Source of the DNA: Bacteroidales bacterium
Lineage (GTDB): Bacteria; Bacteroidota; Bacteroidia; Bacteroidales; GCA-2748055
Direction: 5' to 3'
Length of the DNA: 64,000 bases
NCBI GenBank assembly: GCA_029210585.1
Contig: JARGFP010000017.1
Coordinates: 37,256-101,255, forward strand
Both the position numbers and the translations under genes were made by a program. Position 1 is the stretch's first letter. Each line of letters opens with the position of its first letter. The notes below the pieces were generated by a model, which did not search any database, had not been told where the DNA came from, and saw only the letters and a list, made by a program, of their open reading frames with translations. Of the stretch, positions 1 to 64,000 are shown in pieces.

Positions 1-2
1 CA

Positions 3-284
3 CTTGCAGGATGTACCGGTATGGATGTGGTTTCCATACTACGGAAAATGCGCGTGGAATACGATGCACTTACCATTTCCATCGATGCCGATATGGATGA
101 GGAATTCCCCAAACCTTTTACTTCCATGAAGGTGATTTATAAATTTTCAGGCAAGGATCTGCCCCTGGATAAAATACAGAAGGCCGTGGATCTTTCCAAG
201 GACAGGTATTGCGGGGTTTCAGCCAATTACAAGGCCTCTTTCCCTGTGGCGCATGAGATCAGGCTGAACGGAGAAACTGTCTGA
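3..284 (+). CDS. OsmC family protein, C-terminal part (gene begins before the window)
   Basis: The frame is open to the left edge of the window, so only the last 93 residues are seen; the ATG at 21 in the ORF track is internal. OsmC/Ohr-fold proteins are thiol-dependent peroxidases that detoxify organic hydroperoxides in the cytoplasm. Two family cysteines are visible: one in the segment LAGCTGMDVVSIL, which starts the central helix, and one in RYCGVSANY about 60 residues later. The general OsmC/YhfA type fits better than classical Ohr, but the substrate cannot be decided from the fragment. It converges with pheS, with three bases between the stop codons. Confidence 0.85.
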   Translation, partial: LAGCTGMDVVSILRKMRVEYDALTISIDADMDEEFPKPFTSMKVIYKFSGKDLPLDKIQKAVDLSKDRYCGVSANYKASFPVAHEIRLNGETV

Positions 285-287
285 TCC

Positions 288-1307
288 CTAAAATGCTGCG
301 GAAAACTGTTCCAGGAACCGCGCATCATTTTCAAAATACAAACGAAGGTCCTTCACTTCGTACCTGAGCATGGTGATGCGCTCAATGCCCATGCCAAAGG
401 CAAAGCCGGTGTATTTGCGACTGTCGATGTCGGAGTGTTCCAGTACATTGGGATGCACCATGCCGCAACCAAGGATTTCCAGCCAGCCGGTATATTTACA
501 AATATTGCAGCCTTTACCTCCACAAATCCTGCAACTGATATCCATTTCAGCCGATGGTTCCGTGAAGGGGAAAAATGAGGGACGAAACCGTGTTTCTGTC
601 TCACCACCAAACATCTCCTTCGCAAAATACATCAATGTCTGCTTCAGATCTGCAAAGGACACATTTTCATCAATATACAAGCCTTCAACCTGGTGAAATA
701 TACAGTGCGCCCGGGCTGAGATTGCCTCATTCCTGAATACTATTCCGGGAGAGATTGTACGGATGGGAGGCTGGGTGTTTTCCATGACACGTACCTGCAC
801 AGAGGAGGTATGCGTCCGCAGCAACACATCAGGATCCTTTTCAATGAAAAAAGTGTCCTGCATGTCCCTGGCAGGATGTTCTGGCGGAAAATTCAATGCT
901 GAAAATACATGCCAGTCATCTTCTATTTCGGGACCTTCTGAGATATTGTACCCAAGACGGGTAAATATACCAATGATCTGGTTCCGCACAATGGAGATGG
1001 GATGACGCGCACCCACTGGCATAGACTTACCGGGAACCGTCATGTCGGGAATTGCATCCGCACCGGATGAAGCAGACAGTGCAGATTTCATCTCCTCTAC
1101 TTTTCCGGTTACAAATTGCTTCAGGGTATTGATCTGCTGACCGGTCTCTTTTTTCTTATCAGCAGGAACCGACTTAAAATCAGCAAAAAGCGCATTCAGA
1201 TGTCCCTTCTTACCCAGGTACGCTATCCTGAATGCTTCAACGGCTTCAGGACTGTCGGCTTCAAAACGCTTCGCATCTTCCAGCAATTGTCTGATTTTCT
1301 TTTCCAT
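288..1307 (-). CDS. pheS: Phenylalanyl-tRNA synthetase alpha subunit
   Basis: Cytoplasmic class II aminoacyl-tRNA synthetase subunit that carries the catalytic site of the PheS2PheT2 tetramer and charges tRNA-Phe. The 339 residues match the usual length. There is an N-terminal coiled-coil (about 1-100), a motif 2 region (GIVFRNEAISARAHC, FHQVEGLYI) and a motif 3 glycine-rich region (GFAFGMGIERITMLRY). Four cysteines in DISCRICGGKGCNICKYTGW suggest a metal knuckle ahead of the conserved LGCGMVHPNVL stretch, as in many bacterial PheS. pheT is not next to it, so the two subunit genes are unlinked here. The ATG at 1307 gives the expected N-terminus. Confidence 0.97.
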   Translation of the reverse strand: MEKKIRQLLEDAKRFEADSPEAVEAFRIAYLGKKGHLNALFADFKSVPADKKKETGQQINTLKQFVTGKVEEMKSALSASSGADAIPDMTVPGKSMPVGARHPISIVRNQIIGIFTRLGYNISEGPEIEDDWHVFSALNFPPEHPARDMQDTFFIEKDPDVLLRTHTSSVQVRVMENTQPPIRTISPGIVFRNEAISARAHCIFHQVEGLYIDENVSFADLKQTLMYFAKEMFGGETETRFRPSFFPFTEPSAEMDISCRICGGKGCNICKYTGWLEILGCGMVHPNVLEHSDIDSRKYTGFAFGMGIERITMLRYEVKDLRLYFENDARFLEQFSAAF

Positions 1308-1355
1308 GGTGAATGATTATGAGGCGGTAAAGGTAATAAAAATCAACAACAGCCC

Positions 1356-2033
1356 TTATTTGAGACGGATGGAAAAAATGATATCATCCAGCGGACGGGC
1401 ATTGTTGTCGGTGGGCATCACAGCAATGGCATCAACAACATCCAAACCTCTGATGACCTCACCGAAAACGGTATAACCATCATCAAGATGTGGCGTTCCG
1501 CCAATGGTGGTATATGTTTCAATCTCTTCTGGTGTGAAGGGATCATGCACCTCGCGGGTTTGCAGGGTGGCCAGCTGCGCTTCGTTCAGAACCTGTCCCT
1601 GGACGATGTAAAACTGCGATCCGGATGATCTCTTTTCCGGGTTGACAGCATCTCCCTGCCGCGCGGCAGCCAACGCTCCTTTTTTGTGAAAATATTGTTC
1701 ACGTATTTCTGCTTCAATGGTATACCCGGGACCCCCGGTCCCAAGCCGCTGCCCTTTTTCAGCTCCTTTTGAATGGGGATCCCCTCCCTGGATCATGAAA
1801 TTATTGATGACCCGGTGAAACAATTGACCGTCGTAATATCCGTTTTTAATCAGTTTGATCATGTTGTCCCTGTGCAGCGGAGTGTCATCATACAACAACA
1901 ATTCTATATTACCCAGGGAGGTTTCCATCACGATCACTTTTCCGTTGCTGCTTGCTGCTTGCTGCGCTTGAACTGCAGGCAACATTACAGCCAGCAGAAC
2001 ACTTAAAAATAAAATACGTATCATAATTTTCAT
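1356..2033 (-). CDS. Secreted cyclophilin-type peptidyl-prolyl cis-trans isomerase
   Basis: Catalyses cis-trans isomerisation of proline peptide bonds, here probably assisting folding in the periplasm. Cyclophilin signatures are present: FHRVINNFMIQGGDP around residue 75 and GSQFYIVQG around 135, followed by GGTPHLDDGYTVFGEV near the end. I chose the ATG at 2033 rather than the ORF-track start at 2075, because MKIMIRILFLSVLLAV begins a clean signal peptide ending near AVQAQ; the 14 extra residues upstream look like leader sequence. It is divergent from the epimerase-like gene at 2103, with about 70 bp shared promoter space. Confidence 0.93.
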   Translation of the reverse strand: MKIMIRILFLSVLLAVMLPAVQAQQAASSNGKVIVMETSLGNIELLLYDDTPLHRDNMIKLIKNGYYDGQLFHRVINNFMIQGGDPHSKGAEKGQRLGTGGPGYTIEAEIREQYFHKKGALAAARQGDAVNPEKRSSGSQFYIVQGQVLNEAQLATLQTREVHDPFTPEEIETYTTIGGTPHLDDGYTVFGEVIRGLDVVDAIAVMPTDNNARPLDDIIFSIRLK

Positions 2034-2102
2034 TGTTTTAGTGGAAGACATTTGCATAACATTCCGTATCTTCAATATGTTTTACAACGAAAGTATAAAA
2101 TT

Positions 2103-2951
2103 ATGGTCATAGCGCTTGCAGGATACAATGGTTTTATTGGTTCGCACATCAGGAAAAGGTTACATGCACACGATTTTATCATGCTTTCAAGAGACGATCT
2201 GTACGGTTCAGCCAGCGCATTGGCACGAAAGATATCAGGAAGTGATGTACTGATCAATACGGCGGGATTCCGCATTACTGCAAGATGGACAAAAAAGAAC
2301 CGGGAGAAAATTCACAGCAGCCGCATCGTTGTCACCCGCCAATTGGTGCAAGCCATTAGCCTCGCAGAACAGAAACCTGCAGTGTTTATGACTGCTTCTG
2401 CAATCGGTATCTACAGGAACCAGATGGAACATACTGAGGACTCCCGGGCATATGCTGATGATTTTCTGGCAAAAGTGGTCCGTGACTGGGAAGCTGCAGC
2501 AGACACTGTTACGGGTGATGTACGGCTGGTAAAAATGCGTTTTGGTATGGTACTGGGTGGCGACGGGGGAGCGTTGCCGAAACTTTTGAGATTGTTTAAA
2601 TGGGGACTGGGAGGTGTGATCGCCTCCGGGAAACAGGTCTACTCGTTCATACATATTGAAGATTTGACCGGTGCAATTGCGCATATCCTGGAACAAAAAG
2701 GGGAAGGAGTATACAATTTTACGGCTCCCGTCCCGGTAACCAGCAAAACGTTTACCAACACTATAGCGAAAAAACTGCACCGGCCTGCAATGATTCCCAG
2801 TCCTGGATTTTTGATGCAAATTGTCATGGGAAAAGCGGCCATCGTGGTGACAAAGGGACAAACTGTTTATCCTAAAAAGCTACTCGATGAAGGATATAAG
2901 TTTACCTTTGCTACCATTGATGAAGCAATAGAAAACCTGGCAGAGCAGTAG
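2103..2951 (+). CDS. TIGR01777 family (SulA/YfcH-like) NAD(P)-dependent epimerase homologue
   Basis: Rossmann-fold extended short-chain dehydrogenase-like protein of unknown substrate. The dinucleotide-binding turn is at the N-terminus (ALAGYNGFIGSHI), followed by LINTAGFRI, a family-typical MTASAIGIYR segment, VVRDWEAAA, and VKMRFGMVLGGDGGALPKL. These are the hallmarks of the TIGR01777 family, named after E. coli YfcH and cyanobacterial/plastid cell-division SulA homologues. I used the ATG at 2103; the ORF-track start at 2052 adds 17 residues that do not fit the family N-terminus. It abuts the flippase gene exactly (TAG then ATG), so the two are probably co-transcribed. Confidence 0.88.
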   Translation: MVIALAGYNGFIGSHIRKRLHAHDFIMLSRDDLYGSASALARKISGSDVLINTAGFRITARWTKKNREKIHSSRIVVTRQLVQAISLAEQKPAVFMTASAIGIYRNQMEHTEDSRAYADDFLAKVVRDWEAAADTVTGDVRLVKMRFGMVLGGDGGALPKLLRLFKWGLGGVIASGKQVYSFIHIEDLTGAIAHILEQKGEGVYNFTAPVPVTSKTFTNTIAKKLHRPAMIPSPGFLMQIVMGKAAIVVTKGQTVYPKKLLDEGYKFTFATIDEAIENLAEQ

Positions 2952-4439
2952 ATGAACCCGATAAAGCAACTATTTGGTCAAACGGCTGTTTATGGCATGG
3001 GCATCGTTTTACCACGCTTGCTGAACTTTGTCATTCTCACCCCTTTTTACACCAGGAGATTTGATACAGGGGAATATGGCATCATCACGGAATTGTATGC
3101 CTATGTGGTACTATTGCTGATAATTCTGACCTATGGCATGGAAACCGGTTTTTTTAGGTTTGCAAGCAACAGTAACAAAAAGAATACGATCTATACCAGC
3201 ATCCTGCTTTCAGTTTTTTCAACCTCCCTGTTGTTTGTGATCGTGATCCGGATGCTCATGCAACCGCTTTCGGAATGGCTTCAATATGGCGGTAATCCTG
3301 AATATATACTCTGGCTGGCGATCATTGTTGCAGCAGATGCTTTTACAGCGATTCCCTTCGCCAGGATCCGGCTGTACAACAAGGCAAAAAAATATACGCT
3401 GATCAGGATCATTGAGATCTCTGTCAACATTGGTTTGAACCTGTTTTTTATCAAGTATTGCCGGGATAACTACGAATCCGTGGCATGGATCAGTAAGATC
3501 TACGACCCGTCAATAGGAGTGGGGTATGTGCTGATCTCTAACCTGGTATCGTCCCTGTTGAAGATAATCCTGTTGTCTGCAGAGATCTTTGCGTTCCTGA
3601 AAGGAAAATTCGACCTGCAGCTTTTCAGGCAGGTACTGAAATATTCCTATCCGCTGCTTATTGCCGGACTGGCAGGAGCAGTGAATGAAGCGCTCGACCG
3701 TGTCCTGTTGAAACACCTGCTCGATCCGGCATCTGATCCCATGGGACAACTGGGTATCTATGGGGCAAATTACAAGATCGCCGTACTCATGACCCTCTAT
3801 GTACAGGCATTCCGGTACGCAGCAGAACCGTTTTTCTTTTCAAAATCCGGTGAAAAGGACGCCAAAATTCTGTATGCGGATGTAATGAAGTACTACATTA
3901 TCCCGGGTTTGCTGATCTTCCTGGTGGTAAATGTTTACCTTGAATACTTCAAACTATTTATTGGACCGGAATTCAGGGAAGGGGTGCACATTGTCCCAGT
4001 TGTGCTGATGGCCAACCTGTTGATCGGAATCTTTTTCAACCTCTCTATCTGGTACAAACTGGAAGACAAGACGATGATTGGTGCAATGCTCGTTATCACG
4101 GGTGCACTCATTACCATTGTTGTCAATATCACTTTTGTTCCGGGGTTTGGATACATTGCTTCCGCATGGGGACACCTCCTGTGCTATTCCGTGATGATCA
4201 CCCTGTCTTACCTGCTGTCGCGGAAACACTTCCGTATTCCATATGATTTCAGGAGGATATTGATTTATTTTATTACCATTGTGGGGTTCTTTTATGCCGA
4301 CCGGTTGTTAACTTTGCAGGATAGTTCAGTGACAAATGTTCTCAAACCAGTCTGGATCTTAGCCGCATTGGTGATCTTCTATGTTGGAGAGAAGCAGGGA
4401 TTTGTGAAATACACAAAAGCGGTGAATAAAACAGGGTAA
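2952..4439 (+). CDS. Wzx/MurJ-like polysaccharide flippase (MOP superfamily)
   Basis: A 495-residue integral membrane protein with roughly 12-14 hydrophobic segments. It starts with the amphipathic [24 protein letters not shown] typical of Bacteroidota lipopolysaccharide biosynthesis flippases. Family knowledge places it in the inner membrane moving lipid-linked oligosaccharides or similar lipid carriers to the periplasmic face. No glycosyltransferases flank it, so the cargo cannot be inferred. It starts on the base after the preceding stop codon and ends one base before dut. A flippase followed by dut and a TPR protein looks like a transcription unit of this lineage. Confidence 0.88.
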
Positions 4440-4440
4440 T

Positions 4441-4875
4441 ATGAAAATCAAAATTGTAAACAAATCAGGCAACCCCTTGCCTTCCTATTCAACCGAACAT
4501 GCTGCAGGCATTGACCTGCGGGCCGATCTCACGGAAGAGGTCGTCTTGGAGCCGCTGCAAAGAAAACTGGTACCAACAGGCATTTACCTGGAACTGCCTG
4601 TTGGGTATGAGGCGCAGATCAGGCCCAGGAGCGGCATGGCACTAAAACACGGGATATCCGTACTGAACACACCAGGAACCATCGATGCTGATTATCGCGG
4701 TGAAGTTGGCGTAATTGTTGTTAATCTCTCTTCTGAAACTTATGCAATCAGCCCGGGGGAACGAATATGCCAGATGGTGATCAGCAAACATGAAACAGCG
4801 GAATGGGTGGAAGTGGAGGAATTGCAACATACCGATAGGGGAGCAGGAGGTTTTGGACATACAGGAAAAAGATAG
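4441..4875 (+). CDS. dut: Deoxyuridine 5'-triphosphate nucleotidohydrolase
   Basis: Hydrolyses dUTP to dUMP and pyrophosphate, keeping uracil out of DNA and supplying thymidylate synthesis. At 144 residues it is a standard trimeric dUTPase, and all five motifs are visible: motif 1 AAGIDLRA, motif 2 [11 protein letters not shown], motif 3 [11 protein letters not shown], motif 4 GERICQMVI and the phosphate-capping motif 5 [10 protein letters not shown] at the C-terminus. The usual serine in motif 5 is histidine here, a small variation. It lies one base after the flippase and 16 bases before the TPR gene. Confidence 0.96.
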
Positions 4876-4891
4876 GAAGGAATTGGAATTT

Positions 4892-6583
4892 ATGATATTC
4901 AGGAAATCAGCATACATGATGCTGCTTATGTTGATTTGGTGGCCAGCACACGCACAATCGGAAAATACCGATTACCAGTATGCGCTCATCGAAGCAGTGA
5001 AGCAGAAAAATCTGGGCAATGTCCCGGGCGCCATTGAACTTTATAAAATGGTGCTGGAAGAAAACAGCAATGTTGCTGTGGCCCACTATGAGCTGGGAAC
5101 CCTCTTCGCCCTTATGGGCAACAGGGAGAAAGCGGCACATCACCTGGAAACTGCGGTAACGATGGATCCCGGCAACAAATGGTATTTTGAAAGCTATGTG
5201 GATGTACTGCTTATGATACAGGACTTCAAATCAGCACAGCACATGCTGAAGGCCCGAATCGGTACTGATAAGGGGAACGTGGATCACCTCTACAAACTGG
5301 CCAATGTTTATTTCCTCGATAACAAATCCCGGAAAGCCATTAAAACACTTGAAAAAATTGAGAGGGAACATGGCCTCTCTGAAAAGATTACTTTGCTGAA
5401 AGCCAATATTTATGAAAAAAGAGGGGATTATAAAAAAGCACTCAGCGAAGTCGAAGCAATCCTGGATCGCTTTCCGGAATCCGTTCAGTTCCATTTGGTG
5501 GCAGCCGAACTGGCCATGAACAGCAACGATGAAGACCTGGCGGCCAGGTATTACCGGAAGGTGTTTGACCTGGACAGCCTGAACATTTATGCCCTTACCA
5601 ACCTGACGGATTATTACAGGGAGAAGAAGGAATACAAAAACAGTTTTTTCTACCTGGACAAATCCTTTCAGAGTGACGAAATCGACTATGACAAAAAGAT
5701 GGCCATTCTGAGTTTCTATCTCTCCGATGAATACTTCTCCAGGAACCATGGAAAGGAACTTGAAAAGCTGCTTGTAACGATGATGAATAAATATCCGGAC
5801 AGGAGGGATGTGCATCTTTTTGCTTCCGACTTCTTTATTAAGAACATGAAGTACAGGGAAGCACTGGATGCATTGCTTCCTCTGCTGAATAAGAAGCAGG
5901 AAAAATATCCGCTTTGGCGACAGGGTATCCTGCTTGCCAATGCCACCGGCAGAATGGAAGACCTGCTGAAGATTACTTCAATGGCCGTGGAAATGTATCC
6001 CGACAGCGCGGAAATGATTTTTTATAAGGGGATTGCAGCGTACGAAAACGAAAAGTATGAGGAAGTAATACTTACATTCAGTGACGAACAGCTGGCCCGG
6101 GTGGACGATCAGGATCTAAACGGCCAGGCAAGAATGCTGCTTGCAGAATCATACAACCAGCTTGAAATGTACGATGTTTCTGACAGTATATTCAGGGAAA
6201 TAATTCGTTCAGATCCCGATAATTATCTGGTAATGAATAATTTTAGTTACTATTTGTCACTGAGGGAAGAATCGCTCGATGAAGCAGAACGGCTCAGCCG
6301 GATTACGATCGAAAAGGAACCACAAAACGGGACCTACCTGGATACCTATGCCTGGATATTGTATAAACGAGGCGAGTACGAGGAGGCGGAAACGTACATC
6401 ATGCAGGCCCTGAAGTGGGGTGGAGAAGGAGACCTCGAGGTAAATCTGCATGCAGCAGAAATCTATAAGTCGCTCGGTAATATTCCCATGGCAAGAGCGT
6501 TTTATCAGAAAGCCCTGGTCCTCGGTGGAGATAAAGAAGAACTGATCAGGAAACTGGAGGCGCTGAATGGCAGGATGGAGTAG
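4892..6583 (+). CDS. Exported tetratricopeptide repeat protein
   Basis: 563 residues with an N-terminal signal peptide (MIFRKSAYMMLLMLIWWPAHAQ) and then almost entirely TPR helices; repeats such as AIELYKMVLEENSNVAVAHYELGTL and YRKVFDLDSLNIYALTNLTDYY recur every 34-36 residues. TPR proteins are scaffolds, so a periplasmic or outer-membrane adaptor role is an inference. The start at 4892 is preferred to the track start at 4790, which lies inside dut and lacks the signal peptide at its end. The last 17 bases overlap the DUF4292 lipoprotein gene, so translation of the pair is probably coupled. Confidence 0.88.
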   Translation: MIFRKSAYMMLLMLIWWPAHAQSENTDYQYALIEAVKQKNLGNVPGAIELYKMVLEENSNVAVAHYELGTLFALMGNREKAAHHLETAVTMDPGNKWYFESYVDVLLMIQDFKSAQHMLKARIGTDKGNVDHLYKLANVYFLDNKSRKAIKTLEKIEREHGLSEKITLLKANIYEKRGDYKKALSEVEAILDRFPESVQFHLVAAELAMNSNDEDLAARYYRKVFDLDSLNIYALTNLTDYYREKKEYKNSFFYLDKSFQSDEIDYDKKMAILSFYLSDEYFSRNHGKELEKLLVTMMNKYPDRRDVHLFASDFFIKNMKYREALDALLPLLNKKQEKYPLWRQGILLANATGRMEDLLKITSMAVEMYPDSAEMIFYKGIAAYENEKYEEVILTFSDEQLARVDDQDLNGQARMLLAESYNQLEMYDVSDSIFREIIRSDPDNYLVMNNFSYYLSLREESLDEAERLSRITIEKEPQNGTYLDTYAWILYKRGEYEEAETYIMQALKWGGEGDLEVNLHAAEIYKSLGNIPMARAFYQKALVLGGDKEELIRKLEALNGRME

Positions 6584-7304
6584 AAATATAGCAATATGTG
6601 GCCTGGTCTGCGGTATGGTCTTTTCCTGTACACCGCTGAAAAGATTGGGAGGCGGAAACAATGTTTCACCCGCGAAACAGGGTACGCTATCTGATTTCTG
6701 CGCCACTGATAAATCATTTAAAACGCTGTATATTAGTGGAATAGACGCAAAAATTATTATTGATAATAAGGAATACGATTCGCGTGTTTCGCTCTACTAC
6801 CTTCCCGATTCGCTTTTTCTGCTGAGCGCGGTAAATAGTGGTTTCGAAATAGTCAGGCTGGGCGTGGCACCAGACAGTACCGTGTATATCAACAGGCTGG
6901 ATAAACTGGCTTACATCATCAGGAGCAAGGATACAGGGTATGCTCCGCCGGTGCTGTTCCGGGACCTGGAAAGATTACTGAACAGGCAGTTGCTCTGTGA
7001 AGGATCTGTGGTGGAAAGCGTAAGCGACAGCCTACTGCTGTTGGACCATTCTGAACAGGATATATCTAAAAAGATTTTTTACAGGCTCCCGGGTCCAAAG
7101 GTATGGAAATTCGAGTTTTTCCAGAAGAAGACAGGTGAGTATGTGGTTGGGGAATTGGACGCAGAGCAAAAAATTATCATATATTCGAATTATATTATGG
7201 ATAACATTACGCTGAAGGCGGAAGGTGGAGATGTTGAATATAACAAAGTACTGGATGTAAACCTGGCTGTAAACAGGAGAAAATACACTATAGTTTATTT
7301 ATAA
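6567..7304 (+). CDS. DUF4292 lipoprotein
   Basis: A 245-residue protein starting with a lipoprotein signal (MAGWSRNIAICGLVCGMVFSC), where the lipobox cysteine at residue 21 would be lipidated. The body matches the Bacteroidota DUF4292 type: a beta-rich domain with segments such as DSLFLLSAVNSGFEIVRLGV and repeated YINRLDK-like strands, reminiscent of LolA/LolB-like lipoprotein carriers. That resemblance is family-level inference, not shown here. It overlaps the TPR gene by 17 bases and the EnvC-like gene by one base (TAATG), so the three are very probably one operon acting at the cell envelope. Confidence 0.82.
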   Translation: MAGWSRNIAICGLVCGMVFSCTPLKRLGGGNNVSPAKQGTLSDFCATDKSFKTLYISGIDAKIIIDNKEYDSRVSLYYLPDSLFLLSAVNSGFEIVRLGVAPDSTVYINRLDKLAYIIRSKDTGYAPPVLFRDLERLLNRQLLCEGSVVESVSDSLLLLDHSEQDISKKIFYRLPGPKVWKFEFFQKKTGEYVVGELDAEQKIIIYSNYIMDNITLKAEGGDVEYNKVLDVNLAVNRRKYTIVYL

Positions 7305-8488
7305 TGATGCGGCTTCTTGTATTTATAGCAATATTACTGGGTACGGTAAATATGGCTGCCCAGGATAAGGTTGCGCTGGAAAAGCGAAAGGAATCCACAT
7401 TAAAGGAACTTGAGATCGCCAGGGAACTGCTCGATAAAACAAGGGATAAAAAGCAAAACACCATTCACCGTGTCACCTTGCTGAACAGGGGTATCAACAG
7501 CAGGGAACAGTTGATCAGGAATATCATCCGGGAAATTGACCTCATGGACAAGGGAATTGATGACCTGGAAGATGAAATTCGTAAGCTGGAAAGGGATATC
7601 AGGAAAGGAAAAGAGGAATATGCACATATCCTGTACAGTGTCTTTAAAAACCATACGGATGAGGAAAAAATGATGTACCTGCTGGCAAGCAAGGATATCA
7701 ATGAGTTCTATCAGAGGATTAAATATATGAAATACCTCAAGGATTACAGGGAAAGAAAGGTGGAGGAGCTCGAAAAAATGATGGAGCGGCTTGCAACCAG
7801 GTCGCAGGAACTGATAGAGGCAAGGAACCAACAGGCGGCATTGCTGGAGGAAAAAGAACGGGAAAACAATGAGCTACTGAAGGAAAGAAGCCAGAGAAAC
7901 AGCATGATCCGGCAACTGGCCCGGGACGAACAACGCATCAGGAAAGAGATAGAGAAAAAAGACAGAATACGTAAGGAGCTCGAAGACAGAATACGCAAGA
8001 TTATCGAAGAAGAGACTAGGAAAAATGCAGGTAATACATTGTTGTCCTCCCTGACACCCGAGCAACGGCTTGTGGGGAACAGCTTTTTGCAGAATAAAGG
8101 ACGGCTGCCATGGCCGGTGGAAAGAGGCGTGATTACCACAAAATATGGCCTGGTCGATCATCCTGTGCTTGATGGGGTGAAAATTCCCAGCAATGGGATT
8201 GATATCAGTGCGCCTCCCGGAACAAAAGCCAGGGCCATATTCGATGGAGAGGTTACCGGGGTGTATGCGATACTTGGAGCAAATTATGCAGTGATCATGA
8301 TGCACGGAGAATACATTACCGTTTACCAAAACCTGGTGGATTCCATGGTGAAAGCAGGCGATAAGGTGTCCGCAAAACAGATACTGGGAACGATACATTC
8401 AGACCCTGGAGAAAATATTGCCGTGATGACATTACAGGTGTGGAAATCAAAGGAAATTCTTGATCCGGAGCATTGGCTGTCGAAATAA
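7304..8488 (+). CDS. EnvC-like murein hydrolase activator with degenerate LytM domain
   Basis: 394 residues: signal peptide (MMRLLVFIAILLGTVNMAAQ), a long charged coiled coil (about 25-245) rich in E, K and R, and a C-terminal M23/LytM-like domain (about 265-394). Active M23 peptidases use HxxxD and HxH zinc/catalytic motifs. Here the first reads SNGIDIS (histidine lost) and the terminal one reads VYQNL where YxHL is usual, so this domain is most likely catalytically inactive. That is the pattern of EnvC/NlpD proteins, which activate amidases that split septal peptidoglycan. It follows the DUF4292 gene with a one-base overlap. Confidence 0.88.
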   Translation: MMRLLVFIAILLGTVNMAAQDKVALEKRKESTLKELEIARELLDKTRDKKQNTIHRVTLLNRGINSREQLIRNIIREIDLMDKGIDDLEDEIRKLERDIRKGKEEYAHILYSVFKNHTDEEKMMYLLASKDINEFYQRIKYMKYLKDYRERKVEELEKMMERLATRSQELIEARNQQAALLEEKERENNELLKERSQRNSMIRQLARDEQRIRKEIEKKDRIRKELEDRIRKIIEEETRKNAGNTLLSSLTPEQRLVGNSFLQNKGRLPWPVERGVITTKYGLVDHPVLDGVKIPSNGIDISAPPGTKARAIFDGEVTGVYAILGANYAVIMMHGEYITVYQNLVDSMVKAGDKVSAKQILGTIHSDPGENIAVMTLQVWKSKEILDPEHWLSK

Positions 8489-8540
8489 GATGTAACCTTT
8501 TTATGGCTGTTGTCGTATACGAAAGCTCCATTTATTAGCG

Positions 8541-8936
8541 ATGAGAAAGGATTTCGAAATATCTTCAGCTTCAGAGAATTTACGGATCGTTGAGAAGGTG
8601 ATCGACGATATGTCACTCGAACTGGATTTGACAGACGAAGTGTATGGCAATGTGCTTGTAGCAACCATGGAAGCTACGAATAACGCCATTGTTCACGGGA
8701 ATAAATCGGATCCAAACAAACAGGTACAACTGGAAATTATTAAAAACGAAGAAGTACTGGTGATAAAGATCAAGGACCAGGGAAATGGGTTTGATTATGC
8801 ACATGTACCTGACCCTACAGCACCTGAAAATCTGGAAAAGATCAACGGACGGGGAATCTTTCTGATGAAACGACTTTCTGATGACATCATGTTTTATGAC
8901 GACGGCAGGATTGTAGAACTTAAGTTCAGGGTGTAG
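8541..8936 (+). CDS. Anti-sigma-factor-type serine kinase/ATPase (HATPase_c, RsbW-like)
   Basis: A 131-residue single GHKL ATP-binding domain. The N box (EATNNAIVHGN), G1 box (DQGNGFD) and G2 box (GRGIFLMKRL) are all intact. Family members (SpoIIAB, RsbW) phosphorylate anti-anti-sigma STAS proteins and bind sigma factors or switch partners. No STAS partner or sigma factor lies next to it in this window, so the target is unknown. The stop codon overlaps the GTG start of ybeY (TAGTG), a close coupling with a ribosome-maturation gene. Confidence 0.87.
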   Translation: MRKDFEISSASENLRIVEKVIDDMSLELDLTDEVYGNVLVATMEATNNAIVHGNKSDPNKQVQLEIIKNEEVLVIKIKDQGNGFDYAHVPDPTAPENLEKINGRGIFLMKRLSDDIMFYDDGRIVELKFRV

Positions 8937-9376
8937 TGCCTGTTTTCTTTCATTCAGAGACTACCGACTTTTCCCTTGAAAAGCAACACTTGTTGCAGAA
9001 ATGGATTCAAACAATTCTGTCGGAACACAACAAACAAGTCGGTAACCTGAACATCATTTTTACTTCCAATGACTACCTCCTTGAAATTAACAGGAAATAT
9101 TTAAACCACAACTACTTCACAGACGTTATATCCTTTGATGACAGTGATGGAAACGTGATATCCGGTGATATTTTTGTAAGTATCGACCAGGTAAAAATCA
9201 ACAGCATGTTCCATAATGTTGGTTTTATTAACGAACTTTGCCGCGTAATGATCCATGGTGTGTTGCACCTGGTCGGGTTCAATGATGCTAATGCAGCACA
9301 GCAACAGGTCATGAGAGAACTTGAGGATCATGCACTCAATGTTTTAGAAGTGATGGATAATGGAAAAGATATATGA
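8936..9376 (+). CDS. ybeY: Endoribonuclease YbeY, rRNA maturation factor
   Basis: Metal-dependent single-strand endoribonuclease needed for 16S rRNA 3' end maturation and ribosome quality control. The metal site HGVLHLVGFND is present around residue 105; in E. coli the pattern is HGxLHLxGYDH. Here the last histidine position carries aspartate, as I recall for other Bacteroidota YbeY proteins. The start is GTG at 8936, overlapping the preceding stop; no ATG in the right place gives a complete N-terminus. The gene ends inside mnmG (17-base overlap), linking a ribosome factor with a tRNA modification enzyme. Confidence 0.92.
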   Translation: MPVFFHSETTDFSLEKQHLLQKWIQTILSEHNKQVGNLNIIFTSNDYLLEINRKYLNHNYFTDVISFDDSDGNVISGDIFVSIDQVKINSMFHNVGFINELCRVMIHGVLHLVGFNDANAAQQQVMRELEDHALNVLEVMDNGKDI

Positions 9377-11234
9377 TGTCATAGTAGTTGGAGGTGGTCA
9401 TGCCGGGTGTGAAGCAGCAGCTGCTGCAGCCAACCTGGGCAGCAGGACATTGCTGATCACCATGGATATGACAAAATTCGCTCAAATGTCCTGCAATCCT
9501 GCCATGGGCGGTATAGCCAAAGGCCAGATCGTGCGTGAAATCGATGCGTTGGGAGGATATTCAGGAATCGTTACCGACCGGTCGATGATTCAGTTCAGGC
9601 TCCTGAACAGGTCAAAAGGTCCGGCAATGTGGAGTCCTAGGGCCCAATGCGACAGGGCGGTCTTTACACTGGAATGGAGAAAGGTGCTGGAGTCTGTCCC
9701 CAACCTGGATTTCTGGCAGGACAAAGTGAACAGGCTGATCATTGAGGATGGTGCAGTGCGGGGCGTGGAAACAACCATGGGTATTCCTTTTCATGCCAAC
9801 GCCGTGATCCTTACCGCGGGTACTTTTATCAACGGACTCATGCACATTGGCGATGTGAAAATGAAAGGAGGAAGAATCGGAGAACCACCATCAGGAGGAA
9901 TCAGTGAACAACTGGCAGAACTTGGTTTCGAGGTGGGAAGAATGAAGACCGGTACACCTGCACGCATCGACGGGAGAAGTATCGATTTTTCCCTGATGGA
10001 CGAACAACCCGGTGACCAGGAAGGAAGGAAATTCAGCTTTCTCGATGATACACAGGATTATTCCGATCACCGCAGCTGTTATATCACCCATACCAACCCG
10101 GACGTTCATAAGGAACTGGAAAAAGGCTTTGCATCCAGTCCTCTTTTCAATGGCTCAATCGATGGCGTAGGACCACGATATTGTCCAAGTATCGAGGATA
10201 AAATTGTAACATTTTCCGAGAAGCAGCAACACCAGCTTTTCCTGGAGCCCGAGGGACGGCATACGGTTGAGTATTATATCAACGGCTTTTCGTCTTCACT
10301 TCCCTGGGATGTGCAGTTCGATGCGTTGAGAAAAGTGAGGGGATTGGAAAATGTAAAAGTGTTCCGTCCAGGGTACGCGATCGAATATGATTATTACCCG
10401 CCAACACAACTGAAGCATACCCTGGAGACAAAGAACCTGGAAAACCTCTATTTTGCAGGCCAGGTAAATGGAACCACCGGGTATGAAGAAGCTGCTGCGC
10501 AAGGGATGATGGCAGGAATCAATGCACACCTGCATCAAATCTTCAGAGACAAGTTTGTCCTGGGCAGGGACCAGGCCTATATCGGGGTTCTGATCGACGA
10601 CCTGGTTACAAAGGGCGTGGATGAACCCTATCGTATGTTCACGTCAAGAGCCGAATACAGGATCCTGTTGCGTCAGGACAATGCAGATGAACGGCTCACC
10701 CCCTTGAGTTACGAGATTGGGCTGGCCGGGAAGGAGAGGATGGAACTGCTTCAGAAAAAAAGAGCAGGGATACAGGCCCTCAAAAAAAGACTTGAATCCA
10801 CCAGTGTCGATCTTGCAGCCATCAATGCTTTCCTTGAAAAATCCGGGACGACACCGCTGAAGGAGAAAACAAAATTCATTAATGTGGCGAAGCGGCCACA
10901 AATTGACTTGCAGCAATTATTGTATACGTTCAATATGGAACCGGATGCGGAATTGTATTCTGACAACCTGCGAAAGGAGATCATGGAAGCTGTCGAGATA
11001 AGTATTAAATACGAAGGATATATTTCCCGTGAAAAACTGATGGCGGAAAAAATAAGCAGGCTGGAGAAGATTAAACTTGGATCCAACCTCGATTACAACC
11101 GTTTCAAAAGCATCTCTACAGAGGCCAGGCAAAAATTATCCAGGTTACGACCGGAGACGATAGGGCAGGCCTCACGCATCTCCGGCGTTTCCCCAAGCGA
11201 TATCAGCGTGCTCCTGGTATATATGGGACGTTAG
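9360..11234 (+). CDS. mnmG: tRNA uridine-5-carboxymethylaminomethyl modification enzyme MnmG (GidA)
   Basis: FAD- and NADH-dependent enzyme that works with MnmE to install the (carboxymethyl)aminomethyl group at C5 of wobble uridine 34. The 624 residues match the family. FAD-binding signature VVGGGHAGCEAAAAAANLG is at the N-terminus, with NPAMGGIAKGQIVREIDALGG, the GGRIGEPPSGGIS segment and GTTGYEEAAAQGMMAGINA further on; the C-terminal tRNA/MnmE-binding helical region is complete. The gene starts within ybeY. The first of two parS-like palindromes begins on the base after its TAG stop, recalling the classical gidA-origin neighbourhood. Confidence 0.97.
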   Translation: MEKIYDVIVVGGGHAGCEAAAAAANLGSRTLLITMDMTKFAQMSCNPAMGGIAKGQIVREIDALGGYSGIVTDRSMIQFRLLNRSKGPAMWSPRAQCDRAVFTLEWRKVLESVPNLDFWQDKVNRLIIEDGAVRGVETTMGIPFHANAVILTAGTFINGLMHIGDVKMKGGRIGEPPSGGISEQLAELGFEVGRMKTGTPARIDGRSIDFSLMDEQPGDQEGRKFSFLDDTQDYSDHRSCYITHTNPDVHKELEKGFASSPLFNGSIDGVGPRYCPSIEDKIVTFSEKQQHQLFLEPEGRHTVEYYINGFSSSLPWDVQFDALRKVRGLENVKVFRPGYAIEYDYYPPTQLKHTLETKNLENLYFAGQVNGTTGYEEAAAQGMMAGINAHLHQIFRDKFVLGRDQAYIGVLIDDLVTKGVDEPYRMFTSRAEYRILLRQDNADERLTPLSYEIGLAGKERMELLQKKRAGIQALKKRLESTSVDLAAINAFLEKSGTTPLKEKTKFINVAKRPQIDLQQLLYTFNMEPDAELYSDNLRKEIMEAVEISIKYEGYISREKLMAEKISRLEKIKLGSNLDYNRFKSISTEARQKLSRLRPETIGQASRISGVSPSDISVLLVYMGR

Positions 11235-11250
11235 TGTTCCACGTGGAACA
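11235..11250. promoter_or_regulatory. parS: parS-type ParB binding site 1
   Basis: The 16-bp perfect palindrome TGTTCCACGTGGAACA matches the near-universal chromosomal parS consensus (TGTTnCACGTGnAACA) bound by ParB/Spo0J. It starts immediately after the mnmG stop codon. ParB nucleates here, spreads and loads condensin to organise origin-proximal DNA. No parA or parB gene is in the window, so the ParB partner is inferred. Confidence 0.88.
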
Positions 11251-11259
11251 TTCATGAAA

Positions 11260-11275
11260 TGTTCCACGTGGAACA
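11260..11275. promoter_or_regulatory. parS: parS-type ParB binding site 2
   Basis: An exact second copy of the same 16-bp palindrome, starting 25 bp after the first and separated from it by nine bases (TTCATGAAA). It runs into a further short palindrome ACACGTGT at 11273-11280. Two exact copies in 41 bp would be very unlikely by chance. The site lies about 50 bp before the adenine deaminase start, so ParB binding could also affect that promoter. Confidence 0.88.
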
Positions 11276-11325
11276 CGTGTCGTTTCCTTTAACGTGTATG
11301 TATATTCTGAAAATCCAGTTGGCTT

Positions 11326-12957
11326 ATGTTGTTATACAAAAATCTGATCGACATCCACAACAGGGAAATGTACCCGGCCCGGATAGAAATCAGACAAGGT
11401 CGTATCTCGGGAATTTCACCTGCGCACCAACCCGTAAAGGGGTATATCCTCCCGGGATTTATCGATGCGCATGTACATATTGAAAGCACCATGGTTGCCC
11501 CTGTTGCTTTTTCACGGGAAGCAGCACGGCATGGCACGACCGGTATTGTTTCAGATCCACATGAAATTGCGAACGTACTGGGAGCGGAAGGGGTCGAATT
11601 CATGGTAAATAATGCGAAAAACACACCACTCAAAATTGTGTTTGGCGTCCCAAGTTGTGTGCCTGCAACTCCGTTCGAATCTTCCGGAGCCAGCATAGAT
11701 GCCGAAGCAGTGAAAAAATTGTTGCAAATGCCTGAAATCGGATATCTTTCAGAGATGATGAATTATCCCGGCGTCGTATATCAGGATGAACAGGTGATGC
11801 AGAAAATAGAGGCAGCACACCAACAAGGGGTTCCGGTCGACGGACACGCTCCCGGGGTGATGGGGGAGGAGCTGGTAAAATATGCGGGTGCCGGGATCAC
11901 TACAGATCATGAATGTTTTACTTACGAAGAGGCAGTTGAGAAGATCGGGCAGGGAATGCATATCCTGATCCGTGAAGGAAGTGGCGCAAAGAATTTCAAT
12001 GCACTCATTCCTTTATTAAGGAATTATCCCGACAAGGTGATGTTCTGTACAGATGACCTCCATCCTGATGACATGGTGCATGGGCACATCAACCTTTTGG
12101 TTAAAAAGGCGATCAGTGCAGGCTATGATCTTTTTGATACATTGCGGGCGGCCAGCCTGAATGCGATCAGGCATTATTCTATGGATGTGGGTACGCTCAG
12201 GGTGGGGGACCCTGCTGATTTTATCCTGGTGGATTCTCCCGAACATTTCCAGGTGGAGGCTACCTATATCAACGGGGAACCCGTATATCTCGATGGAAAA
12301 GTAACTATTCCTGAAATTGTGCCTTCTGCGGTCAATAAATTTCTGATTGGGGAGATCAGAGCAACGTCCATCAGGGTACAACAGGAGGGAGATTTGCTGA
12401 GGGTCATCCAGGCGATAGATGGTGAACTGATCACCAGGGAGAAGGTGGTTGCGCCGCGCATTGAAAATGAATTTGTTGTTTCGGATACAACGAATGATAT
12501 CCTGAAGATCGTTGTGGTGAACCGGTACACGACCGCCCCCCCGGCAGTTGGTTTTATCCACGGATTCGGACTTACAAAAGGGGCCCTGGTCTCCAGCATC
12601 GCGCACGACAGTCACAATATCATTTGTGTGGGAACCGATGACGCCAGCATTACCGAAACCATTAACTGGGTGATCCGGAACAAGGGAGGCATTGCACTGT
12701 ATGATGGTGAAAAAGTACGCGGACTACCGCTTGAAATTGCAGGGATCATGTCATCCGGATCCGTAGCCTATGCTGCAGGCAAATACAAGGACTTGTCAGA
12801 AGCAGCCTCCGCCCTGGGTACCCGACTGAAAGCGCCCTTTATGACACTTGCTTTTATGGCCCTGTTGGTAATACCCGATTTGAAAATGAGTGATAAAGGA
12901 TTGTTTGACGGACGGACGTTCTCCTTTACACCACTGTTTGTTACAGAGAATGAATAA
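11326..12957 (+). CDS. ade: Adenine deaminase
   Basis: Amidohydrolase that converts adenine to hypoxanthine and ammonia in purine salvage. At 543 residues it is the AdeC/YicP type with an N-terminal metal-dependent TIM barrel and a C-terminal adenine deaminase domain. Metal-ligand segments are visible: GFIDAHVHIESTMV, VDGHAPGV, TTDHECFTYEEA and CTDDLHPDDM. The conserved IAHDSHNIICVGTDD lies in the C-terminal half. The ATG at 11326 gives the usual N-terminus; a longer frame starting at 11259 is only the parS palindrome read as MFHVEHV. Its end overlaps uvrC by eight bases. Confidence 0.95.
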   Translation: MLLYKNLIDIHNREMYPARIEIRQGRISGISPAHQPVKGYILPGFIDAHVHIESTMVAPVAFSREAARHGTTGIVSDPHEIANVLGAEGVEFMVNNAKNTPLKIVFGVPSCVPATPFESSGASIDAEAVKKLLQMPEIGYLSEMMNYPGVVYQDEQVMQKIEAAHQQGVPVDGHAPGVMGEELVKYAGAGITTDHECFTYEEAVEKIGQGMHILIREGSGAKNFNALIPLLRNYPDKVMFCTDDLHPDDMVHGHINLLVKKAISAGYDLFDTLRAASLNAIRHYSMDVGTLRVGDPADFILVDSPEHFQVEATYINGEPVYLDGKVTIPEIVPSAVNKFLIGEIRATSIRVQQEGDLLRVIQAIDGELITREKVVAPRIENEFVVSDTTNDILKIVVVNRYTTAPPAVGFIHGFGLTKGALVSSIAHDSHNIICVGTDDASITETINWVIRNKGGIALYDGEKVRGLPLEIAGIMSSGSVAYAAGKYKDLSEAASALGTRLKAPFMTLAFMALLVIPDLKMSDKGLFDGRTFSFTPLFVTENE

Positions 12958-14782
12958 ACACCACGAGCAACATATTGAGAGCATACTGAAAGGATTGCCC
13001 CCTGACCCGGGCGTCTACCAGTTTTACGATCATACAGGAAAAATTCTGTATGTGGGGAAAGCGAAAAATTTAAAAAAAAGGGTTACGTCCTATTTTAGAA
13101 AATCTGCATACGATAGTTTCAAGGTAAAAGTCCTGGTTGAAAAAATTGCCGATATCCGCCATATTGTGGTTAATTCGGAGTCGGATGCATTGCTGTTGGA
13201 AAATAACCTGATTAAAAAATTATTACCCAGGTACAATGTGCTGCTGAAAGATGATAAAACCTTTCCATGGATCTGTATTAAGAACGAACCTTTTCCCAGG
13301 GTGCTCCTCACACGCAATGTGATCAACGACGGTTCAAAATATTACGGACCTTATACTTCTGCTTCAACAGTGCGCACCCTGCTGGACCTTATCCGGCAGA
13401 TCTATTCATTGCGAACCTGTAAATACCAACTTACCCCTGAAAATATTGCTGCTGGAAAATTCAAGGTATGCCTGGAGTACCACATTGAGAATTGCATGGG
13501 TCCGTGCGAAGGATTGCAGGACGAAGCAGACTACAATGCATCGATCGAACAGATCCAGGAGATACTGAAAGGGAATCTTGCAGGTGTGATCGCATTTCTG
13601 AAAAAGGAAATGAAAACCTTGGCAGCAGCATACAAATTTGAAGAGGCAGCAAGCATGAAGTTGAAGGTGGAAGCACTGGAGAAATTTCAGGCCAAATCAA
13701 CCATCGTGAACCCTTCCATAAAGAATGCAGATGTATACAGTATCGTGAACGAGGAAAAATATGCGATTGTCAACTACTTAAAAATCACTAAAGGAGCTGT
13801 TATTCAGGCACATACGGTAGAAATTCAAAAACGACTGAATGAGACATCCAGCGAAATTCTGGCGTTTGCCATCACCGATATAAAGGAAAGGGTACGGAGT
13901 GATGCCAAAGAACTCATTCTGCCCATCGACCTCTCTGAAGAATTTTCCTGGTACAGGATCACGGTACCGAAAAGGGGCGACCGGAAAAAATTGCTGGAAC
14001 TTTCGGAACGCAATGCCCGGATGTATCAACTTGAAAAGAAAAAAAGGGAAGCGGAGGCCCCGAAGCAATACCCGGCGCAGCGAATTCTTACCACGTTGCA
14101 ACAAGACCTCAGGATGTCTTCCTTTCCTGAACATATCGAATGTTTCGACAACAGCAACATACAGGGATCAGATCCGGTAGCCGCATGTGTTGTGTTTAAG
14201 AATGCGCGGCCGGCCAAAAAAGAATACCGCCACTTCAATATTAAAACAGTTACCGGCGCTGACGATTTCGCTTCCATGGAGGAGGTGATCTACAGGAGGT
14301 ACCACAGGCTGCTTGAAGAAAAAATGGAATTGCCGCAACTGGTGATCATCGACGGTGGCAAGGGACAGTTAAATGCAGCAATGCGGAGCATCGATCAACT
14401 GAAGCTGAGGGACCGCATTGCCGTGATTGGAATCGCAAAAAAACTTGAGGAGATCTATTTTCCCAATGATCCCGTTCCGCTGTACATCGATAAGAACTCG
14501 GAATCGCTCAGGCTGATCCAGCAGCTGAGAAATGAGGCACACCGCTTCGGGATTGCGTTCCACCGGTTAAAACGCTCCGGGGGGATGATCCGCTCTGAAT
14601 TGCTCTCAATACCAGGTGTTGGGGAGGGGTCTGTACAAAAACTATTTAAGACTTTTAAATCTGTGGAGGCCATGCAAAATGCTGACGAAGCCGAACTGGC
14701 CAGCGTGCTCGACCGGCAAAAAGCCCGCAAAATAAAGGCCTGGTTTGAGCAGATCAGTAAAAATCAACAGGAAAATCCCTGA
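12950..14782 (+). CDS. uvrC: Excinuclease ABC subunit C
   Basis: Makes the dual incision in nucleotide excision repair after UvrA/UvrB find the lesion. The 610 residues have the GIY-YIG nuclease at the N-terminus (PPDPGVYQFYDHTGKILYVGKAKNLK), a UVR motif in the middle (about 205-240), a UvrC RNase-H-like nuclease with ECFDNSNIQGSDPVA and LVIIDGGKGQLNAA, and a C-terminal helix-hairpin-helix (LLSIPGVGEGSVQKLF). The ATG at 12950 is chosen because MNKHHEQHIESILKGL leads straight into the GIY-YIG domain; the track start at 12890 lies deep in ade. It overlaps ade by eight bases. Confidence 0.96.
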   Translation: MNKHHEQHIESILKGLPPDPGVYQFYDHTGKILYVGKAKNLKKRVTSYFRKSAYDSFKVKVLVEKIADIRHIVVNSESDALLLENNLIKKLLPRYNVLLKDDKTFPWICIKNEPFPRVLLTRNVINDGSKYYGPYTSASTVRTLLDLIRQIYSLRTCKYQLTPENIAAGKFKVCLEYHIENCMGPCEGLQDEADYNASIEQIQEILKGNLAGVIAFLKKEMKTLAAAYKFEEAASMKLKVEALEKFQAKSTIVNPSIKNADVYSIVNEEKYAIVNYLKITKGAVIQAHTVEIQKRLNETSSEILAFAITDIKERVRSDAKELILPIDLSEEFSWYRITVPKRGDRKKLLELSERNARMYQLEKKKREAEAPKQYPAQRILTTLQQDLRMSSFPEHIECFDNSNIQGSDPVAACVVFKNARPAKKEYRHFNIKTVTGADDFASMEEVIYRRYHRLLEEKMELPQLVIIDGGKGQLNAAMRSIDQLKLRDRIAVIGIAKKLEEIYFPNDPVPLYIDKNSESLRLIQQLRNEAHRFGIAFHRLKRSGGMIRSELLSIPGVGEGSVQKLFKTFKSVEAMQNADEAELASVLDRQKARKIKAWFEQISKNQQENP

Positions 14783-15005
14783 GATTAGCGATGCCTGGTC
14801 AAAAAGTTAACGGAGAGAAGATTGATCCCCAAAAGAACTTAAATTTTCAAGTTTTTTTGTACCGAAGTGGACCAGCTGTAAGTTGAAATTAACAACACAT
14901 TAAAATGGTAAATAGGATTGCATAAAAACAGAAAATAAGAATGCTTCTTTTTCCGATTTAAATATACACAATTTCAGAGCGCGCAAACCCCGGAAAACAA
15001 CATCG

Positions 15006-15980
15006 CTATTTATTGCGTTCCACGGTAAACGTAACCAGATCAAGCAGGGACTGACGTGCTGCAGATTCAGGGAAACTGTTCAAAATATCCTCTGCTTTCT
15101 TTTTGAACTCATACATTTTCTTCTCTGCAAAATCCAACCCATCATGTGCCCTGACAAAATCGATCACCTGGAAGATTTTGTTATTGCTCATGCTTCCATT
15201 GCGTATGAGTTTCAGGATGGAGCGTTTCTTGGAACGGGAACTGTGTTCCAGTGCATAGATAAGGGGCAGTGTGAATTTTTTCTCCTTCAGGTCATTCCCT
15301 GCAGGCTTGCCGGTGATGCCAAGTGGCTGGTAATCAAACAAATCGTCCTTGATCTGAAAGGCCATGCCGATATCAATCCCCATCTGGTATACCCTGTCGA
15401 TCTCTTCCTGCGTGGCTCCTGAGGATTTTGCTCCGCTGGCGGTACAGGCTGCGATCAATGTGGCGGTTTTTTTCCTGATCACTTCGTAGTAGGAGGCCGT
15501 GTCAATATTCAGCTTTCTTGATTTTTGCAACTGGAGAAGTTCGCCTTCACTCATCTCGTTAACCGCATCTGCCACAATATCCAGCAGGTCATGGTCGCGT
15601 TTGCGCGAAGCCAACATCAATCCCCGTGCAAGGAAATAATCGCCCATCAGTACCGACAGTTTCGATCGCCAGATGGCATTCATGGAGAACAACCCCCGGC
15701 GTTCGTATGATTCATCCACAACATCATCGTGGATCAGCGTGGCTGTGTGCATCAACTCAATGAGCGTAGCCGCGGTATAGGTGGAATCCGTAATAGTACC
15801 TGTCATCTTGGCCGTGAGAAAAACAAACAGCGGACGCATCTGCTTCCCCTTGTTATGCAAGATATAGGAAGAGATAATGTTCAGCAATGTAACATTACTG
15901 TGGATGGCCCCCCGGAAGGTTTTCTGAAAAGTTTTCATCTCTTCAGCAACCGGTCGCCGTATATTATCTAAGTTTGGCAT
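15006..15980 (-). CDS. Polyprenyl diphosphate synthase (octaprenyl type)
   Basis: Condenses isopentenyl diphosphate onto allylic diphosphates to make long all-trans chains, most probably the side chain of menaquinone. The 324 residues show both aspartate-rich motifs: LIHDDVVDES (first DDxxD) and FQIKDDLFDY (second), plus the GKQMRPLFVFL substrate segment near the N-terminus. Chain length cannot be read with certainty. It converges with uvrC across 220 bp that hold no visible gene, and is divergent from the ArsR gene at 16214. Confidence 0.92.
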   Translation of the reverse strand: MPNLDNIRRPVAEEMKTFQKTFRGAIHSNVTLLNIISSYILHNKGKQMRPLFVFLTAKMTGTITDSTYTAATLIELMHTATLIHDDVVDESYERRGLFSMNAIWRSKLSVLMGDYFLARGLMLASRKRDHDLLDIVADAVNEMSEGELLQLQKSRKLNIDTASYYEVIRKKTATLIAACTASGAKSSGATQEEIDRVYQMGIDIGMAFQIKDDLFDYQPLGITGKPAGNDLKEKKFTLPLIYALEHSSRSKKRSILKLIRNGSMSNNKIFQVIDFVRAHDGLDFAEKKMYEFKKKAEDILNSFPESAARQSLLDLVTFTVERNK

Positions 15981-16213
15981 GCAATTTTGCTATCAGCGGC
16001 AAATTTATAAATAAATCAGCGTCTTAGCGCCGAAAACGAAAATTATTACCTCCATCTCAGTCCTGGTGGAGGATAGTGAAATGTACAGGGACGGGAAATT
16101 TTTGAAACAGAACCAATTTTCTATCTGAAAACTAGACGAATGGTGCCATTCATACGTTTAATTATTGATATATTTGTATATGCTGATATATTACACAACC
16201 AAGGAAGAATAAG

Positions 16214-16519
16214 ATGTCGAAATTTACCGATGTAAGCGCCGAAAAAATCGAAAGTGCAGCCAATATGATGAAGGCAATCGCACACCCCATGCGGTTGGCA
16301 ATATTGGGACATCTGTCAGATGGTGAGGAACTTACAGTTACAAAAATTCACGAACTGGTCAATATTGAACAGTCAACAGCTTCGCATCACCTGGGCATCC
16401 TTAAAGACAAGGGAATACTTGTTTCCCGGCGCGAGGGAAAAAATACATGGTACACGATTAAAAACAAAAACCTGAAAAAACTGGTTGAGTGCATCAATGT
16501 CTGCGCATGTGTGGATTGA
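16214..16519 (+). CDS. ArsR family winged-helix regulator
   Basis: 101 residues forming one winged-helix domain: MMKAIAHPMRLAILGHLSDGEELTV, then recognition helix EQSTASHHLGILKDKGILVSRREGKNTWY. ArsR-family proteins are usually repressors released by metals, thiol chemistry or other signals. The classical ELCVCDL metal box is absent, but the C-terminus ends CINVCACVD with three cysteines, a possible sensing site (inference). Upstream, the sequence TATATTTG at 16169-16176 fits a Bacteroidota -7 element, and TGATATAT occurs twice 18 bp apart (16166, 16184), which could be an operator. Next to queD, 15 bases away. Confidence 0.88.
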   Translation: MSKFTDVSAEKIESAANMMKAIAHPMRLAILGHLSDGEELTVTKIHELVNIEQSTASHHLGILKDKGILVSRREGKNTWYTIKNKNLKKLVECINVCACVD

Positions 16520-16534
16520 AAAAATACCGATTAT

Positions 16535-16984
16535 ATGGATAAGGTAAGAGTAACCAAGGAATTTTCTTTTGAGATGGCGCATGCGCTGTGGAATTATGAC
16601 GGGGCATGTAAAAACATTCATGGCCATTCATACCGGCTTTTTGTTACCATAAAGGGAGAACCGATTTCAGATGAAAACCATGTAAAATTTGGAATGGTAA
16701 TGGATTTTAAGGATCTGAAAAGCATTGTAAATCAACATGTAGTGGAAGTGCTCGATCACAGCCTCGTGGTCTTCAGCAATGCAGAGGGAGATACCCTTGC
16801 ACAGGTCAGGAAAATGTATGAAAAAGTATATGTGTTCGATTTTCAACCCACGTGCGAAAATCTGGTGATCCACATTGCCTCCACCATCACACCCAAGCTA
16901 CCCCCATACCTCTCCCTTTATTCTTTAAAACTGTACGAAACCGCTACCTCATATGCCGAGTGGTATGCATCTGATAACGCCTGA
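16535..16984 (+). CDS. queD: 6-carboxy-5,6,7,8-tetrahydropterin synthase (QueD/PTPS family)
   Basis: Zinc enzyme of the tunnelling fold; converts dihydroneopterin triphosphate to 6-carboxytetrahydropterin in queuosine synthesis, or acts as a related pterin synthase. The zinc ligands are FEMAHAL and HGHSY, and the candidate catalytic cysteine is in GACKNIHGHSY. A glutamate near the C-terminus (YETATSYAEW) fits the substrate anchor. At 149 residues it is longer than E. coli QueD, with an insert around residues 80-105. queC, queE and queF are not in the window. It lies between arsR and polA with very short gaps, suggesting co-transcription. Confidence 0.9.
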   Translation: MDKVRVTKEFSFEMAHALWNYDGACKNIHGHSYRLFVTIKGEPISDENHVKFGMVMDFKDLKSIVNQHVVEVLDHSLVVFSNAEGDTLAQVRKMYEKVYVFDFQPTCENLVIHIASTITPKLPPYLSLYSLKLYETATSYAEWYASDNA

Positions 16985-16989
16985 ATTGA

Positions 16990-19767
16990 ATGAGTGAACC
17001 AAAAAAACTGTTTTTACTGGACAGCTATGCCCTGATTTTCAGGTCATACTATGCTTTTCTTAAAAACCCGATGCGCAATAACAGCGGGATGAATACCTCC
17101 ACGGTATTCGGATTCACCCTTACACTTGATGAACTGCTGAGAAAAGAGGCTCCGACACATATCATGGCTGCGTTTGATGCCTCCGGTCCCACGTTCCGGC
17201 ATGAATTGTATGAGCCCTACAAGGCCAACAGGGATGCAACCCCGGAAGATATTAAAGAATCAATTCCCTGGGTAAAGGACCTGTTAACGGCATACCAGAT
17301 ACCGGTCATCGAAAAGCTGGGGTACGAGGCCGACGACATCATTGGAACCATTGCCAAAAAAGCAGAAAAAGAAGGCTTCGAGGTGTACATGGTTACACCT
17401 GACAAGGATTTTGCCCAGCTCGTCAGTGAAAGAATATATATGTATAAACCCGCCCGTTCCGGCAATGGTGCCGAAATCCTCGGGATCGACCAGGTAAAGG
17501 AAAAGTTCAGGGTAGAGGAACCGCACCAGGTCATCGATATCCTGGCCCTTTGGGGCGATGCTTCCGACAACATCCCGGGAGCCCCCGGAATTGGTGAAAA
17601 AACAGCCAAAAAACTGATTGAGAGCTTTGGCTCCATTGATGGGGTATATGAAAATATTAGCAGCCTGAAAGGAAAGCAACGCGAAAACCTTGAAAATGCA
17701 CAGGAACAGGTCCGGCTTTCAAGGAAACTGGCCACGATAATTGTCGATGCCTCCATCGAATACGACCTTGGGCTTGCAGAACGAAAACCCATTGAAAAAG
17801 CAAAGCTTTCAGCGATCTTTGATGCGCTCAACTTTAAAAACCTGCACAGCAGAATCCTCGGTGAAGAAGAAATTATAAGCAATTCACAAAAAGGACAACA
17901 GGAATCTTTATTTGGAGAAACAATTCAATCGGCTGGTGCACCAGCCACTTCATCAAAAAACATCCACACCCAGCCGCATGCATACCACCTTGTGACGGGT
18001 GAAAAGGACATCAACAGTATGCTTGACCGGTTGGAGGAACTGGATAAATTTTGTTTCGATTCAGAAACAACCGGCCTGGATACTATTGATTCTAAGATAG
18101 TTGGGCTCTCCTTTTGCTGGAAGGCACATGAAGCATATTATATCGATCTTTCTGCTTACGACCCTGTCCCGGAAAGCATCATAGCCCGTCTGAAGAAAGT
18201 TTTTGGCAACAGCGAGCGCCTGGTGATCGGTCAAAACCTCAAGTATGATCTGCACATGTTAAAAAATTATGGGATTGAGGTTACGGGAAGTTTATTTGAT
18301 ACGATGGTTGCACACTACCTGGTGGTGCCTGAAAGGAAGCATGGACTGGATGCAATGGCGGAAGAATATTTTGGCTATACCAAGGTGAAGACCGAGGAGA
18401 TGATCGGAAAAAAGGGAGCCCGGCAGCAGAATTTCAGGGACCTGGATCCTGAAAAGGTGAAGGATTATGCCTGTGAGGATGCAGATATCACCTGGCTGCT
18501 TTATGAAGTGCTTGAAAAGGAGCTGAAAGAAAAAGGAGTGGATACATTGGCATGGGATATCGAAATGCCCCTGGTGCGGGTGCTGATGGAAATGGAACAC
18601 GCGGGGGTGAGCCTCGACAGGAAGGGACTGGCGGATTTCGCAGAAGACCTGCGCAATGAACTGATCGGTATTGAAAAAAGGATTTTTGAACTGGCCGGAC
18701 AGGAATTCAATGTCGGGTCTCCCAGGCAACTCGGGGAGATACTCTTCGACAAGCTCAAAATCATTCCTGATGCAAAAAAGACAAAAACGAAACAATACAG
18801 CACCGGTGAAGATATACTGATCACCCTGGTTGATAAGCACGAGATTGTGCAGCAGGTACTCAATTACAGGTCAGAAAAGAAATTATTGAACACATACGTG
18901 GATGCATTGCCAAAGTTGGTGCATCCTGCAACAGGACGCATCCATACTTCGTTTAACCAGACGCTGGTGACCACGGGGAGACTTTCTTCCAATAACCCCA
19001 ACCTGCAGAATATTCCCATCAGGGAGGAACGGGGTCGTGAGATCCGCAAAGCCTTTACCAGTTCAGATGCACAGCACAGGTTTCTTTCAGCAGACTACAG
19101 CCAGATCGAACTCAGGCTGATGGCACACCTGAGTAAGGACGAGAACATGATCAGGGCATTTATTGAGAAGGAAGACATACACACTACCACGGCATCCAAG
19201 GTTTATAACGTGCCGATTGATGAAGTTACAAAAGACATGCGTTCAAGGGCCAAGACAGCCAACTTCGGGATCATATACGGGATATCGGCCTTCGGGCTTT
19301 CACAACGGATGCGCATTCCACGCTCAGAAGCCAAAGAACTGATTGACGGCTATTTCAACACCTATCCTTCGGTGCGGACGTTCATGGATAAATGCATTGA
19401 AAAGGCCAGGGAGAAAGGGTATGTGGAAACCATTTTCGGAAGAAGAAGGTACCTGCCGGATATACACTCCAGGAATTCCATGATCCGTGGCAATGCAGAA
19501 CGGAATGCGATCAATACCCCTATCCAGGGAACGGCCGCTGATATTATCAAAATCGCAATGGTATCTGTATTCCGGGCATTCCGGGAAAAAGGGCTTTCCA
19601 CGGAGATGATCATCCAGGTACATGATGAACTGAACTTTAACGTACCACTGAATGAACTTGAAACCGTTCAAAAGATCGTCAGAAATTCAATGGAGCAGGC
19701 CGTGGAACTGTCCGTTCCCCTGGAAATCGATATGAACCACGGCAGCAACTGGCTGGAGGCCCACTAA
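16990..19767 (+). CDS. polA: DNA polymerase I
   Basis: Repair and Okazaki-fragment polymerase, 925 residues with all three activities. The N-terminal 5' nuclease shows GYEADDIIGTIAKKA, VTPDKDFAQLV and GDASDNIPGAPGIGEKTA. The 3'-5' exonuclease keeps its acidic residues (FCFDSETTGLDT, NLKYDLHML, YACEDADITW), so proofreading should be active, unlike in Bacillus or Thermus Pol I. The polymerase palm and fingers show SADYSQIELRLMAHL, RAKTANFGIIYGIS and IIQVHDELNF. It starts five bases after queD and ends two bases before the convergent S41 protease gene. Confidence 0.98.
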   Translation: MSEPKKLFLLDSYALIFRSYYAFLKNPMRNNSGMNTSTVFGFTLTLDELLRKEAPTHIMAAFDASGPTFRHELYEPYKANRDATPEDIKESIPWVKDLLTAYQIPVIEKLGYEADDIIGTIAKKAEKEGFEVYMVTPDKDFAQLVSERIYMYKPARSGNGAEILGIDQVKEKFRVEEPHQVIDILALWGDASDNIPGAPGIGEKTAKKLIESFGSIDGVYENISSLKGKQRENLENAQEQVRLSRKLATIIVDASIEYDLGLAERKPIEKAKLSAIFDALNFKNLHSRILGEEEIISNSQKGQQESLFGETIQSAGAPATSSKNIHTQPHAYHLVTGEKDINSMLDRLEELDKFCFDSETTGLDTIDSKIVGLSFCWKAHEAYYIDLSAYDPVPESIIARLKKVFGNSERLVIGQNLKYDLHMLKNYGIEVTGSLFDTMVAHYLVVPERKHGLDAMAEEYFGYTKVKTEEMIGKKGARQQNFRDLDPEKVKDYACEDADITWLLYEVLEKELKEKGVDTLAWDIEMPLVRVLMEMEHAGVSLDRKGLADFAEDLRNELIGIEKRIFELAGQEFNVGSPRQLGEILFDKLKIIPDAKKTKTKQYSTGEDILITLVDKHEIVQQVLNYRSEKKLLNTYVDALPKLVHPATGRIHTSFNQTLVTTGRLSSNNPNLQNIPIREERGREIRKAFTSSDAQHRFLSADYSQIELRLMAHLSKDENMIRAFIEKEDIHTTTASKVYNVPIDEVTKDMRSRAKTANFGIIYGISAFGLSQRMRIPRSEAKELIDGYFNTYPSVRTFMDKCIEKAREKGYVETIFGRRRYLPDIHSRNSMIRGNAERNAINTPIQGTAADIIKIAMVSVFRAFREKGLSTEMIIQVHDELNFNVPLNELETVQKIVRNSMEQAVELSVPLEIDMNHGSNWLEAH

Positions 19768-19769
19768 CA

Positions 19770-21455
19770 CTAATGTGCCCCGGCAACAGTATGTTTTGCA
19801 AGCGTCCCCTCTTTACCATTCAGGATATTTTGAACCTGTATCGTATTTGAGATCACCTCCAACGCTTTATCGAGCTGGATATCATTGCGGATCTGCTTCC
19901 TGATCCTGCCACTGTGATAATAATAGCGGCCTGCGATCTCCTCCTCCATGATCTGCTGGATTTCCGCGCGGAATGTTTCCATATCCTTCATATTGTTGTG
20001 TGAAAGCTTTTCTTTCAACGCCGCGAATTCTTCTTCAGATAACTGGTAATACTTTTCGCGTTTTGCCGTCTCCACGAGGGTTGAAAAGGCTTTTTCACTG
20101 GCCGTTTCGTATTCAAAATCCTTATCGGTTACAAAATCCCGGAATGCTTCATATTCCGTATCCGTTAAATTGAATACAGCGGGACTTTCAATGGTGTCTT
20201 TCGTGTTCCTGAATTTGGTGGCATAATCGAAAAACATGTTTTCCGTATACAACCGCAATGTGATCTCACTCAGGTTCTCCGGAACCACTTCAATATCAGG
20301 CCGGATCCCGCCGCCGTCGTATACCACGCGCCCATTCCTGGTCTCGTATTCACTGATGAGTGAATCCGGTACCGCTCCCACACTTCCATCTTCATTCCTG
20401 TGGGTGTAATCAAGGGCCTGGATGCACCTGCCGGAAGGGATGTAGTATTTTGCCGTGGTAACCTTGAGTTGTGCATTGTACTTGAGTGGACGCGTGGTCT
20501 GAACAAGCCCCTTCCCGAAGGTGCGTTGCCCGATAACCACGGCACGATCAAGGTCCTGCATGGCACCGGCAACAATCTCGGAAGCGGAGGCAGATCCCCG
20601 GTTCACCAGCACTACGATCGGGATTTCCGTGTCCAGCGCCTGTTCGGTTGTCTTGTATTCACTGTCCCATTTTTTCACCTTTCCTTTGGTGCTGACAATC
20701 AATTCTCCCTTGTCAATGAAAAGGTTACAGGTTCTTACAGCCTCAATCATCAGTCCGCCGGGATTGCTGCGCAGGTCCAGTACCAGCCGGTTGAACGATG
20801 CGTTCTTTTTCAGGTCAAGAAAGGCTTTTCGCACCTCTGCGGAAGCATTGGTGGTAAAATTGCTGAGTCGTATGTATCCAGTATGATCCGACAGCATGCC
20901 ATGATAGGGAACATTGGTGATCACGATTTTTTCGCGCTTCATGCCGACATCGAGCACTTCCTCAGTATAGGGTCGTTTTGCCTTGACATTCAGCATGGTA
21001 CCCGGCTCACCCTTGAGCAACTCACTTACCTCCGATATATCCATTCCGCTGGTCTTTTTACCCGAAACCTCCACGAGGACATCCCCGGCACGCAATCCCG
21101 ATTTAGCTGCAGGAAAGTTTTCGTAGGGATCTGCAATAATGATCTGGTCGTCGGCCCTTCGGATCAGACTGCCGATTCCGCCATATTCTCCGGTGGTCTG
21201 GAAATTAAAATCATCCATCTCTTTTTCAGGAATATAGGTAGTATAGGGATCGAGCTCATTCAGCATGGAATTGATGCTCGTGGTAACCAGCTCCTCGGGG
21301 GAGGTCTCGTCCACATAAAACATGTTGAGCTCCCGGAACAGGGTGCAGTAGATGTCCAGGTTCTTGACGATCTCAAGATCCCGGTTGTTGATGGTGGTGA
21401 ATCCTGCGCCCAGCACCAATACCAGGATTCCCGTAATAATAATCTTCTTTCTCAC
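19770..21455 (-). CDS. S41 family C-terminal processing peptidase
   Basis: Periplasmic Ser/Lys protease of the CtpA/Prc type, 561 residues. There is an N-terminal signal anchor (KKIIITGILVLVLGAGF), a PDZ domain (about 85-165; YGGIGSLIRRADDQIIIADPYENFPAAKSGLRAGDV) and the S41 catalytic core with the serine in NRGSASASEIVAGAMQ and the general-base lysine in GQRTFGKGLVQT. A C-terminal extension of about 190 residues follows. Such proteases trim C-termini of envelope proteins. In relatives this gene often sits near the hemD-rnpA group; here it is divergent from DUF4271. Confidence 0.94.
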   Translation of the reverse strand: MRKKIIITGILVLVLGAGFTTINNRDLEIVKNLDIYCTLFRELNMFYVDETSPEELVTTSINSMLNELDPYTTYIPEKEMDDFNFQTTGEYGGIGSLIRRADDQIIIADPYENFPAAKSGLRAGDVLVEVSGKKTSGMDISEVSELLKGEPGTMLNVKAKRPYTEEVLDVGMKREKIVITNVPYHGMLSDHTGYIRLSNFTTNASAEVRKAFLDLKKNASFNRLVLDLRSNPGGLMIEAVRTCNLFIDKGELIVSTKGKVKKWDSEYKTTEQALDTEIPIVVLVNRGSASASEIVAGAMQDLDRAVVIGQRTFGKGLVQTTRPLKYNAQLKVTTAKYYIPSGRCIQALDYTHRNEDGSVGAVPDSLISEYETRNGRVVYDGGGIRPDIEVVPENLSEITLRLYTENMFFDYATKFRNTKDTIESPAVFNLTDTEYEAFRDFVTDKDFEYETASEKAFSTLVETAKREKYYQLSEEEFAALKEKLSHNNMKDMETFRAEIQQIMEEEIAGRYYYHSGRIRKQIRNDIQLDKALEVISNTIQVQNILNGKEGTLAKHTVAGAH

Positions 21456-21714
21456 AGGTATATGTTTTTATTAAAGTCTTATGATTTAATTCGTTATAAT
21501 TTCCGTTTTCTCTCCTGTTGCGTTGTTCTTACTCCTTCTGAGAACGCAAGTGTTAATATTGCTGTTGTATTCCCAACACGGACAGCTACAAATATATCTT
21601 AAAATATACGGAATCCTTCACCGATCTCCCCGGACCTCGGGAACATTAACGTTTTTTAAGTAATGTCATAAAAGTAGAACGGATGATTATTCTGCATATC
21701 TTTGCCGGAAATCT

Positions 21715-22518
21715 ATGGGAATGAGCGTTCAGAACAGGATCGACACCATCGCAGGTATCGCTGATACCACCGGGTCGGAACCATGTGTGAAGGCACTGGC
21801 TGCGCCTCTATCCGGTGAGCGAACGCTCCCGCCGGAAGCATTTCTCTCCGAACCCGGTTTCCTGGTAGAAAACGCTTCCGAAGAATGGCACTTCTATTTC
21901 CTTGTTTTCCTGCTGATCGCATTTGCCGTGTCACGGGCTTTCCTGGGACAATTACTGAACCCCACCTTTACTGCCGCTGTGAGGTACAGCACCGCCGTGG
22001 GAATGTATAAAGACAACAGCCAGTTACAACGGCAGATTGATACAGTGCTGTATGGATTTTACTTCGTTTCCACGGGTTTTTTCACAATGCTGATCGCCGG
22101 GCACTTTCACTTGTTTCCCTATGGTCTCCGGGGTGTTGAACTGTTCGGTTTTTTCACAATAGTGATCATGCTGGTATTTTTCCTGCGCATTGTCGTGGTG
22201 AACATCGTCGGACATGTTTTTCTCAACCTGAAATTATTCAGGGCATACCTCTATCATGCATTTATTTATAACAAGCTTACAGGAATACTGTTGCTCCCGA
22301 TGGGTATTGTTATCGTCTATACAAACGGGATACTCAATGATATCGCGGTATGGTCCGCCCTGGCGATAATCGGTGTAATGCTGGTAATGAAAATTTACAG
22401 GGGCATCCTGTTCGCCATAAAGTACCGGGTTTTAAATTTCTATTTGTTTTTGTACCTTTGTGCCCTTGAATTGGTACCAATGTTATTGTTGTACAAGTGG
22501 TTTACGATCATAGTGTAG
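21715..22518 (+). CDS. DUF4271 membrane protein
   Basis: A 267-residue protein with a soluble N-terminus of about 60 residues and then six to seven hydrophobic helices (for example FYFLVFLLIAFAVSRAF, GFFTIVIMLVFFLRIVVVNI, ILLLPMGIVIVYTNG, NFYLFLYLCALELVPML). It matches the Bacteroidota-specific DUF4271 family, function unknown, which in this phylum tends to precede hemD. A -7-like TATCTTTG lies at 21697-21704, ten bases before the ATG, implying a short leader. hemD begins 30 bases downstream. Confidence 0.85.
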   Translation: MGMSVQNRIDTIAGIADTTGSEPCVKALAAPLSGERTLPPEAFLSEPGFLVENASEEWHFYFLVFLLIAFAVSRAFLGQLLNPTFTAAVRYSTAVGMYKDNSQLQRQIDTVLYGFYFVSTGFFTMLIAGHFHLFPYGLRGVELFGFFTIVIMLVFFLRIVVVNIVGHVFLNLKLFRAYLYHAFIYNKLTGILLLPMGIVIVYTNGILNDIAVWSALAIIGVMLVMKIYRGILFAIKYRVLNFYLFLYLCALELVPMLLLYKWFTIIV

Positions 22519-22548
22519 TTGTAATACAGAACTAAAGGTAGAAGAAAT

Positions 22549-23307
22549 ATGAGCAGAATCAAGAAAATTTTGGTCTCACAACCCCAGCCCGAGAATGACA
22601 AATCCCCTTACTTTGATCTGGCCGAGAAACACAATCTGAAAATTGATTTTCGTCCATTCATCCATGTTGAAGGAATCAGTACGAAAGAGTTCCGTCAATC
22701 CAAAGTAGACCTCTCTAATCACTCCGCAGTGATTTTTACAAGCAAAACCTCCATCGATCACTATTTCAGGATTGCAGATGAAACCCGGGTAACAATTCCC
22801 GATACCATGAAGTATTTCTGTATATCCGAATCGACGGCGTACTACCTGCAAAAGTACATCGTGTACCGGAAAAGGAAAATCTTCTTTGGAAAAGGAAAGA
22901 TGGAAGATCTCGTTGAGATTATGATGAAACACAAGGATGAAAACTTCCTGGTTCCGCTTTCTGCCGCACACAAGGAAGAGATCCCGGTGCTTCTTGAAAA
23001 ACACAAATTTAAATTTACCAAATCGATCCTGTATAAAACAGAATGCAGCGATCTCTCCGACCTGGCAGATGTGAATTACGACGTGCTGGTGTTTTACAGT
23101 CCGTCCGGTATCAAGTCCCTGCTGCAGAATTTCCCCGATTTCAAGCAGAACAATACCAAAATTGCATCTTTCGGTGACAAGACCGCCAGAGCTGTCGAAG
23201 AGGCAGGACTGAGGCTCGATATCAAAGCACCGGCGCCACAGGCGCCTTCCATGACCATGGCGCTGGAAAGTTTCATCGAACAGCACAATAAAAATGGGAA
23301 AAGCTGA
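22549..23307 (+). CDS. hemD: Uroporphyrinogen-III synthase
   Basis: Closes hydroxymethylbilane with inversion of ring D to give uroporphyrinogen III for haem, sirohaem and cobalamin synthesis. The protein is 252 residues with the two alternating Rossmann-like lobes of the family; recognisable segments are KILVSQPQPENDKSPYFDLA, SAVIFTSKTSIDHYF and VLVFYSPSGIKSLLQNFP, then IASFGDKTARAVEEAGL. HemD sequences are poorly conserved, so the call rests on overall pattern and on the DUF4271-hemD-rnpA order seen in this phylum. Confidence 0.88.
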   Translation: MSRIKKILVSQPQPENDKSPYFDLAEKHNLKIDFRPFIHVEGISTKEFRQSKVDLSNHSAVIFTSKTSIDHYFRIADETRVTIPDTMKYFCISESTAYYLQKYIVYRKRKIFFGKGKMEDLVEIMMKHKDENFLVPLSAAHKEEIPVLLEKHKFKFTKSILYKTECSDLSDLADVNYDVLVFYSPSGIKSLLQNFPDFKQNNTKIASFGDKTARAVEEAGLRLDIKAPAPQAPSMTMALESFIEQHNKNGKS

Positions 23308-23328
23308 TCCGGGAACATAACATATAAC

Positions 23329-23355
23329 AAAGGGGGGAGCAATCCCCCTTTTTTT
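23329..23355 (+). terminator. Hairpin with T-run directly before rnpA
   Basis: AAAGGGGG pairs with CCCCCTTT across the loop GAGCAAT, followed by more Ts, a canonical intrinsic-terminator shape for the DUF4271-hemD transcript. The last T is at 23355 and the rnpA ATG starts at 23356, so the structure abuts the start codon. It might act as an attenuator or translational block rather than a simple terminator. Confidence 0.65.
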
Positions 23356-23742
23356 ATGGCAACATACACTTTCAATAAACGTGAAAAACTAAAGAGCAGG
23401 AAATCGATCGAGTCCCTGTTCAGGTCGGGAAGTACTTTCTCCTCGCCTCCTTTTCGCCTGCTGTACCGTAAGGTGGAAGACCTTCCCGTACCAGTACAGA
23501 TGACGGTTGCCATTCCCAAAAGAAGCGTCCGCCGGGCGGTGGACCGGAACCTGCTCAAACGCAGAACCCGCGAAGCCTACCGTCTGCAAAAAAACAGTCT
23601 CCTTAAAAAAGTGACCGAAAAAAAAGCCTGCTACCAGATTCTGTTGCTTTACCATTCTGACGGTATCGCCGACTTCAGAACCATCCAAAGCGCCGTCCGG
23701 GTCCTGCTCACCCGGCTCGAACAGGCGGTAGACAAACAATAA
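23356..23742 (+). CDS. rnpA: Ribonuclease P protein component
   Basis: Basic protein subunit that helps the RNase P RNA bind and cleave precursor tRNA leaders. The 128 residues start with the family N-terminus (TFNKREKLKSRKSIESLFRSG) and carry the RNR signature in RRAVDRNLLKRRTREAYRLQ. The start at 23356 matches the family although it leaves no room for a ribosome site: a terminator-like hairpin ends on the base before it. rpmH and yidC, the common partners elsewhere, are not adjacent. Confidence 0.95.
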   Translation: MATYTFNKREKLKSRKSIESLFRSGSTFSSPPFRLLYRKVEDLPVPVQMTVAIPKRSVRRAVDRNLLKRRTREAYRLQKNSLLKKVTEKKACYQILLLYHSDGIADFRTIQSAVRVLLTRLEQAVDKQ

Positions 23743-23745
23743 GTA

Positions 23746-23776
23746 TTGGTATTGTTCCAGGCCTTGCTTACCTTTA
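23746..23776 (+). promoter_or_regulatory. Predicted sigma-A promoter before the alpha-2-macroglobulin gene
   Basis: TTG at 23746-23748, 20 bases, then TACCTTTA at 23769-23776 fits the Bacteroidota -33/-7 pattern (TTTG, 19-21 bases, TAnnTTTG) with one mismatch in the -7 box. It lies just after rnpA and about 30 bases before the lipoprotein start. Confidence 0.45.
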
Positions 23777-23803
23777 AAGGATAAAATCCCAAAATCACGC
23801 ACC

Positions 23804-26800
23804 ATGAAATCTTCCCGCTCTGTCATTCTCGCAGCAGCAACTGCGCTGTTATTCTTCTATGCCTGCAATCGCCCCGGAAAAGACCGCCTGGAAACCCCGG
23901 CTTATAACCCCATGATCGCCGCATTTACCAGTGGGATCATCTCTTCCGAATCCACCGTGAAAGTGCGATTCGCTGAACCAGTTGCCGATTCCGTGGAAGT
24001 AAACAGCACCGTGGATAAAGGGATCATGACCCTGGATCCTCCTGTGGACGGAACGGTATATTTCATTGACCGGCAAACCATCGGGTTCAGACCGGATGGA
24101 CGTTTCAGACAGGGAACTGCCTACGATGTGCGTGTCAGGCTGGACAAGCTGTTTCGAAACACCACCACTTCAACAACATTCGATTTTCGTTTCCACACCA
24201 TCGAGCAACACCTCGGCATTGAACTGGAAGGCTTCCGGCCCTACAACGATTACGCCCCTGAAATGAATTACCTCACTGCTAGGCTGACTACCGCCGATAT
24301 TGCCGATCCCGAAGCCGTAAGGGAAGTGATCGGAGTGGTACAGGAAGGCCATGAACTGCCGGTGAGATGGGAACACGGACCCGACGGGAAGGTGCACCAG
24401 TTCACGATTGACAGCATACGACGGGGAGACACGGAACTGGTTGTGGAAATCCGGCACGACGGACAGGCGATCAGTTCAGCACAACAGGGCAAGGAAATAT
24501 TCGAGTTGCCGGCCCTGGGCGATTTCAAGGTGATCAGTCACCGGCTGGTGCAGTATCCTGAACAGCACGTGCTGCTGAGCTTTTCCGACCCCTTGCGCAA
24601 AGATCAGTCACTCAACGGATTGATCCGGCTGAGTAATGATACCGATATGCGGTTCATCGTGGAGGGAAATATGGTGAGGGCATACCCGAATGTACGGCAG
24701 AGCGGATCACGAACCCTCTTCGTAGAACCAGGCATCCGGAACACCGCGGGAAAAGGGCTTGTCACCGGGCAAAGCTTCGAAATCATCTTCGAAGAAATCA
24801 AACCTTCTGTGGAACTGCTGGGCAACGGGGTGATCATACCCACAGCAGATGAAGTGAAATTACCTTTTAAAGCAGTGAACCTCAGGGCTGTGGATCTGAA
24901 AGTGATCCGTATCTATGAAGACAATATTGCACAATTCCTGCAGGTGAACCAGCTCGACGGAAACAGGGAACTGAAACGAGCCGGGAGACTGATCCTGAAG
25001 AAGACCATCAGCCTGGTGGCCGATCAGCCTGTCAATTACGGACAATGGAATACTTTTTCACTGAACCTGACCGAACTGGTGAAAACAGAGCCGGGTGCTA
25101 TCTATCGCGTGGAACTGAATTTCAGGCAGATCCATTCCATGTATGCCTGCAAGGATGAACCACCGGCAGCGCTTCCGGAACCGGAAGACAATTATGACGG
25201 GATTGAAGAAGAGGACCTGTCCTACTGGGACTCCTATGAAAACTATTACAGCGACTGGGACTACTACGATTATGAAGGATACAACTGGGAAGACCGTGAA
25301 GACCCGTGTAAGCCGGCTTATTATGGAAACCGCCGTGCGGTCTCGCGAAACATCCTGTCCAGCAACATGGGACTCATCGCCAAATACGGGGCCGGGGAAC
25401 AACTCCATGTAACAGTCACCGATCTGCTCCAGGCCACGGCTGTGTCAGGAGCCACCGTGAAGGTGTACAATTTCCAGCAGCAACTCCTGGCCGAAGCGCC
25501 GACGAACAACTCCGGCATGACAACGATCGACCTGGATGCCAGGCCTTTCCTTGTGGTGGCGGAACAGGGCGGACAAAAAGGGTACCTGCGGATGGTGGAC
25601 GGAGCAGCGCTATCGTACAGCATGTTCGATATTTCAGGAACAGTGGTACAGAAAGGAATCAAAGGTTTCCTTTATAGTGAAAGAGGCGTCTGGCGTCCGG
25701 GAGATTCCATCTATATCAACCTGGTCCTGAACGACAGTGAGAATCCGCTTCCTGAAGGACACCCGGTGGCCTTCGAACTCAAGGATCCTCAGGGAAAAAT
25801 TGTAAAGAGAAACATTGCTCCCGGAAATACCACCGGTTTTTACCCCTTCCATACCCGTACAGCCACCAACGCACCCACGGGCAGGTATACGGTAACTGCC
25901 TTGGCAGGAGGAGTCACCTTTACAAAGGGACTCCAGGTGGAGACCATCAAACCCAACCGCCTCAGGATTGCACTTTCTTTTGAACAGGGCGACACCATCT
26001 GCCCGGAAAAAGGGCCGGTCACCGGAACACTTTCAGGAGAATGGCTTACGGGAGCAACGGCAAGCGGACTGCGTGCCGAATTGGAGGTGCTCCTTCGGTC
26101 TGCGAACACGGCCTTCAAAGGATACGAAGCGTATACCTTTTCAGATCCCACGAAAAAGATCGATCGTCCCGGAACCACCTTCTGGGAAGGAAATACCGAC
26201 CAGTCAGGACAAGCCCGCTTTTCCCGTCAGCTCAATATCGGCGGGGAGGCCCCCGGAATGCTCCATGCCATATTCACCACCAGGCTGTTCGAGCGCTCCG
26301 GCGAATTCAGTATCGATCAGAAAACCGTTACCTGTTCTCCCTACAATACCTATGTGGGTATCAAAACGCCTCCGGGTGACAAACAGGGAATGCTCCTTAC
26401 CGACACTGCGCATACAGTAGACGTAGTCACCCTCGACACGGAAGGAAATCCTGTTGAAAAACCGGGCCTCGAAGTGAAGGTATACAATCTGTCATGGCGA
26501 TGGTGGTGGGACGCTTCCTTCGAGAACCTCGCCTCCTATATGGGAAGCAGCTCCATGGCACCGGTCTATGAAACAACGATCAACACGAAGAAAGGCAGCG
26601 GGAAATTCAACTTCCGTATCGATTATCCCGAATGGGGACGTTACCTGGTAATGGTGAGGGACCAGGGCGGACACAGTGCGGCAAAGATCGTCTATGTCGA
26701 CTGGCCGGGCTGGGCAGGAAGGGCCGGAAAAGGAGATCCGGATGCTGCTTCCGTGCTGGCGTTCAGTTCAGATAAAACTACCTATACCGTGGGCGAAACA

Positions 26801-29365
26801 GCCCTGGTCACGATCCCCTCCTCCGCGAAAGGAAGGATCCTGGTGAGCCTGGAAAATGGCAGCGGGGTACTGCGCCAGGAATGGATCGAAACCAGCGGTT
26901 CGGAAACAAAATACCAGCTGGAAATCACCCCGGAAATGACACCCAATATCTATGTGTTTGCGTCACTGATTCAGCCACATGGACATGCGGAAAACGACCT
27001 GCCGATCCGTATGTTTGGCGTCATCCCCGTCAAGGTGGAGGACCCCGCTACCAGGCTTTACCCGCAACTGGAAATGCCGGATGAACTCCGCCCGGAAAGT
27101 ACGGTGCGGATTGAGGTGACAGAAAAATACAACAAAAAGATGACCTACACCATTGCCATGGTGGACGAAGGACTGCTGGATCTTACGCGATTCAGGACGC
27201 CTGATCCCTGGGCAGCTTTTTTTGCCAGAGAGGCACTGGGTGTAAAAACCTGGGACATGTTCGACCAGGTGCTGGGGGCTTTTGGAGGAAGGATCGACGG
27301 TATCTACAGCATCGGGGGAGGTATGGATGAAAGCGGGGCAGGGGCCAAGGATGCCAACCGCTTCCCGCCCATGGTGGAATTCATTGGTCCGTTTACCCTC
27401 GACGGAAAACGAAATGTCCACGAGATTACAGTACCCAATTATATCGGCTCGGTCCGGACCATGCTCATTGCCGGTAATAACAAGGCCTATGGCCATATGG
27501 AAAAGACAACGCCTGTTAAGCAGCCGCTGATGCTGCTGGCCACCCTGCCCCGGGTGCTGGGTCCGGGAGAACAGGTGGCCCTGCCAGTGAATGTATTCGT
27601 TATGGAAGAGGGGATCGGGCAGGTGGAGCTGGAAATATCAACGAACGACATGCTGATATCCGCCGAAAAGAAGAAAACCGTCGCCTTCAGTGAAACAGGC
27701 GACAAGATCATCGGGTTCATACTGAAAACTCCGGAAAAAACCGGGGTGGGTAAGGTGCATATCGAAGCTGTATCCGGCAGGCACCGGGCTTCGTACAACA
27801 TCGAGTTGAACATTCGCTCTTCAAACCCGCCGGTGACCAGCTTCATTACAGCCGCCGTGGAACCTTCCGAAACATTCAGCAAGGAATTCGATTACGTGGG
27901 CATGCCGGGCACCAATGAGCTGATGCTCGAAGTATCGAACATCCCGCCCATCGATTTCGGAAGAAGGCTCAAAAACCTGCTCCGTTATCCGCACGGGTGC
28001 GTCGAACAGGTCACCTCAGCCGCTTTCCCGCAGTTGTTCCTTGGCGATGTGGTGGAGCTGACTGAGACGGCGGCGAAAAAAGCGGAAAACAATGTCAGAC
28101 AAGCCATCACAAGTCTCACTGCATTCCAGCTGTCCGATGGCGGTTTTTCCTACTGGCCGGGGTCCGTCAAAGCTTCCGACTGGGGAACGTCCTATGCCGG
28201 GCACTTTCTGCTGGAAGCAAAAGAAAAGGGATTCGGGGTTTCAGAAGCCGTGCTGCAAAACTGGAAACGTTACCAGCGCAAGGCAGCCCGGAGATGGAGC
28301 ATTGCCGGCTCTACAAATATATACGAGATCAGGCAGGAGCAACTCCTGCAGGCCTGCCGGCTTTTCACCCTGGCACTCGCCGGAGATGCAGAGATCGGAT
28401 CCATGAACAGGTTGCGCGAACGTACCGACCTGCTTCCGGAAGCAAAATGGAGACTGGCCGCAGCGTATGCGCTGTCAGGTCAAAAGGAGACAGCCCGTGA
28501 ACTGGTTACCAACGTACCCACCCAGGTGGAAGAATACTATGATTCAAGGTACACGTTCGGAAGCCGGACCCGCGACCAGGCAATGATCCTCGAGGCGATG
28601 ATCCTGATCGGGATGAAGGAAAACGGGCTACTGCTGCTCGAACAGGTCGCGGAACAGCTGAGCTCCCGGAAGTGGATGAATACGCAGGCCACAGCATACA
28701 GCCTGATGGCCGTGGCCAAATATACCGGAGGAAGAACATCAGACGACCGGCTGGCGTTTACCTATGCCTTTAACAATGAGGCCAGGAAGAAAGCCGAAAC
28801 CGGTCTGCCGCTTGCCCAGGTAGCCTTCGATCCGGGCGATGCGGAAAAGGGAAAATTCGAGGTGGAAAACCAGACCGAGGGCATCATGTTCGTCAGCATC
28901 ATCAACACCGGTCTGCCCAAACCAGGCGAGGAACAGGCCATGGAGAACAGCCTGCGGGTGCAGGTGTATTATGCCGATATGGAGAACAACCGCATCTCCC
29001 CGGAAAAGATACCCCAGGGAACGGATTTTAGGGCGGTATACCGGGTGTACAATCCGGGAACCATGGGCACACTTGACAATGTGGCGCTCACGACCATCTT
29101 TCCCCCCGGCTGGGAAATCCATAATGAAAGAATGTTCAGCACCGCCGGGTCAGACGAGTCGTTTACGTACCAGGATATCCGGGACGACAGGGTAATGACC
29201 TATTTCTCCCTGCCGCCCAATACATCCAAAACCTTTTCCATCAGGCTGAATGCGGCATACGAGGGCAGGTACTACCTTCCTTCAGTAAAAGTAGGGGAGA
29301 TGTACAAAAATGACGTGCAGGCAGTCGTGCCCGGAAGGTGGATCGAAGTACCTGCACGAAATTGA
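23804..29365 (+). CDS. Alpha-2-macroglobulin family lipoprotein with thioester motif
   Basis: A 1853-residue lipoprotein; the signal ends in LLFFYACNRPGKD with the lipobox cysteine near residue 21. A series of macroglobulin (MG) beta-sandwich domains follows (MG segments with SVYLYNERGVWRPGDSIYINL-like sequence from about residue 625), a bait/A2M core (KTWDMFDQVLGAFG) and the complement-like helical domain. The internal thioester motif is intact as YPHGCVEQV around residue 1400. A2M proteins of bacteria trap proteases with the thioester and are thought to guard the periplasm together with PBP1C, whose gene follows within ten bases. Confidence 0.94.
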   Translation: MKSSRSVILAAATALLFFYACNRPGKDRLETPAYNPMIAAFTSGIISSESTVKVRFAEPVADSVEVNSTVDKGIMTLDPPVDGTVYFIDRQTIGFRPDGRFRQGTAYDVRVRLDKLFRNTTTSTTFDFRFHTIEQHLGIELEGFRPYNDYAPEMNYLTARLTTADIADPEAVREVIGVVQEGHELPVRWEHGPDGKVHQFTIDSIRRGDTELVVEIRHDGQAISSAQQGKEIFELPALGDFKVISHRLVQYPEQHVLLSFSDPLRKDQSLNGLIRLSNDTDMRFIVEGNMVRAYPNVRQSGSRTLFVEPGIRNTAGKGLVTGQSFEIIFEEIKPSVELLGNGVIIPTADEVKLPFKAVNLRAVDLKVIRIYEDNIAQFLQVNQLDGNRELKRAGRLILKKTISLVADQPVNYGQWNTFSLNLTELVKTEPGAIYRVELNFRQIHSMYACKDEPPAALPEPEDNYDGIEEEDLSYWDSYENYYSDWDYYDYEGYNWEDREDPCKPAYYGNRRAVSRNILSSNMGLIAKYGAGEQLHVTVTDLLQATAVSGATVKVYNFQQQLLAEAPTNNSGMTTIDLDARPFLVVAEQGGQKGYLRMVDGAALSYSMFDISGTVVQKGIKGFLYSERGVWRPGDSIYINLVLNDSENPLPEGHPVAFELKDPQGKIVKRNIAPGNTTGFYPFHTRTATNAPTGRYTVTALAGGVTFTKGLQVETIKPNRLRIALSFEQGDTICPEKGPVTGTLSGEWLTGATASGLRAELEVLLRSANTAFKGYEAYTFSDPTKKIDRPGTTFWEGNTDQSGQARFSRQLNIGGEAPGMLHAIFTTRLFERSGEFSIDQKTVTCSPYNTYVGIKTPPGDKQGMLLTDTAHTVDVVTLDTEGNPVEKPGLEVKVYNLSWRWWWDASFENLASYMGSSSMAPVYETTINTKKGSGKFNFRIDYPEWGRYLVMVRDQGGHSAAKIVYVDWPGWAGRAGKGDPDAASVLAFSSDKTTYTVGETALVTIPSSAKGRILVSLENGSGVLRQEWIETSGSETKYQLEITPEMTPNIYVFASLIQPHGHAENDLPIRMFGVIPVKVEDPATRLYPQLEMPDELRPESTVRIEVTEKYNKKMTYTIAMVDEGLLDLTRFRTPDPWAAFFAREALGVKTWDMFDQVLGAFGGRIDGIYSIGGGMDESGAGAKDANRFPPMVEFIGPFTLDGKRNVHEITVPNYIGSVRTMLIAGNNKAYGHMEKTTPVKQPLMLLATLPRVLGPGEQVALPVNVFVMEEGIGQVELEISTNDMLISAEKKKTVAFSETGDKIIGFILKTPEKTGVGKVHIEAVSGRHRASYNIELNIRSSNPPVTSFITAAVEPSETFSKEFDYVGMPGTNELMLEVSNIPPIDFGRRLKNLLRYPHGCVEQVTSAAFPQLFLGDVVELTETAAKKAENNVRQAITSLTAFQLSDGGFSYWPGSVKASDWGTSYAGHFLLEAKEKGFGVSEAVLQNWKRYQRKAARRWSIAGSTNIYEIRQEQLLQACRLFTLALAGDAEIGSMNRLRERTDLLPEAKWRLAAAYALSGQKETARELVTNVPTQVEEYYDSRYTFGSRTRDQAMILEAMILIGMKENGLLLLEQVAEQLSSRKWMNTQATAYSLMAVAKYTGGRTSDDRLAFTYAFNNEARKKAETGLPLAQVAFDPGDAEKGKFEVENQTEGIMFVSIINTGLPKPGEEQAMENSLRVQVYYADMENNRISPEKIPQGTDFRAVYRVYNPGTMGTLDNVALTTIFPPGWEIHNERMFSTAGSDESFTYQDIRDDRVMTYFSLPPNTSKTFSIRLNAAYEGRYYLPSVKVGEMYKNDVQAVVPGRWIEVPARN

Positions 29366-29374
29366 ACCTTGCTG

Positions 29375-31903
29375 ATGAGGAAGACCCGGTGGCGGAAGAA
29401 ATATGGTATCGTGGCAGCACCAGTCATTGTACTGCTCGTGGTATTCTGGATCTCGCTTCCCGCGGAACTGTTCGATGATCCTTTGTCAACAGTGGTATAC
29501 GACAGGGAAGGGGAGTTGCTGGGGGCGCGTATCGCTGCCGACGGGCAGTGGCGTTTTCCCGGGATCGATTCGGTTCCGGTAAAATACAGCACGGCCCTGG
29601 TGGCATTTGAGGACCGTTATTTCTACCTGCACCCGGGGGTGAATCCGGGGAGCCTCCTCAGGGCCCTGTTCCTGAACCTGGAGGCCGGAGAGATCCGGAG
29701 CGGGGGAAGCACCATCACCATGCAGGTAATGCGCATGTCACGCAAGGGCAAACCCCGGAACATCGGTCAGAAAATCATCGAAGTATGGCTGGCACTGCGG
29801 TACGAGTGTTCAGCAACCAAGGAAGAGATACTGAACACCTATGCCGACAATGCTCCTTTCGGGGGAAATGTAGTGGGACTGGAAGCTGCGGCATGGCGCT
29901 ATTTCGGGACGTCGCCCCACAACCTCACATGGTCGGAAGCAGCGCTGCTGGCAGTATTGCCCAATGCTCCTGCCTTGATTCACCCGGGCAGGAACAGGGA
30001 AGCGTTGCAACAAAAGCGGGACCGGTTGTTGGAGGTGCTGCGAAACCGGGGTGAGATCGATTCACTCACCTGCAGGATGGCAATAGCGGAACCTTTGCCC
30101 CGGGAACCACTCCCACTGCCCAACCTGGCACCCCACCTTGCCGATGGTGTGATGCTGGAGAAAGAACGGAACAGGCTGCACTCCACGCTCGACCACCGCT
30201 TGCAGGAACGGATTATTGAACTGACGGATATCAGGCAGGAACAATTGCGCGCCAATGAAGTACACAACATGGCTTGCCTGGTGATGGAAGTGGAGACAGG
30301 GGAGGTGCTTGCCTATGTGGGAAACAGCCGTGTCCGGCAGGGAGAGGAGCATGGGAACAGCGTGGATGTGATCCCCGCACCCCGGAGCTCGGGAAGCATT
30401 CTCAAACCGATCCTTTTTGCGGGAATGCTGGACAACGGGGACATCCTTCCCGCCACCCTGGTGCCCGATGTGCCGGTGCGCTACTACGGGTACGCCCCCA
30501 AGAATTATGACCGCCAGTATGAAGGGGCTGTCCCGGCGTTCGAGGCCCTGAGCCGGTCACTGAACATTCCTTCTGTAATCATGCTGAATCATTACGGTGT
30601 AGACCCGTTCCTGGGATTGCTCCGGAACCTGGGATTCACTACGTTCACCCATTCCCACCAGCACTACGGACTCACACTTATCCTGGGCGGGGGCGAAACC
30701 ACCCTCTGGGAACTGGCAGGGGTATACAGTAGCATGGCGCGGGTGTTGAATCATTATACAGCGGGCAACGGAAACTATTTTCCCTCGGATTACCACATGC
30801 CGGTGCTGGAACAACCATCCGGTGGTCCCCGAATGAATGACCGGGCCGGAACCGGAAAAGCGCATCGACCCGGAAAAGCGCATCGACCTGGAGAAGCTCA
30901 CGGACCAGCGGCGCAACCCGGAAGTGGACAGGCAGCAAGCCCCCGTCCCGTACCAAATGACTTTCCCGAAAGAAAGGGAGATGTGGGACCAGGAAATCTT
31001 CCCGGATCCGGCGAACTCCAGGAAGAAGGGCTCCTGTCCGCATCAAGCATCTGGCTGACATTTAAATCATTACTTGAGGTAAACCGTCCGGAAGAATTAT
31101 CATTATGGTATTTATTGTCATCGAGCAGAAATATTGCCTGGAAAACAGGAACCAGTTACGGGTTCCGGGATGCCTGGGCGGTAGGTGTCACGCCGGAGTA
31201 CCTGGTGGCCGTTTGGGCGGGGAATGCCGATGGGGAGGGGCGGCCCGGGCTTTCCGGGATCACAGCCGCTGCGCCGCTGATGTTTGATGTATTCAGCATC
31301 CTGCCACCGACCACGTGGTTCAGGGCACCGCTCGATGACCTGGAAGAAGCTGAAGTCTGCAGGCAATCAGGCTACCTGGCCGGGCCTTATTGCAATGAAA
31401 GGGATACGATCCAGGTTGTTCCAAGGGGAACAGAAACCCCCCGCTGTCCCTATCACCGGCTGATCCATACCGACCAGGAAGGCGCGTTCAGGGTCAACAG
31501 CGATTGCTACCCGGTGCGCAACATGAAAACAACCTCCTGGTTCGTGCTTCCTCCGCTGATGGAGTGGTACTACGAACAGAACCACCCGGCCTACAAAACC
31601 CTTCCCCCGGTGATGGAAGGCTGTGTCGACGGCTCAGTAGAGGAACTGGAGATTGTCTACCCTGAATGGGACAGTCACCTGGTGATTCCCAGGGAGCTGG
31701 ATGGCAGCAGGGGAAAAGTAGTGCTGGAGGTGGCCCACCGTCACCCGGCTACCAGGGTGTTCTGGCATGTGGACGAAGCTTATGTGGGAACCACGCAGTA
31801 TACCCATCAGTTGGCGGTGGATATGGATCCGGGAACACACACGCTCACCGTGGTGGATGCGGATGGAAGCAGGGACGAGGTAAGGTTTGAGGTGTTAAAA
31901 TGA
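29375..31903 (+). CDS. pbpC: Penicillin-binding protein 1C (bifunctional transglycosylase/transpeptidase)
   Basis: Inner-membrane anchored class A PBP of 842 residues. The glycosyltransferase 51 domain includes VAFEDRYFYLHPGVNPGSLLRA and RSGGSTITMQVMRM. The transpeptidase domain has SILKP (SxxK), SLN (SxN) and KTGTSYGFRDAW, so it should be active. The C-terminal biPBP domain ends with VVDADGSRDEVRFEVLK. Between SxN and KTG lies a Gly/Pro/Ala/His-rich insert with three copies of a six-residue unit (GKAHRP). I prefer the ATG at 29375 to the TTG at 29369. It follows the A2M gene, the usual pbpC partnership. Confidence 0.94.
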   Translation: MRKTRWRKKYGIVAAPVIVLLVVFWISLPAELFDDPLSTVVYDREGELLGARIAADGQWRFPGIDSVPVKYSTALVAFEDRYFYLHPGVNPGSLLRALFLNLEAGEIRSGGSTITMQVMRMSRKGKPRNIGQKIIEVWLALRYECSATKEEILNTYADNAPFGGNVVGLEAAAWRYFGTSPHNLTWSEAALLAVLPNAPALIHPGRNREALQQKRDRLLEVLRNRGEIDSLTCRMAIAEPLPREPLPLPNLAPHLADGVMLEKERNRLHSTLDHRLQERIIELTDIRQEQLRANEVHNMACLVMEVETGEVLAYVGNSRVRQGEEHGNSVDVIPAPRSSGSILKPILFAGMLDNGDILPATLVPDVPVRYYGYAPKNYDRQYEGAVPAFEALSRSLNIPSVIMLNHYGVDPFLGLLRNLGFTTFTHSHQHYGLTLILGGGETTLWELAGVYSSMARVLNHYTAGNGNYFPSDYHMPVLEQPSGGPRMNDRAGTGKAHRPGKAHRPGEAHGPAAQPGSGQAASPRPVPNDFPERKGDVGPGNLPGSGELQEEGLLSASSIWLTFKSLLEVNRPEELSLWYLLSSSRNIAWKTGTSYGFRDAWAVGVTPEYLVAVWAGNADGEGRPGLSGITAAAPLMFDVFSILPPTTWFRAPLDDLEEAEVCRQSGYLAGPYCNERDTIQVVPRGTETPRCPYHRLIHTDQEGAFRVNSDCYPVRNMKTTSWFVLPPLMEWYYEQNHPAYKTLPPVMEGCVDGSVEELEIVYPEWDSHLVIPRELDGSRGKVVLEVAHRHPATRVFWHVDEAYVGTTQYTHQLAVDMDPGTHTLTVVDADGSRDEVRFEVLK
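30852..30905 (+). repeat. Three 18-bp tandem repeats inside pbpC
   Basis: The unit CCGGAAAAGCGCATCGAC is repeated at 30852 and 30870 and in a diverged form at 30888, period 18 bp. In the pbpC frame it encodes GKAHRP-type units in a low-complexity linker between the SxN and KTG motifs. Period 18 keeps the frame, so copy-number slippage would not disrupt the protein. Confidence 0.8.
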
Positions 31904-31908
31904 GGGTA

Positions 31909-31931
31909 TGCCCGGCAAGTAAACCGGGGCA
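31909..31931. repeat. Inverted repeat between convergent pbpC and dnaG
   Basis: TGCCCGG and CCGGGGCA form a GC-rich hairpin with one bulged base just after the pbpC stop. There is no clear T-run on either strand, so it may be a factor-dependent or weak terminator at this convergent junction. Confidence 0.4.
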
Positions 31932-32006
31932 TGAACTATTGGGCTGCGATGGTTCAGCAGTCTTTGGCAGATTACGTGAAGATATGCAGGTATTCAGCCG
32001 GTAAGC

Positions 32007-33944
32007 CTAATTCAAAATAATCCGTTCCCCGATCACAGTGGAGATTTCGTTCTTGGCACCCTCGAGGTCTCGCAGGTGGGCCATCAGCTCCATCACCAGG
32101 TCCCCTTCCCTGCTTTTTTCTGCCTCACCGATCTGTTTCCTGAGGTCTTCAAGTGCCATTCCCACCACGCGGAGCTTGTACAGCAACAGGGCTTTGGGAA
32201 CTTCCACACCAAGGTTTTCCCCCGGCAATTCGATATAGGATTCCTTCCTTTTCCAGACATTGCTGAGCTCATACTTGGAGGTGACAATGTCCACCGCCAG
32301 GTCCTGCACCTCCTTGCTGTCGTGAAAGGTGAACACCCGTTCGGAGATTTCCCTGCCGGAATCGATCATGGCTTTTACATCTTCAAAGACCTGCTTGTAT
32401 ACCAGGTTGGTGAATTCCAGTTCATCATTTTGTATCTCACGGATGATATACTGCGCCACGGTGATGTCTGCATTTTCCTCCCCCGACAACTTCAGCTTCT
32501 GGTTGCCGAATTTCAACAGGAAATAGATGATCTCCCGTTCCTCGATCTCGGAGTAAACATTCTGTACAAAGGAAGGGACTGTCGGTTGTTCCGGTACCAC
32601 CAGCTGGTCGGGCCGGAACCGCTCCTTTTTCCAGGCCTGTTCGCGGCGCCTTTCGCGGATCTTATTGACTTCGTTGTACAATACGGCCTCTTCGGTATCC
32701 AGGAGCTTGCTGCACTCCTTCAGGAATACAGAACGCTTGATCCCGTCCGGGATCACGGCAACCGACCGCACAATGTCGGTGATCATATTGGCCCGCTTGA
32801 TGGGGTCGTTTTTCGTATCCGAGATCAGCACTTCGGTTTTGAAGGTGATGAAATCCTGCTCGTGGCTGTCAATGAATTCAATGAATTCTGAAGAATTCCT
32901 GCCCTGCGAAAAGGAGTCGGGATCTTCACCGTCCGGGAAAAGCACCACTTTCACGTTCAATCCCTCTTCCAGGATCATATCAATACCCCGGAAGGATGCC
33001 TTCAGTCCTGCTTCGTCCCCGTCGTACAGTACCGTGATGTTTTCTGTAAACCGCTTGATCAGGCGGATCTGTTCCGCCGTAAGCGCCGTTCCGGAAGAGG
33101 AAACCACGTTCCCGATCCCGGCCTGGTGCAGGGCGATGACATCGGTATATCCTTCCACCAGGAAACAGCGGTTGCTGCTGACAATGCTCTTTTTTGCCTG
33201 GAACAGGCCGTACAGTATGCGACTCTTATGGTAGATGTCCGATTCAGGTGAGTTGAGGTACTTGGCAATGTTCTTGTCCGATTTCAGCGTGCGGCCGCCA
33301 AAGCCCACCACGTTGCCCGAGATACCATGGATCGGGAAAATCACACGCCCGGCAAACCGGTCAAACACATAGTCCTCCTTCTCGATCGTCAGCCCGGTCT
33401 TTACCAGGAACTCCTTCTTGTACCCGGCTTTCAGTGCACTGTTGGTGAGCGCTTTCCGGTCCTCCGGACTGTACCCCAGCTGAAACTTCCTGGTGGTATC
33501 GTCGCGAAATCCCCGCTGCCGCAGGTAACTGAGCCCTACCGCTTTGCCTTCTGCGGTGTTCAGTTGTTCGGTGAAGAATTTCTGTGCATAGGAAGTGACA
33601 GCCAGCAGGCTTTCACGCTCATTGCGTTGCTGGATCTCCTCAGGCGACATTTCCGTCTCCTCGATCTCGATGTTGTACTTGCGCGCCAGGTACTGCAGGG
33701 CCTCAGGGTAGGATAGTTTTTCATGTTCCATGAGGAAACCCACCGCATTCCCGCCTTTGCCGGAACTGAAATCCTTAAAGATTCCCTTGGACGGAGAAAC
33801 CATGAACGACGGGGTCTTTTCGTTGGAGAAAGGACTGAGCCCCTTGTAATTGGTTCCCGACTTCTTCAGCGTTACATAATCGGAGATCACCTCCACGATG
33901 TCCACCACGTCGAATATTTTATTGACTGTCTCCTGGCTGATCAT
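32007..33944 (-). CDS. dnaG: DNA primase
   Basis: Synthesises RNA primers at the replication fork; 645 residues. The N-terminal zinc-ribbon domain is present by sequence (GLSPFSNEKTPSFMVSPSKG, FKDFSSGKGGNAVGFLMEH), but the usual CPFH and CxxC ligands are replaced by S, S, D and S, so it probably binds no zinc. As I recall, Flavobacteriia DnaG proteins look the same. The TOPRIM catalytic domain has FLVEGYTDVIALHQAG and VLYDGDEAGLKA. The C-terminal helicase-interaction domain is the diverged Bacteroidota form. It converges with pbpC and is divergent from the small membrane gene at 34137. Confidence 0.96.
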   Translation of the reverse strand: MISQETVNKIFDVVDIVEVISDYVTLKKSGTNYKGLSPFSNEKTPSFMVSPSKGIFKDFSSGKGGNAVGFLMEHEKLSYPEALQYLARKYNIEIEETEMSPEEIQQRNERESLLAVTSYAQKFFTEQLNTAEGKAVGLSYLRQRGFRDDTTRKFQLGYSPEDRKALTNSALKAGYKKEFLVKTGLTIEKEDYVFDRFAGRVIFPIHGISGNVVGFGGRTLKSDKNIAKYLNSPESDIYHKSRILYGLFQAKKSIVSSNRCFLVEGYTDVIALHQAGIGNVVSSSGTALTAEQIRLIKRFTENITVLYDGDEAGLKASFRGIDMILEEGLNVKVVLFPDGEDPDSFSQGRNSSEFIEFIDSHEQDFITFKTEVLISDTKNDPIKRANMITDIVRSVAVIPDGIKRSVFLKECSKLLDTEEAVLYNEVNKIRERRREQAWKKERFRPDQLVVPEQPTVPSFVQNVYSEIEEREIIYFLLKFGNQKLKLSGEENADITVAQYIIREIQNDELEFTNLVYKQVFEDVKAMIDSGREISERVFTFHDSKEVQDLAVDIVTSKYELSNVWKRKESYIELPGENLGVEVPKALLLYKLRVVGMALEDLRKQIGEAEKSREGDLVMELMAHLRDLEGAKNEISTVIGERIILN

Positions 33945-33965
33945 ATAACATTCAGAATATCAGAG

Positions 33966-34038
33966 TATTTGCTGCAAATTTGCAACGATAAAATTAGTTA
34001 AAGTTGCTGAAATAACCTATTTTTATCTGCAGCAAATA
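33966..34038. repeat. 11-bp inverted repeat upstream of dnaG
   Basis: TATTTGCTGCA at 33966-33976 is inverted as TGCAGCAAATA at 34028-34038, with 51 bases between. It begins 22 bases upstream of the dnaG start. It could be a regulator binding pair or the ends of a structured leader; nothing more can be said. Confidence 0.5.
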
Positions 34039-34136
34039 GTGCATGCCTTGTAACACTGGTTGTACGCGTCGAACCGGGCCGGAACGAACAAAATCCTGGC
34101 CTGGCAATGACCATACTTTAACTAAGATATTTACGG

Positions 34137-34334
34137 ATGAAACAAAAAGGACAAATACTGCTGGTTGCAGGAATCCTGCTGACTTTGCTCTACCTGGTGC
34201 TGACCAACTACGTTGTGCCGGAAAGCAGATGGATATTGATTTTTTCGGAGATTTTGCTGCTGGTATCAGCCGTCATGGTCATCTGGGGCTTTATCCTGGT
34301 GGTGCGTTCAATATTCAGGAAACAGAACAAATGA
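34137..34334 (+). CDS. Small two-helix membrane protein
   Basis: 65 residues: basic start (MKQKGQ), a hydrophobic helix (ILLVAGILLTLLYLVLTNYVV), a short hinge PESRW, a second helix (ILIFSEILLLVSAVMVIWGFILVVRSI) and a basic tail FRKQNK. I do not recognise a named family. A clean ATG, good hydrophobic pattern and a nine-base gap to the sirtuin gene support a real gene, probably co-transcribed with it. Confidence 0.65.
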   Translation: MKQKGQILLVAGILLTLLYLVLTNYVVPESRWILIFSEILLLVSAVMVIWGFILVVRSIFRKQNK

Positions 34335-34343
34335 CAGTATAAA

Positions 34344-35021
34344 ATGAAAAAACTGGTTGTATTATCAGGTTCGGGTATCAGTGCAGAAAGCGGCATACGC
34401 ACGTTTCGTGACATGGGAGGTCTCTGGGAGGAATACGATGTTACCGAAGTCGCGAGTCCTGCCGCCTGGCGGAACAACCGTGCATTGGTCCTGCGGTTCT
34501 ACAATGAACGCAGGAAGGCTTTGCTCGAAGCAGAACCGAATGCCGCGCACAAGGCACTGGCGGCGCTGGAAGAAAGATTCGATGTACAGATCATCACGCA
34601 GAATGTGGATGACCTGCATGAGCGGGCCGGGTCGACAAAGATCCTGCACCTGCATGGCGAATTGCGCAAGGCCCGCTGCACGGTGAATGAACATGACATC
34701 TACAACATTGAAGGATGGGAACTGAAGGAGGGCGACTGCTCTGCTTCCGGACACCAGCTGCGGCCCCATATCGTATGGTTCGGTGAAATTGTCACTGCGA
34801 TCGAAACGGCTGTGCCAATGGTTCATGCAGCGGACCTCCTGCTGGTGATCGGCACCTCGCTGAATGTCTACCCTGCTGCCGGTCTGATCCATCATACCCG
34901 TAGGGGAGTCCCGGTGTTCGTGATCGACCCGGGTGAACCCCTTGGTGTCGGCGGCATGGATGTTACCTTTATCAACAAGACTGCCACGGAAGGGATACTG
35001 GATTTTATGGCGATGATTTGA
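34344..35021 (+). CDS. NAD-dependent sirtuin deacylase (CobB/SIRT5-like)
   Basis: Removes acyl groups from protein lysines using NAD+, giving nicotinamide and O-acyl-ADP-ribose. NAD-binding motifs are intact: GSGISAESGIRTFRD, TQNVDDLHERAGS, catalytic HLHGEL and VIGTSLNVYPAAGL. The helix after the first motif has FYNERRK, giving the YxxR pair that class III sirtuins use to hold succinyl or malonyl groups, so desuccinylase activity is plausible. The zinc module has only two of four cysteines (KARCTVN, GDCSASG), a known loss in several bacterial sirtuins. 225 residues. Confidence 0.93.
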   Translation: MKKLVVLSGSGISAESGIRTFRDMGGLWEEYDVTEVASPAAWRNNRALVLRFYNERRKALLEAEPNAAHKALAALEERFDVQIITQNVDDLHERAGSTKILHLHGELRKARCTVNEHDIYNIEGWELKEGDCSASGHQLRPHIVWFGEIVTAIETAVPMVHAADLLLVIGTSLNVYPAAGLIHHTRRGVPVFVIDPGEPLGVGGMDVTFINKTATEGILDFMAMI

Positions 35022-35233
35022 AATCCGTCATCATCCGCTTTTGATAAGAAGTCAGTCACCTGGATCAACCTGGCGGACACCACAGGGGATTATATATATT
35101 TAAATAACATTTAATATATGTATATAAATAATTATTTAGATATATATATCAGGCTTTACAAATTACCAGGGAAATTGATATTGGGAATTGAATTTTCCGT
35201 ATCTTTCGTTTGCACTTATAAAACAATTCCATC

Positions 35234-35548
35234 ATGATATTTACAACAACTGAAACCATCCCGAACAGGGAGGTCATTGAAATTCTTGGCATTGCCCGCG
35301 GAAGTACCGTACGTGCCAGGAACATTGGGAGGGATATCTTCGCCGGACTGAAGAACATCGTGGGCGGGGAGATCGAAGAATATACCCGGCTCCAGGCACA
35401 ATCGCGCGAACAGGCCTTGCAGCGCATGGAGGAGGATGCCAAAAAACTGGGCGCCGATGCGGTAATCAATGTACGTCTGGCAACTTCCGTGATCACACAG
35501 GGAGCTGCCGAGATACTGGCATATGGTACAGCCGTAAAACTTAAGTAA
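35234..35548 (+). CDS. YbjQ family (UPF0145) protein
   Basis: 104 residues of the YbjQ family, small pentameric proteins formerly called heavy-metal-binding domain proteins; biochemical role not established. Typical segments are TTETIPNREVIEILGIARGSTVRARNI, the GGEIEEYTRLQAQSREQALQRM helix and GADAVINVRLATSVITQGAAEILAYGTAV. A small membrane protein gene begins two bases after the stop codon, so they are probably co-expressed. Confidence 0.9.
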   Translation: MIFTTTETIPNREVIEILGIARGSTVRARNIGRDIFAGLKNIVGGEIEEYTRLQAQSREQALQRMEEDAKKLGADAVINVRLATSVITQGAAEILAYGTAVKLK

Positions 35549-35549
35549 G

Positions 35550-35684
35550 ATGCCCTGGATTGCAAAATTCATCATCGGCCTTGAAGTACTCCTCTTCATC
35601 GCTGCCGTAGTGATCATCATTGCACTGATCTTCAGGAGAATTGAGATCAGGAAAAGGGAAAATTTTGAAGACAGGGACAATTGA
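35550..35684 (+). CDS. 44-residue single-helix membrane protein
   Basis: Too short for the ORF track. The ATG at 35550 follows the YbjQ stop by one base and opens a 44-codon frame ending TGA at 35682-35684. The product has one hydrophobic helix (FIIGLEVLLFIAAVVIIIALIF) followed by a charged cytoplasmic tail (RRIEIRKRENFEDRDN). Positive-inside charge and tight spacing to ybjQ support a real gene, perhaps a membrane anchor for the YbjQ oligomer (inference). Confidence 0.55.
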   Translation: MPWIAKFIIGLEVLLFIAAVVIIIALIFRRIEIRKRENFEDRDN

Positions 35685-35880
35685 TTCCTGTCTTTTTTCT
35701 TCTCCGCACCATCGCTTGCCAAAACTGAAGGTGAAATTCAAAGGTTTCACGGTACTTTTTTGCCTGTTCCTGTAAATTGTTTCCCGACATTTCACCTGCC
35801 AGGGGAAAAAGTGATATCTTGTTTCTGGCTGTTCAAAAAACAAGGAACAGTCAGATTGTTTACGGAGTAACCAAGCGCAT

Positions 35881-36453
35881 ATGCCCGACAAGATTTTCGA
35901 AGACAGCAGTTTTGAACAGGTGGACTATACCAGGGAAGCACCCGGGCAGGGCATCTACGAGAACTGCACTTTCAAGTCATGCAATTTCAATAACACAGAT
36001 TTGCAGGGACTTGTGTTTGTCGCTTGTGTCTTCGAAACCTGTAATATGAGCATGGCAAACCTGAAGAATGTCACGCTCCAGGAGATCGAATTCAGAAACT
36101 GTAAAATGACCGGTCTGCGCTTTGAGGACTGCAATCCAACGTTGCTTTCCTTCCGGTTCGATAACTGTATGCTGCAGCTTTCTTCCTTCATTGAGCTGAA
36201 GATGCCGGGGACGTTCTTCAATAACTGTAACCTCCAGGAAGTTGATTTCTCAGGGGCAAATCTGACCCGCGCGATGATCAGGCGATGTGACCTGTACAAG
36301 GCCGTTTTCGACAATACCATCCTCGAGGAAGCCGATCTGCGTACAGCAGAGAATTATTCCATCGACCCGGAAAACAACTACATACGCAAAGCAAAAGTGG
36401 CTTCCGAAGCATTGCCTGGTCTGCTGGAAAAATACGACCTGGAGATTGAATAG
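35881..36453 (+). CDS. Pentapeptide repeat protein
   Basis: 190 residues with pentapeptide repeats (A/C-D/N-L/F-X-X) forming a right-handed quadrilateral beta helix: units such as CNFNNTDLQGLVFVACVFETC, FENCKMTGLRFEDCN-like repeats and VDFSGANLTRAMIRRCDLYKAVFDNT. Cysteine is frequent at repeat corners. Some members mimic DNA and protect gyrase from quinolones (Qnr), most have unknown roles. This one resembles the Bacteroidota Qnr-like cytosolic type but resistance cannot be inferred. It converges with the rhodanese lipoprotein gene, with seven bases between. Confidence 0.88.
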   Translation: MPDKIFEDSSFEQVDYTREAPGQGIYENCTFKSCNFNNTDLQGLVFVACVFETCNMSMANLKNVTLQEIEFRNCKMTGLRFEDCNPTLLSFRFDNCMLQLSSFIELKMPGTFFNNCNLQEVDFSGANLTRAMIRRCDLYKAVFDNTILEEADLRTAENYSIDPENNYIRKAKVASEALPGLLEKYDLEIE

Positions 36454-36460
36454 CGCCTGG

Positions 36461-37291
36461 CTACCTGGCCAGTTCCCTGCCACACTCCAACCAGGTTTCA
36501 TAACCTCCCGGAAACAGGTATACATTGTTGTACCCCAGCTCCATTGCCGCAGCAAGAAATGCCTTGCTCATCTCCTCAGCACCCTGAGAATCATATACCA
36601 CGATTCTGGCCTGGCGCCAGGGAATACGGCCTGTTAGCGCCATGCCCCCGTCCTTGAGGGTAAACACGCCATCCACCGTGTCCACCAAAGATGCTGCAGG
36701 TATGTTCTCGGCACCGGGCAAATGACCCGCCAGCTGTTCTTCACCACTGAACCACGAGGGAGGGTGCACGTCCACCAGTACTTCCAGGCTGTCCCCAAAT
36801 GGAAAATTTGCATCATACCAGTCTGTGAAACCGGCTTCATTCATAAGTAAAAAATCACCATGTGTACCCTGCCAGTCTTCGGGACCACCCTTGTAAAACC
36901 TAACCCGGCTGTATCCCAGTTGCGCGATGGATTTGGCGGCCCAGTAGGCGATTGTATCGTTCGATGAAGAGTAAATAATGAATTCCCAACGGTCATCATA
37001 CCGCTGGGTAATGGCCTTGCCTCCATTGACAATATACCCGTTGGTATCAATAAAGAAATCCAGTTCGAGGTTTTCTGCAAAGGGAAGGTGCCCTGCATTG
37101 AAATCTTCACGGTCGCCCAGGTCGATCAGGTTGACCCAGTATTGTTCACGCATGTCAGGATCCAGCGGGTTGATCGTCCCGCGTAACTCCGGGTAATTGA
37201 TTTCACTCAGGTAAAACACTTCGGTATCGGGGGTCCTGATACAGGAGGCGGAAGCCAGCAATAATACTATAAAGGATATGGATTTCTGCAT
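36461..37291 (-). CDS. Tandem rhodanese-domain lipoprotein lacking catalytic cysteines
   Basis: 276 residues; a lipoprotein signal (SFIVLLLASASC) suggests attachment to the envelope. Two rhodanese folds follow: the first with NLIDLGDREDFNAGHLPFAENL, the second with LVDVHPPSWFSG, AGHLPGAENIPAASLVD and VYLFPGGYETW. The active-site loops read IIYSSSND and VVYDSQGA, so the persulfide-forming cysteine is serine in one and aspartate in the other. Sulfur transfer is therefore unlikely, and a binding or regulatory role is more probable. No partner gene is obvious. Confidence 0.85.
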   Translation of the reverse strand: MQKSISFIVLLLASASCIRTPDTEVFYLSEINYPELRGTINPLDPDMREQYWVNLIDLGDREDFNAGHLPFAENLELDFFIDTNGYIVNGGKAITQRYDDRWEFIIYSSSNDTIAYWAAKSIAQLGYSRVRFYKGGPEDWQGTHGDFLLMNEAGFTDWYDANFPFGDSLEVLVDVHPPSWFSGEEQLAGHLPGAENIPAASLVDTVDGVFTLKDGGMALTGRIPWRQARIVVYDSQGAEEMSKAFLAAAMELGYNNVYLFPGGYETWLECGRELAR

Positions 37292-37572
37292 GTAAGATTT
37301 TTTACAAAAATAACAAGATACACGTCATATGCATGGGAAAAACCCATGCAAATTACCTGTCTTCATGATCAATCTTGCTGCTTCGGGGTTGCGTGTACCC
37401 ATCCTTTTTGTATATATTTTTAATTTCATCTAAATTACACTCCCGTTTTGGAGGTGATCAGTGAATGCACACTTAAATGATCTGGATGAACCGGGGCTGA
37501 TAATAATGACAACAATGAACCAGGCCAAAACAACTGTGGCAGGAGGGTCTGCCCAATAAAAAAAACAGACAG

Positions 37573-38193
37573 ATGAGATTGAAAATAGAGGTACTGACAA
37601 TCCTGCTTGTCCTGGCATTCCAGGCATCCGGACAAAAATTCCAGGGAGGGTTAACTGCAGGGCTGAACGCAGCCAGGATAGATAACGATACCGATGAACT
37701 CTATGGTAAACTCGGACTGAATGCCGGTGCTTTTGTGGCCCGGCAAACCAGCATCGACCTACTGTACTGGCAGCTGGAACTCAAATATACCTCGCGCGGG
37801 AAATACGATATCCAGCGCGACCTGGCCGGAAATATCATGGGACTGGACCTGATCGACCTGCGCTATATCGAAATGCCGGTATCATTGCACTATTTCATCA
37901 ATGAACGGATACAGGCAGAACTGGGGTTTGCCCCGGATGTATTGATCCGGGAATATTATGCGGATGAAAATGGAGCCATACCGCTCGACAATGCCAATGA
38001 CCTCCGAAGGTTTGGCATCACCGCATTTGCCGGTGTAAACTTTTTCGTGCGTCCCGAACTGGCCTTTGGCATCCGGTTCAACTATTCAGTCGTCCCGTTT
38101 TACAAATTCGACGCATATGCCGTACGTTACCGGAATTCCGGCTGGTTCCACGATGTGCTGAGCATCAACGCCAGGTACTACATCAGCCGCTGA
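37573..38193 (+). CDS. Outer-membrane beta-barrel protein (PorT-like family)
   Basis: 206 residues with a signal peptide (MRLKIEVLTILLVLAFQASGQ) and alternating amphipathic strands (GGLTAGLNAARI, WQLELKYTSRGKYDI, YIEMPVSLHYFINERIQAELGFAPDVL, NSGWFHDVLSINARYYISR). This is the common Bacteroidota outer-membrane beta-barrel (OMP_b-brl_2/PorT-like) layout. Cargo or function is unknown. Upstream about 280 bp contain an AT-rich promoter region with TTG followed 20 bases later by TAAATTAC (37412 region), a weak promoter candidate. Confidence 0.8.
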   Translation: MRLKIEVLTILLVLAFQASGQKFQGGLTAGLNAARIDNDTDELYGKLGLNAGAFVARQTSIDLLYWQLELKYTSRGKYDIQRDLAGNIMGLDLIDLRYIEMPVSLHYFINERIQAELGFAPDVLIREYYADENGAIPLDNANDLRRFGITAFAGVNFFVRPELAFGIRFNYSVVPFYKFDAYAVRYRNSGWFHDVLSINARYYISR

Positions 38194-38327
38194 CCAAACA
38201 GCGACAGCCCCCAGATCTATAGCCCCCGCAGCCAAAGAAAACACACCTGAAGATCCTGAAGCAAGAGGTCCTGCAGCGACAGATTCCGTAACGACAGATT
38301 CCGCAAATCTGATCCCCCTGTTGTAAC

Positions 38328-39014
38328 TCAAGCGCAGGCTAAAGTAGCTACATAAATCCCGGCTCCCGGCAGCCTTTTCAGGGTGGTGGCACAGGCTTCC
38401 AGGGTGGAGCCGGTGGTGACCACATCATCAATCAGCAGGAATGTAAGATCGCTGTACCCTTCAGCTTCCCTGCACAATCCGAACACATCCTCCATGTTCT
38501 CCCACCTTTCGTACCTGTTCCTGCGGGTTTGAGAGGCGGTATTTTCCCGGCGGAACAGGATCCGTTCATGCAGCGGAATCCCGGTAATTTCAGCAACGCC
38601 CTGCGCAATTAGGCTGCTCTGGTTGTATCCGCGGATGCGTTCTTTTTTTGGATGCAACGGAACGGGAACCACCAGGTCGGCCTGCGACAGCACACTGTTT
38701 TTCAGGGCATGACCAAGCATCCGGCCCAAGAAAACTCCCATCTTCCTGTGGCCTTTGTATTTCAGCAGGTGCAGCAACGGCTGGTACTTCGACCCCTTCT
38801 CGAAGCGGAGCAGGGAAAAGGCGCCCTCCATTTCGATTCTTCCCCAGAACAGTTGTGCCACAGGATTTTCCGGATCATTGATGTAATGGGTGAAGGGCAT
38901 TTTCTGTTCACATGACAAACAGATGACCTCTCCCGGGAGATGCAGCACGTTGCCACATACCGGGCAGTACAAAGGGAAAAAGAATCCTGTGATGTCATGA
39001 ACCCAACGCCTCAT
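38328..39014 (-). CDS. comF: ComF family amidophosphoribosyltransferase-like protein
   Basis: 228 residues. The N-terminal zinc ribbon has CPVCG and CLSCEQ; the C-terminal phosphoribosyltransferase domain carries VVPVPLHPKKERIRGYNQS and the PRPP-binding loop FLLIDDVVTTGSTLEAC. ComF is an inner competence protein in transformable bacteria, and homologues occur widely without proven competence. It is the last gene of the minus-strand block that begins at 42233, 58 bases after rlmN. Confidence 0.92.
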   Translation of the reverse strand: MRRWVHDITGFFFPLYCPVCGNVLHLPGEVICLSCEQKMPFTHYINDPENPVAQLFWGRIEMEGAFSLLRFEKGSKYQPLLHLLKYKGHRKMGVFLGRMLGHALKNSVLSQADLVVPVPLHPKKERIRGYNQSSLIAQGVAEITGIPLHERILFRRENTASQTRRNRYERWENMEDVFGLCREAEGYSDLTFLLIDDVVTTGSTLEACATTLKRLPGAGIYVATLACA

Positions 39015-39072
39015 ACCTGTTCATGTGACATACATCGAAAATATCGCCGGGACTTATGTGTTTTTTTATTCC

Positions 39073-40110
39073 TTACGGCTTACCTGTTTCCTGCTTTTTT
39101 ACCAGCTCCTTCGTGGAGAGCAACCCGCAGGCGGCATAAATGTCCTCTCCGCGACTGGCACGAACCGTGGTAACGATACCCTGGTCATTCAGCGCTTCCC
39201 TGAAGGCATTGATCCGTTCATTGGTGGAGGTGTCCAGCGGCGTATCCGGAATGGGATGGAAACGGATCAGGTTGATCCGGCACCGGATCCCTTTCAGAAT
39301 CCTGGCAAGCTCCTTTACGTGTTTCGGTGTATCGTTCAGGTCACGGAACATGATGTATTCAAACGATACCCGGCGCTGTCTGCCGAAATCCCATGAGCGA
39401 ATCTCCTGCAACACCTCTTCCAGCGGGTACACCTGCTGGATGGGCATCAGCATTTTACGCTCCGATTCAAAGGGGGAATGCAGACTCACTGCCAGGTGGG
39501 CCTCGCTCTTTTCAAGGAATTCTTTCATTGCAGGAATAATGCCGATGGTCGAGACCGTAATCCGGCGTGGACTCATGGCAAACCCCCAGGCGGAGGTCAG
39601 GATTTCCAGGCTCTTCAGCACTGCTTCCAGGTTGTCGAGCGGTTCTCCCATGCCCATGTATACAATGTTGGTCACCTGCTCCCACTCGTCAATACTGCGC
39701 AACTGGTTGAGGATCTCCCCCGCGGTAAGATTGCCCTGGAATCCCTGTTTTCCGGTCATGCAGAACAGGCACCCCATCTTGCATCCTACCTGTGTGGAGA
39801 CACATACGGTATGCCTGTCTTTATCAGGAATATAGGCGGTTTCAACGAATTTCCCTACAGTCGTGTTGAACAGGTATTTCTTTGTGCCGTCCGTAGAGGT
39901 CTGCACATTCCTGTAAGGGGCCATCCCGAGGGTATACTTCGCGTTCAAAGCCGCCCTGGCATCTTTGGAAAGATTGCTCATCTCGTCAATGGACCCGATC
40001 TTTTTCTTATACAGCCAGTCGGCCATTTGCCTGGCCGAAAAACCAGGCAGTTCAAGTGCGCCGGCAACCTGTTGAAGTTCTTCGAGTGTTTTTCCAAATA
40101 GTGGTTCCAT
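39073..40110 (-). CDS. rlmN: 23S rRNA (adenine(2503)-C(2))-methyltransferase
   Basis: Radical-SAM enzyme that methylates C2 of A2503 in 23S rRNA and A37 in some tRNAs. The cluster motif is GCKMGCLFCMTG (CxxxCxxC), SAM-binding segments VYMGMGEPLDN and VSTIGIIPAM are present, and the second catalytic cysteine lies in ASRGEDIYAACGLLS near the C-terminus. 345 residues, full length. Two bases separate it from the upstream ferredoxin reductase-like gene, so they are co-transcribed. Confidence 0.97.
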   Translation of the reverse strand: MEPLFGKTLEELQQVAGALELPGFSARQMADWLYKKKIGSIDEMSNLSKDARAALNAKYTLGMAPYRNVQTSTDGTKKYLFNTTVGKFVETAYIPDKDRHTVCVSTQVGCKMGCLFCMTGKQGFQGNLTAGEILNQLRSIDEWEQVTNIVYMGMGEPLDNLEAVLKSLEILTSAWGFAMSPRRITVSTIGIIPAMKEFLEKSEAHLAVSLHSPFESERKMLMPIQQVYPLEEVLQEIRSWDFGRQRRVSFEYIMFRDLNDTPKHVKELARILKGIRCRINLIRFHPIPDTPLDTSTNERINAFREALNDQGIVTTVRASRGEDIYAACGLLSTKELVKKQETGKP

Positions 40111-40111
40111 G

Positions 40112-40768
40112 TCAGAAATAGATTTCCGAGATGATCTGGTTGAACGGGATGCCCCTTTCGATCAGCAAATCCCGGGTTTCAACCACCATCTCCGCCCTCC
40201 CACAAAGATAATACTTGAAATCTTCCGGCAAGGTGGCGGCGTTGCGTAAATAATCCGTGACCCTCCCGTGATAGACATCCCTTGCTTCCTCTCCTGAACA
40301 GCAGCGCAGGTAATCATCCCCGAGGGCATCCGAAAATTCATTGTAAAAATAAAACCGCTCCAGGTAACGCTCCCCGTGGATCAGAACCTTGTTGCCGAAT
40401 TGCCCGGAACGGAACATGGAATAAAATGGAGCAATGCCGGTCCCGCTGGCAATATAGATCGCCCGGGCAGGGTCGTACAGGAACTCCCCCCTGGGCTCCG
40501 TTATCCAGATGGTATCCCCCTGACCGAGATCACTGAGACGTGGCGTGAGATATCCTTCATCGATCACATTGTACAGAATCCTTACCTCTTCTTCTGTCTC
40601 TCCACTGCAGATGCTGTAGAGGCGGCGCGGACCGTCTTTTTCAATGCCGATCCCGATTACCTGTCCGGCCCTGAAACTGAAATCACGACTGAATCCCAAA
40701 AGGTACACGCCTTCAGCGATCTCCTCTGAAAAGGTGAGGGTCTGTTCCGATAAAATATGCTGGTGCAT
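40112..40768 (-). CDS. FAD/NAD(P)-binding ferredoxin reductase-like oxidoreductase
   Basis: 218 residues with the ferredoxin-NADP reductase fold: FAD-binding beta barrel containing RLYSICSG (RxYS) and a nucleotide-binding domain with YIASGTGIAPFYSM and LCGRAEMVVETRDLL. No FeS or globin domain is attached. Family members shuttle electrons between NAD(P)H and ferredoxin or flavodoxin; the partner is not visible here. It sits directly before rlmN, a radical-SAM enzyme that needs reduced ferredoxin or flavodoxin, so it may supply electrons (inference). Confidence 0.85.
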   Translation of the reverse strand: MHQHILSEQTLTFSEEIAEGVYLLGFSRDFSFRAGQVIGIGIEKDGPRRLYSICSGETEEEVRILYNVIDEGYLTPRLSDLGQGDTIWITEPRGEFLYDPARAIYIASGTGIAPFYSMFRSGQFGNKVLIHGERYLERFYFYNEFSDALGDDYLRCCSGEEARDVYHGRVTDYLRNAATLPEDFKYYLCGRAEMVVETRDLLIERGIPFNQIISEIYF

Positions 40769-40792
40769 ACTGTATGATTAGCGACTGTATGA

Positions 40793-41584
40793 TTATCGGA
40801 CCGACCGGGTCCGGCCCCCGTCCACGAAAAAGGTTTCCCCGGTCACATACGAGGCAGCATCTGACAACAGGAAGGTGGCTGCCTTGCCAAATTCATCCGG
40901 ATCGCCGTACCTGCCCATGGGAATGTTGCTGTAATTGATGTTTTGTACCTCTTCCACGGTCATCCGCCATTCACGCGAGTTGATCAGGTCCAGCGATTTC
41001 AGCCGCTCGGTACCGAACAGGCCCGGAACCAGGTTATTGATACGAATCCCCTGTCGTGCAAGGTCGAAGGAAAGGCTTTTTAACAGGCTTGAAACACCCG
41101 ATCTCATGACATTTGAAAGTAACAGGTTGTCAATGGGTTCCTTTATACTAACTGAAGTAACAGTTAAAATGGATCCGCTTTTTTGTTTCCGCATCTGGGG
41201 CAGGACCTGCCGGATCATGCGCACCGTCCCCATCAGGGTGAGTTCAAAGCCTGCAACCCATTTCGAGTCGTCCAGATCGTCAAATCTTCCGGCGGGGGGA
41301 CCGCCTGCATTCACGACCAATCCATCGATCCGTCCGAATTTCTCCATCGTGTTCTTTGTCCATGCTTCAATGGTAAACGGATCGGTAATGTCCATTACAG
41401 AAGGAAAAATCTCTGCATCACTCTCCTTCCGGATTTCCGTGGCGGCTTGTTCAATATGTTTTACATTGCGGCTTGCAATGGAAAGTTTCGCACCTTCTTT
41501 TGCCAGGTTGCGGGCAATGGCAAATCCCAGCCCCGAGCTCGAGGCCGCCACCATCATCACTTTATCTTTTAATCCAAGGTCCAT
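40793..41584 (-). CDS. Atypical short-chain dehydrogenase/reductase
   Basis: 263 residues with a Rossmann fold (MVAASSSGLGFAIARNLA) and a VNAGGPPAGRFDDLDD segment. The canonical YxxxK catalytic pair is absent: at its place is LLLSNVMRSGVSS, as in a recognised group of FabG-like SDRs with an SNxxR pattern. It may therefore bind NAD(P) without classical dehydrogenase chemistry, or use other residues. The end DGGRTRSVR is family-like. It is in the minus-strand block between methyltransferase and reductase genes. Confidence 0.85.
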   Translation of the reverse strand: MDLGLKDKVMMVAASSSGLGFAIARNLAKEGAKLSIASRNVKHIEQAATEIRKESDAEIFPSVMDITDPFTIEAWTKNTMEKFGRIDGLVVNAGGPPAGRFDDLDDSKWVAGFELTLMGTVRMIRQVLPQMRKQKSGSILTVTSVSIKEPIDNLLLSNVMRSGVSSLLKSLSFDLARQGIRINNLVPGLFGTERLKSLDLINSREWRMTVEEVQNINYSNIPMGRYGDPDEFGKAATFLLSDAASYVTGETFFVDGGRTRSVR

Positions 41585-41627
41585 AATTGTATCGAATAAG
41601 TTGACAAAAGTGTAACATTACAGCGTG

Positions 41628-42233
41628 TCAATTGTTTTTCTTTTTTCCCACAAACTGAAGCACAACCGCCTCCCCCTGGTGGAAGGATCCCTCGTCAAGC
41701 GGCCGTACCAGTTGATTGAGTAAGGCCACCTCCAGGGATCCGAAATCTTCACGCACTTCCGCTTCATCCACCAGGAAATCGACATTGCCGGGACCGCCGG
41801 TGTTGCGGTGCACCTGTTCCTTGTGAAATTTTTCCATAATAAGGGTGCCGCCTGGGGCCAGCATGGTCAGTAACCGTGCATGAAATTCCCTCCGCATCTC
41901 AGCGGGCTGGTGGGTAAAGAACAGCCCGATGGCATCATACTGCACACCCTGGTTGTCAAATTCCAAGTAAGAGGCCAGGGTATACTGAATGGTTACGCCT
42001 GCCTCTCCGGCAAGTCTGTGTGCTTTGATTTGTCCGGCATCACTCACATCAAACGCGTGTACTTCCCAGCCCAGTGATGCAGCAAAAACCGCATTTCTTC
42101 CTTCTCCTTCCCCGGGGAGCAGGATCTTCCCGGGCTTCAGTTGCAGTAACTGCTCCCGGAAAAACGTGTTGGGCTCCCTGCCATATACATACGCTTCAGT
42201 GCTGTATCGCTCGTTCCAGAATTCTTTCATCAT
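41628..42233 (-). CDS. Class I SAM-dependent methyltransferase
   Basis: 201 residues with a Rossmann methyltransferase fold. Motif I reads ILLPGEGEGRNAVFAASLGW, followed by VHAFDVSDAGQIKAHRLA (acidic end of beta 2) and PGGTLIMEKFHKEQ. It resembles TehB/thiopurine methyltransferase-like enzymes that act on small molecules. The substrate is unknown. It opens the minus-strand block; 395 or so bases of non-coding sequence lie upstream before the symporter's terminator. Confidence 0.82.
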   Translation of the reverse strand: MMKEFWNERYSTEAYVYGREPNTFFREQLLQLKPGKILLPGEGEGRNAVFAASLGWEVHAFDVSDAGQIKAHRLAGEAGVTIQYTLASYLEFDNQGVQYDAIGLFFTHQPAEMRREFHARLLTMLAPGGTLIMEKFHKEQVHRNTGGPGNVDFLVDEAEVREDFGSLEVALLNQLVRPLDEGSFHQGEAVVLQFVGKKKNN

Positions 42234-42798
42234 TATATATTTAATTTATAGACTGAGGTGCATTCACCCTACTTCACCGAAAGCTTCTTGCTTTTAAAAA
42301 ATGCTCCGCCTGTTCCAGTCACTCTTCTCATATTTAAATAACCACCAGCAGTGTATTTTGTTAGATATCAATCAGAGGAGGGACATACTTTCTTCCTTTC
42401 GATCTGAATCTCACGGGGAAAATGATTTTTTCGAAGTACAGTACGCCAAAACCAACAGGATATATAAAGAAAAAAAGCCCGGCAAAAAATGCCGGGCCGG
42501 GGGTTTGACCATTTAGCAGGTCTGCATGGATAAGGAGGTATTGTGAGAACACATACGGTTTCTGTATCTGTTCAAAGGCAAATGTAGCGTATGGAATCTG
42601 AAAGAATGTGAAGACAATCTTAAGCTTAGGTAAAGAAATAGCTACAATCAAAAAACAATGGCTACCAGGCTGGTCTGAATTTTTAAAAAAGGAAGATAGA
42701 CGGTCGGCCTCATTAATGGTAATCGACGTCCTGGCCTCGCCGGCCGGTACTCCCGGTACCTGCCGGGCACTGCGCAAAAGCATGCATTTTCTTCCGGA
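42234..42798. other. Intergenic region between methyltransferase and symporter
   Basis: About 565 bp with no convincing gene. It holds the symporter terminator (42471-42497) and, next to the methyltransferase start, an AT-rich stretch that may be its promoter. Frame 42361-42783 on the minus strand runs through the terminator and is rejected. Confidence 0.6.
42471..42497 (-). terminator. Rho-independent terminator of the symporter gene
   Basis: GCCCGGCA and TGCCGGGC form an 8-bp GC-rich stem around a short A loop; on the minus strand the stem is followed by a run of Ts (the AAAAAA at 42471-42476). It lies about 300 bp after the symporter stop, so the transcript has a long 3' end. Confidence 0.75.
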
Positions 42799-44004
42799 CT
42801 AATTATCACCTTCCAACTTGGAAATCACCACTGCTCCCACGCTGTCACTAAAGACATTCACCGTGGTGCGGAACATATCCAGGATCCGGTCCACGGCCAG
42901 AATGATACCGATCCCTTCCAGCGGCAGGCCCACGGCATTCAGAATGATCGACATCATCACCAGTCCGCTCATGGGGATGGAGGCAGCCCCGATGGATGCC
43001 AGGATGGCGGTGATCACGATGATCCCGTTCTGCGCCAGGGTGAGATCAAATCCGTATACCTGTGCAATGAAGATCGTGGCCACACACTCATACAAAGCCG
43101 TTCCATCCATGTTGACGGTGGCCCCGATCGGCAGTACAAACCCGGCAGCTTTCTCCGAGGCGCCGCTATGTTCGGTCACCGCTTTCATGGTAAAAGGCAG
43201 GGTCACAATGGTGGAGCAGGTGGAAAAGGCAGTGAGCAGGGCGGTGACCATGCCCCGGTAATGTGTTGCCGGACTGGTTTTTCCCACGAATTTTAATATC
43301 AGGGGCAGTGTGACCAGGAAATGAATGGATAGTCCGGCCAGCACAATCAGGAAATATTTTCCCAGCGGGACAAAGGCATCAAAACCGGTTTCTGCCACAA
43401 TGATGGCAACGATGCCGAATACACCAACCGGGGCGGTCCATATCACGAAAAGGGTCAGCTTCATCATCGATTCAAATCCTGCCTGGAAGAAGTCCCCCAG
43501 CAGCACGCGCTTCTTTTCCTGCAATTGGGTGACGAAAAAGCCGAACAGGATGGAGAAAAAAATCACCGGGAGCACATCTCCGCGGGCCATGGCTGCAAAT
43601 ACATTTTCAGGAATGATGTCGAGGATCAGCTCGCCGATTCCCTTTTCCACCACCCCGATGGTGTCCGGATCCGCCTCCAGTCCGAGGTTGACCCCTACTC
43701 CCGGCTTGAAAATATTTACCAGCACCTGGCCGGTCAGGATCGCAAGCAGGCTGGTGGAAAGGTAATAGGTGATGGTGCGCAGGGTGATCCGGCCCAGTCC
43801 GCGCGATGAACCAACTTTCACCACCGCGCTGACAATGGAGGTGATCACGAGCGGGAGAATGGCCATTTTCAGCAGCCTCAGGAAAAGTTCCTTCATGGGT
43901 GTGGCCCAGGGCACAATGGATTCACCCGCCAGCCACCCGGCCAGGATGCCGAGGAAAAACCCCGCGAAGACCAGGACCGTTAATGTGTATTTCCCGCGTT
44001 TCAT
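42799..44004 (-). CDS. Dicarboxylate/amino acid:cation symporter (DAACS family)
   Basis: 401 residues of the GltP/DctA/SdcS fold: hydrophobic helices, hairpin loops with serine-rich GATVNMDGTALYE around residue 285 and the C-terminal AVDRILDMFRTTVNVFSDSVGA. It imports glutamate, aspartate or C4-dicarboxylates with protons or sodium through the inner membrane. Substrate not decided. On the minus strand a TTTG followed 19 bases later by CTTATTTG upstream of the start is a weak promoter candidate. It is divergent from mutS across 366 bp. Confidence 0.93.
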   Translation of the reverse strand: MKRGKYTLTVLVFAGFFLGILAGWLAGESIVPWATPMKELFLRLLKMAILPLVITSIVSAVVKVGSSRGLGRITLRTITYYLSTSLLAILTGQVLVNIFKPGVGVNLGLEADPDTIGVVEKGIGELILDIIPENVFAAMARGDVLPVIFFSILFGFFVTQLQEKKRVLLGDFFQAGFESMMKLTLFVIWTAPVGVFGIVAIIVAETGFDAFVPLGKYFLIVLAGLSIHFLVTLPLILKFVGKTSPATHYRGMVTALLTAFSTCSTIVTLPFTMKAVTEHSGASEKAAGFVLPIGATVNMDGTALYECVATIFIAQVYGFDLTLAQNGIIVITAILASIGAASIPMSGLVMMSIILNAVGLPLEGIGIILAVDRILDMFRTTVNVFSDSVGAVVISKLEGDN

Positions 44005-44370
44005 CGAAAAACATTCAAATAAGCAAACATCGGGTGATTCTCCAAATGAAAAGGTACTTTTCTCCCCGGAATGTGTTTTTCTGCTGCTCCTTTCTCCTAC
44101 GAAATTGCGTTTTTCTGCTGCTCATGAAAGCGCTATTCCTTAAAGTACCCGGCCGTTCCATTGTTGTATATTTTCCGGAAACGGCTTTTACCTGGTTATT
44201 GCTGCGTTTCAACGCATGTCATTTCTACTGCTCCTGAATGCCCCTTTCCGTAAAAGACCAGCCATTCCATTGTTCTTTTTTTCCGGAAACGGCTTTTCTT
44301 TCAAAATAACTTCCTGTCACTTCGCAAATCCCGTTCAATCCGTTATTTTTGAGATACAAATTTTTGGGAA
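44005..44370. repeat. Intergenic region with imperfect direct repeats upstream of mutS
   Basis: About 366 bp without a gene. Two imperfect copies of roughly 75 bp start near 44116 and 44225 (period about 108 bp). Each ends in the identical TTTTCCGGAAACGGCTTTT (44171-44189 and 44279-44297). In addition, GTTTTTCTGCTGCTC occurs exactly at 44075 and 44109. Both the symporter and mutS promoters must lie in it; the -7-like TATTTTTG at 44344-44351 is 20 bases before the mutS TTG. Confidence 0.75.
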
Positions 44371-47019
44371 TTGTCTGACACTGCAAAACATATCGTCGAA
44401 ACGCCCCTGATGAAGCAATACAACACCATCAAGGCGAAACACCCGGATGCGATCCTGCTCTTTCGTGTAGGGGATTTCTATGAAACATTCGGCGAAGATG
44501 CCATCCGTACGGCCGACATCCTGGGGATCACCCTTACACGCCGTGCCAACGGCGCCGCATCCTTTGTCGAACTGGCCGGCTTCCCGCACCATGCGCTCGA
44601 CACATATCTCCCCCGGTTGGTCAGGGCCGGACAACGGGTGGCCATCTGCGAGCAACTGGAGGATCCCAAAATGACCAAGAAAATCGTCAAGCGCGGAATC
44701 ACCGAACTGGTGACCCCCGGGGTGACGACCAACGAAAATGTGCTGGAGCATAAAGAAAATAACTTCCTGGCCGGTCTGTATATCGACAGCAACATGGCAG
44801 GGATCTCCTTTTTGGATATTTCCACAGGTGAGTTCCTCACGGCGGAAGGGAATTTTGAATACATCGACAAGCTGATCAGCAGCTTTGCACCCAAGGAAAT
44901 CCTGATCCAGCGAAGTCAAAATGCCTTCTTTGGCGAAAAATTCGGGACCGGGTATTACACCTACCCCATGGAGGACTGGGTGTTTACCGAGGACAATGCA
45001 CAGGATAAATTGCTGAAGCACTTCAAGACAAAGAACCTGAAGGGATTCGGGGTGCACCGCCTGAGGCACGGGATAATCGCCAGCGGGGCGGTGTTGCAGT
45101 ACCTCGACCTTACCCAGCATACGCAGACCAGCCATATCACCAACCTTTCCCGGATCGAGGAGGACCACTATGTGTGGCTCGACCGGTTCACGATTCGCAA
45201 CCTGGAAATCTTCCAGGCGATGCACGACGGGGGGAAAACATTGCTGGAGGTGATGGACCGCACTGTTTCACCCATGGGATCCAGGTTGCTGAAACGCTAT
45301 CTGGCACTGCCGCTAAAGGATATCCTCCTGGTACGGGAGCGACATAAAATGGTGGATTTCTTCCTGGAGAACACGGAATTTTCAGAAGAGATCGGGGGAC
45401 ATATCCGCCAGATCGGCGACCTGGAACGGGTGATCTCCAAAGTGGCGGTTGGGAAGGTGACACCCCGGGAGATCGTCCATCTGAAAAATGCCCTGGCAGC
45501 CATCGATCCCATCAAGCAGGCATGCAAAAATTCCGGTCTCACCGCACTGAAACGAATTGCAGAACAGATCAACCCCTGCGCGTCGGTCAGGGAACGGATC
45601 GAAAAAGAGATTAATGAAGATCCGCCCAACCTGGTCAGCAAGGGGAACGTGATTGCAAAAGGAGTGTCGCCCGAACTCGATGAGCTGCGCCACATCATGC
45701 ATTCGGGCAAGGATTTCCTGAAGGAGATCCAGCACCGGGAGATCGAACGTACCGGCATTTCCAGTCTGAAAATCGCGTTTAACAATGTCTTCGGATACTA
45801 TATCGAGGTGCGGAATACCCACAAGGACAAGGTCCCGCCTGAGTGGATGCGCAAACAAACACTGGTAAATGCCGAAAGATACATCACGGAAGAGCTGAAG
45901 GAATACGAGGAGAAGATACTGGGGGCAGAAGAGAAAAGCCTCACGCTGGAGGCGGAAATCTTCAATAACCTGGTATTGAGCCTGGGAGAATACCTGCAGG
46001 CCATCCAGCTCAATGCTTCACTGATCGCACGCCTGGATGTGCTGCTGGCCTTCGCGACGATCGCGCGGGAAAACAACTATGTACAGCCGGAACTGAATGA
46101 CTCTACGGCCATCGATATCAAGGCGGGCCGCCATCCTGTGATTGAAAAGCAGCTACCGGTGGATGAAGAATATATCTCCAATGATGTCTACCTCGACAAT
46201 GATGCGCAGCAGGTGATCATCCTCACAGGTCCCAACATGTCGGGGAAATCTGCCCTGCTCCGGCAGGTGGCGCTGATCACCCTGATGGCGCAGGTGGGCA
46301 GCTTCGTGCCGGCAGCTTCGGCTAAGCTCGGCTGGATGGACAAGATCTTCACACGGGTAGGGGCCTCCGATAATATTTCGTTGGGGGAATCTACCTTTAT
46401 GGTTGAAATGCTGGAATCTGCCAGCATCCTGAACAACCTTTCCGACCGCAGCCTTGTCTTGTTGGATGAGATAGGCAGGGGAACAAGTACCTATGATGGC
46501 ATCTCCATCGCCTGGGCCATGGTGGAATATATCCATGAACATCCCAAGTGGAGGGCAAAGACATTGTTTGCCACGCACTATCATGAACTCAATGAGATGG
46601 AATCTTCCTTCGGAAGGGTGAAAAACTATAATGTTTCTATCAGGGAAATGGAAAACAGGGTGGTTTTCCTGCGCAAGCTGGTGCGTGGCGGCAGTGAACA
46701 CAGTTTCGGAATTCACGTTGCAGAGATGGCAGGTATGCCGAAAAGCGTGGTAAAGCGGGCCAACCAGATTTTAAAGGAACTGGAAGCCGGCAACCGGGAG
46801 GCAGCGGAGGGATCCGTAACCGGTGGACGCATCAGTAAACCCGTTGGAGAAATCGGGGGCAACCGGGAAGGCATGCAGATGAGCTTTTTTAATTTGGATG
46901 ACCCGGTGCTGAAACAGATACGCGATGAGATCGCCAATACGGATATTGATAACCTGACCCCGGTGGAGGCACTGAACAAACTGAATGATATCAAGCGCTT
47001 TATAGGGCTGAAGAAATAA
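44371..47019 (+). CDS. mutS: DNA mismatch repair protein MutS
   Basis: Recognises mismatches and small loops and recruits MutL. 882 residues with the mismatch-binding [11 protein letters not shown] (FxE) near residue 30, clamp and connector domains, and the ATPase with [15 protein letters not shown] (Walker A), [16 protein letters not shown] (Walker B) and [11 protein letters not shown]. The start is uncertain: the frame opens with TTG at 44371 giving [17 protein letters not shown], which matches the family N-terminus; the first ATG in frame is at 44410. I keep the TTG start. Confidence 0.96.
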
Positions 47020-47198
47020 GGAGCGATAATAAAAAAACGATCATCGAACGAACGGCATCAAAAGCTTTCTGAAAAGCAGGAACAAAATCAGAAGGGTTGT
47101 CGTATCAGTAAACGGGCATTGAAGTGATTGAAATGCCCGGGAGGACAGGAAAGCCAGGAAAGAAAAGCCATAACTACGAACTACTACTATTGATTGCC

Positions 47199-49736
47199 AT
47201 GAAAAAACAACTACTACTGAGCGTAATGCTGGGCGTGAGCCTGGTTGTTGTGGGACAAACCCGGGCCCACGAGATCAACGAACGACTGGGCCGCGGAGTG
47301 AACCTGGGGAACAGCTTCGAGGCACCACGTGACCAGAGCTGGGGCGTGGAGGTCGAAGCAGAAGACCTGGAGAATATTGCCGAACATGGATTTTCTCATG
47401 TGCGGATCCCTGTTCGCTGGAACGATTGGGCCTCCACTTCCCCGCCATATACGATTGAGACTGAATTCATGGATACCATCAGGAAAGTGGTGGATGCTGC
47501 ACTGGAGAACAAGCTGCATGCCATGGTCAATATCCACCATTACGACGATTTCAATGACAATCCCGATGGCACCCATTTGACAAGGTTCCTCGCCATCTGG
47601 AAGCAGATCTCAGAGGCATTCAGCGATTACCCCGACAGCCTGCTGTTTGAATTCCTGAATGAGCCGCACCAGACCATGGATGCGGCACACTGGAACCCGA
47701 TTTTCAAACGTGTGCTGGACACCGTGCGGGTTGACAATCCCACGCGGATCTGCGTGGTGGGTCCGCCCGACTGGAACAATGTAAACAGCGTGGATAAACT
47801 GGTGTGGACGACGGATACCAACATGATCCTGACGGTACACTATTACAATCCTTTTCAGTTTACCCACCAGGGAGCCAGCTGGGTGGGCGACCAGTCACAA
47901 AACTGGCTGGGTACCACGTGGGACAGCACGGCGGCACAACGACAGGCAGTGATCAATGATTTTGCAAAGGTCAGGGCGTTTTCTGAACAACACAATGTAC
48001 CGGTACATGTGGGGGAATTCGGTGCCTACTCGGCTGCTGACAAGGATTCACGGGCCAAGTGGACCGCCTATTGTGCCCGCACTTTTGAATCCTTCGGATT
48101 CAGCTGGGCCTACTGGGAATACCAGGCTGGTTTTGGTGTGTACGATCCTGCGCTTGATATGTGGCGCAATTTTTTGCTGAATGCACTCACGGAACAGATC
48201 GATCCCAACTCCGTTCTTCCGGAACCCTGGGAGATCAGGAACGGTAGTTTTACCAATGGCATGACCGGCTGGGGGCTGAATGTCCAGGGAGAGGCCGTGG
48301 CTGCCAGTGAAGAGGTTGGAGAAACCGCAGTGATCAATGTAACTGCCAGTGACGGCACCGACTGGCACGTGCAGCTGGCCCAGGGCGGGCTCAGGCTGAT
48401 CCAGGGCGGAGAGTACAGGCTCAGTTTTGATGCCTGGGCCGTTGATCCCGGGAAACAGGTTACGGCCTACCTGGGCCAGAGTGTTTCGCCATATGCTGCC
48501 TATTCAGGTTTTGAGACATTCACGCTTTCCACCACCACAGCAAGAAACAGTTTCACCTTTACCATGAACGATCCTTCTGACCCCAATGCACGCGTTGTTT
48601 TCAACCTGGGCCATGCTGCGGGATTACTTTACCTTGACAGCATCGTGCTGGAACAACTGTTTGTGCCGGTCCTTGTGGAGGACCTGGAAATCCTTCCCAA
48701 CCCGGCGGCAATCGCAGAAAAGGATGGAAGTGTGCAGTTGTCTGTGAACGTTATTCCTGAGAATGCAGACAACCAGGAGGTCACCTGGGAAGTAGTTACC
48801 GGCGGGACCCTGGCCACCATCTCTTCCGAAGGGCTGCTCACTGCCACCGGCACGGGGGACGGTATCGTGAAAGTGCGTGTTACCGCAGCTGACGGATCAG
48901 GCACTATTGCAGAACTGATCCTTGAAGTGACCAACCAGCTGCTGGTGGAATCGGTGAGCCTCAATCCCACCAAAACGGTGATCGACACCTATAAGGGTGC
49001 TGCCCGTATCTTTTTCGAAGTGCTTCCTGCAAATGCCTCTGACAAAACACTCTACTGGGAGATGATCCAGGGTGGGGATATTGCTGAAGTATCGCAGGAG
49101 GGCATGGTGACAGCACTTGGGACGGCTGATGGCGAGATAATTATAAAGGCTTCATCGACAGACGGTTCAAATATTTCAGATCAGGTAACACTTACAGTTA
49201 CCAACCAGGTGTTGGCTGAAAGTGTGGCAATCACTGCCCCGGCTATAGTGATCGAAGAACCCGGGGGCACGTTGCAGTTCAGCACGACGGTGCTTCCTGA
49301 AAACACCTCCAGGAAAGCGATCGCCTGGACCCTTACGGAAGGAAAAACGCTGGCCACGATCGACCATTCCGGCCTGCTGACTGCTTCCGGAACCGACAAC
49401 GGCGAGGTGACCGTCAGGGGAGCCGTGAATGACGGTTCGGGGGTATTTGATGAAATGAATGTCACTCTCAGCAACCAGGGTACCGGGGTAAACGGAGTGG
49501 TGGTTGAGGCGCTGAAAGCCTGGGTGACCAACAATAGTCTGCACATAGCATTCCCCGGATCAGTCAGCCAGCAGCAACTCTCCCTGTTTTCCATCGACGG
49601 AAAAAAACTACTGGATAAAGTTATTCCGCCCTACACCGACCGGGTGCAGATCCATATGCACGCCTATAGCGAAGGGATCTACCTGCTGCGCATCGACGGA
49701 CCCTTCGGTGCCGAAGCCACCAGGGTGGTATTTTGA
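47199..49736 (+). CDS. Secreted GH5 family endoglycanase with CBM, Ig-like repeats and T9SS C-terminal domain
   Basis: 845 residues. Signal peptide MKKQLLLSVMLGVSLVVVGQ; the ATG at 47199 is chosen because it begins this peptide. GH5 catalytic domain (about 25-345): NLGNSFEAP, HVRIPVRW, HHYDDF, acid/base in FEFLNEPH, nucleophile in HVGEFGAYS. Next is a carbohydrate-binding module-like domain (NGSFTNGMTGWGL), then three bacterial Ig-like (BIG2) repeats (each with a GxxVTV/VKVxxxTDGS pattern). The end (LSLFSIDGKKLLDKV ... GIYLLRI) is a type A sorting domain of type IX secretion. It probably degrades beta-glucan-type polysaccharide outside the cell; exact specificity is unknown. Confidence 0.92.
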   Translation: MKKQLLLSVMLGVSLVVVGQTRAHEINERLGRGVNLGNSFEAPRDQSWGVEVEAEDLENIAEHGFSHVRIPVRWNDWASTSPPYTIETEFMDTIRKVVDAALENKLHAMVNIHHYDDFNDNPDGTHLTRFLAIWKQISEAFSDYPDSLLFEFLNEPHQTMDAAHWNPIFKRVLDTVRVDNPTRICVVGPPDWNNVNSVDKLVWTTDTNMILTVHYYNPFQFTHQGASWVGDQSQNWLGTTWDSTAAQRQAVINDFAKVRAFSEQHNVPVHVGEFGAYSAADKDSRAKWTAYCARTFESFGFSWAYWEYQAGFGVYDPALDMWRNFLLNALTEQIDPNSVLPEPWEIRNGSFTNGMTGWGLNVQGEAVAASEEVGETAVINVTASDGTDWHVQLAQGGLRLIQGGEYRLSFDAWAVDPGKQVTAYLGQSVSPYAAYSGFETFTLSTTTARNSFTFTMNDPSDPNARVVFNLGHAAGLLYLDSIVLEQLFVPVLVEDLEILPNPAAIAEKDGSVQLSVNVIPENADNQEVTWEVVTGGTLATISSEGLLTATGTGDGIVKVRVTAADGSGTIAELILEVTNQLLVESVSLNPTKTVIDTYKGAARIFFEVLPANASDKTLYWEMIQGGDIAEVSQEGMVTALGTADGEIIIKASSTDGSNISDQVTLTVTNQVLAESVAITAPAIVIEEPGGTLQFSTTVLPENTSRKAIAWTLTEGKTLATIDHSGLLTASGTDNGEVTVRGAVNDGSGVFDEMNVTLSNQGTGVNGVVVEALKAWVTNNSLHIAFPGSVSQQQLSLFSIDGKKLLDKVIPPYTDRVQIHMHAYSEGIYLLRIDGPFGAEATRVVF

Positions 49737-49785
49737 TTCAGCAAGTAGAGTCAAATTCCAGCTCAAAGAGAGCTTGAAATATGCA

Positions 49786-49817
49786 TTGGTATTTTTGCTA
49801 ACCTTACTATAAGTTTC
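49786..49817 (+). promoter_or_regulatory. Predicted promoter of the DUF4249/TonB receptor operon
   Basis: TTG at 49786-49788, 21 bases, then TAAGTTTC at 49810-49817 fits the Bacteroidota promoter with one mismatch in the -7 box. The start codon of the DUF4249 gene is 16 bases downstream. Confidence 0.5.
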
Positions 49818-49833
49818 AAATTTAGGCCCAACA

Positions 49834-50751
49834 ATGAGGAAATTCATAGTACTGTCGCTGATTCTTCTTTCATCCTGTGTCAAGCTTGTCAGTGATGATT
49901 TCCCGGATTATGAATCTATCCCTTCGTTAAACTGTATTCTTGTTTCCTGGGATAGCCTGAGCCTGCAAATTTCCATGGCTGAAAAGATTAGTTCAGATGA
50001 TCTCTCCCTTGTTAATAATGCAAATGTGCAGGTGGAAAAAGGGGTTTCCGGAAATTTTACGCTTGACTTTCAGGGCAATGGGCTTTATACAACAAATAAG
50101 CTTATAGAATCTGGATCTCCTTATCATATTTCAGTCCTTATTCAGGGCTATCCTGAACTTGAAGCCTACGATTCTGTGCCTGCGCCTTGTGGTATTTCTA
50201 TTCTCAATCAGACGAATACTGCAAAAATAAATGAAGATGGATATTATATGCCGGGGATAGAGTTAGAATTTAAGGATGATCCCCTGGCACACGATTATTA
50301 TGAGATTATCATTTACAAAAGAACGGAAGATAATATGTTTCCAGCCCCTGCTTTTAACGAACAGAGCAAGATACTGTTAAATGAAGGATTTGAAGCCTAT
50401 TCCACAGAAAGTCTGGTATTTAGTGATGAGCTTATTGAGGAAGAACATGTCTATATGAATCTGATATATGGTGTTGATTATAGCTCCGGAGCGACGGGAG
50501 GTATAAGACATCAAACAATAAGAGAGCACACGGTAATTGCAGAATTAAGACATATCAGCAAAGAATACTATCTGTTTAAAAAGTCTGTGTATTTCTATGA
50601 GAATTCACGCTATGCAGATTTTATTGAAGGAACAGCAACGGTCTATCCAATCTATTCAAATGTTCAAAATGGACTTGGAATACTTGCATCCTACGCTTCA
50701 TCGTGTGATTCTGTTTTTGTAGAAGAAGAAATAATAATACTATCCAATTAA
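49834..50751 (+). CDS. DUF4249 outer-membrane lipoprotein
   Basis: 305 residues; a lipobox signal (MRKFIVLSLILLSSC) places it at the outer membrane. The body has Ig-like beta strands, including SLNCILVSWDSLSLQISMAEKI, in the pattern of DUF4249 proteins, which in Bacteroidota are routinely encoded beside a TonB-dependent receptor. It is thought to be a surface partner of that receptor, comparable in position to SusD. Four bases separate it from the receptor gene. Confidence 0.85.
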   Translation: MRKFIVLSLILLSSCVKLVSDDFPDYESIPSLNCILVSWDSLSLQISMAEKISSDDLSLVNNANVQVEKGVSGNFTLDFQGNGLYTTNKLIESGSPYHISVLIQGYPELEAYDSVPAPCGISILNQTNTAKINEDGYYMPGIELEFKDDPLAHDYYEIIIYKRTEDNMFPAPAFNEQSKILLNEGFEAYSTESLVFSDELIEEEHVYMNLIYGVDYSSGATGGIRHQTIREHTVIAELRHISKEYYLFKKSVYFYENSRYADFIEGTATVYPIYSNVQNGLGILASYASSCDSVFVEEEIIILSN

Positions 50752-50754
50752 CTA

Positions 50755-53079
50755 ATGACCAGGCTCAGACACATATTGTGCTTCTTGATGCTTTCATTGT
50801 CACCGTTCGTTAGTGCACAGGTTCATATCTCCGGGATAGTCAGAGACAGTGAATCCGGAGAGGTGTTAATCGGTGCCAATGTTTTTGATCCCGGGAGTCT
50901 GAATGGTACTTCAACCGATAACAACGGTTATTTCAGTATGGCCCTGAAAGAAGAAATCGATAGTCTTTGGATTACTTATGTTGGATACACAACAGGAAAA
51001 GTATCCCTCTTTTCAGTAAAGGATACGATCTTAAATATTTCACTTATATCCGGGTCCAACCTGGAAGAAGTGCGTGTAACTGCCAGAAGGAAGCGCACAT
51101 TCAATCAATCTACGCTTTCCAATGAACAACTCATGTATATACCATCCATCGGCGGACAGCCCGATGTGCTTAAAACACTTCAATTATTGCCCGGCGTACA
51201 ATCACAAAATGAAGGATCCAGTAATTTGCTTGTGAGAGGTGGAAGTCCGGACCAAAACCTGTTTTTAATTGACAACGTATCCCTCTTCTACGTAAATCAC
51301 CTGGGAGGCTTTGTGTCTGTATTTAATCCGGAAGTAATCAACGATGTAAGGATATTAAAAGGTGGATTTCCTGCAAAGTACGGAGGTAAGTTATCTTCAG
51401 TGGTAGATCTCACCATGCGGGAGGGTAATGCTAAGGAATTTGACGGATCAGCAGGTATAGGAGTGCTTGGGGCACACCTGACACTCGAAGGACCGATCAA
51501 CGATAAAGTAACATACCTTTTCTCCGGCCGCAAAACTTTTACGGAAGGGCTGCTGGGAATAGCCAGTCTGATACAAGGTGAAGATTATCTGGTGATGTAT
51601 GGATTTTATGATGTAAATGGAAAAGTTACCTGGAGACCAGATGCAAAAAACAGTTTGCAGGCAAATCTGTATCTGGGTGATGACGCCTGGTCGATACGTT
51701 TGTTCGATCGGGAAGATGAAGCCGGGTTTATTAATAAGTGGGGTAATATGATGTTTTCGACGCATTGGAAGCGGATCCTCAATTCAAAATCCAGTGTAAA
51801 CAATATACTTTCTTATACACGCTACCGAATGCGAGATGATCGCTATTTTAAATCTGACAGGACTACTGATACCACCGACTACTTCAGCAATTACCGCTCC
51901 TCTGTATCTGATGTAAGCCTGAAATCTGACTGGAGATACCAAATAAATAGCTGGTATGATATTGACGCTGGCCTGACCTCTTCTTTCCGTTCGTTTGTTC
52001 CAAATGAATTCCTTGAAAACGAGAATGAGCCTGCAAGTAATGCGGAAGTGATCAATGGACTGGAATCGGCCATGTATCTGGAGAATAAAATTTCCCCCAC
52101 TTCCTGGCTTAATGCAAACATAGGCATCAGGGCCACAAATTACATAAGCTCAAATTATTCTGATGTTTTCCTGGAACCAAGAATTGACATTTCATTTTCA
52201 CTGCCCGGATCACAAGTCCTGAATTTAAGTTATATGAAGGGTTCACAGTATTCCCACATGGTTTTTTCTTCGGGTAATTTTCTCAACAACGAAGTTTGGA
52301 TACCAACAATGGAAGGGATGAAACCAGCAAGTGCGGACCAATATGCATTGGGGTGGAAGGGTCAGTTTTCTCACCATATGTTTTCTGGTGAGGTCAATTT
52401 CTATTACAAAAAAATGGAAGACCTACTTACCTTTAAAGAAGGCTTTTCAAATCTACGTGGAGATGTATTGTGGCGAAACAAACTTGAATTTGGAGGGATA
52501 GGAAAATCGTACGGTGCAGAGCTGTTTCTTAGTAAGGAGAAAGGGAAACTTACAGGCTTTTTAAGTTATTCTTACTCACATACTACCCGCCAGTTTGATC
52601 AAATTAATGGTGGAAATGAATACCTTTTCGAATATGACAGACCCCATTCATTTTCCATTGATATACACAGGAAACTAAGCAACAAACTTGTTTTTAATGT
52701 ATTGTGGGTATACCAATCGGGTCTTCCATACACCCCGGCTGTCGGGCGCACGTATATTCCAAATACTTCATACTCTGAAATAAGCTATGACTTTGAAACC
52801 CTGATCTATGGTGAACGCAACAGTTCCCGAATGCTGCCTTACCACAGGATGGATGTCTCACTCTATCTAAAAAGCAAAACAGTAAAAGGGAGGAACGAGA
52901 CCTGGACCTTTTCAATATATAATTTATACAGCAGAGAGAACCCTTACTTCTATTTCTACAATAATCAACCCCGGCTTGATTTTGGTTCCTATGATATAGA
53001 GCGCTATGGTTTCATGAAGCTTTACCAGTTAAGTTATTTCCCAATTATTCCTTCTGTGAGTTATAAGGTGGAGTTTTGA
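50755..53079 (+). CDS. TonB-dependent receptor with carboxypeptidase-like regulatory domain
   Basis: 774 residues. Signal peptide (HILCFLMLSLSPFVSAQ), a carboxypeptidase-D regulatory-like domain (VHISGIVRDSESGEVLIGANV), the plug with LLVRGGSPDQNLFLIDNV and a large outer-membrane barrel ending in the aromatic SYKVEF. It imports or signals with a large ligand using TonB energy; with DUF4249 it forms a SusCD-like pair. No glycoside hydrolase operon is attached directly, but the GH5 gene lies just before. Codon use is visibly more AT-rich than in the neighbouring housekeeping genes. Confidence 0.93.
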   Translation: MTRLRHILCFLMLSLSPFVSAQVHISGIVRDSESGEVLIGANVFDPGSLNGTSTDNNGYFSMALKEEIDSLWITYVGYTTGKVSLFSVKDTILNISLISGSNLEEVRVTARRKRTFNQSTLSNEQLMYIPSIGGQPDVLKTLQLLPGVQSQNEGSSNLLVRGGSPDQNLFLIDNVSLFYVNHLGGFVSVFNPEVINDVRILKGGFPAKYGGKLSSVVDLTMREGNAKEFDGSAGIGVLGAHLTLEGPINDKVTYLFSGRKTFTEGLLGIASLIQGEDYLVMYGFYDVNGKVTWRPDAKNSLQANLYLGDDAWSIRLFDREDEAGFINKWGNMMFSTHWKRILNSKSSVNNILSYTRYRMRDDRYFKSDRTTDTTDYFSNYRSSVSDVSLKSDWRYQINSWYDIDAGLTSSFRSFVPNEFLENENEPASNAEVINGLESAMYLENKISPTSWLNANIGIRATNYISSNYSDVFLEPRIDISFSLPGSQVLNLSYMKGSQYSHMVFSSGNFLNNEVWIPTMEGMKPASADQYALGWKGQFSHHMFSGEVNFYYKKMEDLLTFKEGFSNLRGDVLWRNKLEFGGIGKSYGAELFLSKEKGKLTGFLSYSYSHTTRQFDQINGGNEYLFEYDRPHSFSIDIHRKLSNKLVFNVLWVYQSGLPYTPAVGRTYIPNTSYSEISYDFETLIYGERNSSRMLPYHRMDVSLYLKSKTVKGRNETWTFSIYNLYSRENPYFYFYNNQPRLDFGSYDIERYGFMKLYQLSYFPIIPSVSYKVEF

Positions 53080-53396
53080 TCTCATTTAAAACCAAGTTTG
53101 GATTCCTTTAGGAATTGACGGATGCCTTCGTTAAAGATTTTAGCCTTTTTATAAACCTCAAGTTTTTCGAAATCAAACATAGTTTTCTTTCTGAGAAGAG
53201 TGAGTTTGAGTGTGAGAGTGTTTCGCCGGCGGCTCAAAAAAAACAGAGTATTCGATCATCGCTCTCGCTCTTCACTCTCACTCTGTTTCTGTACCCGGAG
53301 CCGGAACCGGGTCGAAGCGAGCTCCCGGCTTCCTGTACAATATACTTTCAGGTATACAAAAAGCGAAAGAGATTACTCCTTCGCTTTGTATGAACG
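53080..53396. other. Intergenic region before tRNA-Leu with purine-rich inverted tracts
   Basis: 317 bp without a gene. A GA-rich tract (TGAGAGTG, 53213-53220) pairs with CACTCTCA at 53273-53280 and there are further CT-rich runs, so it can fold. At 53291-53309 GTACCCGGAGCCGGAACCG resembles the 3' end of the nearby tRNA-Leu (GTACCCGAAGCCGGAATCG) with two mismatches, possibly a decayed tRNA fragment. The region also contains the tRNA-Leu terminator. Confidence 0.5.
53360..53387 (-). terminator. Terminator of tRNA-Leu
   Basis: AAAGCGAA and TTCGCTTT form an 8-bp perfect stem; read on the minus strand the stem is followed by TTTTT. It ends nine bases downstream of the tRNA-Leu 3' end. Confidence 0.7.
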
Positions 53397-53482
53397 TACC
53401 CGAAGCCGGAATCGAACCGGCACGGCCATTGCTGGCCACTGGATTTTAAGTCCAGCGCGTCTACCAATTCCGCCATTCGGGC
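53397..53482 (-). tRNA. tRNA-Leu (anticodon TAA)
   Basis: 86-nt gene read on the minus strand, GCCCGAATGGCGGAATTGG at its 5' end. It has a D-arm, anticodon stem-loop with TAA (CTGGACTTAAAATCCAG), a long variable arm typical of class II tRNAs, and the T-arm GGTTCGATTCC. The acceptor stem pairs GCCCGAA with TTCGGGT and the discriminator is A. No CCA is encoded. Confidence 0.95.
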
Positions 53483-53588
53483 AATATTACAACAGTAGAC
53501 TAATTTAAACCTTTACTTCCCAAGAACCCTTCGCCCTTTCAGCGTGGAATGGCGTCATTGGCCATCCCTGCAGCCTGGCCCCTCCCTA

Positions 53589-53609
53589 AATTGCTCCACC
53601 GGAGCAATT
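53589..53609. repeat. Perfect 9-bp inverted repeat between two tRNA genes
   Basis: AATTGCTCC and GGAGCAATT around a three-base loop, in the 276-bp interval between tRNA-Leu and tRNA-Gly. Nearby the string GCCCGAATGGC (minus strand, 53626-53636) repeats the first 11 bases of tRNA-Leu. Function unknown. Confidence 0.5.
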
Positions 53610-53716
53610 CTTCACGGTCGGCCCTGCCATTCGGGCAAAAAAAAAGAAATCGGGATTTGGAACGGCAAAAATAAGGTTTTTCTATGGATTATAAAACTGC
53701 ACAGCAGCGCTACCAT

Positions 53717-53748
53717 AAAAAAACCACCCCCTGTCTCCAGGAGGTGGT
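53717..53748 (-). terminator. Terminator of tRNA-Gly
   Basis: ACCACCCC-CTG and CAG-GAGGTGGT form an 11-bp stem with one mismatch and a four-base loop; on the minus strand it is followed by TTTTTTT. It lies ten bases after the tRNA-Gly 3' end. Confidence 0.75.
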
Positions 53749-53758
53749 AAAAATTACG

Positions 53759-53831
53759 AGCGGGAAACGGGACTCGAACCCGCGACCTCGACCTTGGCAA
53801 GGTCGCGCTCTACCAACTGAGCTATTCCCGC
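53759..53831 (-). tRNA. tRNA-Gly (anticodon GCC)
   Basis: 73-nt gene on the minus strand starting GCGGGAATAGCTCAGTTGG, with the anticodon GCC in GACCTTGCCAAGGTC, a T-arm GGGTTCGAGTCCC and acceptor pairing GCGGGAA/TTCCCGC. The discriminator is U as expected for tRNA-Gly. No CCA encoded. Confidence 0.97.
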
Positions 53832-53858
53832 AATATGTCAATTCCCGTTTCGGGACTG

Positions 53859-53890
53859 CAAATATAGTATTGAATTTTCATTTGTGCAAA
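53859..53890 (-). promoter_or_regulatory. Promoter of tRNA-Gly
   Basis: On the minus strand TTTG (53887-53890), exactly 20 bases, then TATATTTG (53859-53866): a perfect match to the Bacteroidota consensus. It is 27 bases upstream of the tRNA 5' end, and the leader contains a small TCCCG-AAA-CGGGA hairpin. Confidence 0.75.
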
Positions 53891-54007
53891 CACTTGCTGC
53901 TAAAGAACAGCGCAATTACCTGTCAATAAACATAAATAGTGCATCATTCCCTTTGTAATTTTGTACATTGTATAAACTATTGTTCCAGAACCTTAAACCC
54001 TGAAAAG

Positions 54008-56284
54008 ATGGCCAAATTTACCAAAGAAGATGCCCTGAACTACCACAGCTCAGGAAGACCCGGAAAGATTGAGGTGATCCCGACAAAATCCCACACCACC
54101 CAGCAGGACCTATCCCTGGCCTATTCTCCCGGAGTGGCAGAGCCTTGCCTGGAGATAGAAAAAAATCCCGAGGATGCCTATAAATACACTGCCCGCGGTA
54201 ACCTGGTGGCAGTGATCTCAAACGGCACCGCGGTGCTCGGACTGGGTGATATTGGTGCGCTGGCAGGCAAACCGGTGATGGAAGGGAAGGGATTGCTGTT
54301 TAAGATATTTGCCGACATCGATGTGTTTGATATCGAGGTCGACAGGCACGATCCGAAAGAATTTATCGCAACCGTCGATGCCATCTCCCCGACATTCGGA
54401 GGAATCAACCTGGAGGATATCAAGGCCCCCGAATGTTTCGAGATCGAGGAGAAGCTGAAGAAAATGCTCGATATACCGGTATTCCACGATGACCAGCATG
54501 GAACGGCAATTATCTCAGCCGCCGGATTGCTCAATGCACTCGAACTGGTCAATAAAAAGATCGGGGAACTGAAAGTGGTGGTGAATGGTGCCGGCGCTTC
54601 GGCCATTTCATGTGCAAAATTATATATTTCACTGGGTGTAAAAGCTGAGCATGTGTTCATGTGCGACAGCCGGGGTGTGCTGAATACGCGCAGGACCGGG
54701 CTGAATAAGTATAAGGCGGATTTCGTCAGGGAAACCGATGCCGACACACTTGCAGAGATGATCAAAGATGCAGATGTGTTCCTTGGTTTGTCGGTTGCGG
54801 ATGTATTGTCACCGGAAATGCTTAAAACCATGGCGCCCAACCCCATTGTCTTTGCCATGGCCAATCCCAACCCTGAAATCTCCTACGAGCTGGCCATGGA
54901 GACCCGCGACGATATCGTCTTTGCTACGGGCAGGTCAGACTATCCCAACCAGATCAATAACGTGCTGGGATTCCCGTTCATCTTCCGTGGTGCGCTGGAT
55001 GTGAAGGCAAGTGCGATCAACGAAGAAATGAAAATTGCCGCGGTACATGCCCTGGCCAACCTCACCAAGGAGGATGTGCCCGAAACGGTGAATAAAGCCT
55101 ATAAAACACAAAACCTATCTTTCGGAAGGGAATACATCATTCCCAAACCCCTCGATCCCCGGCTGATCTACCATGTGGCCCCTGCGGTGGCCAGGGCAGC
55201 CATCGAAACAGGAGTGGCACGGGCCAGTATTACCGACTGGGACGCATACAAGGCATCACTGCGTAAGCGGATGGGGCTCGATAACCAGTTGATCAGGGAA
55301 GTAATATCCAAAGCCAGGTCGAATCCCAAAAGACTGGTGTTCAGTGAAGCAGATAATTATATGATGCTGAAGGCGGTGCAGACAATCAAGCACGAAGGCA
55401 TCGCCGAACCGGTACTGCTGGGCGACAAGAAAAGAATCCTGGATATGATTGAAGAGTTCCACCTGGATATTACTGATGTGGAGATCATTGAACAACGGTG
55501 CCCGGAAGCGGATGATCTCAGGAAACGCTATGCGAAACGCCTGTTTGAGAAGCGGGCCCGCAAGGGAATGACTTACGATGATGCCCTGGCAAGCATGTTG
55601 CTTCCCAACCATTTCGGGATCATGATGGTGGAAATGGGTGATGCCGATGCTTTCCTGTCAGGATTTTCCAGCAAATATGCAGATGTGATCCGGCCGGCTA
55701 TTCAGATCACCGGTTCCAACAATCCCAAGAAACATATTGCCGGGATGTATATTGTGCAAACGAAAAAAGGCACCTTTTTCTTTGCCGATACCACGGTAAA
55801 TATTCAGCCTTCGGCACAGACGATCGCAGATACTACAGTACTTGTGGCTGAAAGCGTGCGTCATTTCAATATCGAACCAGTAATTGCGATTGTAAGCTAT
55901 TCCAACTTCGGTACCATCAAGGGCGACAGTCCACAACGCGCCCATGATGCGGTAAAGATACTGCACGAGGAGCATCCTGACCTGGTCGTGGATGGTGAAA
56001 TGCAGATGAATTATGCGCTGAATACAGCATTGCGCATGAAAAAATACCCGTTCAACAAGCTGGGGAAAAAGCAGGTGAACACGATTATTTTCCCGAACCT
56101 GAGCTCCGGAAATATTGCATACAAAATGATGCAGGAGATTGGAGGAGCCGAAGTCACGGGACCACTGCTCCTGGGTATCGGTAAACCGGTCCATATTCTG
56201 CAAATGGAGGCTTCCGTGCGGGAGATCGTGGATATGGCCGCTTTCGCAGTGGTGGATGCCCAATACCAGCAATCCATATTGTAA
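54008..56284 (+). CDS. maeB: NADP-dependent malic enzyme fused to a phosphotransacetylase-like domain
   Basis: Oxidatively decarboxylates malate to pyruvate with NADP+, feeding NADPH and pyruvate. The 758-residue protein is the MaeB type: malic enzyme domain (1-430; LAYSPGVAEPCLEI, GLGDIGALAGKPVMEGK, FHDDQHGTAI, VVNGAGASAISCAKL) and a C-terminal domain like phosphate acetyltransferase (430-758), which in MaeB is regulatory and binds acetyl-CoA. The ATG at 54008 is preferred over the track start at 53939. A TAATTTTG at 53956 fits a -7 box, with a poor -33. Confidence 0.95.
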   Translation: MAKFTKEDALNYHSSGRPGKIEVIPTKSHTTQQDLSLAYSPGVAEPCLEIEKNPEDAYKYTARGNLVAVISNGTAVLGLGDIGALAGKPVMEGKGLLFKIFADIDVFDIEVDRHDPKEFIATVDAISPTFGGINLEDIKAPECFEIEEKLKKMLDIPVFHDDQHGTAIISAAGLLNALELVNKKIGELKVVVNGAGASAISCAKLYISLGVKAEHVFMCDSRGVLNTRRTGLNKYKADFVRETDADTLAEMIKDADVFLGLSVADVLSPEMLKTMAPNPIVFAMANPNPEISYELAMETRDDIVFATGRSDYPNQINNVLGFPFIFRGALDVKASAINEEMKIAAVHALANLTKEDVPETVNKAYKTQNLSFGREYIIPKPLDPRLIYHVAPAVARAAIETGVARASITDWDAYKASLRKRMGLDNQLIREVISKARSNPKRLVFSEADNYMMLKAVQTIKHEGIAEPVLLGDKKRILDMIEEFHLDITDVEIIEQRCPEADDLRKRYAKRLFEKRARKGMTYDDALASMLLPNHFGIMMVEMGDADAFLSGFSSKYADVIRPAIQITGSNNPKKHIAGMYIVQTKKGTFFFADTTVNIQPSAQTIADTTVLVAESVRHFNIEPVIAIVSYSNFGTIKGDSPQRAHDAVKILHEEHPDLVVDGEMQMNYALNTALRMKKYPFNKLGKKQVNTIIFPNLSSGNIAYKMMQEIGGAEVTGPLLLGIGKPVHILQMEASVREIVDMAAFAVVDAQYQQSIL

Positions 56285-56335
56285 GAAGCGGGGAATAGCA
56301 CATATTTTTCCTATATTTCGACAAATAAGAAAAAT

Positions 56336-57022
56336 ATGTCTTTTCCAAAAATCGAATCATCCAAAGTGCGCACCCTCTCCCTGGATGCCTTCAGGGAAAT
56401 GGATTACTACGCTGTGAATAATTACCACCTCCCGGTGGAGCTGATGATGGAAAGCGCCGGACTGCAGCTGGCCAGGCTGTCTGCCAGCGTTGTGGAACCC
56501 GGGGCTTCGGTACTGGTGGGTGTGGGTCCCGGAAACAACGGCGGAGGCGGACTGGTTGCAGCAAGAAGACTGGAAGCCTGGGGATACCGGGTACATATTC
56601 AAATGCCGTTGCCGACGACACAACAGCTGATCAGGGACCAGCTGAGCCGGACGATCTCCTACGGGGTGGAAAAGGTGATGGAATCGAAATACGACCTGAT
56701 CCTTGACTGTCTGTTCGGTTTTTCGCAGCGCCTTCCACTGCCCGAGGATGTTTCAGAGATGATCCGCCTGATGAACAGCATCAAAGCTGCAAAGATCTCA
56801 CTCGATATTCCCACGGGAATCTGCGAAAACGGCGATTCTGTGAGGTTTCGTGCAGACAAGGTACTGACTGTCGCTGCACCGAAAACCATCCTGCTGAACC
56901 ATATAAGTGAATATGAGCTCTATATCGCAGACGTGGGAATACCCACGGAAGTCTACCTGCGCAATAAAATCGACCATGCATCACTGGGGTTTTACAGGGA
57001 CCAGATCGTACAGGTGGTCTGA
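56336..57022 (+). CDS. nnrE: NAD(P)H-hydrate epimerase (YjeF N-terminal domain)
   Basis: 228 residues. Epimerises S- and R-forms of hydrated NAD(P)H so the damaged cofactor can be repaired. YjeF_N signatures are visible: FREMDYYAVNNYHLPVELMMESAG, VGVGPGNNGGGGLVAARRL and SLDIPTGICENGDSV. In many bacteria it is fused to the ADP-dependent dehydratase; here it stands alone and no dehydratase gene is adjacent. It follows maeB by about 50 bp. Confidence 0.9.
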   Translation: MSFPKIESSKVRTLSLDAFREMDYYAVNNYHLPVELMMESAGLQLARLSASVVEPGASVLVGVGPGNNGGGGLVAARRLEAWGYRVHIQMPLPTTQQLIRDQLSRTISYGVEKVMESKYDLILDCLFGFSQRLPLPEDVSEMIRLMNSIKAAKISLDIPTGICENGDSVRFRADKVLTVAAPKTILLNHISEYELYIADVGIPTEVYLRNKIDHASLGFYRDQIVQVV

Positions 57023-57062
57023 TTCTCCGAATAAACCAGTGTTCTGATACCCCGCATAAAAG

Positions 57063-57086
57063 AAAAAACCTCACGCAGGGATGAGG
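57063..57086 (-). terminator. Terminator of the ECF sigma gene
   Basis: CCTCA and TGAGG form a stem around an eight-base loop; read on the minus strand it is followed by TTTTTT. It lies beyond the ACTAA repeat tract behind the sigma factor stop codon. Confidence 0.65.
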
Positions 57087-57098
57087 AGGGTTGTTTTC

Positions 57099-57170
57099 AA
57101 CTAACTAAAACTACTAACTAAACTACCAACTAAACTACTAACTAAAACTACGAACTAACCAACTAACTAT
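57099..57170. repeat. ACTAACTAA-type short tandem repeat tract
   Basis: About 72 bp made of irregular AACTACTAACTA-like units. It lies between the sigma gene's stop and terminator, inside its transcribed 3' region. On the minus strand it is TAGTTAGTT-rich with stops in every frame, so it is not coding. Irregular unit length argues against CRISPR. Confidence 0.75.
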
Positions 57171-57199
57171 TATCATTAACCCTCGAAAGTCAAATTTGT

Positions 57200-57706
57200 T
57201 TAATTTGCATAATCTTTCAGCGATTCCATTAATTTTTTCCTGGTAAAGAAAATCCGGCTTTTCACTGTTCCGATCTTCAGATCCAGCTTGTCGGCGATCT
57301 CCTTGTATTTATATCCTTCTGTATGCATCAGGAACGGGATTTTCAGCTCATCCTGCAGGGCATCAATGTGCTTGCGGATCTCCTTGTGCTGATAGGTGGA
57401 GTCGGGTTTGATATTGGTCGCCTCCTTGGTGTTGTTCAGGTAATACAGATCCTCTGTCTGGTCCACAATGGTGTTTTGCCTTACTGCCTTACGGTAATTA
57501 TTGATGAAGGTATTCTTCATAATCGTATATGCCCAGGCTTCGAAGTTGGTGAACTCGATGAATTTATCCTTGGATGACAACGCTTTTACATAGGTCTCCT
57601 GGAGCAGGTCCTTGGCAGCTTCCCGGTCCGAGGTAAGGCTCAGTGCAAATCTCTCTAAACGATCTTCCATGTTGATCAGCCTGGTATTGAACTCCATTGT
57701 TGTCAT
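57200..57706 (-). CDS. ECF-type RNA polymerase sigma factor
   Basis: 168 residues of the sigma-70 ECF class: region 2 with RLERFALSLTSDREAAKDLLQETYVKAL and NFEAWAYTIMKNTFINNYRK, and region 4 with a helix-turn-helix in EGYKYKEIADKLDLKIGTVKSRIFFTRKKL. It directs polymerase to a stress or signal regulon. No anti-sigma gene is next to it. It lies downstream of a MerR regulator with a B12-binding domain; a perfect-spaced promoter (TTTG, 20, TAGTTTTG) is found 43 bases upstream. Confidence 0.93.
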   Translation of the reverse strand: MTTMEFNTRLINMEDRLERFALSLTSDREAAKDLLQETYVKALSSKDKFIEFTNFEAWAYTIMKNTFINNYRKAVRQNTIVDQTEDLYYLNNTKEATNIKPDSTYQHKEIRKHIDALQDELKIPFLMHTEGYKYKEIADKLDLKIGTVKSRIFFTRKKLMESLKDYAN

Positions 57707-58075
57707 AGCTGTAAGCTTTAATTGTTTGCTAATCGATTAATTGTTTAACAAAACTACGATATAGTTGAACACAAAGCAAATTTTTATGACCTTTAAATCA
57801 TTGAAATATATGCAATTCTAAATAAGCTAATCTTCGGTATAGGTTATAAATAAAGGAATAAGGGACATATATATCCCTTAATTCTAAATTATATTTTTTT
57901 TTATTTTGTTTACCAGGAAAAGGTTTTTGTTGAACAATCCCTGTTTCAGGGGTTGATTTTGTTGAACATCAGTGGTTGTTACCTGCAAAAATTCCGCCTA
58001 CAAAACAATAAGAATCATTAAAAGGAAACCGTTACGAGTGCAGTTTATTGGCAAGCGACAGAATGGAAATAACAA
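57707..58075. other. AT-rich intergenic region between the sigma and MerR genes
   Basis: 369 bp without a gene. It contains the sigma promoter and a hairpin AATCCCTG/CAGGGGTT (near 57937) flanked by two TTGTTGAAC copies. The hairpin may terminate the upstream MerR transcript on the minus strand, but its T-run is weak. Confidence 0.55.
57749..57780 (-). promoter_or_regulatory. Promoter of the ECF sigma gene
   Basis: On the minus strand TTTG (57777-57780), 20 bases, TAGTTTTG (57749-57756), a full match to the Bacteroidota consensus. The start codon is 43 bases downstream, so the sigma gene has its own housekeeping promoter. Confidence 0.7.
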
Positions 58076-58963
58076 TCAGTTGTCTAGCTTCCTGAGGTAC
58101 TCCTGCAGGTCTGCAACATTCCTGAGCAGGAAATAATTCTTTCCGAAATAGTCGGGACCATTGTTCAGGTAACCTGCAAAGTACAGGATGTTCTTGTCAG
58201 GGAAGGCACCGCCGAGGTCCTTCAGGTAAGTGATGAAATCGGTTTCTGACAGAGGCACGGTAGAGGAGACCAGGATATGGTCGAAATGTCGCGTCGAACC
58301 GGTAGCCAGGATATCAGAATAGGGCACGGATTGTCCCAGGTAGATTACTTCATGACCGGCTTCCTTCAGCAGGTAAAGCGCAAAGAGCAACCCGATCTCG
58401 TGCCATTCTCCCTCGGGAAGGAACAGCAGGAATTTCTGGGCTTTGGGATTGAACACATGGGAGAAATTATCGATGGCTGCAATGATCTTTTGCCGGATCA
58501 GGTTGGAAACAAAATGCTCCTGTGCAGAATTGACATCACCGGCCATCCAGAGCACCCCGATTTTTTCAAGAAACGGATAAACCACATTGGTAAAGGCATG
58601 CGTAAACCCATATTTTGAGACAGTTTTACTTATCAGTGCATTGAATTTGATCTCATCCATGTCGATCATGCTGATGATCAGTGAATCAATGATATTTTCA
58701 AGATTGGGGCTGCTGCTGGAAACACGCAGGATTTCCTCCTTCAGTTCCTTATCAGTGAGCCGGGCTATATTCGAGATCTTGATCCCATGCCTGTTCAGCA
58801 TGGCAACATTCAGGATTTTTTTCAGTTCCTGGTCGGTGTAATACCTGATATTGGTGGTGGTACGATACGGTTCAATAAGATTGTACCGCTTTTCCCATAT
58901 CCTGATGGTGTGGGCTTTAATACCGGAAAGATTTTCTAACTCTTTTATTGAATAAACTGCCAT
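58076..58963 (-). CDS. MerR-family regulator with B12-binding domain (CarH/LitR-like)
   Basis: 295 residues. The N-terminal MerR helix-turn-helix (YSIKELENLSGIKAHTIRIWEKRYNL) is followed by a helical bundle with WMAGDVNSAQEHFVS, matching the W-x9-EH adenosylcobalamin pocket of CarH/LitR photoreceptors, then a Rossmann B12-binding domain with GEWHEIGLL (E-x-H-x-x-G lower-ligand motif). In CarH light breaks the Co-C bond and releases DNA. The residue after the tryptophan is Met here, where Thermus CarH has the His that becomes a second ligand. Light or B12 sensing is inferred from sequence. Confidence 0.88.
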   Translation of the reverse strand: MAVYSIKELENLSGIKAHTIRIWEKRYNLIEPYRTTTNIRYYTDQELKKILNVAMLNRHGIKISNIARLTDKELKEEILRVSSSSPNLENIIDSLIISMIDMDEIKFNALISKTVSKYGFTHAFTNVVYPFLEKIGVLWMAGDVNSAQEHFVSNLIRQKIIAAIDNFSHVFNPKAQKFLLFLPEGEWHEIGLLFALYLLKEAGHEVIYLGQSVPYSDILATGSTRHFDHILVSSTVPLSETDFITYLKDLGGAFPDKNILYFAGYLNNGPDYFGKNYFLLRNVADLQEYLRKLDN

Positions 58964-59049
58964 CTCTGCATTCCTTTACGTGGTTTTCCGGCAATTTAAC
59001 AAGTTTTGAAGGTGAATTGTTTATTGTTAGGCATGTTTTTTTAAACAAA

Positions 59050-59736
59050 TTAGTTTTTCCTTATTAACATAAGGCCATCACGGATGGTAAGAAATACATT
59101 TTCAATTTGTGCATCCTGTTGCACGATCGTGTTGAATTCGTCTAGTTTACGGGTAGATTCATCCAGAATTGGTGCTTCTGCAACTTTTCCTCCCCAGAGC
59201 ACATTGTCCGCCACAATAAAACTACCTTTTTTCAGCACTTTCATGCATAATTTGTAGTAGTCAGGGTAATGCTCCTTGTTGGCATCGATGAAAATAAGGT
59301 CGAATTCCTCCTTCATGCCGGGAAGGAGGTCCAGGGCATCACCGATCATGAGCTCCGTTTTGTGTGCAATACCTGCCTTATTGAAAAAGGCGCGTACCAT
59401 CTCTTCCAGTTCTTCATTCACTTCGATGGTCACAAGTCGTCCCCCTTCCTGCAATCCTTTGGAAAGGCAGTAGGCAGAATAGCCGGTAAAGGTGCCGATT
59501 TCCAGGATCCTTTTGGGCCGGATCATCTGGCTGATCAGGGAGAGAAATTGTCCCTGTACCTTCCCGGAGAGCATCTGCGGATGGACGGTTTTCAAATGGG
59601 TGGTGCGGAAGAGTTCCTGCAGCACCGGATCTTCATCCGTGGTATGGGCTTCGGCATACCGCGTAATTGATTCAGGAAATTCAAAAGGGTTCACAGTATA
59701 GTTCTTAATTAAAGTATTACCGGTTTTCAGTTGCAC
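59050..59736 (-). CDS. O-methyltransferase (caffeoyl-CoA OMT family)
   Basis: 228 residues with the class I methyltransferase core of the bacterial COMT/OMT3 group: GQFLSLISQMIRPKRILEIGTFTGYSAYCLSKGL, TIEVNEELEEM, DLIFIDANKEHYPDYYKLCMKVLKKG and ADNVLWGGKV, which contains the metal-binding residues of this group. Substrate unknown, usually a catechol-like phenolic. It lies between the MerR regulator and the M16 protease, same strand, 50 bases after the latter. Confidence 0.9.
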   Translation of the reverse strand: MQLKTGNTLIKNYTVNPFEFPESITRYAEAHTTDEDPVLQELFRTTHLKTVHPQMLSGKVQGQFLSLISQMIRPKRILEIGTFTGYSAYCLSKGLQEGGRLVTIEVNEELEEMVRAFFNKAGIAHKTELMIGDALDLLPGMKEEFDLIFIDANKEHYPDYYKLCMKVLKKGSFIVADNVLWGGKVAEAPILDESTRKLDEFNTIVQQDAQIENVFLTIRDGLMLIRKN

Positions 59737-59787
59737 ATTTCGCTGTATATCCGGAGCCCGGGTGCTTTACTTTCAGATCAGCCTGCC

Positions 59788-61014
59788 TTACTTATAGATC
59801 AGCGTGTTCAGGTTGGCCGGGTCGAGCACTTCGTTGGCAATGTCCCGTAGCTTATCCGCTGAAACGGCTTCCAGTTTGCGGGCGATGTCGGGCAGACTGT
59901 CGACCCGGTTGAACAGCAGATGACTTTTGGCCATGCTGAGCATCAGGTGTTCGCTGTTTTCTGAAGAAATGGCAATTTGTCCCAGCAGCTGTCTGCGTGC
60001 ATAGACCAGTCTTTTCTCAGGGATCAGGTTTTTCCGGAGTTTTTTTAATTCTTCTTTTGTCACCTCCAGGGATTTGGAGAAACGGTCCTTGTCGCAGCTG
60101 AAATAGATGTTGACCGCTCCGCTGTCGGTATAGGCCAGGTAGTGTGACTCAGCACTGTACGAAAATCCCCTGCGTTCGCGCAGTGCCATATTCAGCCTGG
60201 AGTTCATCCCCGGTCCGCCCAGGATATTGTTCAGCAGGTGCAGTGCAACCCGGTCAGCATGTTTGTATGAATACGCTTTTCCGGCAATGATGCAATGTGC
60301 CTGGAAGGTGTTCCGGTCCACCACCTGCTTCTGCTTATGGGTAGCCTGTGGGGCCACACGTGGCCTGGTGCGCGTGGTGCCGGGGAGATCAAGGAAATAC
60401 TTTTCAGCAATCTTTACCACGCTTGCGAAGGGGATATTTCCGATGGAGCAAAGCACCAATTCGCACGTGGCGTAATTTTCATTTCTGAATGTTTCCACGA
60501 GTCCGTTCCGGAACCGGTTCAGCGATTCTTTGGAACCAAGGATGTTCCTGCCAATGGGGTGATCGGGGAACAGGAGCTCCTCGGCGTGGTCGAAAATCAG
60601 TTCAGAAGGAGTGTCTTCATAGGTCTGTATTTCACTAAGAATCACCTCGGTCTCCTTCGCCCGTTCTTTTTCTGAGAACAGGGAATTCAGAAAGATGTCC
60701 TGGATCAGCTCGACAGCTTTTTTCAGGTCCTCTTTCAGGAAGGAGGCGTAGATGGCCGTTTCCTCCTTGGTGGTATAGGCATTGATTTCGCCCCCCACAT
60801 CCTCCAGCCTGAAGATGATCTGGTAGGCCGAACGTTTCCTGGTTCCCTTGAAAAACATGTGCTCCATGAAGTGCGCCAGTCCGTGTTCCTCGCTGTTTTC
60901 ATCGCGGGTGCCGGTATGCACCAGCAATCCGAAATGTGCCACATCTGAATTGTTTTGTCTGTGGATCAGCCGGATACCATTCGGAAGGGTATGTGTATGA
61001 TACATTTTTTCCAT
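59788..61014 (-). CDS. M16 family metallopeptidase
   Basis: 408 residues, insulinase/pitrilysin superfamily. The inverted zinc motif is intact as HFMEH at residues 48-52, with the downstream glutamate region ERAKETEVILSEI. The second half is the inactive-type M16C-like domain (SRLNMALRERRGFSYSAESHYL). Bacterial members degrade peptides, and small single-gene versions usually work as dimers. No signal peptide is visible, so it is probably cytoplasmic. Confidence 0.93.
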   Translation of the reverse strand: MEKMYHTHTLPNGIRLIHRQNNSDVAHFGLLVHTGTRDENSEEHGLAHFMEHMFFKGTRKRSAYQIIFRLEDVGGEINAYTTKEETAIYASFLKEDLKKAVELIQDIFLNSLFSEKERAKETEVILSEIQTYEDTPSELIFDHAEELLFPDHPIGRNILGSKESLNRFRNGLVETFRNENYATCELVLCSIGNIPFASVVKIAEKYFLDLPGTTRTRPRVAPQATHKQKQVVDRNTFQAHCIIAGKAYSYKHADRVALHLLNNILGGPGMNSRLNMALRERRGFSYSAESHYLAYTDSGAVNIYFSCDKDRFSKSLEVTKEELKKLRKNLIPEKRLVYARRQLLGQIAISSENSEHLMLSMAKSHLLFNRVDSLPDIARKLEAVSADKLRDIANEVLDPANLNTLIYK

Positions 61015-61380
61015 CGCCGCAAAAGTAGGCAGAATTCATGGAATATCCCTGTTATGGCAACAGAATGACCGGATTTCCCCTGATATATGCTGAGCCGGCT
61101 AGGGTGGGTCCCTTTCACGACACGGATTTTTTTAGCAGGAGTCATTGCATTGACCGGGAACATCCCCTGTTCCTGTGGAGAATTTTATCGACCGCTCTCA
61201 TGGAAGGACCTGCTAATCATAAACCCACGCCTATTTAGAATGATTATAAAGAAATCATTCTTAATGAAAACCTTGTTACGTTTCAAAATTGTCATTAAAT
61301 TTGCGTCGCTTTCGTGCCTGCGTTGTGCAGAGGCATAACAGGCTGTTGCTGAAGGGCAGAAAGTTTTTTAAGTATGTGTC
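61015..61380. other. Intergenic region upstream of tRNA-Phe
   Basis: 366 bp without a convincing gene. It contains a perfect inverted repeat AGAATGATT/AATCATTCT (61237-61261), which could be an operator, and the tRNA-Phe promoter. Two short frames (61038-61238, 61087-61338) have no family-like features and are rejected. Confidence 0.6.
61273..61303 (+). promoter_or_regulatory. Promoter of tRNA-Phe
   Basis: TTG at 61273-61275, exactly 20 bases, then TAAATTTG at 61296-61303, a good Bacteroidota promoter. The tRNA begins about 75 bases downstream. Confidence 0.65.
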
Positions 61381-61453
61381 GGTGCCATAGCTCAGTTGGT
61401 AGAGCACAGGACTGAAAATCCTGGTGTCCCTGGTTCGATTCCTGGTGGCACCA
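61381..61453 (+). tRNA. tRNA-Phe (anticodon GAA)
   Basis: 73-nt gene beginning GGTGCCATAGCTCAGTTGG, with the anticodon loop CTGAAAA in CAGGACTGAAAATCCTG, a T-arm CTGGTTCGATTCCTG and an acceptor stem GGTGCCA/TGGCACC, discriminator A. No CCA encoded. An accessory region starts just downstream. Confidence 0.97.
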
Positions 61454-61469
61454 CCGAAACAAATCACAG

Positions 61470-61503
61470 ATCCCGCATAGTCAATGACTTGCGGGATTTT
61501 TTT
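61470..61503 (+). terminator. Terminator of tRNA-Phe
   Basis: ATCCCGCA and TGCGGGAT make a perfect 8-bp stem around a 12-base loop, followed by seven Ts. Its 3' half is part of a 41-bp direct repeat that recurs near the right end of the window without the 5' arm. Confidence 0.8.
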
Positions 61504-61519
61504 GTGGGGGTGTTGATGG
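61479..61519 (+). repeat. Direct repeat copy 1 (candidate att site, next to tRNA-Phe)
   Basis: A 41-bp segment beginning AGTCAATGACTTGCGGGATT and ending GTGTTGATGG; it contains the 3' arm of the tRNA-Phe terminator. It matches copy 2 at 63711-63751 in 38 of 41 positions; the differences are three neighbouring bases after the T-run. Confidence 0.85.
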
Positions 61520-61534
61520 AAGTGTTGATGGAAT

Positions 61535-61753
61535 TTAATATTGCGTATAGTATGATGTTTCTGTTTCACCATTATATGTAGTTACCGTTTTATATGATGA
61601 TCCAGACCGATATGTCGTACTACTGTAACCTCCACTTTTAAAGGTGCTTGAAAGCTTCCAATGGTTTATCCTCTGAGTGGAAAAGTTCGTATTTCCTCTG
61701 TTTAGCTTCTTTATTGCTAAGGGTATTAAGTTTATCCTAAGTTTTTTCTTCAT
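61535..61753 (-). CDS. Hypothetical 72-residue protein
   Basis: Basic N-terminus (MKKKLRINLIPLAIKKLNRG) and a Ser/Thr/Tyr-rich C-terminus (SGSSYKTVTTYNGETETSYY). No family is recognised. The composition is natural and the frame covers most of the gap after the terminator, so it may be real, but it could be chance in AT-rich DNA. Confidence 0.4.
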   Translation of the reverse strand: MKKKLRINLIPLAIKKLNRGNTNFSTQRINHWKLSSTFKSGGYSSTTYRSGSSYKTVTTYNGETETSYYTQY

Positions 61754-61883
61754 GTAGGATTAAACAATATCCCCAAAAAAGGGCATTGCTTTCCTGTAGT
61801 TATTTAATGTTTTGTGTATCAAATTCCATAACTTTATTCTTTCATGCTCAAGTTATTAAAATCAATTCAATAATCCTTACAAA

Positions 61884-62525
61884 ATGGACTGGAATAAATA
61901 CTTCGAAATGGTGATAGACTGGAAAAAACTTCCGGCCTATCGCACAGAACCTAGAATAGATAGCCTGATTGGCTATTATTTGAAAGAAATCCTCAGCAAT
62001 AAATTGGAAGACTCAATCTCTGGAATAATCCCTGAATTTCCACTAAGGTTAGGGACAGTGAATCCTGAAATAAATGATAAAAATTTTGCTGATCGATCAT
62101 ATAAAGTTGATTTCTTGGCTGTTGGAACGGGAGGCAGGAATTATCTTGTTGAATTTAAGACTGATGGTAAATCTCTCAGACCAGGACAGGATAAATATTT
62201 GATTCAAGGCGAAAAGGCAGGAACAGAAAAGATAATTCAAGGAGTACTGAGGATTTCAGGAGTTAGTTCATACAAGGTCAAGTATAAGCACATGCTTGAT
62301 AAGATGCAGAAATATCAACTGTTAGATGAGAATAAACAATATTCAGGACTTAATCCTTCTATGAAAAGGATCTATGTCATTCCCTACAACAAGTCAAATT
62401 CTCCTGATGTCATTGATTTTAGGGATATAGTTGAGTGGTTTGAGCAGAGAACAGGAAAAGATTCTTTTGAATTGGCATTAATGAGGGCTCTTCAGATATG
62501 GTATGATGAAGAGTCTAATCAATAG
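61884..62525 (+). CDS. PD-(D/E)XK nuclease-like protein of unknown function
   Basis: 213 residues. Strand-turn-strand VDFLAVGTGGRNYLVEFKTD carries D76 and E90-F-K92, the core of a PD-(D/E)XK restriction-endonuclease-like fold; a preceding helix has a conserved-looking TEPRIDSLIGYYL. Family members are restriction enzymes, repair nucleases or transposition endonucleases, but no partner (methylase, helicase) is seen here. I do not recognise a named family, so nuclease activity is only a structural inference. It sits within the repeat-bounded island. Confidence 0.6.
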   Translation: MDWNKYFEMVIDWKKLPAYRTEPRIDSLIGYYLKEILSNKLEDSISGIIPEFPLRLGTVNPEINDKNFADRSYKVDFLAVGTGGRNYLVEFKTDGKSLRPGQDKYLIQGEKAGTEKIIQGVLRISGVSSYKVKYKHMLDKMQKYQLLDENKQYSGLNPSMKRIYVIPYNKSNSPDVIDFRDIVEWFEQRTGKDSFELALMRALQIWYDEESNQ

Positions 62526-62836
62526 ATAGTTAACGGACGTTCTGGTTTATCTAGCACTTGAACCTCAACACGAAATACCGGTAAATACCTCACTTTTAAT
62601 ATCACCAATCATTGTTGTTCGGTAAAACCGGATTTTAATTGATATTTAAAATTAACCATCTGATTTACAGATGTGATATTTTTACTTTTCAAATGTAAGT
62701 CCACTTTAATTCAGGGAATAACGAGGTTTTATAGCGCTCTTTGTTTTTTTGTGATTATTCGTTTCAAGAAAAATTGAGGATAAAAGTCCTAGAATTATAT
62801 TTATTATTAATAATATTGGCCTTCAAATTTGATATA

Positions 62837-63379
62837 ATGATTTTTGAAATACTCATAAAACTAAAGGGCTCGAACCCTCAGATATGGAGGCAAGTTCAGG
62901 TTGACGCTTCAATCTCATTGGATAAACTACATCATATCATTCAAGCCTCAATGGGCTGGACGAATTCTCATTTACATTCTTTTTCTATTGATGACATCGA
63001 GTACAGTCATCCGGATTTTAGTGATGCAGATTTTCTGTTTGCCGATTCAACGAAGTATAAACTGAAGGATTTTGCTGAGGAAAGAATTTTGTATGTATAT
63101 GATTATGGTGATTATTGGGAACATGAAATCGAAATAATAAGGAAGATAGATACGCCAATATTACTTAAAGCTGTGTGTATTGACGGGCAGGGAAAATGTC
63201 CTCCAGAGGATGTAGGGGGGATTTATGGCTTTGATGAATTTTTAAAAATAATGGCTGATAAGAATCATCCAGAAAGGGATTCATATATTGAATGGTGTGG
63301 AGAGGAGTTTGATTTAAATGATTTTAGTGCAGTTGAGGCAAATAGCAATTTATTAAGGATATCACTACTGTCCGGTTAA
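62837..63379 (+). CDS. Plasmid pRiA4b ORF-3 family protein
   Basis: 180 residues from the ATG at 62837; the track start at 62741 adds 32 residues that do not fit. The start MIFEILIKLKGSNPQIWRQVQVDASISLDKLHHIIQASMGWTNSHLHSF is diagnostic of this family, named after a plasmid ORF and often found on mobile elements and islands, function unknown. The C-terminal GKCPPEDVGGIYGFDEFL is conserved. It supports the accessory nature of this region. Confidence 0.85.
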   Translation: MIFEILIKLKGSNPQIWRQVQVDASISLDKLHHIIQASMGWTNSHLHSFSIDDIEYSHPDFSDADFLFADSTKYKLKDFAEERILYVYDYGDYWEHEIEIIRKIDTPILLKAVCIDGQGKCPPEDVGGIYGFDEFLKIMADKNHPERDSYIEWCGEEFDLNDFSAVEANSNLLRISLLSG

Positions 63380-63710
63380 ACTCAATATGCAATATTTTAA
63401 ATTATAGAAGTATCGTAAACTGCTCAATATGTGAAACATACATTAATCAGATCTTTAAATACCATGCTTTATTCTTTAAAATAAATTCAAGTCGAAAAAA
63501 CATAAGATCACTTGTAGTGGCTATTAATAAAGGCTTACAACAGATTAGCTCAAAATTAACCGGACTAGTGTAAGGATATAGGTAAATTTTCTAATTAGTT
63601 TATGATAAACCTTTAAAAATTCCCTCATAGGTTTTCAAACGTAAATAGAGAATATTACTTGAATCTATCTAAATAAGATTTTAAGTTAAAATATATTTCA
63701 ATTGTATTTC
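63380..63710. other. AT-rich region without a gene
   Basis: About 330 bp of very AT-rich sequence after the pRiA4b ORF-3 gene. I see no gene, RNA or strong hairpin in it. Confidence 0.55.
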
Positions 63711-63751
63711 AGTCAATGACTTGCGGGATTTTTTTTGAGGGGTGTTGATGG
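63711..63751 (+). repeat. Direct repeat copy 2 (candidate att site)
   Basis: Begins AGTCAATGACTTGCGGGATT and matches copy 1 at 61479-61519 in 38 of 41 positions. The 5' arm of the tRNA-Phe terminator is missing here, so it cannot form that hairpin. It ends where a long inverted repeat begins. Confidence 0.85.
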
Positions 63752-63800
63752 TTTTTCCATTTATCCGGGAACTTTAAATCCCCGGATAAATGAAAAAACC
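63750..63800. repeat. Long inverted repeat at the right edge of the island
   Basis: GGTTTTTCCATTTATCCGGG (63750-63769) and CCCGGATAAATGAAAAAACC (63781-63800) form a 20-bp stem with a single mismatch and an 11-base loop. It overlaps the direct repeat by two bases. It could be a bidirectional terminator, a recombinase site or an element end. The ATG of a 50-codon ORF lies in the right arm. Confidence 0.75.
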
Positions 63801-63942
63801 GTATACTATTGTTACCAAAAATTGTGGTTTCCTTGTTACGAAAAAGAATGCAGTGTTATTTACTGATGAGAATTGTGTGGCGTATTTCTCATATTTTCTA
63901 TTAATATTCCTAATTTATAATAATCAAACAGATATAGACTAA
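63790..63942 (+). CDS. Small hypothetical ORF (50 residues)
   Basis: Starts MKKPYTIVTKNCGFLVTKKN and contains a hydrophobic stretch (YFSYFLLIFLIYN). Its start codon lies in the right arm of the long inverted repeat. No family is recognised, and a chance frame in AT-rich DNA is possible. Confidence 0.3.
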   Translation: MKKPYTIVTKNCGFLVTKKNAVLFTDENCVAYFSYFLLIFLIYNNQTDID

Positions 63943-64000
63943 TGTATCCTCTAGTTAAAAGAAAAACGATCAATGGTTTAGTGATGACAAATGAAAGATT
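63942..64000 (+). CDS. Start of a possible gene running off the window
   Basis: ATG at 63942 overlaps the previous stop (TAATG) and the frame MYPLVKRKTINGLVMTNER is open to the last base. Only 19 residues are visible, so nothing can be said about its function. Confidence 0.3.
   Translation, partial: MYPLVKRKTINGLVMTNER

Follow-up and report, generated by a model that had tools for sequence, protein, structure and literature searches.

A probable chromosomal centromere abutting mnmG in a Bacteroidales bacterium

Two palindromes behind mnmG

The window analysed here, a stretch of 64,000 nucleotides, is part of contig C25 of a draft genome of a Bacteroidales bacterium (4.61 Mb in 116 contigs, 99% complete). 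Directly behind mnmG (gidA) it contains two 16-mers, TGTTCCACGTGGAACA, which are exact, identical to one another and fully palindromic, and which are separated by the spacer TTCATGAAA (Table 1). The initial annotation, made from the letters of the window, had described two identical 16-bp palindromes 25 bp apart immediately behind the mnmG stop, and these coordinates were confirmed exactly, as was the presence of rnpA in the window. The genes polA, dnaG, mutS and rnpA all lie less than 36 kb from the pair.

Table 1 Features of the window around the palindrome pair
Feature	Position	Strand	Remark
mnmG (gidA)	9360..11234	+	Pfam PF01134, 534 bits; stop codon TAG ends at 11234; parS anchored to mnmG ends in Bacteroidia
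parS site 1, TGTTCCACGTGGAACA	11235..11250	.	First base after mnmG stop codon
9-bp spacer TTCATGAAA between parS sites	11251..11259	.	Sequence not conserved in relatives
parS site 2, identical to site 1	11260..11275	.	Starts 25 bp after the start of site 1
polA	16990..19767
rnpA	23356..23742		PF00825
dnaG	32007..33944
mutS	44371..47019

The chromosomal parS consensus reportedly goes back to Livny and colleagues in 2007. With up to two mismatches allowed, this consensus, TGTTNCACGTGNAACA, has three matches in the window against 0.25 expected by chance: the two palindromes, which fit it exactly, as had been proposed, and a third match at 31417, which has two mismatches and a broken CACGTG core. 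The genome-wide search suggested in the initial annotation returned no further perfect copy of TGTTCCACGTGGAACA in the 4.61-Mb draft, every other place that was found having two mismatches and none lying within one mismatch of the consensus. The sites are few and clustered, two in the whole assembly, rather than scattered. A chance origin of the parS match is excluded by the match counts.

ParA and ParB are encoded on another contig

Only one ParB of the genome scores above the family cut-off, and it is encoded on contig C26 (TIGR00180, 3.3e-56). Directly upstream of it lies parA, identified by reading its sequence, in the order parA–parB, and the frames that follow parB resemble, on inspection, the parAB-linked genes usual in Bacteroidota. 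The protein aligns over its full length with solved structures of chromosomal ParB/Spo0J (best E 4e-50), contains the CTP-pocket motif GERRLRA, and has in the alignment an arginine in the DNA-reading helix and, further on, a glycine, which match R173 and G201 in the Caulobacter protein. These two residues are absolutely conserved in parS-binding ParB and are replaced by Q and R in Noc (PMC7383237). The genome thus encodes a cognate ParA and a chromosomal-type ParB with the parS-specific residues rather than those of Noc, and lack of a ParB, which had been named as evidence against a centromere, is not what is found. The earlier statement that parAB and dnaA lie outside the window also holds, parA–parB being located on C26 and dnaA on C32. 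A transposase-like fragment, recognized by reading, lies just upstream of parA at the end of C26 (L041:90-647).

A full Smc was not found in the genome in a search with one Smc model, TIGR02168, whose best match reached 30.6 bits where the cut-off is 567 and whose matches were all short and coiled-coil-like. This agrees with the parts of PMC10197239 that deal with Bacteroides caecimuris and Muribaculum intestinale, two Bacteroidales in which no known condensin was found.

The site keeps its position at mnmG in relatives

The exact core GTTYCACGTGRAAC is present in 127 of 149 Bacteroidales genomes, usually in one to three copies each; a reversed control pattern occurs in 4 of the 149, with one copy in each. 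At 121 of 153 Bacteroidales loci the core lies no more than 500 bp behind the mnmG stop (69 of 85 sampled loci, counting those with both flanks readable, and 52 of 68 named loci), most often at −2 to +10 bp relative to the stop codon, parS starting within the mnmG TAG itself in several relatives. At four more sampled loci the exact core occurs only just upstream of the gene, and 27 sampled loci have a core upstream, either additionally or exclusively. Many loci scored as negative have a parS variant with one or two mismatches at the same place, and among the loci whose surroundings were read parS is found at mnmG with very few exceptions, regardless of the other neighbours. In a sample of the class, 21 genomes had listed sites that could be placed, and in all 21 at least one site lies less than 2 kb from mnmG, as do 55 of 69 sites among the matches listed. 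The site is kept at mnmG across the order and the class and, judged by the sequences compared, the position of parS is frozen against mnmG across the whole class. The pair itself, whose conservation the initial annotation had suggested checking, is not conserved in this way, most relatives having one site, and its spacing is not fixed.

Across the 149 genomes there is a modest association between ParB and parS, parS being present in 122 of 139 genomes with ParB and in 5 of 10 without (Fisher p 0.007, which is indicative only, the genomes being related); with several ParB-negative bins incomplete, the trend is not decisive. Two genomes, G033 and G144, have parS with no ParB detected in bins that are 91–95% complete; in three others, G057, G077 and G091, there is no above-cut-off ParB and mnmG is without parS.

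Pair spacing and alternative readings

Pairs of parS no more than 60 bp apart occur at 30 of 146 mnmG loci. Among relatives the shortest step is 16 bp and the longest run to hundreds. On the MnmG tree, over which the pairs are scattered, the pair state has changed at least 14–20 times. The initial annotation had proposed that the fixed 25-bp step serves cooperative ParB loading. A specialized module of this kind, in which the step is important, would refine the parS reading and is no alternative to it, and it draws some support from the three nearest relatives by MnmG (L107, L108 and L111), all of which have pairs with a step of 25–26 bp. Because it is common to these three, the step is, on the sequences compared, a local trait of the nearest relatives. 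Other near relatives are single-site, including two genomes of the same family with one parS overlapping the mnmG TAG; the prevalence of single sites, the range of steps (16 to more than 200 bp) and the repeated changes on the tree all speak against the module, as does the sufficiency of one origin-proximal parS in Pseudomonas aeruginosa (PMC4368675). We consider such a module improbable, with cooperative loading by the pair possible but not favoured, and either copy alone is probably sufficient.

Two rival readings of the palindromes were also weighed. The pair may form a stem-loop serving to end the mnmG transcript or to protect it, as a terminator or a 3′ stem-loop, with the match to parS secondary: it is placed exactly at the gene end and folds into a 19-bp stem with a 5-nt loop, which has a terminator-like score and a weak T-rich tail, GTGTCGTTTC. 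Two palindromes of any kind would pair in this manner, however, and most relatives have only one site to offer, with a site upstream of the gene at the 27 sampled loci mentioned above. The extended spacer hairpin is present in the window, weakly so in L107, and absent from most others; although the stem of an intrinsic terminator is there, the T tract and the spacer are not conserved, whereas the 14-bp ParB core is, and in contrast to terminators the element has no copies elsewhere in the genome. We regard this reading as very unlikely. Slightly less likely still is that another palindrome-binding regulator uses the sites as its operators, or that they are Noc-type sites, a thought that arises from the further regulators that bind CACGTG palindromes in general and from Noc being a paralogue of ParB. 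The NBS (Noc binding site) has the sequence TATTTCCCGGGAAATA. The palindromes in the window have the sequence of parS and not of NBS, their position is bound to mnmG and not to a regulon, and the combination of an TATTTCCCGGGAAATA-type site with a Noc paralogue having Q173/R201 is absent, the one ParB found in the genome having at the two specificity positions R and G instead of the Q and R of Noc (PMC7383237). A Noc site is ruled out by the parS sequence together with the ParB residues.

parS and the replication origin

GC skew was sampled piecewise along contigs. In the relative G133, a one-contig assembly, the only two copies of the exact core lie behind mnmG at 1.673 Mb, and dnaA lies 1.2 Mb away at 0.467 Mb; in G149 (CP070654, also one contig) the sole copy is likewise behind mnmG, at 2.043 Mb, with dnaA 1.57 Mb away at 0.470 Mb. 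The cumulative GC skew of G133 is lowest at 1.6475 Mb, a distance of 25 kb from parS, and the third-position skew flips sign at this minimum in genes of both strands, which shows that the switch is not merely a matter of gene orientation. The ParB gene of G133 lies at 1.728 Mb. Since the skew minimum is with parS, dnaA is no origin marker in this genome. On a 1.09-Mb contig of another relative, G015, the gene-strand-corrected skew switches between samples at 330 and 370 kb, about 50–90 kb from parS at 423 kb. A readable global GC skew was not found in G149. On C25, a draft contig, the skew changes direction near 32.5 kb, a point that lies 4.7 kb outside the window and 16 kb upstream of the pair; the skew is clearly negative to the left of this switch and only weakly positive to its right. 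Comparison of gene order found no gene shared between the skew switch of C25 and those of G133 and G015, and no cluster stood out in a DnaA-box scan of C25, C26 and C32.

The proposal that this region is near the replication origin is supported by the skew switches close to parS in G133 and G015 and, more weakly, by that of the draft contig; in the Bacteroidales relatives it is parS rather than dnaA that marks the origin region. The account of origins given in parts of PMC10197239 is of the same kind: parS and GC skew were used there to place the origins of B. caecimuris and M. intestinale, two members of the same order, the origin of B. caecimuris being placed at a parS cluster by skew with support from coverage, and dnaA is stated not always to be an origin marker. 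The description of parS in that part of the study of these two species (OMM12 Hi-C) names neither mnmG nor an abutting position, unlike the arrangement described here. In flavobacteria, oriC has been predicted at mnmG in one species (PMC12843772) and likewise in the text of another report (PMC11278836), one figure legend of which labels mnmG as ter.

A probable centromere anchored to mnmG

The consensus sequence, its uniqueness in the genome, the cognate genes, the conserved position and, in relatives, a skew switch close to parS were all observed directly, and we consider it very probable (roughly 93%) that the two palindromes are this bacterium's chromosomal centromere (parS), situated near the origin and serving ParB loading and segregation. 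The function as a loading and segregation centre put forward in the initial annotation is consistent with the unique sites, the parS-type residues of ParB and the position kept at mnmG, and ParB would be predicted to bind here. In ParABS systems, as reviewed in PMC7333895, parS is where ParB nucleates and from where it spreads in the form of CTP-dependent clamps, with ParA pulling it; loading of Smc is a further function of ParB in many bacteria. Here, by analogy with characterized systems, ParB would be produced by the parAB operon at another place in the chromosome, and each palindrome would be bound by one ParB dimer; ParB would be loaded at parS as a CTP-dependent clamp and then slide into adjacent DNA, and ParA would move the ParB–DNA mass such that the newly replicated origin region segregates first. 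In this scheme parS would lie near the origin of replication, and in this group that origin would not be beside dnaA.

The element resembles parS of the ParABS systems of B. subtilis, Caulobacter and Pseudomonas in its 16-bp consensus palindrome, its few copies, its probable place near the origin and the presence of both ParA and ParB in the genome. It differs from them in being linked to neither parAB nor dnaA, in being anchored to mnmG ends across Bacteroidia, and in that no Smc was detected in its own genome. The ancestral origin cluster consists of dnaA, dnaN, rpmH, rnpA, yidC, yidD, gidA, gidB, parA and parB (PMC2099444); of this cluster, mnmG (gidA) is still together with parS, probably near the origin, and rnpA lies 12 kb off, whereas dnaA and parAB are gone from it. 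The kind of element is known, and what sets this case apart is the tight and broad anchoring to mnmG away from dnaA and parAB. A tentative extension, which we hold to be possible but rather doubtful, is that throughout the class Bacteroidia the centromere has remained at the ends of mnmG, with dnaA, parAB and most other neighbours moving away, and that it works without canonical Smc, the ParB clamps either handing over to an unknown condensin or acting via ParA alone.

A parS core at an end of mnmG provides a simple marker of the origin region for Bacteroidota genomes and metagenome bins, in which the customary start at dnaA can miss the origin by more than 1 megabase. It also names exact sites at which chromosome segregation can be studied in a group without recognizable Smc.

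Variant sites and arrays

In seven loci of Flavobacteriales (L166–L169 and L171–L173), asymmetric parS variants flank mnmG on both sides and are oppositely oriented, the gene being preceded by GTTTCATGTGAAAC and followed by the reverse complement of this sequence, GTTTCACATGAAAC. One mnmG locus, L268 of genome G115, has a variant pair, TGCTCCACGTGGAGCA and TGCTTCACGTGGAGCG, at distances of 19 and 61 bp behind the mnmG stop, in which both half-sites are changed symmetrically; the genome has a strong ParB match, and the symmetric change suggests an altered ParB specificity. The genome G182 of the class sample has 12 parS cores (G182:C24:13203-13809 and C40:53116-54173), seven of which form an array with a regular period of 98–99 bp, and on another contig three lie beside mnmG.
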